Shown in pieces: positions 1-20,362 of a DNA stretch of 20,362 nucleotides. The notes beneath the pieces are model-generated. The model saw nothing but the letters and a program-made list of their open reading frames with translations. It was not told the DNA's origin and made no database searches. The stretch is taken from the IMG/VR virus record IMGVR_UViG_3300042361_001087, positions 1-20,362 of that record; one strand, written 5' to 3'. This DNA is from a virus. The position numbers and the translations under genes were made by a program. How positions within the stretch are numbered: the first letter of the stretch is position 1; every line of letters starts with the position of its first letter.

Positions 1-280
1 CTTGCACACCAGTTGCACCGGTCGGACCAACCGCACCCGTCGCACCGTTCGCGCCAGTCGCACCCTGAGGTCCGGTAGGGCCAGTCGGACCGGTCGGACC
101 ATGCGGACCAATCTGACCCTGCGGACCCGTCGCACCCTGCGCCCCCACAGCCCCCTGAGGGCCGGTCGCGCCCACACCACCAGTCGCACCAGTCGCACCA
201 GTGTTCCCCGTAGGGCCAGCAGCACCAGTCGCACCCTGCGGGCCAGTCGCACCCGGAAGACCTTCAGGACCCTGAAGTCC
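1..280. repeat. Gly-X-Y coding repeat region
   Basis: This stretch consists of imperfect 9-base units encoding Gly-X-Y triplets on the minus strand, with many near-identical GGTGCGACT-type units. It is protein-driven repetition rather than a mobile or regulatory repeat. Its sequence similarity makes copy-number slippage and assembly errors likely. Confidence 0.8.
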
Positions 281-412
281 CAAAGTCGTAATGTAAACCT
301 CAGTCGGTTCGGACTCGTTTACCTCAACAACGTTACGAATTTCTTCCACGTTGACATCGTTGGGGGCGGTAACAAGAACTTCTACGAGGTTTGGTTGTTC
401 CTCATGGCTCAT
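1..412 (-). CDS. Collagen-like fibre protein, N-terminal part (runs off the left edge)
   Basis: The ATG at 410-412 has GAGGTGA six bases upstream. The first 44 residues are acidic ([20 protein letters not shown]). From residue 45 an unbroken Gly-X-Y series continues to the window edge: at least 31 triplets rich in GAT, GPQ and GPT. Such regions form collagen-like triple helices in phage tail fibres and appendages, giving a rigid trimeric shaft. Proline is often in the X position and Thr or Gln in Y, the usual bacteriophage pattern. The C-terminal head domain, which would identify the receptor-binding part, lies beyond the left edge. The plus-strand reading of this region is an arginine/threonine-rich shadow. 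Confidence 0.85.
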
Positions 413-773
413 CGCGCGTCACCTCGGGTTCGAGCACGAACCGTCCCTTGATGACCCTGTAAACTTTGCCAGCATTGTTATAGATCTCAAGGTCGTAAAC
501 GCCGTCACGGTCGATGGTGGCCGTCACCTCGGCTTCGATCTCCATGTCAATAGTGCCGGCGGCGCCCCCGAGGGCGAGACGCCCATTTTCTGTCGTAAGT
601 TCTACAAGCACGGTTGCGGAGTCGGTTTCTGGGCGCACCTGCATCCGAGCGCTGTATCCAGTAAGATTTACTGGAGTGGCTGAGGCCCCTGAGATGGATG
701 GGTTGTATACCGTTAGTGTGCGTTCGAATGTCGCACCTTGGTCGCACGTAATTCTGTAAATTCCTGCAATCAT
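402..773 (-). CDS. Beta-rich tail-associated protein of unknown function
   Basis: This 123-residue protein begins [20 protein letters not shown], followed by [16 protein letters not shown] at about 54-69. This arrangement recurs in many phages next to fibre or collagen-like genes and behaves like a small beta-sandwich domain with a C-terminal strand pair ([20 protein letters not shown]). It is probably a virion attachment or fibre-associated protein, but no function is established from sequence alone. The start is the ATG at 771-773, with GAGG seven bases upstream. A stronger AGGAGG lies 12 bases away. Its stop overlaps the collagen-like gene by 11 bases. Confidence 0.78.
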
Positions 774-848
774 TGGCGCGCCTCACCTCCTAGTCCACTA
801 CCTATTCTAGGAGACAAGCCCATTGCCGAAGGGCAGTTCCAATGCCAA
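774..848 (-). promoter_or_regulatory. Leader with hairpin covering a ribosome site
   Basis: In the 75-base gap before the next gene, CTCCTAG (minus, 807-813) can pair perfectly with CTAGGAG (787-793) across a 13-base loop, with a further U-G pair. The downstream arm contains most of the AGGAGG site. A second GAGG at 781-784, seven bases before the ATG, is outside the stem. Folding could lower translation of the gene starting at 773. A separate four-base stem with a CTTC loop lies around 822-834. Confidence 0.45.
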
Positions 849-1067
849 TTAGAAGTCGCGAGGCCCCAAAAAAGACGCTGTATTCTTATCGCTTCCAACT
901 TTGCTCGAGACCCACGCCAATAGGGCGGCCACGACGGCAATCCCCGGAACCGTAATCTCGACCGGCACCTCATAGCGGATCGCAAGCCACGTGAGAACGC
1001 CAACGACTAGGCCCTTTACGGCCTGATCAAGGGTTTGCTCTTTCGGGGTGGTGGCAACTGGTTCCAC
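849..1067 (-). CDS. Two-helix membrane protein, holin-like
   Basis: This 72-residue protein starts at the GTG at 1065-1067, with AGGAG six bases upstream. Two hydrophobic segments, about residues 17-30 (VKGLVVGVLTWLAI) and 37-54 (EITVPGIAVVAALLAWVS), are separated by a short polar turn. A charged C-terminal tail follows. This size and topology are typical of class II phage holins, which form lesions in the cell membrane and release the lysin. A holin would normally sit next to an endolysin, and none is visible here, so an alternative small membrane role remains open. It is nine bases downstream of the preceding gene's stop. Confidence 0.65.
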   Translation of the reverse strand: MEPVATTPKEQTLDQAVKGLVVGVLTWLAIRYEVPVEITVPGIAVVAALLAWVSSKVGSDKNTASFLGPRDF

Positions 1068-1076
1068 GGCTGACTC

Positions 1077-1298
1077 CTAATCAACGTCCTCGCCATTTAT
1101 TGTGGCTTGCAATAAGTCCTGTGCAGATAGTAACATGCCAAGTCCAAGCCACGGGGTTATCGAGTCTGAATGCGCCACCGTCAACTCTGACCCATCTTCA
1201 GTTAGAACTTCACATACCAGCACAAAGTTGGCAATGACCCGATCAGGCATAGCGCCTCGAATGAGGTCGGCAAATGCTTCCCGATCGTCATCACTCAC
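1077..1298 (-). CDS. Small soluble protein of unknown function
   Basis: This 73-residue protein starts at the GTG at 1296-1298, eight bases after GGAGGG and overlapping the previous stop by eight bases. Longer open sequence upstream is Trp/Arg-rich shadow. It is alpha/beta and acidic, with MPDRVIANFVLVCEVLTEDG at about 16-35 and a hydrophobic helix PWLGLGMLLSAQDLLQATI at 49-67. The composition does not suggest a membrane span. It lies between membrane-protein genes and is probably co-transcribed with them. I do not recognise a functional family. Confidence 0.68.
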   Translation of the reverse strand: MSDDDREAFADLIRGAMPDRVIANFVLVCEVLTEDGSELTVAHSDSITPWLGLGMLLSAQDLLQATINGEDVD

Positions 1299-1635
1299 CT
1301 TGGTTTCCCTCCAGCGCCACCAATCGTCGCTGCAAGTCCAACACAAGTGACTCCATCTCGTCGTTGCGACGCTCGCACTCTTCCTGCTCGAGCCGAAGCG
1401 CGTCAATAACCTCATTTAGCCGATTCACTTCGGTTCGAAGGTCATCAACCATGTCTTTGTACCCGTCAAGCAATGTCGCGGTCGCCTCATCTACTCGTTT
1501 CGCACGATTTAATTCGTGGTCGTCGACGTGGTGGATCACTTGGTTTCGTTGAGCGTGTCGGGATGCGAGCCACGACAAGACTCCCGTGATGACGGTGGCT
1601 CCTGCCACGAACAACCCTTGCCAAACGCCGCTCAC
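1291..1635 (-). CDS. Membrane-anchored coiled-coil protein
   Basis: I place the start at the GTG at 1633-1635, which overlaps the upstream stop (GTGA) and has a GAGG 11 bases before it. The longer open frame upstream is arginine- and cysteine-rich and is a shadow of the previous gene. The 114-residue product has one N-terminal membrane helix (LFVAGATVITGVLSWLA, residues 8-24). A basic patch follows, then a long coiled coil from about 40 to 107 (heptads in MVDDLRTEVNRLNEVIDALR). Such an anchored coiled coil could act as an i-spanin-like or lysis regulator protein. Spanins also have an outer-membrane partner, and none is seen; in a Gram-positive host the role would differ. Confidence 0.7.
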   Translation of the reverse strand: MSGVWQGLFVAGATVITGVLSWLASRHAQRNQVIHHVDDHELNRAKRVDEATATLLDGYKDMVDDLRTEVNRLNEVIDALRLEQEECERRNDEMESLVLDLQRRLVALEGNQGE

Positions 1636-1976
1636 GGTTGCCGACACCTCAGCGAAACGAAGGCCGAACCGTCGAGAGCAGCGAGAAGAACAGCGAGAAG
1701 GACGGCGACAAGCCCTTTGCCATCGACAAGGAGCCCTGCGGCCACACCGCCCCATAGGGTGCCGGCTGCGAGAAAGCCGAACGGGAGGGTGGCGGGTCGC
1801 CAGCGAATGCCAACAAGAGTTAAACCGATGCCGACAATAGCCATAAAAATAAACGGCTTCATGTTCATTTCTGAAACTACGGCCGCAGCGACGGCAAAAG
1901 CGGTGAGACGGATGACAAGAAAAACGCCGTCAAGCCGCAACCCGTAGTTCGTCACGCCAAAAAACGTCACACGCAT
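1632..1976 (-). CDS. Multi-pass membrane protein, possible holin or lysis accessory
   Basis: This is a 114-residue very hydrophobic protein with about four membrane segments, near residues 17-35, 40-57, 65-84 and 87-103. There is no signal cleavage site and no enzyme motif. Its place between the tail fibre and other small membrane genes suggests a holin-type or superinfection-related role, but that is inference. The ATG at 1974-1976 has no ribosome site and sits directly against a predicted -10 box. A shorter start at Met37 (near 1868), which would keep three membrane segments, is therefore possible, though its own ribosome site is also weak. It ends in a GTGA overlap with the next gene, so translation of the two is likely coupled. 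Confidence 0.65.
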   Translation of the reverse strand: MRVTFFGVTNYGLRLDGVFLVIRLTAFAVAAAVVSEMNMKPFIFMAIVGIGLTLVGIRWRPATLPFGFLAAGTLWGGVAAGLLVDGKGLVAVLLAVLLAALDGSAFVSLRCRQP

Positions 1977-2004
1977 ATAATAACTAATTACTTATACCTG
2001 TCAG
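1977..2004 (-). promoter_or_regulatory. Candidate sigma-70-type promoter downstream of the fibre gene
   Basis: On the minus strand CTGACA (1999-2004) and TATTAT (1977-1982) each match consensus -35 and -10 boxes at five of six positions and are separated by 16 bases. They lie in the 39-base gap between the fibre gene and the left-end cluster, which is markedly A+T-rich in an otherwise G+C-rich window. The -10 box abuts the annotated ATG of the next gene, so the transcript would begin inside that reading frame and the true start may be downstream. Confidence 0.55.
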
Positions 2005-2015
2005 TGGTAAAAGAT

Positions 2016-3233
2016 TTAAAGTTTAATGATGTACCGCATCGCGACAAAGGCGGGAAGATTGGTGAAAGATGTTCCGCTGCCAGTGGAAGCGGTGTTGCCA
2101 GTCAAAGAATGGGTGTGTTCACTGGTCGGACCGTTAAGGGCGTTCCCCAGCAAATCGTGGGAATGGCCACCGTCCGCTTCAAAATCGTTCGCTGTAAGTT
2201 GCTGGGCAACGTTCACGATTCCGGAAGCCGACAAGAAGCCGCCAGTGTTCGTACCCGCCAAAGAACCCAACACAACATTGGTTCGTGAAAGCAATTGCGG
2301 TCCATAAAGAAGATTGTGACCGTGATTTGGTTCTGAATCGGTAGTACCGGAAAGGACGTGCCCATGCGATCCGGACTGAGTTGTGTTTCCGGTACTCAAA
2401 CTATGAGTGTGAGCGGGCAAATTGGCTTCCGTCAAAGTGTTTGAATCCTGCCCACCCGTCGATCCCGGCGTGCCGCCACGAAGGAAGTAGTTCACGAGGT
2501 TCGGCACCCGGAACGTTCCCGCACCCGCACTCCCGTACGTGGTGCCGATCACGGCGAACAGGGCGGCGTACTCGCTCGCAGTCGTGCTGTACGCCGTACC
2601 GTCACACAGCGCCCAGCCGGTCGGCGTGGAGGAACCAGCGAACGGCATCACCATGCCCGTCGCCAACTGCTGCTCGGTGGCGATCTTGGCCTTGGTCACC
2701 GCGAGACTCGCGATCTTCTCGGACGTCACTGCGCTAGTGCCCAACTTGTCGGCCGTCACCGCCCCACTAGCAATAGTGGCAGTCGTCACAGCATTGTTGC
2801 CGATGTCGTGCGTATGGTCCGAACGGGCGAAGGTCGTCGCCGACCCCGTCGCCGCAGCAGTCGAGATGCTCGGCGGAGCCGCTCCCCAGTCCGGCAACGC
2901 GTGCGTATGATCGGATCGGGCGAACGTCGTCGCCACGCCGGCGGCATTGCTGCCGCCTACCGTCAGGTTCGTCGGGGTGCCCGACTGAGTGACGGTAACC
3001 CACTCCGTGGACCCACTCTCTCGGAAGTACAACACGTTCGTGGCGGTGTCCAAGAAGAACGACCGGGCGTACTGGTTTTCTGGTTCGGTCTCGGGGAGCG
3101 AGGTGCCGGTGAAGAACTGGGCGACCCGCTGCTCCAACGATTCGTGTGACGTCGTCATCTGGGCGCGAGTGAACTCGTCGCTGGGGGACGACCACGTGTA
3201 AACCCCAAGACGGGTCGTTTGTGATGCAGTCAT
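2016..3233 (-). CDS. Tail fibre with phage tail collar domain
   Basis: This 405-residue protein starts at the ATG at 3231-3233, with GGAGG seven bases upstream. After a ~90-residue N-terminal part it has two near-identical segments ATTFARSDHTH (about 101-111 and 132-142). A threonine- and lysine-rich shaft follows with three decamer-like repeats (ASGAVTADKL, GTSAVTSEKI, ASLAVTKAKI). The collar domain begins at about 190: GMVMPFAGSSTPTGWALCDG, then YGSAGAGTFRVPNL. The C-terminal part carries several HxH motifs and ends LPAFVAMRYIIKL, the standard ending of this family. Fibres of this kind form trimers and bind host surface receptors. Its neighbours are the baseplate genes upstream and a promoter-like site downstream. 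Confidence 0.88.
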   Translation of the reverse strand: MTASQTTRLGVYTWSSPSDEFTRAQMTTSHESLEQRVAQFFTGTSLPETEPENQYARSFFLDTATNVLYFRESGSTEWVTVTQSGTPTNLTVGGSNAAGVATTFARSDHTHALPDWGAAPPSISTAAATGSATTFARSDHTHDIGNNAVTTATIASGAVTADKLGTSAVTSEKIASLAVTKAKIATEQQLATGMVMPFAGSSTPTGWALCDGTAYSTTASEYAALFAVIGTTYGSAGAGTFRVPNLVNYFLRGGTPGSTGGQDSNTLTEANLPAHTHSLSTGNTTQSGSHGHVLSGTTDSEPNHGHNLLYGPQLLSRTNVVLGSLAGTNTGGFLSASGIVNVAQQLTANDFEADGGHSHDLLGNALNGPTSEHTHSLTGNTASTGSGTSFTNLPAFVAMRYIIKL

Positions 3234-3273
3234 CGGGCAACCTCCACAGTCATTTTACTTTACGAACCGGTCG

Positions 3274-4569
3274 TCACGGAGCGGGGACCATGTCCACGAC
3301 AACCTCGTACCCGGCGGGCACCGAAGGGGCGAGCAACTCTTCAACGGTGTCCTGCGCCCCACCGACAACGTCCACCTCGTTCACCGTTACCCGGATTTTC
3401 CACGGGTCGCCGTCAGCGTGCCGCTCGAGGGTGAACCCGGCGCCGGCTTCCAACGCCCGCTCCACGATCGCCGACAAACTTTCCGTCGTGCCGGCCCGCA
3501 TCCCGTACGCCGCCGTCACGACCTGCCACCGAATGAAGTCAAGAAACGAGGTCGGGTTAGCGGCGGCGTTGTCGACGTCGAACTCCTCGATCTCGTCCCA
3601 CGACATCGTCGAGCCGACGTCCGGGCCATCCACCGCCGTCTCCCACTCTTCCCACGACGGAGAACCGTCGTCGTCGCCGTTCGGGGGGGCGTCCGCCGCG
3701 ATCATGAGCGCTTCCCACGACGTCAACCCGGTTCGGGGATCGATGAGGTCCACGCCGACGAGTTGCGCCAACCAGTACAACGCGACGAGGTCAGCAACTT
3801 CGGGTTGCGCCAACGTGGAGGCTTTCTCCAACCCCCGGGTGACTTCCGGGGGAATGTACCGGTAGTCGGTCCACTTGCTGTTGACGTCGTGCACCCCCGA
3901 CAGGAGAACGTCAATGAATCTAAACAGCGAGTAGTCGGGGTCCGTAGACTCGCCATCAGCGTCACGGATGTACTCAGGGAGACGCATGAACGCCTCAATG
4001 GCGCTCACATTGTCGACGACTGTGGCTGGCACGCAGATCGCCGGTTGGCCGACGTAGAGGTTGTTCGCCGGGTCGACACTGTCCCACGTCGCTGTGACGG
4101 TGATCGTCGCCGTGGCGGGATCGAACGGCAGGTCGTTGGCAGCGGTGACGTCACTCGTCACGCTGAGGAGCACCCACTCGTCGGCCCGGACCAGTGGCCC
4201 ATTCCCGACCGGGTCGAGGGTGACGAGGTCGTTGCCGTCCCCCGTCTCCGTCTCGTGGGTTGGATCGCTCGTGATCTGGAGGGTGATGTTCACGTTCGCC
4301 GTCTCGGTCACCCGGACGAGGCAGTGAAACCGCAACGGATTGCGACGCAAACTCGACGGCAGTGGCACGTCGTACAGCAAGGCAGACGCCGTCGTCTCAG
4401 CCTGCGCCCGCACCCCTAGAGCGCTGACCCCTAGCAGGTCATTGGCAACTCCGGTGGACCGCCACAGTTCGTTGCCGGCGACCGTTTCCCACGCACCGAC
4501 AGAACGAGTGAACGTGCGCGACTCAACGTCGAGCAAATTCACGATCGGTCCATAGGTCGTCGCCTCCAT
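3274..4569 (-). CDS. Baseplate gpI-like protein with N-terminal beta domain
   Basis: This 431-residue protein follows gpJ by two bases and so occupies the gpI slot. The C-terminal half (from about 195) looks like a tail protein I domain: LPEYIRDADG, SLFRFIDVLLSGVHDVNS, and LVALYWLAQLVGVDLIDP, all typical of gpI and Bacillus counterparts, ending in a strand DPWKIRVTVNEVDVVGG. The N-terminal 190 residues are not typical of gpI. They are beta-rich with FHCLVRVTETANVNITLQIT and ATITVTATWDSV, resembling a jelly-roll or carbohydrate-binding domain. I infer a fused domain that may mediate attachment at the baseplate rim. An acidic loop GDDDGSPSWEEWETAVDG lies at about 299-316. Confidence 0.72.
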   Translation of the reverse strand: MEATTYGPIVNLLDVESRTFTRSVGAWETVAGNELWRSTGVANDLLGVSALGVRAQAETTASALLYDVPLPSSLRRNPLRFHCLVRVTETANVNITLQITSDPTHETETGDGNDLVTLDPVGNGPLVRADEWVLLSVTSDVTAANDLPFDPATATITVTATWDSVDPANNLYVGQPAICVPATVVDNVSAIEAFMRLPEYIRDADGESTDPDYSLFRFIDVLLSGVHDVNSKWTDYRYIPPEVTRGLEKASTLAQPEVADLVALYWLAQLVGVDLIDPRTGLTSWEALMIAADAPPNGDDDGSPSWEEWETAVDGPDVGSTMSWDEIEEFDVDNAAANPTSFLDFIRWQVVTAAYGMRAGTTESLSAIVERALEAGAGFTLERHADGDPWKIRVTVNEVDVVGGAQDTVEELLAPSVPAGYEVVVDMVPAP

Positions 4570-4571
4570 GA

Positions 4572-6017
4572 CTAGGGCACCACAGTGATGTTCACGACCG
4601 CTGCGGGCAGGATGCCAAAGTACTTGAACTCTAACGCACTGCCCCCGCCGGTCACCTCGGTGATCGAACCGCCAGTCAGGTCGGTCAAGGTGACGTCAAC
4701 GACGCGCACGACCCCGGGGACCCGATCCAACAAGGCGATGATCTCGTTGCGGTAGATGGCCCCATCCCACGGCCAGAAATCGGGATCGACGTAGCCTTCC
4801 AGTGCGGCGGTGATGCCGTCCTGCACCTCCGACTGTGGCACCGCCGGCTGTTTCGTCACCTCGACGTCAATGCCGACGTCCACGACATGGGCGTGGTCGG
4901 TGCCGATAATCAGTCCGGCGACCGCCCGGTCCGTGAGGTCGGTTTGCAACGAGTCGAGGACGTTGACCGATAACGACGCTCCCCCAATGGCGCTGGCGTA
5001 CGTCGTGACGTACCCGTTTTGCCACTGGTACGCACCTTCTCCGACGTCGTAGTCGTCGTCTTGGAACCGGAACGACAGGGCGGCACCGGCGGAAGACGCC
5101 GAGGCCGAGTCACCGGACTGCAACCAGTAGATTTCACTGGCGTCGCCGTTCACGTCGACGACGGTGAACGTGCCGTTGAACGCCTCGTCAGCGCTCACGA
5201 TGCGGACCACGTCGTCCGCCTCAACGGTGGAACTGGCGCTGCCGCTCGTCGGGTTCGTGTCCAGCACGGCGGTGACGGACCCACCCGAACGAGTGAGTGA
5301 GACGAGCGGTCGGAACGCCTTCACCCGCGAGTACGTCTTCGCCCGGTACACGTTGGCGTAGTTCGTGAGGGCGTACCGGTCCATCTGGGCGGGCAACGTC
5401 AACGCTTCGGACAGTTGCCCGAACGCTGCTCGCGATCGGGCGATGAACTCGGCGTCCGTTTCGGGGTCGGCACCGGGATTCAGGTCAACGGCGAGTTCAA
5501 TGGCGTCCACCGATGAGACCGCCGACAGCATTTGTAGCGGTTCCCCCGCCGTCAGCGACGGGTACCGCTGGTTGGTAATGGCCGTGATCCCGACGAATCC
5601 CGTGGAGGCACCGACGCCGACGTTCAACGTTTCGGTCGTCTCAAACAGATAGAGGGACGTCTCACCGTTCACCGTCTCCGAGTAGCCGACACGCGCCCCC
5701 TTGGGGATGCTGTGCCCATTCGTGTCGATGAAGGTCACTTCAGCGGTCGCGCTCGCCGCTGCGCCCACGATCCGCTCGACCCCGTAGAGTTTCAGAAGGG
5801 CTTCCACGACGCCGCTCGGCATCCGGTTGATGGCGCCGAGCAGTTGGCCGGTCATGGACGCCGACGCTTGAAGGAGGGCGTCTTCAACGCTGCCCGGGAT
5901 GGGCGTCCACTCGGGGAGGGCGGTGGTGGCGTACTGGACGGCGGCGTCGTAGATCTCCTGCGGCTGGAGGTCGTAAACGGTGAAGTCCACGTAGTCGCTA
6001 AGGTCAGGCGTAGCCAT
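4572..6017 (-). CDS. Baseplate J-like wedge protein
   Basis: This 481-residue protein matches the baseplate J-like family (P2 gpJ, T4 gp6 core, XkdT). Near the N terminus it has IPGSVEDALLQASASMTGQL and a helical LLKLYGVERIVGAAA block. This is followed by the beta domain around VTFIDTNGHSIPKGARVGY (about 92-110), the conserved entry to the J core. Residues 180-220 include DPETDAEFIARSRAAFGQ, a well-conserved motif. An insertion between about 235 and 325 is rich in Ser, Ala and Asp (VTAVLDTNPTSG) and looks like an added beta domain. It ends with a C-terminal wedge domain having ILLDRVPGVVRVVDVTL-like strands. J forms the dimeric wedge that holds the baseplate ring together. The gpI-like gene follows two bases later. 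Confidence 0.85.
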   Translation of the reverse strand: MATPDLSDYVDFTVYDLQPQEIYDAAVQYATTALPEWTPIPGSVEDALLQASASMTGQLLGAINRMPSGVVEALLKLYGVERIVGAAASATAEVTFIDTNGHSIPKGARVGYSETVNGETSLYLFETTETLNVGVGASTGFVGITAITNQRYPSLTAGEPLQMLSAVSSVDAIELAVDLNPGADPETDAEFIARSRAAFGQLSEALTLPAQMDRYALTNYANVYRAKTYSRVKAFRPLVSLTRSGGSVTAVLDTNPTSGSASSTVEADDVVRIVSADEAFNGTFTVVDVNGDASEIYWLQSGDSASASSAGAALSFRFQDDDYDVGEGAYQWQNGYVTTYASAIGGASLSVNVLDSLQTDLTDRAVAGLIIGTDHAHVVDVGIDVEVTKQPAVPQSEVQDGITAALEGYVDPDFWPWDGAIYRNEIIALLDRVPGVVRVVDVTLTDLTGGSITEVTGGGSALEFKYFGILPAAVVNITVVP

Positions 6018-6324
6018 AGTTAGGGTCCTCTCTCAGAATGTCGAAGCGGACACTGATTTCGCTCCGTCCGCTGTCGCTAATGCGTTCTTGAATCTCGGTG
6101 ATCTTCACTTCAGGGAAGTAGACGGCGCAGGTGTAGTACATGCCGCCGGCGTCGAACTCGCTGAACTCGGGGTCTTCGGTGCCGAACAGGGGGAGGAGGG
6201 GGAGTTCGCCGTTGCGGGTGGAGGCAGCGGACGCGACTTTCTGGGCGACGTACGCGTCGCTCTGACTGTCAACAGTTACCGCACGCCCGCGGTTGAATCT
6301 GAATGGAAAGGCTAGGGCCTGCAC
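6004..6324 (-). CDS. Baseplate wedge protein, gp25-like
   Basis: This 106-residue protein has the gp25/XkdS-like pattern: an N-terminal FPFRFNRGR (7-15), a helix with SDAYVAQKVASAASTRNGELPLLPLFGT, and a C-terminal strand SGRSEISVRFDILRED. In T4 and related tails gp25 links the baseplate wedge to the first sheath ring. The start is the GTG at 6322-6324; no ATG is available in frame and the ribosome site is poor. The frame is closed by a TGA only 15 bases upstream, so the start is well bounded. It overlaps the gpJ-like gene by 14 bases, the usual gp25-gpJ order. Confidence 0.82.
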   Translation of the reverse strand: MQALAFPFRFNRGRAVTVDSQSDAYVAQKVASAASTRNGELPLLPLFGTEDPEFSEFDAGGMYYTCAVYFPEVKITEIQERISDSGRSEISVRFDILREDPNYGYA

Positions 6325-6373
6325 ACCACTATTCTTTCATGCTTGTGGGGGCTCGTACTGTAAGACGGCCCGT

Positions 6374-6595
6374 TCATTCCGACTGGAAAGCCAGCGCCGC
6401 CGCCCATCCCTCCGCCTCCCGCACCAGCGCCTCTGGAGTGACCCCCACGGCGTTCGCAGCATGCTCGATGGGGACGAGCCCGAGCACGACCTGCAAAGCG
6501 GCGTACGCCCCCACAGGGGGCAGGGGACGCCCGTACCGGTGCACAGCCACCGCCCGGTCGTACCGAGCACGAATCTCCTCAATGTCAAGCGTCAT
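6374..6595 (-). CDS. Small baseplate-cluster protein, possible HTH-like fold
   Basis: This 73-residue protein starts in an ATGA overlap with the gpV-like gene. It is alpha-helical: MTLDIEEIRARYDRAVAVHR, then a proline-rich turn, then a segment LVPIEHAANAVGVTPEALVREAEGW at about 40-64 that has the spacing of a helix-turn-helix. That could be a DNA-binding motif, but in a baseplate operon a structural or chaperone role is as likely. I do not recognise a named family. A 49-base gap separates its stop from the gp25-like gene. Confidence 0.68.
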   Translation of the reverse strand: MTLDIEEIRARYDRAVAVHRYGRPLPPVGAYAALQVVLGLVPIEHAANAVGVTPEALVREAEGWAAALAFQSE

Positions 6596-7392
6596 ACGTC
6601 ATCCGCCAAATCACCGCTCAACAACCATACGTCCACGAAAACGCTGGCGATCTCCACATTTTCATAGACCTTCGTCGCCACGACAAGGCTCCCAGCCTCT
6701 CGCGGCGTCGCCAACTTCCCCACCGGAGGCACAAACAGCGTGTCGCCCGCCTCGTTCACCCCGAACGTCAACGACCCCGCCACGAAGAAGTCGTTCGTAA
6801 ACTCGACGCGGCTCCCCAGCAACCCCACCCCGTTCGCCACGGTGATCTCCACCAACGGACTCGTCGGCGCCTCCGACACGTCGGCCGCCACCATCAGCAG
6901 CGCCCCCACGTCGTTCGCCGTCACCTCGTACGCCTGCAACTCCGGGTCCTCGCCGTACGTTGCCGTGCGGGCCAACACCGGCAACCCCAACGACCCCGAC
7001 CCGAACGGCAGCCACTCTCCATCCACCCACTGGTAACTCAACCCGGTGTCCGTCTCAAAAAGAATCGTCCCCGGATACACGTCCACCGGACGGGCCGTCG
7101 ACAGGCCCCTCACCGGCGGCAAAAAGTCAAACGACGTGGGAGTGCTCACCACCCCAAGCACCACGAGTTTCGCCGACCCCCCCTCCAAAAACCCGCACGC
7201 CACCCGATCCCCCACCACGGGGAACGCCGCCCCCACCACCGACAACGGCCCCTGCTGGAAGCCACGCACCAGCCGGGGGATCTCCACCCACACCTGTCGA
7301 ACGTCACGATCAACGCGCGTCACGTTCCCGAGGTACACCCCCTCCTGCCGGACAGACGTGGACGCCGTCTTCGGAATCGCCTGATACGTCAC
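6592..7392 (-). CDS. Baseplate spike-type OB-fold protein, gpV-like
   Basis: This 266-residue protein begins with a clear OB-fold like that of phage baseplate assembly protein V and the gp5 N-domain. The strands run from GVYLGNVTRVDRD (about 18-30) through VWVEIPRLVRG to GDRVACGFLEGGSAKLVVLG (about 61-80). A linker with TGLSYQWVDGEWLPFG follows, then a beta-rich C-terminal domain of roughly 120 residues (LVEITVANGVGLLGSRVEFT). I do not see the GxxxxxVxG repeats of a VgrG/gp5 beta-helix, so the tip may differ from classical spikes. Both ends overlap neighbours in ATGA form, so this is one coupled baseplate operon. Confidence 0.78.
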   Translation of the reverse strand: MTYQAIPKTASTSVRQEGVYLGNVTRVDRDVRQVWVEIPRLVRGFQQGPLSVVGAAFPVVGDRVACGFLEGGSAKLVVLGVVSTPTSFDFLPPVRGLSTARPVDVYPGTILFETDTGLSYQWVDGEWLPFGSGSLGLPVLARTATYGEDPELQAYEVTANDVGALLMVAADVSEAPTSPLVEITVANGVGLLGSRVEFTNDFFVAGSLTFGVNEAGDTLFVPPVGKLATPREAGSLVVATKVYENVEIASVFVDVWLLSGDLADDV

Positions 7393-8234
7393 TGCCGGGC
7401 CTGCGCTCTCGGCTCTGGCTTCACCGGGGTGCGGGCCGAGACTGACACCGGCTCCATCGGCGACATCTCGTACGACACCGTCGTGATGAGGTACGACCCG
7501 CCGAACCCATTGATCCCGTTGAACACCACCGTCATTCCCGGCCGTAGGTTCACGGCGTTCGTGCGGCCCACGACAAAACGGACGTCCGCCGCTCGAGGGT
7601 CGTCATCGGACGTCCGACAATTCGGAATTTGGTACAGCGGAAACGGATCTAACGGGTTCAGCGTTGGCCAGTTGAACGCCACGTTCGCCCACTTCCCCAA
7701 CAGCCACTCCTCGCTGGCGAAGTACAGGGTGTTGTCCGACTCGAACACGACGAACTGGGCTTCGTTGGCGTTGCGCTTCAGGACGTCCCACACCGAGTCA
7801 GACCGGCCATCCGACGACGCCTGAATCTGCACGGCTTTGGCGTCGGTGCCCTGCCCCTCGAACGCCAGCCCGTACGCCGCGGCGACTGCCCGGGCGTAGT
7901 CCGTCGCCGTCCCCCCGCCGTACGCCTCCGGGTTCTTGTCACGCTTCATGCGCTGGATCGCCTTCCGGCGAGCCTCGATGCGCACCACCGGAGACTGCGT
8001 CGGCCCCTGCCCGATATCCACCACGGAAATCTCAAACAGGTCTCCGTTGAACCGGACGTCACGACGAATCTGGAAGTAGTTGCCGTTGACGAGGCGGAAC
8101 TCCGGGTCCCACACCTCAAACGACACCTCCGACGCAGCGTCCAGCGTCCACGACATGTCAATGCTCGTAATAGCGTCACGAATCGACCGCATGGTGGCGC
8201 TGTCAATGTCACCTATTTCAAGGTCGTAGAACAT
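7389..8234 (-). CDS. Baseplate hub protein, XkdQ/gp27-like
   Basis: This 281-residue protein matches the tail hub family (gp27, gpD, XkdQ) that forms a trimeric ring at the tube tip and holds the spike. Visible features are the N-terminal strand-rich part (SWTLDAASEVSFEVWDPEF), a central helical block with TATDYARAVAAAYGLAFEG, then WDVLKRNANEAQFVVFES at about 147-164, typical of hub domain 2. The C-terminal domain contains RPGMTVVFNGINGFGGSYLI and a short basic tail. It lies six bases after the previous gene and ends in an ATGA overlap with the gpV-like gene, its expected binding partner. The ribosome site is weak. Confidence 0.8.
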   Translation of the reverse strand: MFYDLEIGDIDSATMRSIRDAITSIDMSWTLDAASEVSFEVWDPEFRLVNGNYFQIRRDVRFNGDLFEISVVDIGQGPTQSPVVRIEARRKAIQRMKRDKNPEAYGGGTATDYARAVAAAYGLAFEGQGTDAKAVQIQASSDGRSDSVWDVLKRNANEAQFVVFESDNTLYFASEEWLLGKWANVAFNWPTLNPLDPFPLYQIPNCRTSDDDPRAADVRFVVGRTNAVNLRPGMTVVFNGINGFGGSYLITTVSYEMSPMEPVSVSARTPVKPEPRAQARQ

Positions 8235-8240
8235 CGCAAA

Positions 8241-8912
8241 TCACTCTACTGGAATGAACGCAAAGGAGTCTGTGAGTGGCGGTCGACCCCCGGACGGCCC
8301 GGCACCGCCACCTTCCCCAGCAGCAGCAGCAGCGGATACTCGTTTCGGGTCCTCCTCGTAGGTGATGCGCGGCAGCACGGTGCTGAACACGAACGGGTTC
8401 CGATCCTCGGTCAACGTCAGCCGGATGTCCGCCTGCGTCGCATAGTTGTTCAAATCCCGGTGGACGATGTCGATCGTCAGGTCGGTCATCAAGAACTTTG
8501 CGAATTTCGCCCCCGCCCACGTCTGGGTCGGGAACATCGGACGCGACAGGAACGAGTCCATGTTCGTCACCAACACGAACCCCGGCCACAACGCCATCCC
8601 TCGCAACGTGTCCAACCTGTTCTCAATCGGTAGCGTGCCGTTCGACTTCGGGTCAGCGACCCGGAACTCCATGGACACCTGCATCAACTGAGGGGCCGAA
8701 CGTTCAATAATCGGGAACGCACCGGGCCGACGAATCTCGTTGTACTGGGCAGCCAACTGCGAGTACGACACCTCACGAGGGGCATACGGAAACCAAAACG
8801 TTTCCCGTCCAAGCGAATGGAAGAAAAGTAACTGGGGTCGAACAAACGCCCGTTCGCCGAAACCGGTGTCGACCTGCCGACGGATGTTGAACGCTGTAAT
8901 GACTTTAGGCAT
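8241..8912 (-). CDS. Baseplate hub-associated protein, XkdP-like position
   Basis: This 223-residue protein follows the tape measure with a one-base TAATG overlap. Its position, and a core with FWFPYAPREVSYSQLAAQYN at about 40-59, fit the tail-tip protein that joins the tape measure to the hub, as XkdP does in Bacillus PBSX and gp53 in other contractile tails. Those proteins often end in a LysM peptidoglycan-binding domain. Here none is visible, and the C terminus is instead a low-complexity Ala/Gly/Pro stretch (about 192-212) plus a short tail ending FAFIPVE. The rest is a mixed alpha/beta fold with the strands ADIRLTLTEDRNPFVF. The call is based mainly on gene order. Confidence 0.62.
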   Translation of the reverse strand: MPKVITAFNIRRQVDTGFGERAFVRPQLLFFHSLGRETFWFPYAPREVSYSQLAAQYNEIRRPGAFPIIERSAPQLMQVSMEFRVADPKSNGTLPIENRLDTLRGMALWPGFVLVTNMDSFLSRPMFPTQTWAGAKFAKFLMTDLTIDIVHRDLNNYATQADIRLTLTEDRNPFVFSTVLPRITYEEDPKRVSAAAAAGEGGGAGPSGGRPPLTDSFAFIPVE

Positions 8913-11900
8913 TAAGAACGCTCCCGTGTGTTCCGATCACGTTGATCGATTTTGGCCATGACAGCGTTCGCTATTGCATTGGGGTCCTGCCCGGGAGCGG
9001 CATTGATCTGAATCGAGTACGACGTCGATGACCCCCCACCGGTGGTCACGACCGGCATAGCAACGGGCGACATGGCGTCCCCCATGGGGGCACCGGGGAC
9101 GACGTGGAGGTGCCGGCCAGACCCGGCTCCGTGGAACTCGGCGAACCCGCCGGTGCGGTTCACCATGGCGGCGTACCCAACGAGGTTCTGGCCGACGAGG
9201 TCGTAGGCGTTGCCGGTGGCGTGGTCAGAGTTCAAAGATCCAAGGTTGGTGGATCGGAGCGAGGAGGTGACGGTACGGGTGCCGGCGAGCATGGAGTCGT
9301 ACGCTCCGTGCCGCATCATTGTCGACGCCAGCCTGCTCGTTGGTGTGTCGTTAGTCGGTTTTGTGACGCCTCGCCGTACGGCCTCCTCCACGGCTCCGAC
9401 ATTGGTGATTCTCACGAATGGGTTGTTGAGGTTGATCCCTTGGCTCAGCCAAGTGGGTGGAGTGTTAAGGGCAGTTGTTATGCCGCCCGCAAGGTTCTGT
9501 TTAATCAAATCAAACTGTTCTTGAGTTAGACCGAATGCGTCGGCAGTTAGGCTTGGGGTTGGCGCTGGTGGTGGTTCTCCGGTCACGTCACCGATAATTC
9601 CGGCACCGGCAAGAGCGTCAATGATCATCTGCGTCCTTGTTGCTGCGTCCTCCGTTCCTCGAACCCTGTCAGCAAAAGCGGGATCGGTCATGATCTGACT
9701 CAACTTCGTTGACACGTCCAACATCTGTTGCGGGTTGAACTGACCCATAACATTCAAGATGGCAGAAACTTGGTCGCCGCTAATCGTTTCAGAAAGCCCG
9801 AACTGGCCACTAAAGGCCCCAAACTGTGCTCCCACCTGAGAGGCAACGGTCCCAAGGTTCTGGCCAAGTCCAGCACTAAGCAAGTCCCAAAACTCTTGAG
9901 GCATCGTGATCCCGGCAAGGGCGCCGCCCTCTTGGAACGCCGCTCCGGGCCGCGCCTGCGTGCCGTACAAGTTAAGCATCTCTTGAGCAACCTTGAACGG
10001 GTCACCGCCAGACATCTGTGTCAGTCCCCCAACGATGTCTTGTAGGTAGGTGGCGACTTCTTCACGGTTGAGGGCGCCACCCTTCTGAGCGACCGCCTCC
10101 GTAGCAGCATTCACCGCCTTCTTGCCCGCCTCCTCATCGAGGACCGGCTGGAGGATGTCTGTCCACGACTTGAGCGTAAGGTCACTGAGCGTTGAGTTAA
10201 GTTCCTCAATGGTCTTAGGAATCGTGACGCCGATACCCTCAATCGCTTCACTGAGTTCGTACACTCGATCTTGTAAGTCGAAACCAAGAGAGTTAGCGAG
10301 TTCAATAATTTCGTTTCGAGTTTTACCTGTGGCAACCTCAAGTTGTGCAACGTTTTTTTCGAAGTTTCCAAGCAAGCCTTCTATTGCTGGAGCCATTTGA
10401 CCAAGTTCTAAGGCGTTTGTTCTTATTTCTTGAGGATCCACTCCGTTCTGGTAGGCAAACGGATCAAGGTTCAGCGTATTCGTTCTTTGCGAAAGCATGG
10501 TGCGAGCCATGCCTCCGTTGCCTCCAGCACTCAATGCTCCAAGGTTCTGAATAAACGGCCGCTGTTTTTGAATTTGATTCAGAAGGGCAGCGTCGTTTTG
10601 TGTTTCTTGTTGGGCGGATCGACCTGACATGAAGCCGATGCTTCCACCGATCACAGAAAAAACACCTGCAAGAATTGCACCTAAGATGGGGGTGCCGATC
10701 ATGCTTCCGATCGTAAACCCCACAGCAGCACCACCTAATCCTCCACTGAGCAATCCACCAACAGGAGTCTGTGAGCCCAAAGCGGTACCAATTCCGCTCA
10801 CCCCGAGGCCAAGCATCGGATTCACCATTGCCAACGGAAAACCGGCCATCGTCAACAGGTTCGGCTCGCTGCCACTCGCCATAAGCCCGGATTGCAGCAG
10901 CATCGATCCGGCCATGGCGTACCCGCCGCCCATCGCCCCCTGCGGTCGCATGCGCGACATGAAGCCACTGCGTTGTGCCGCCTGCTCGGCTGCGGTACCG
11001 GAAGCACCCGGACCGTACCCGGCGTTAGCCATTCCCGGCAACGCCGGCTGGTACGGCACGCCCGCTCGTCGCGCTGCTCGTCGTGCCGCTCGTTCTTGCG
11101 CCCGGCTGCTCCCCGGCGCCAGCGCGGCAGCCCCCGTCCCCGCGATCGGTCCGTTCACGTACACGGTGCTCGCCGTGACCTGCATGGAGTTCGCCATCCC
11201 GCCCGCCATCGGACCGGTCCCAAACGCCTTGTTTCGAATAACGTCGCCAGCAGCGGAGAGTCTTCCGCCCTGCCGACCCAACCCTTGATTCAATCGGCTC
11301 ATCCCCATCGCCAATCCACCGATACCGAGGATGCCGGCGATCGCCCCAGCGAAACTGTTCAATCCGGCAATCCCCCCCAACAAACTCAACAGGAACGAGA
11401 TGGCACCAGCGATCTTGTCGATAACCCGCGCCAGCCCCTCGAAGAAGCCCATGTTTTCACTAATGAATTCCTTAAACGCGTTAAAGGCATCTTGAATGCC
11501 TTCCACCATTGTGGTGAGCGCCTCACCGAAGGACCGCCACTTCTCCGGGTCTTCCAACAAAATGTCGTTGAAGGATCGCATGGAGCCAGCGAACCCGGTG
11601 AAGATTTGGATCAGCGGAGGACCGAACGTATCAGTAAGAACGCGAGCACCGCCGCTCAATTCCTCAAGGGCGGCACGAAAATCCCGGAAGTACCCGACGA
11701 CCTGCCCTACGACGTTGCCGAGTCCTTCAAGCATCCCGTCGGCACCCGGCAGGTACTTGCCGAATAAGTTCCCCACCCCGGTCGCCAGCCGGTCGATGAG
11801 GTCCACCGTCTTGTCCAGCAGGCTGTCCACCCCGAACGCCGCGATGTCCCCCGACATGCGGAAGAACAATCGGCGGATAATCGACGTCACCCGATCGAAC

Positions 11901-12976
11901 GCCACGGTGATCTCCGGCAGGAAACTCGACCCGAAGTCGGCGAACATCGACACGGACTGCGTGAAGAACGCTTTCGCCCGACCCATCAGGGTCATGTTCA
12001 CCGTTTCCAACGCCTGCCCGATCCCGGCGCTGTCTGACAGAACGCCCGACGATAGGGCTTGCACCAACTGCTCGGCGCTCGTCAACCCCATCTTCTGGGC
12101 GTTTTCCACGGCCTTTTGGAATTCGGTGCTCACTTCACCGGCGGACGCCAGCACGTCCTGAGTGACCTTCCCCTCCTTTTGGAGGAGACCAATGAAGTTG
12201 CCGGCAGCCGCCATGCTCTTGCCGATGTCCTGCCCGGACGTCACGGCGAAGTCCCCGATGCCGCGCAGCGCGCTCGTCATGGACCCGGTCAACTCGGCGT
12301 TCTTCGACACGGCGGCGAACGTCTGGTTCAGCGCCTCCATTCCGAACATCGCCAACTGGGTGTCGGAGGTGAGCATCCGCATCGCCATCATCGCCTGCGA
12401 CGTCCCCTGCCCGAACTGTGGCGCTGACTGGTAACGGTGAGCGACGAGGGCAGCGTTGTACTCGCGTTGCGCCGCAGCGACAGCCGACAACCCGACCACC
12501 GCCGCGGCGGTCACTGCCGACAGGCCCGACATGGTGAATTGGTACGCCTTCATTGCCCCCCGGCCAGCGAGCAGTAGCCCGTTCACCGTGGACAGGGCGA
12601 TACCGACGGCGGCGAACTCAATGGCAGCACCGATCAACCCGAACTTCAGGGTCGTGGAAAGGACCTTGCCGAACCCGGAGATGATCTTCTGGCCGATGTC
12701 GAAGTCTTTGTTGTTGCGCTTCATGCGCCGGTTCAACCGGTCGCTGCTGTCGGCGAACCGGTCGGTGTCGCGAGTCGTTTTGCGGGTGGTGGACCCCAGC
12801 CCGCCGACGCTGCCTTCGACCTCGTCGAACGCCCCCGAGAGTTTCTTCAAACGGCTCGAAAGCCGGTCGGCATCAGCCGAAAGGGCGCGCAAGCGCGTTC
12901 GGGCAGCAACAAGCCCACTGTCATCAACATCAAAGTCAATTTTGATTGTGACGCGACCGTCACCGGGCATCGACAT
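8912..12976 (-). CDS. Tail tape measure protein with C-terminal M15-type peptidase motif
   Basis: At 1354 residues this is the longest gene and sits right after the chaperones, so it is the tape measure protein that sets tail length. Residues 1-95 form a charged coiled coil. Hydrophobic stretches lie at about 112-168, 520-565 and 745-782, suited to membrane insertion on DNA entry. A Gly/Ala-rich linker with ERAARRAARRAG lies near 630. Near the C terminus SDHATGNAYDL (1250-1260) and HLHVV (1289-1293) match the SxHxxGxAxD...HxH zinc-binding pattern of M15/LAS D,D- or L,D-carboxypeptidases. This suggests local peptidoglycan cutting during infection. The last residues, DPNAIANAVMAKIDQR, are a common tape measure ending. 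The start at 12974-12976 has only a weak AGG upstream; a second ATG two codons later is possible. Confidence 0.93.
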   Translation of the reverse strand: MSMPGDGRVTIKIDFDVDDSGLVAARTRLRALSADADRLSSRLKKLSGAFDEVEGSVGGLGSTTRKTTRDTDRFADSSDRLNRRMKRNNKDFDIGQKIISGFGKVLSTTLKFGLIGAAIEFAAVGIALSTVNGLLLAGRGAMKAYQFTMSGLSAVTAAAVVGLSAVAAAQREYNAALVAHRYQSAPQFGQGTSQAMMAMRMLTSDTQLAMFGMEALNQTFAAVSKNAELTGSMTSALRGIGDFAVTSGQDIGKSMAAAGNFIGLLQKEGKVTQDVLASAGEVSTEFQKAVENAQKMGLTSAEQLVQALSSGVLSDSAGIGQALETVNMTLMGRAKAFFTQSVSMFADFGSSFLPEITVAFDRVTSIIRRLFFRMSGDIAAFGVDSLLDKTVDLIDRLATGVGNLFGKYLPGADGMLEGLGNVVGQVVGYFRDFRAALEELSGGARVLTDTFGPPLIQIFTGFAGSMRSFNDILLEDPEKWRSFGEALTTMVEGIQDAFNAFKEFISENMGFFEGLARVIDKIAGAISFLLSLLGGIAGLNSFAGAIAGILGIGGLAMGMSRLNQGLGRQGGRLSAAGDVIRNKAFGTGPMAGGMANSMQVTASTVYVNGPIAGTGAAALAPGSSRAQERAARRAARRAGVPYQPALPGMANAGYGPGASGTAAEQAAQRSGFMSRMRPQGAMGGGYAMAGSMLLQSGLMASGSEPNLLTMAGFPLAMVNPMLGLGVSGIGTALGSQTPVGGLLSGGLGGAAVGFTIGSMIGTPILGAILAGVFSVIGGSIGFMSGRSAQQETQNDAALLNQIQKQRPFIQNLGALSAGGNGGMARTMLSQRTNTLNLDPFAYQNGVDPQEIRTNALELGQMAPAIEGLLGNFEKNVAQLEVATGKTRNEIIELANSLGFDLQDRVYELSEAIEGIGVTIPKTIEELNSTLSDLTLKSWTDILQPVLDEEAGKKAVNAATEAVAQKGGALNREEVATYLQDIVGGLTQMSGGDPFKVAQEMLNLYGTQARPGAAFQEGGALAGITMPQEFWDLLSAGLGQNLGTVASQVGAQFGAFSGQFGLSETISGDQVSAILNVMGQFNPQQMLDVSTKLSQIMTDPAFADRVRGTEDAATRTQMIIDALAGAGIIGDVTGEPPPAPTPSLTADAFGLTQEQFDLIKQNLAGGITTALNTPPTWLSQGINLNNPFVRITNVGAVEEAVRRGVTKPTNDTPTSRLASTMMRHGAYDSMLAGTRTVTSSLRSTNLGSLNSDHATGNAYDLVGQNLVGYAAMVNRTGGFAEFHGAGSGRHLHVVPGAPMGDAMSPVAMPVVTTGGGSSTSYSIQINAAPGQDPNAIANAVMAKIDQRDRNTRERS

Positions 12977-13023
12977 AGTAAACCTATGTTGCCACCAACC
13001 AGCGTTTTAGCGGGAAACACCTA

Positions 13024-13233
13024 CTACTTTCGGCGTTTCTCCGCCTCGTCAGCCTGTTTTTTGCGGTCGTCTTGGATGACCATGGCGCACGCCATGCGGA
13101 TCATCCACTCCTCCTCGTCGCAGTCAAGGAGTCGGATTGGATCGGTGCCGAACAACTCGCCCAGACGGGCGGCGGTTTTGATGCGAGCGTCGTCGACGAG
13201 GTCGTCTACGACTCCGTCGTAGGGTCCACCGTC
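13024..13233 (-). CDS. Tail assembly chaperone, frameshift extension (T-like)
   Basis: This frame is open in the -1 register from 13233, just after a TGA at 13234-13236, to tandem TAG codons at 13021-13026. It encodes a sensible acidic then basic tail: DDLVDDARIKTAARLGELFG, a short conserved-looking stretch LLDCDEEEWMIRMA, and KKQADEAEKRRK at the end. There is no good start codon near its beginning; an internal ATG would give only 25 residues. The only codon in the shared window that can slip back one base and keep pairing is CCT at 13221-13223, which re-reads as CCC. A fusion of about 237 residues would result. Expression by programmed -1 frameshifting is the rule at this locus, but no canonical slippery heptamer is visible. 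Confidence 0.68.
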   Translation of the reverse strand, partial: DGGPYDGVVDDLVDDARIKTAARLGELFGTDPIRLLDCDEEEWMIRMACAMVIQDDRKKQADEAEKRRK

Positions 13234-13736
13234 TCAACGTCGTCGCCGTACCCGGCCGCCTCCATGATCGCCAGCGCTGCCGCTTCGACGTGCGGGTCCA
13301 GCCCGAAGAAAGCGAGGATGCAGTCCGGCAGGGGACGGGTCGTGTCGGTCATCTCCAAAATCTCCGGCGAGGCGAACGACAGCGAGTTCCCGGCGTCGGA
13401 CAGGACCTCTTCGCCACCCATGTAGATTCCGGTCGTGGTATGGCCGATGACGTAGCAGGCGAACTTCGTCGGGTCGAAGCCGGGCTTCGTGCCCTCCCCC
13501 GAGTTCTTGCGCCACGCCCGCAACTGGTGCTGCGTGATGTTCGGGCTCACCTCGACGGCGACCCCGGGTCGCTCGGGGACCTCGATGAGGATCTTGGCGC
13601 GCTCGACCTTGCGGGCCAATTCGGATCGGAGGCGATCGAGAACCGATTCCCGTTCAATAGCCGTTTCGACCGCTGCCACAGTAGCCTTGGTCTCGGCCTT
13701 GTTTGATGTACCAGTGAAGTCGTAGGTGTCACTCAT
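13206..13736 (-). CDS. Tail assembly chaperone, short (G-like) product
   Basis: This 176-residue protein sits between the tube and tape measure genes, the fixed position of tail assembly chaperones in long-tailed phages. The N-terminal third is charged and helical (RSELARKVERAKILIEVPE). It is followed by a compact region with KFACYVIGHTTTGIYMGG and the C-terminal helix HVEAAALAIMEAAGYGDD. I use the ATG at 13734-13736. A TTG at 13743-13745 has AGGG at seven bases and is a real alternative, adding three residues. The stop TAG at 13206-13208 is bypassed in the proposed longer product. The chaperones coat the tape measure protein and recruit tube subunits, and are absent from mature virions. Confidence 0.8.
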   Translation of the reverse strand: MSDTYDFTGTSNKAETKATVAAVETAIERESVLDRLRSELARKVERAKILIEVPERPGVAVEVSPNITQHQLRAWRKNSGEGTKPGFDPTKFACYVIGHTTTGIYMGGEEVLSDAGNSLSFASPEILEMTDTTRPLPDCILAFFGLDPHVEAAALAIMEAAGYGDDVETVDPTTES

Positions 13737-13762
13737 GCTGCACAACTTAGCACCCTGAAACG

Positions 13763-13787
13763 GAAAAGAGGCGCACTAGGCGCCTCT
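13763..13787 (-). terminator. Intrinsic terminator after the tube gene
   Basis: On the minus strand an 8-base perfect inverted repeat, AGAGGCGC and GCGCCTCT, encloses a five-base loop (CTAGT). It is followed at once by a run of T residues. The stem is G+C-rich and lies between the tube stop and the next gene, the classic layout of a rho-independent terminator. It would separate abundant sheath/tube expression from the chaperone and tape measure genes, unless read through or antiterminated. Confidence 0.85.
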
Positions 13788-13812
13788 ATCCGTCAAGTAA
13801 ATCTTGAAGGAC

Positions 13813-14265
13813 TTACTGGGTGATGTTCGACACCGAAGAGATGGAGAACGTCAGCGAGTACGTCGCCGGAGCACCCGAGGACGAATCGCCCTCCGGCTCC
13901 GACAGGCCCACAAGAAGCGCCTGCGAGTACACCCGCTCGCTCCCGTACACCGCAAGATCGCAGTCCGTGGTGAACACAGTCACGTTGTAGTGCGCCCGAC
14001 CGACCAGCGGGCGGAGCAACTGAAGGGAGCGTCCGTCGCGATCCTTGTCGTAATGTCGGGTCACGGTGATGTCGCCGATTTCCGCTGGAGCGCACAGCGT
14101 TTCAGGGAACAACGACCCACCGTCGTACACCTTCTCCACGCTGGCCGTGATTTCCCCACCCGACACCTGAGCGAAGTAGTTGGGGAACGTCGGAGGGGCA
14201 ACCCCACCGATCGACGCCGGCGTGATGCTGGCGACTACCTGCCGCTGTGCGATCTTGTTGGACAT
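13813..14265 (-). CDS. Tail tube protein
   Basis: This 150-residue protein directly follows the sheath gene. It has a very strong ribosome site (GGAGGAG) five bases before its ATG, consistent with a protein needed in high copy. It is beta-rich with the pattern of T4 gp19-like tube proteins: FPNYFAQVSGGEITASVEKVYDG near residues 27-49, a mid-region ITVTRHYDKDRDGRS at 65-79, and a C-terminal strand pair YSLTFSISSVSNITQ. Tube subunits form hexameric rings that stack inside the sheath and conduct DNA. An intrinsic terminator lies about 25 bases after its stop, which would end or reduce transcription there. Confidence 0.88.
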   Translation of the reverse strand: MSNKIAQRQVVASITPASIGGVAPPTFPNYFAQVSGGEITASVEKVYDGGSLFPETLCAPAEIGDITVTRHYDKDRDGRSLQLLRPLVGRAHYNVTVFTTDCDLAVYGSERVYSQALLVGLSEPEGDSSSGAPATYSLTFSISSVSNITQ

Positions 14266-14277
14266 TTATCTCCTCCG

Positions 14278-15717
14278 TCAGACCACGGAACTCGTAAGGT
14301 TGGACTTGACAATCTCGATCTCGATCTTGTCGGAAATGCTGGAAATCCGCACCCCGACCCTTGCCCGCACGACCCCGTCGGCCAACTGGCTCAACGGGTT
14401 CAGTTCGTCGGACACCTCAACCGAGTAACCCGAGTCGATCCGGTTGCCGTCCACGTCGAACGACTCGAACAGGCCGCCAGCGGTCCGCAGCGGATCCAGC
14501 AGGGCGATAAGGTACGCTTCCACCTGCCCGAAGACCGACCGTCGCCCGTCGATGGGAGCGAACACGAGGTCTTCCAGCCGGCGTTCCGCTTCGCTGACGA
14601 TGTAGTTCAGCATGTCGCGGGAGTTCACGAACCGGAAGTTCACCTGATCCGTCGAGAGGCTCCGAGCACCGTAGATCCGCACCGAGTTCTGAATGACCCG
14701 GACGGCGTTGATCTGCGCCTCGTCGAGGTCGGCCCCAGCCGCCTTGTCGATGGCCACCGAAGTGCCGGTCACGAAATTCGCCTTCGAGGCGAGTCCAGCG
14801 CCGACAGACCACGCACCCGTCTCGTTGTGAGCCTTCGCCCGCTTAGCGGCGACGAACGACTCGGGCGAAATCGTCTCGATCGAACCCGCACCGTTCACAA
14901 TGGTGAGGTGCGGGTAATACAGGCCGGCGTACTCCCCGTTTTCCACGGTTGAGATGTAGGCAGCCGTGTTGCTGATGGCCAAAGCCGGCGTGGTATTCGT
15001 CGGATCCACCGCAAGCAGCGCAAGACGGTTGGTCGCAACGCCGTGAGCAATTAGGGCGTCGTAGACGGTGTCGCTGTACTCGCCGGGGATCGCCACGGCG
15101 CCAGCGCCGTAGGTGCCCTCGAGCAGGTCCAGCCCGTCAATCAGGTTGCTTTCCGTTGCGGCGGAGCCATTACCACCACCCGCCAAAGCGGTTGCGGCGG
15201 TAACTTCAAGTTCGGTCGCAGCATCGGCGGTGGTGACTGTCACATACGCAGACGCCACCGGGGATAGCGACATGGCGGCGACGAGTTCGCCCTCGGTGGA
15301 AACCAGCGGCGAGGTGTAGACAAGTTCGTCGTTGAGGAACAACTGGCCCTTGAAGGCGGCGCCGGCAGCGACGATGGCGTACTCGAGGTTGTCGGACCAC
15401 TCGCCGGGGTTCGCGGCGGTGAAGGTGAGGTCGCCGGTGCCCGATTCCACACCAACGCTGGCACCAGCGCCGACGACGCGAGCGACGTAGGCCCGTGAGC
15501 CGCCTTCCTCGAAGAAGGTCTGGAGGTGCTCGTGGAGGTTGTTGTCAGCGTTGTATCCGCCGTAGTACACCTCGAACTCGGCGAGGCTGTTCACAACCTG
15601 CGCTTCGTCGACTGGGCCGCGCTCGGCGGTCCCCACCACGAAGTAGGTTGACGACGGGTTGGCGGTGGCCGTATTCGGGCCGGTCCGAACTGCGGTTGTT
15701 ACGACTACACCGGGCAT
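14278..15717 (-). CDS. Tail sheath protein
   Basis: This is a 479-residue contractile tail sheath subunit. The ATG at 15715-15717 has AGGAGA five bases upstream (AGGAG with a slightly short spacing); an in-frame GTG 18 bases earlier lies in front of that site and is rejected. The N terminus MPGVVV...STYFVVGTAERGP is the common start of sheath proteins, whose N-terminal arm links neighbouring subunits. The C-terminal half carries the conserved domain with VNFRFVNSRDMLNYIVSEAE and a C-terminal beta extension RARVGVRISSISDKIEIEIV. The middle (about residues 100-200) is a variable insertion rich in Ala, Gly and Thr. The sheath surrounds the tube and shortens on infection to drive the tube through the envelope. 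The tube gene follows after 12 bases. Confidence 0.92.
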   Translation of the reverse strand: MPGVVVTTAVRTGPNTATANPSSTYFVVGTAERGPVDEAQVVNSLAEFEVYYGGYNADNNLHEHLQTFFEEGGSRAYVARVVGAGASVGVESGTGDLTFTAANPGEWSDNLEYAIVAAGAAFKGQLFLNDELVYTSPLVSTEGELVAAMSLSPVASAYVTVTTADAATELEVTAATALAGGGNGSAATESNLIDGLDLLEGTYGAGAVAIPGEYSDTVYDALIAHGVATNRLALLAVDPTNTTPALAISNTAAYISTVENGEYAGLYYPHLTIVNGAGSIETISPESFVAAKRAKAHNETGAWSVGAGLASKANFVTGTSVAIDKAAGADLDEAQINAVRVIQNSVRIYGARSLSTDQVNFRFVNSRDMLNYIVSEAERRLEDLVFAPIDGRRSVFGQVEAYLIALLDPLRTAGGLFESFDVDGNRIDSGYSVEVSDELNPLSQLADGVVRARVGVRISSISDKIEIEIVKSNLTSSVV

Positions 15718-15867
15718 TGGCTCTCCTGTGAACACGTTCCGAAAGAAAGGGTACTACACAAGTGTCTGTCTCTCGTGCAGTAGCCCGCTGCCGGTAAAAC
15801 CTACAGTCATATTACAGCGAAGCAAGTGCTTTCGGTGGCAACGTTGCACGCTTCTCAACAATTGGCG
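15718..15867 (-). promoter_or_regulatory. Intergenic region upstream of sheath; possible promoter
   Basis: This 150-base gap is the longest in the tail cluster and precedes the two most abundant tail proteins. On the minus strand it contains a TAATAT box at 15809-15814 that could be a -10 element. No convincing TTGACA-like box lies 16-18 bases upstream; the nearest, TTGCCA, is 21 away. A perfect palindrome GCAACGTTGC occupies 15838-15847. No intrinsic terminator is visible for the upstream gene. The sheath ribosome site AGGAGA lies just before the ATG. A promoter is expected here on biological grounds, but the sequence evidence alone is weak. Confidence 0.3.
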
Positions 15868-16455
15868 TCAGTCGTCCAAAAGATACGACTTCACATCGGT
15901 CTCAAGCGTAATGCTTTCCAACGAATCGGCAAGGTTTCTGCGCGTAATCGCTTCGTTAATGTTTAGGTCGTAAGCGATGTATGCGCCTGCCATAACCCGA
16001 TCGCCCTTGATAAGGGTCAGATCGGAAAATTCTTCACGAACCGAAGACTCGTCAATGATTGCTTCGCAAGACTGTCGGTCGGCGGTGCGAAGGCTCGCGT
16101 GGTCAAGCAGGGCGGAACGCACTACCGTTGTCAAGTTGTCGCGATTCTCTGTGCACTCTGTGGCCCCATCGGCCTTTACCCACACGTATGTCCGCATGGT
16201 GTACCTCACCCGATACAACGGGTTAAGCCCAGAGTTGTAGTCAATGCGTGAAAGGTCTGCGGTCGACATTGCCAGCGTGATTAAGGTCGGCCAGTGGTCA
16301 AGCGCAACGGGTTCGTACGTCAAGTACAAAAGCGGTTCTGGAAGAGCGTCCTCGTCTACGTGCCAATGGTTTCTGTACGCAAGAAGGCGTTCGGGGAGAT
16401 CGTAAGCGAGGTAGTCGTTAACGAACCGCTTTGCCGCAGCAGCGCCCTGCATCAT
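15868..16455 (-). CDS. Probable tail terminator protein
   Basis: This 195-residue protein starts at the first of two adjacent ATGs (16453-16455), with GGAG eight bases upstream inside the previous gene. Its body is alpha/beta: an amphipathic N-terminal helix, strands such as YRVRYTMRTYVWVKAD at about 84-99, a helix with NLTTVVRSALLD, and a final strand GAYIAYDLNINEAI. That layout and its place between a gpG-like protein and the sheath match tail terminator proteins, which cap the growing tube and receive the head. I see no diagnostic motif, so the call leans on synteny. It is the last gene before a 150-base gap, so an mRNA boundary may fall here. Confidence 0.6.
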   Translation of the reverse strand: MMQGAAAAKRFVNDYLAYDLPERLLAYRNHWHVDEDALPEPLLYLTYEPVALDHWPTLITLAMSTADLSRIDYNSGLNPLYRVRYTMRTYVWVKADGATECTENRDNLTTVVRSALLDHASLRTADRQSCEAIIDESSVREEFSDLTLIKGDRVMAGAYIAYDLNINEAITRRNLADSLESITLETDVKSYLLDD

Positions 16456-16880
16456 GGCAGCATCTCCGCTCTCCTGCCAATGATGTGGTCGGCGGCCCGT
16501 TTGCCCAATCGCGCTTTAAATCCAACCGGCTCAAACACGACAAGACGTTTGGGCATATGCCTAGTTCCGTTTTGGTGAAATTTGGCGTACTCAACCTTTG
16601 TGCCGAATACCGCAGAGCGCAAGCCGATATCGTTTGGCGCTCCCCGAAGGTTCGTTAAAGATGTGAACAATTTCCCTGTCCGGATCATAAGCGGCCACGC
16701 AACTTGCTGCTTGCGTGGCGCCCACCCACCGACCGGCAACCCTGAAGAAGTAAAGTTTTCTACGTTGGATTGTTCAAGCATTCGCCGGGCGTCAAGAAAG
16801 ACCGGTCGGAAGTTTCCCGACCTGCGCTGCATGCCCCTCAACAGCCGTTGAGCGCTGGAATCGTCTACGGTAACGCGCAC
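16452..16880 (-). CDS. Virion morphogenesis/tail completion protein, Mu gpG-like
   Basis: I chose the GTG at 16878-16880, which has GAGG nine bases upstream. A TTG 36 bases earlier is open but would overlap the adaptor gene and lacks a ribosome site. The resulting protein is 142 residues. It carries the hallmarks of the phage virion morphogenesis (Mu gpG) and HK97 gp10-like group: GGWAP at about 51-55, MIRTGKL at 65-71, and YAKFHQNGTRHMPKR at 98-112, the conserved YxxFHQxGT..MPxR block. Members help complete the head-tail joint or tail tip. It ends in an ATGA overlap with the next gene, so the pair is translationally coupled. Confidence 0.82.
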   Translation of the reverse strand: MRVTVDDSSAQRLLRGMQRRSGNFRPVFLDARRMLEQSNVENFTSSGLPVGGWAPRKQQVAWPLMIRTGKLFTSLTNLRGAPNDIGLRSAVFGTKVEYAKFHQNGTRHMPKRLVVFEPVGFKARLGKRAADHIIGRRAEMLP

Positions 16881-16891
16881 GAGTTTTTTCC

Positions 16892-17527
16892 TCAGCCGAT
16901 CCGAATGCGCCGCCAACGGCGCACTGACTGAAGTTCTTCTTCGGTAAATCCTGTCGTAAGCGGCCCAACGTTGCGGGTCTCGAGGTCCTTGAGGCCGACT
17001 ACATCATCGTGCATATTTTGCATTTCTCGAGAAGCCGCCCTGAGAATAAGAAGGCGGAAAACGGGGAGGGATTGGTTGGCGTTGCTGGAAAGTCCAGCGG
17101 TGTAACTCACGCGGATCCGGTCATTTGGCATCGCCCTGTAGAGATCTATGCCGTACCGTTGAGCGACATAATCGGTGCCGGCTTCTGCGGTGATGGACGC
17201 GCCACCCGCCACCGGCTGGATCTGAACAGAGGTTACGGCCACAACGGGAGAATTCCGCATGTACACAGTAACGGCCGGTCGAACGTAGGATGGAGGGTTC
17301 CCTGTTGTGTCAAGAGACAAATTGTATAAATGTGATGAAACGGGGAACGAGCCAAAATCCGAAGGAATGACGTGGTCCTCGGTGTAGGCATTTACCTCAA
17401 TCGGGCGACGCAAATATGATTCGAGTTCGCTTTGCAGCCCTGCGAGAACAAACTCTGCGGCGCGCTCTTGCCGGTTCGAGAACTTGATGTCCATGTAGGT
17501 CGTCAAGTCGTCAACGGAAACTAGCAT
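16892..17527 (-). CDS. Head-tail adaptor (connector) protein
   Basis: This 211-residue protein resembles the phage head-tail connector/adaptor family (HK97 gp6-like), which forms a ring under the portal and links the head to the tail. The N-terminal part is helical, with DLTTYMDIKFSNRQERAAEF followed by SELESYLRRPIEV, the typical short helices and then a small-domain strand. The middle is beta-rich (VTSVQIQP, DRIRVSYTAG), as seen in these adaptors when a domain inserts between helices. The C terminus returns to helix with RLLILRAASREM. The start is the ATG at 17525-17527, with AGGGG eight bases upstream. It is followed by the gpG-like completion gene after 11 bases, the normal order for head-tail joining genes. 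The family call rests on pattern and position. Confidence 0.7.
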   Translation of the reverse strand: MLVSVDDLTTYMDIKFSNRQERAAEFVLAGLQSELESYLRRPIEVNAYTEDHVIPSDFGSFPVSSHLYNLSLDTTGNPPSYVRPAVTVYMRNSPVVAVTSVQIQPVAGGASITAEAGTDYVAQRYGIDLYRAMPNDRIRVSYTAGLSSNANQSLPVFRLLILRAASREMQNMHDDVVGLKDLETRNVGPLTTGFTEEELQSVRRWRRIRIG

Positions 17528-17555
17528 TTAAGGTGCCCCTAGGTTTTTGTCAGGC

Positions 17556-17930
17556 TTAACGATTGCGACCTTCGCGACGTTCTCGACGGGCACGAGCGGC
17601 GCGAGCGCCTGCGCGCAGCGCACGGGCTGCTAGTCGGCGGAGAAGGCCGGCTCGCCGCCCTCCAGTTTCCGATCCACCGCCACCCGGACGACGCGAGCCA
17701 CCGCCCGGACGACGTGAACCGCCCGGACGACGCGAGCCACCGCCCGGACGACGTGAACCGCCCGGACGACGCGAGCCACCGCCCGGACGAGGTGAACTTT
17801 CTGGATTGCTTGGCGTGCGGGGGCGACGGGTGCCGCCGGGAAGGCGTGAATCCGACTCGGGAACAAGTTCCATTCCGTCGTCTGAGGGGCGAATGCGTTC
17901 CGTATCGCGCCCAGTTGTGGGAGTTGGCAT
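17556..17930 (-). CDS. Gly/Arg/Pro-rich disordered protein with tandem repeats
   Basis: This is a predicted 124-residue protein. The ATG at 17928-17930 follows a GGAGG site with seven-base spacing, which decides the frame in a region where all frames are open. About 45 ordinary residues come first (acidic patches such as ELVPESDS). They are followed by three copies of a 13-residue unit, GGGSRRPGGSRRP, and then a strongly basic tail rich in Arg, Ala and Leu with a repeated ARA/RRE pattern. The whole protein is probably disordered and could bind nucleic acid or an acidic surface. It lies 57 bases after the ParB-like gene and 28 bases before the head-tail adaptor gene, so it may belong to either group. 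No homologue is recognised, and low complexity makes any functional guess unsafe. Confidence 0.6.
   Translation of the reverse strand: MPTPTTGRDTERIRPSDDGMELVPESDSRLPGGTRRPRTPSNPESSPRPGGGSRRPGGSRRPGGGSRRPGGSRRPGGGSRRPGGGGSETGGRRAGLLRRLAARALRAGARAARARRERREGRNR
17680..17796. repeat. 39-base tandem repeat, three copies
   Basis: Three head-to-tail units of 39 bases are visible. Each consists of an 18-base half and a 21-base half that share CCGCCCGGACGACG. The first copy differs slightly at its start and the last copy carries one substitution (gacgag for gacgac). The length is a multiple of three, so copy-number changes would keep the GGGSRRPGGSRRP frame of the surrounding gene intact. Confidence 0.9.
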
Positions 17931-17987
17931 GAGACGCCTCCAAGTGGCTTTTGCTACTTGTAAACGGTAGCATACCCAATGCGATTT

Positions 17988-18548
17988 TCACTTAATAGGC
18001 TGATCGGGCGTAGGGGGCCTTTCGATCGCAATAGAAATTTGTTCAATCCCCGCTGGCGCCTCCACCGGCACCCATGCTCGCGAATAAGTGTGAGCATTCA
18101 CTTTTCGGGCCTTCAGCAAACCCGGATCGGCTAGCAGGTCAAATTCTTCCCGCTGCATTCCAAGCATGCGCCGCAGTGTGACTTCGTCGTATTTGTGGGA
18201 TCGCAACACGCTTGAGAGCAAGCGACTCAAATTTTTGCCGTAAAGCGAACCCCGCCCCCTGTTGAGACGAACATGCATGACCATTGCGTCAATATCATCG
18301 CAATCGACCCATTTGACGGGAACAAGCCCCCTATCGCGATCAACTATTTCTTTTTCGTTTGCTGCGATCATCCATCTTTCATGGCCGTCAATAATCGTCT
18401 GATTATTGCTGTTGGCAACAATTGGTTGAAGCCAACCATAAGTCGCCAAACTGGTGACAAGAACTTTTTGGTCAGGCTTCAATATGTAGGTGCTGCGCCA
18501 TTTCGCTGGTCGCAACGAGCCGCCAGAAACTAAATCAATTGACATCAT
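17988..18548 (-). CDS. ParB/sulfiredoxin-fold protein, IbrB-like
   Basis: This 186-residue protein has the ParB N-terminal-domain signature. GWLQPIV occurs at residues 38-44, TIIDGHERW at 51-59 (the conserved DGHxR nucleotide-binding loop), and NRGRG at 96-100 (the second conserved arginine box). It lacks the long helix-turn-helix and dimerisation regions of chromosomal ParB, so it is not a partition protein. In the Ibr pair of enterobacterial prophages a ParB-domain protein (IbrB) is coupled to a PAPS-reductase-like protein (IbrA), and the same pairing recurs in many phages. Here its ATG overlaps the TGA of the IbrA-like gene (ATGA), so the two are probably made together. ParB-fold domains bind CTP, ATP or ADP, or act as nucleases; which applies here is unknown. 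Confidence 0.83.
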   Translation of the reverse strand: MMSIDLVSGGSLRPAKWRSTYILKPDQKVLVTSLATYGWLQPIVANSNNQTIIDGHERWMIAANEKEIVDRDRGLVPVKWVDCDDIDAMVMHVRLNRGRGSLYGKNLSRLLSSVLRSHKYDEVTLRRMLGMQREEFDLLADPGLLKARKVNAHTYSRAWVPVEAPAGIEQISIAIERPPTPDQPIK

Positions 18549-19708
18549 CGGTAATCATCCAATGCATCTAGGGAATTGGCGTCGGCCTCCGCTTGCGCAG
18601 CGGCCATGCGAACCGCATGGGCGCGCGTTTTGGGACCGACTGGGTTCACAGAGGTTATTTGAATTTCGTGAAGAAGCAAGTTGCGCACGAGCCACTCCAC
18701 CGGATAGGAAAACGGATCCTTTTTGTGTTTATTGCGGAACTCTGCCGCATACGCTTGCGCCCGACGACGAATGCCGGGCGTCAGCATGTTGTCATCGATG
18801 CACTGGCTCACGCCGTCCCAGCCATTTGCCGCGTACGAGGCAATAAGGGCTTCTATATCGAACTCCGGCCACCACCGGCGCTGGGCATCAATCTGCGGGA
18901 AACACTCAACTAGTCGGTCGTAAAAATCGGGCTCAGTGGCGACAAGGTCGCCGATGCGGCGGATAGCAACCGAGTGCAAAGGAATTCCGACACGACTATT
19001 GGACTTGGTCATGGCGGCAAGGTCGTAGTACTCGCAGAAAGTGCCTCCATGTTCCTCCGCAACAAACTTAAAAACGTCGTCCGTCGTCCAGTCGTAAATG
19101 ACTTTTGCAAAACGCAGGGGAATGGACTTCTTCATGCGGAACGGAACCACAATGTAGTTCTCGTGCAACTTCTGAACGCACGACCGGTACCGGATCATCG
19201 ATTCGTTTGCCCGCACGCCGGTAATAAAAGCGGTGCGGCCTTTCTTGCCTTGCATTGTGTAGTAGTCCACCGACTGCGGCAAAGCCTCGTTCGGAGGCAA
19301 ACCAAAATGCTCGGCACGAATCGCCCATGGCGGCATTTCTCTTGCCAGTCGCCCTTCTTGGGCGCGCATTCCGCTCCATAGCAGCACATACTCGCGCTGG
19401 CCAAGAACCCAGATCTCGCCACCGTACGGCAGGCAGTACCACTCCATGTCAACCCAGTCGTAGTTACGAACCTCTTCCACAAACTTGATGACGGCAGGCG
19501 ACACCATTTCTTCGTCGCGAAAGATGACCTTTACGGGTCCAAGATCGCGTTCTTCGTGGACCTCTTTGGCAAGGTAAAGGATGGCGGTGGAATCTTTGCC
19601 GCCGGAAAACTGGACGCAGACGGTGTCAAAAGTGTCGTAGACATGACGAATGCGTTCTCGTGCGGCGTCCACGCAAGAGATGTCCAAAAACATCCGTTGT
19701 CGCGTCAT
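18545..19708 (-). CDS. PAPS reductase-family PP-loop ATPase, IbrA-like
   Basis: This 387-residue protein belongs to the phosphoadenosine phosphosulfate reductase/adenine-nucleotide alpha hydrolase superfamily. The PP-loop SGGKDST lies at residues 35-41 after a short beta strand (VCVQF). A GVRANESMIRYRS segment at 164-176 and YDWTTDDVF at 205-213 match the conserved downstream blocks of the family. The length, and the immediate ParB-like neighbour, fit the IbrA group (PAPS reductase fused to a DUF3440-type region) better than metabolic CysH (about 240 residues). There are scattered cysteines but no classical ECGLH motif at the C terminus, so sulfate reduction is unlikely. The likely chemistry is ATP-dependent adenylation or sulfur transfer on an unknown substrate. 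The gene starts in an ATGA overlap with the 51-residue gene and ends in an ATGA overlap with the ParB-like gene. Confidence 0.85.
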   Translation of the reverse strand: MTRQRMFLDISCVDAARERIRHVYDTFDTVCVQFSGGKDSTAILYLAKEVHEERDLGPVKVIFRDEEMVSPAVIKFVEEVRNYDWVDMEWYCLPYGGEIWVLGQREYVLLWSGMRAQEGRLAREMPPWAIRAEHFGLPPNEALPQSVDYYTMQGKKGRTAFITGVRANESMIRYRSCVQKLHENYIVVPFRMKKSIPLRFAKVIYDWTTDDVFKFVAEEHGGTFCEYYDLAAMTKSNSRVGIPLHSVAIRRIGDLVATEPDFYDRLVECFPQIDAQRRWWPEFDIEALIASYAANGWDGVSQCIDDNMLTPGIRRRAQAYAAEFRNKHKKDPFSYPVEWLVRNLLLHEIQITSVNPVGPKTRAHAVRMAAAQAEADANSLDALDDYR

Positions 19709-19860
19709 CGCAGTCGCCCGTCAAAGAGATCGTTCCACGCTGCGGCGGCCCGCAAGCGCCGTGGACCGAAGCGGCGAGTAGCGCCGATTTTGCTAGTTGC
19801 CCGATAGCAAAACAGGCAGCGCTCAACCCCGTGCCTAAATGTCTTAGTCGATGTGGGCAT
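19705..19860 (-). CDS. 51-residue basic protein with one CxxC motif
   Basis: This short gene fills what would otherwise be a gap between its neighbours. The ATG at 19858-19860 is preceded by a good ribosome site, GGAGG, nine bases upstream. Its TGA at 19705-19707 overlaps the ATG of the PAPS-reductase-like gene in the arrangement ATGA. The protein is very basic. It has a Cys-Leu-Phe-Cys pair at residues 15-18, an arginine-rich middle (RRFGPRRLRAAAAWNDLF) and a Trp-Asn-Asp-Leu-Phe motif near the end. The single CxxC could bind a metal or an iron-sulfur cluster if the protein dimerises, but that is inference. The strong ribosome site and overlaps on both sides make it a real gene despite its size. 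Function unknown. Confidence 0.72.
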   Translation of the reverse strand: MPTSTKTFRHGVERCLFCYRATSKIGATRRFGPRRLRAAAAWNDLFDGRLR

Positions 19861-20113
19861 TACTAATAGCCTCCAGCAGGTTTGGCAGTAGTTTGGTTGA
19901 CATTGTAGCGCTTAGTTTCACTTGGCACAAAAGTTGATCCAAATCTTTGACTTCAATTTCGTCAAGACCAAGGAGCAAATTTTGCAGGACCGCCACTTTG
20001 TCAATAAAACGCTGAAGCACTTCCGCAATTTCTTGGGAATAAAAGTACAGGTCGTGCGAGTCGCTTGAACGCAGTACGTTTAAGGCCGCCTCTGGGGTCA
20101 AGTTGAGTTCCAT
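19844..20113 (-). CDS. Small alpha-helical protein of unknown function
   Basis: This is an 89-residue protein starting at the ATG at 20111-20113, which shares one base with the upstream stop codon. A TTG one codon earlier is possible but less likely. The sequence is acidic, leucine-rich and cysteine-poor (one Cys), with heptad-like spacing over about residues 27-85, for example VLQRFIDKVAVLQNLLLGLD. This suggests a helical bundle or coiled-coil protein. No catalytic motif is visible and I do not recognise the family. Its 3' end overlaps the following 51-residue gene by 17 bases, which places it in the same operon as the PAPS-reductase-like and ParB-like genes. Confidence 0.75.
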   Translation of the reverse strand: MELNLTPEAALNVLRSSDSHDLYFYSQEIAEVLQRFIDKVAVLQNLLLGLDEIEVKDLDQLLCQVKLSATMSTKLLPNLLEAISNAHID

Positions 20114-20362
20114 CAAAAGTCGGCGTGGTCGTCAATGAAGTGCAGGATCCGCTCGGCGATAGTGTCCCCTTTGGTGCCGCTGTCGGTCCGCAGCCACCGC
20201 AAAAAGTCATACCAGCGACGCTGTTGATCTGCTTCGTCAAAAACCAGCATGTACTGGACCACCGCTTTCGTTCCGGCCGCGCCCACGCTTGTCGATCCGC
20301 GAGTTATGGCTTCATGGGTGTCTACTGACGCAGGGGCTTTGATGTGGGAGGGCTCAGGGCGG
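20113..20362 (-). CDS. Unknown phage protein, C-terminal part (start beyond window)
   Basis: This reading frame is open from the right edge of the window and ends at a TGA at 20113-20115. The visible 82 residues include an aromatic and basic stretch, QQRRWYDFLRWLRTDSG, followed by an acidic C terminus ending HFIDDHADF. I do not recognise a family with a known function. The stop overlaps the next gene's ATG by one base (TGATG), so the two are probably translationally coupled. The frame is convincing because it stays open across the whole visible span with sensible composition, whereas the competing frames are arginine- and cysteine-rich or short. The true start and full length cannot be seen. 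Confidence 0.7.
   Translation of the reverse strand, partial: RPEPSHIKAPASVDTHEAITRGSTSVGAAGTKAVVQYMLVFDEADQQRRWYDFLRWLRTDSGTKGDTIAERILHFIDDHADF

Follow-up and report, generated by a model that had tools for sequence, protein, structure and literature searches.

A PAPS-reductase-like PP-loop enzyme and two ParB-fold proteins form a conserved phage gene triad that may modify nucleic acids

What does a PAPS-reductase-like PP-loop enzyme do in the late region of a phage, and with which partners does it act? This question is raised by the virus record IMGVR_UViG_3300042361_001087, which we analysed over its complete length of 20,362 bp (the window) and which is itself a fragment. Its minus strand encodes, in this order, the C-terminal 82 residues of a ParB-family protein cut by the window end (ParB1; 20113..20361), a 90-aa ORF (19844..20116), a 51-aa ORF with a CxxC motif (19705..19860), the PP-loop protein of 387 aa, which would be the core enzyme (hereafter PAPS; 18545..19708), an IbrB-like ParB-fold protein of 186 aa (ParB2; 17988..18548), a small arginine-rich, low-complexity protein (17556-17930) and a head-tail connector gene. 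Beyond the connector we found sheath, tube, tape measure, baseplate and tail fibre genes, i.e. the late region of a contractile-tail phage. A first-pass annotation had recognized the late region and had interpreted PAPS, ParB2 and the 51-aa protein as an IbrA/IbrB-like pair with a small third subunit, possibly active in nucleic-acid modification or in altering host expression. These three ORFs lie on the minus strand at the positions that it gave, and its 4-bp overlaps are correct as well: recomputed, the overlaps amount to 4 bp between ParB1 and the 90-aa ORF, 17 bp between the 90-aa and 51-aa ORFs, 4 bp between the 51-aa ORF and PAPS, and 4 bp between PAPS and ParB2.

Is the 51-aa protein a constituent of the system? 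The ORF contains a single CxxC (CLFC) and is probably translated, because it has a strong Shine-Dalgarno sequence (GGAGG); in this phage, its translation may be coupled to that of PAPS. A function as cofactor or specificity subunit, as initially proposed, found no echo in its distribution. Among 80 IMG/VR PAPS loci a relative was present only in an identical contig, a search of 50,697 phage records gave nothing significant (best E about 5), and family searches with the 51-aa protein and with the 90-aa ORF, the latter present in 5 of 81 loci including the window's own copies, returned no match for either. In several relatives ParB1 adjoins or overlaps PAPS, with a gap of -1 to 12 bp and nothing in between. 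Based on the missing conservation and on this abutment, we dropped the 51-aa protein as a third subunit.

The truncated ORF at the end of the window had been missed in that annotation and, judged by its sequence, it is a second ParB. Its 82 residues align with the C-terminal part of the ParB family phrog_723 (E 2.8e-5), and tblastn detected ParB1 in 38/81 loci. The identical contig holds the full ParB1 with 262 residues and its N-terminus at the contig edge (L002:1-789); in relatives, the full protein measures about 260 aa. The model of a full-length ParB1 relative superimposed on ParB-CTP structures with a Z-score of 14.3 and an rmsd of 1.5 over 89 residues, while free serine kinase and sulfiredoxin scored lower (Z 8-10). 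For its C-terminal domain the match list contained no clear structural relative, which does not by itself indicate a new fold. ParB2 matches phrog_2159 (E 2.8e-30); scanned alone it stays below the Pfam cut-off, but its family profile reaches the ParB-type protein Noc (7ol9) at 1.2e-8. The GERR nucleotide motif of ParB CTPases is absent from both proteins: ParB1 has a GNHQ-type motif, most ParB2 proteins have a GxHR-type motif, and the ParB2 of the window has DGHER at this place.

Is the arrangement of one PP-loop enzyme between two ParBs common among phages? We found the order ParB1-PAPS-ParB2 in Arthrobacter phage Salgado, Mycobacterium phage Phlyer, Bacillus phage 022DV001, M. abscessus prophi79-1 and a plasmid-borne Amycolatopsis prophage, with the terminase adjoining the triad in four of these five, and also in Rhizobium phage L338C. 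The loci of Salgado, Phlyer, 022DV001 and L338C share with the window the clade, the three proteins and their order, but their PAPS proteins are only 30-38% identical to that of the window and several of them add a methyltransferase, phrog_11826. The first ParB of L338C (L085:4245-4940) is labelled as a DNA methyltransferase, yet it matches ParB_N at 4e-7, and Pfam detected no methyltransferase domain in it. In IMG/VR and GTDB genomes taken together, a ParB is located within 2 kb of PAPS in 218 of 248 loci (the best-scoring 80 per search, near-copies included), whereas the remaining parts of these loci would lead one to expect about 1%. The pairing seen in the window thus recurs in unrelated phages and prophages.

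Within the window clade, ParB2 lies directly downstream of PAPS in 49/80 IMG/VR loci, and PAPS stands alone in 26 loci. The two largest genomes of the latter kind (L260 and L261, of 137 kb and 105 kb) carry both ParBs elsewhere: ParB2 is still beside the connector genes, its ancestral site, PAPS has moved away, and ParB1 is encoded at another place. Three further large genomes of the clade contain an unlinked ParB1. Indeed, each of the 11 window-clade records with a length of 69 kb or above contained all three genes, even when scattered; shorter records without a ParB are fragments and carry no information on absence. At the level of sequence, these observations point to ParB1-PAPS-ParB2 as a conserved three-protein machine across unrelated phages. 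The system is accordingly redrawn: the proposal of three parts holds, but the third partner is the co-inherited ParB1 and not the 51-residue protein. We looked for PAPS-ParB gene fusions among the relatives and found none, and the open-access literature yielded no description of a ParB-PAPS-ParB triad.

Might the triad serve DNA packaging or partition, so that the ParBs do the work and PAPS regulates it? The terminase next to the triad in four phages and the connector genes near it in the window clade would suit such a function. However, no other gene in the comparison is as conserved as PAPS, which shows 10-16% nonsynonymous differences to its relatives against 29-38% for ParB2 and 19-35% for the connector genes, and in two genomes it has moved from ParB2 without being lost. 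We therefore regard a packaging function as quite improbable. The synonymous differences of PAPS reach about 80% (pS about 0.8) and are saturated, which rules out a recent horizontal transfer as the cause of its high identity; purifying selection on the enzyme is strong.

How closely does this system correspond to IbrA/IbrB? In a tree of 98 sequences, calculated by a quick method and containing some long branches, the family splits into a two-ParB clade of 28 rows, which includes the window (SH-aLRT 99), and an IbrA-type remainder. The C-terminal domain DUF3440 (PF11922) was found in 4/4 IbrA-type proteins scanned (5e-24 to 1e-86), whereas it was absent from the window protein at E up to 1 and from three other proteins of the two-ParB clade (0/4 with the window). 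Because of the absent DUF3440 and the separate clade, identity with IbrA is ruled out; by sequence, the enzyme is IbrA-like and belongs to a sister group of IbrA. The first assignment to an IbrA/IbrB-like pair is consequently right as to the architecture, a PAPS-reductase-type PP-loop protein, homologous along the core domain, with a ParB-fold partner immediately downstream, but not as to the lineage. A further difference is the second ParB upstream, which IbrA-type loci, known from E. coli prophages, from Streptococcus and Flavobacterium phages and from Listeria lmo1310/lmo1309, rarely possess.

For the sister family, which includes IbrA/IbrB of E. coli, a role in co-activating the expression of prophage genes has been described (PMC4490671), and records of Rhizobium and Streptococcus phages name it accordingly. 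By analogy, the triad could regulate genes, with the ParB-fold proteins binding DNA, a property of this fold, and the PP-loop protein sensing nucleotides and co-activating late phage genes or host genes. We consider this unlikely, since the window protein is devoid of DUF3440, and since the strict conservation of its PP-loop and substrate motifs, together with the enzymes encoded nearby, suggests catalysis over sensing.

Which reaction would such an enzyme catalyse? PAPS matches the Pfam domain PAPS_reduct (PF01507; E 3.4e-8, 34.2 bits with a cut-off of 22.5) and phrog_2302 (E 1.8e-73), and its AlphaFold model (pLDDT 89.7) aligns with PAPS-reductase-fold structures at Z 13-16. The PP-loop fold initially read from the letters is thereby borne out, as is the ParB fold by the profile of ParB2. 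Best among the structural matches was the PAPS domain of human FAD synthase (Z 16.4), followed by PAPS/APS reductases (Z about 14-15), FMN adenylyltransferase (14.4) and CysD (14.1); FAD synthase and CysD also lead the sequence profile search. In an alignment of 79 diverse members we found SGGKDS, DxE, R166/E169/S170/R173, D206, D211, Y228 and R239 to be invariant, but no cysteine. The best-kept cysteine, C92, occurs in 85% of the members overall, but in only 1/5 Salgado-like members.

These features bear on the common reading of such genes as auxiliary sulfate-assimilation genes encoding a CysH-like PAPS reductase. The PAPS_reduct domain is in line with this reading, which the literature has applied to such phage genes (PMC6145125, PMC10434257). 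Nevertheless, PAPS matched no NCBIfam CysH equivalog model at E up to 1, no conserved cysteine is available to serve as the catalytic one, and the constant pairing with ParB has no place in sulfate reduction, so that we regard a CysH function as extremely unlikely. The modelled fold alone leaves the chemistry undecided, since FAD synthase (Z 16.4) and the reductases (Z about 14-15) score close to each other; adenylation nevertheless fits PAPS better than reductive sulfur transfer. FAD synthase and the ATP sulfurylase subunit CysD, both with adenylyl-transfer chemistry, are its best structural and profile matches, but they are metabolic enzymes without ParB partners and share only 13-17% identity with it.

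If adenylation is the reaction, its target could be a small molecule, either a metabolite or a signal: PAPS would then be an adenylyltransferase or act in nucleotide metabolism for counter-defence, and the ParB-fold proteins would be kinases or NTPases, like free serine kinase. FAD synthase as the best fold match, the similarity of ParB1 to free serine kinase and sulfiredoxin, and an ectoine-synthase-like cupin in relatives speak for this possibility. On the other hand, ParB-CTP structures match ParB1 better (Z 14), and neither the position beside the terminase in four triad phages nor the presence of two ParBs of DNA-binding type would be explained. A small-molecule target thus appears rather improbable to us.

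Could the target be DNA and the group transferred sulfur, as in Dnd or Ssp phosphorothioation? In such a pathway PAPS would take the part of DndC or SspD and a ParB that of DndB, with the host supplying a cysteine desulfurase. A PAPS-type enzyme and a ParB-fold partner also occur together in Dnd (PMC10853773), and the general likeness of a PP-loop enzyme joined to a ParB-superfamily protein extends to SspD/SspE and BrxP. The sequence matches are weak: the DndC model TIGR03183 reached 26.2 bits with a cut-off of 290.4, its best stretch covering about 60 residues of the PP-loop region (residues 18-79), and the BrxP model matched the same region weakly. DndC was not among the structures listed for the PAPS model, though a likeness may still exist. 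In 18 related records we found no cysteine desulfurase (control 14/14). DndD (TIGR03185) was likewise found in 0/18 records, some of them incomplete, where no control genome reached the cut-off either, and DndE (PF08870) in 0/18, where the controls gave no match either. Sulfur chemistry, which the first-pass annotation had brought up by way of DndC, is therefore disfavoured by the lack of an invariant cysteine, by FAD synthase as the best fold match and by the fact that neither cysteine desulfurase nor, within the limits just given, DndD was found in the sampled genomes; phosphorothioation in particular seems very unlikely.

Further hints come from the enzymes that accompany the family. The methyltransferase phrog_11826 is encoded beside the triad in three phages, of Arthrobacter, Bacillus and M. 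abscessus, and in 5/8 Salgado-like contigs. An ectoine-synthase-like cupin (PF06339) is encoded directly between IbrA and IbrB in 38/80 viral loci (PF06339 E 1e-33 to 2e-46; e.g. L199:6299-6688, L213:4753-5244 and 36 other IbrA-like loci) and within 6 kb in 60/80; in Mycobacterium phage Nebkiss it is fused to a ParB (L090:5317-6216), and GNAT enzymes occupy the cupin slot in some other loci. These cupin and GNAT links, for the former of which we found no published report, belong to the sister IbrA clade and not to that of the window, which calls for caution in extending them to the triad. SNF2 helicases are frequent neighbours too, as also at Listeria lmo1309-1311 (PMC5736727), but they may simply belong to the usual replication genes of phages. 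Within the 20-kb fragment, no tailoring enzyme was identified near the genes of the window itself. A constant core with varying tailoring enzymes would be the pattern to expect if a system modifies nucleic acids or metabolites, and the role in nucleic-acid modification first suggested for this locus hence remains plausible.

Taken together, the triad might best be read as an ATP-dependent nucleic-acid modification complex with two putative ParB NTPases as DNA handlers, to which we assign a probability of roughly 40%. This model builds on what was observed: three genes that are inherited together, the folds of their products, and no conserved cysteine for sulfur transfer. PAPS would spend ATP to adenylate or activate a substrate, as its likeness to FAD synthase and ATP sulfurylase suggests, and ParB1 and ParB2, with their ParB/sulfiredoxin fold of NTPase type, would bind or position DNA. 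The complex would act on a nucleic acid, probably on the DNA of the phage itself at a late stage of infection, close to packaging; for DNA speak the ParB fold, the location in the packaging region and the neighbouring genes. The accessory enzymes of relatives, a methyltransferase or, in the sister IbrA clade, a cupin or GNAT, may tailor the product. We infer that the purpose would be protection of the phage by evasion of host defences.

We further speculate, with more doubt than belief, that this amounts to a novel DNA hypermodification pathway in which the adenylating PP-loop enzyme and its two dedicated ParB NTPases install a non-sulfur group, which tailoring enzymes exchanged from phage to phage would complete (the methyltransferase phrog_11826, the ectoine-synthase-like cupin or GNAT). 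If so, the pathway would comprise many phage genes that now carry the label PAPS reductase or cysH. Even the broader reading as a modification complex would correct a common annotation, since phage PAPS-reductase genes are often reported as sulfate-assimilation genes; with no invariant catalytic cysteine and two ParBs in every larger genome examined, the window-clade enzyme fits better as a component of a machine directed at nucleic acids. Because phages with the triad can be cultured (Phlyer on M. smegmatis, Salgado on Arthrobacter), its three genes offer a tangible target for a direct test of the long-open function of IbrA/IbrB-type pairs.

Some minor features of the loci deserve mention. 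WhiB-like ORFs were noticed by eye near lone-PAPS loci (L024, L043 and others), which suggests actinobacterial hosts for the window clade. In one relative (L013:7012-9681), two ORFs separate ParB2 from the connector genes; by eye, one is glycosyltransferase-like and the other ADP-ribosylglycohydrolase-like. The arginine-rich protein by the connector gene may be DNA-binding; in relatives, too, it is encoded between ParB2 and the connector (L007:6772-7131, L015:6790-6966 and L029:6732-7247).
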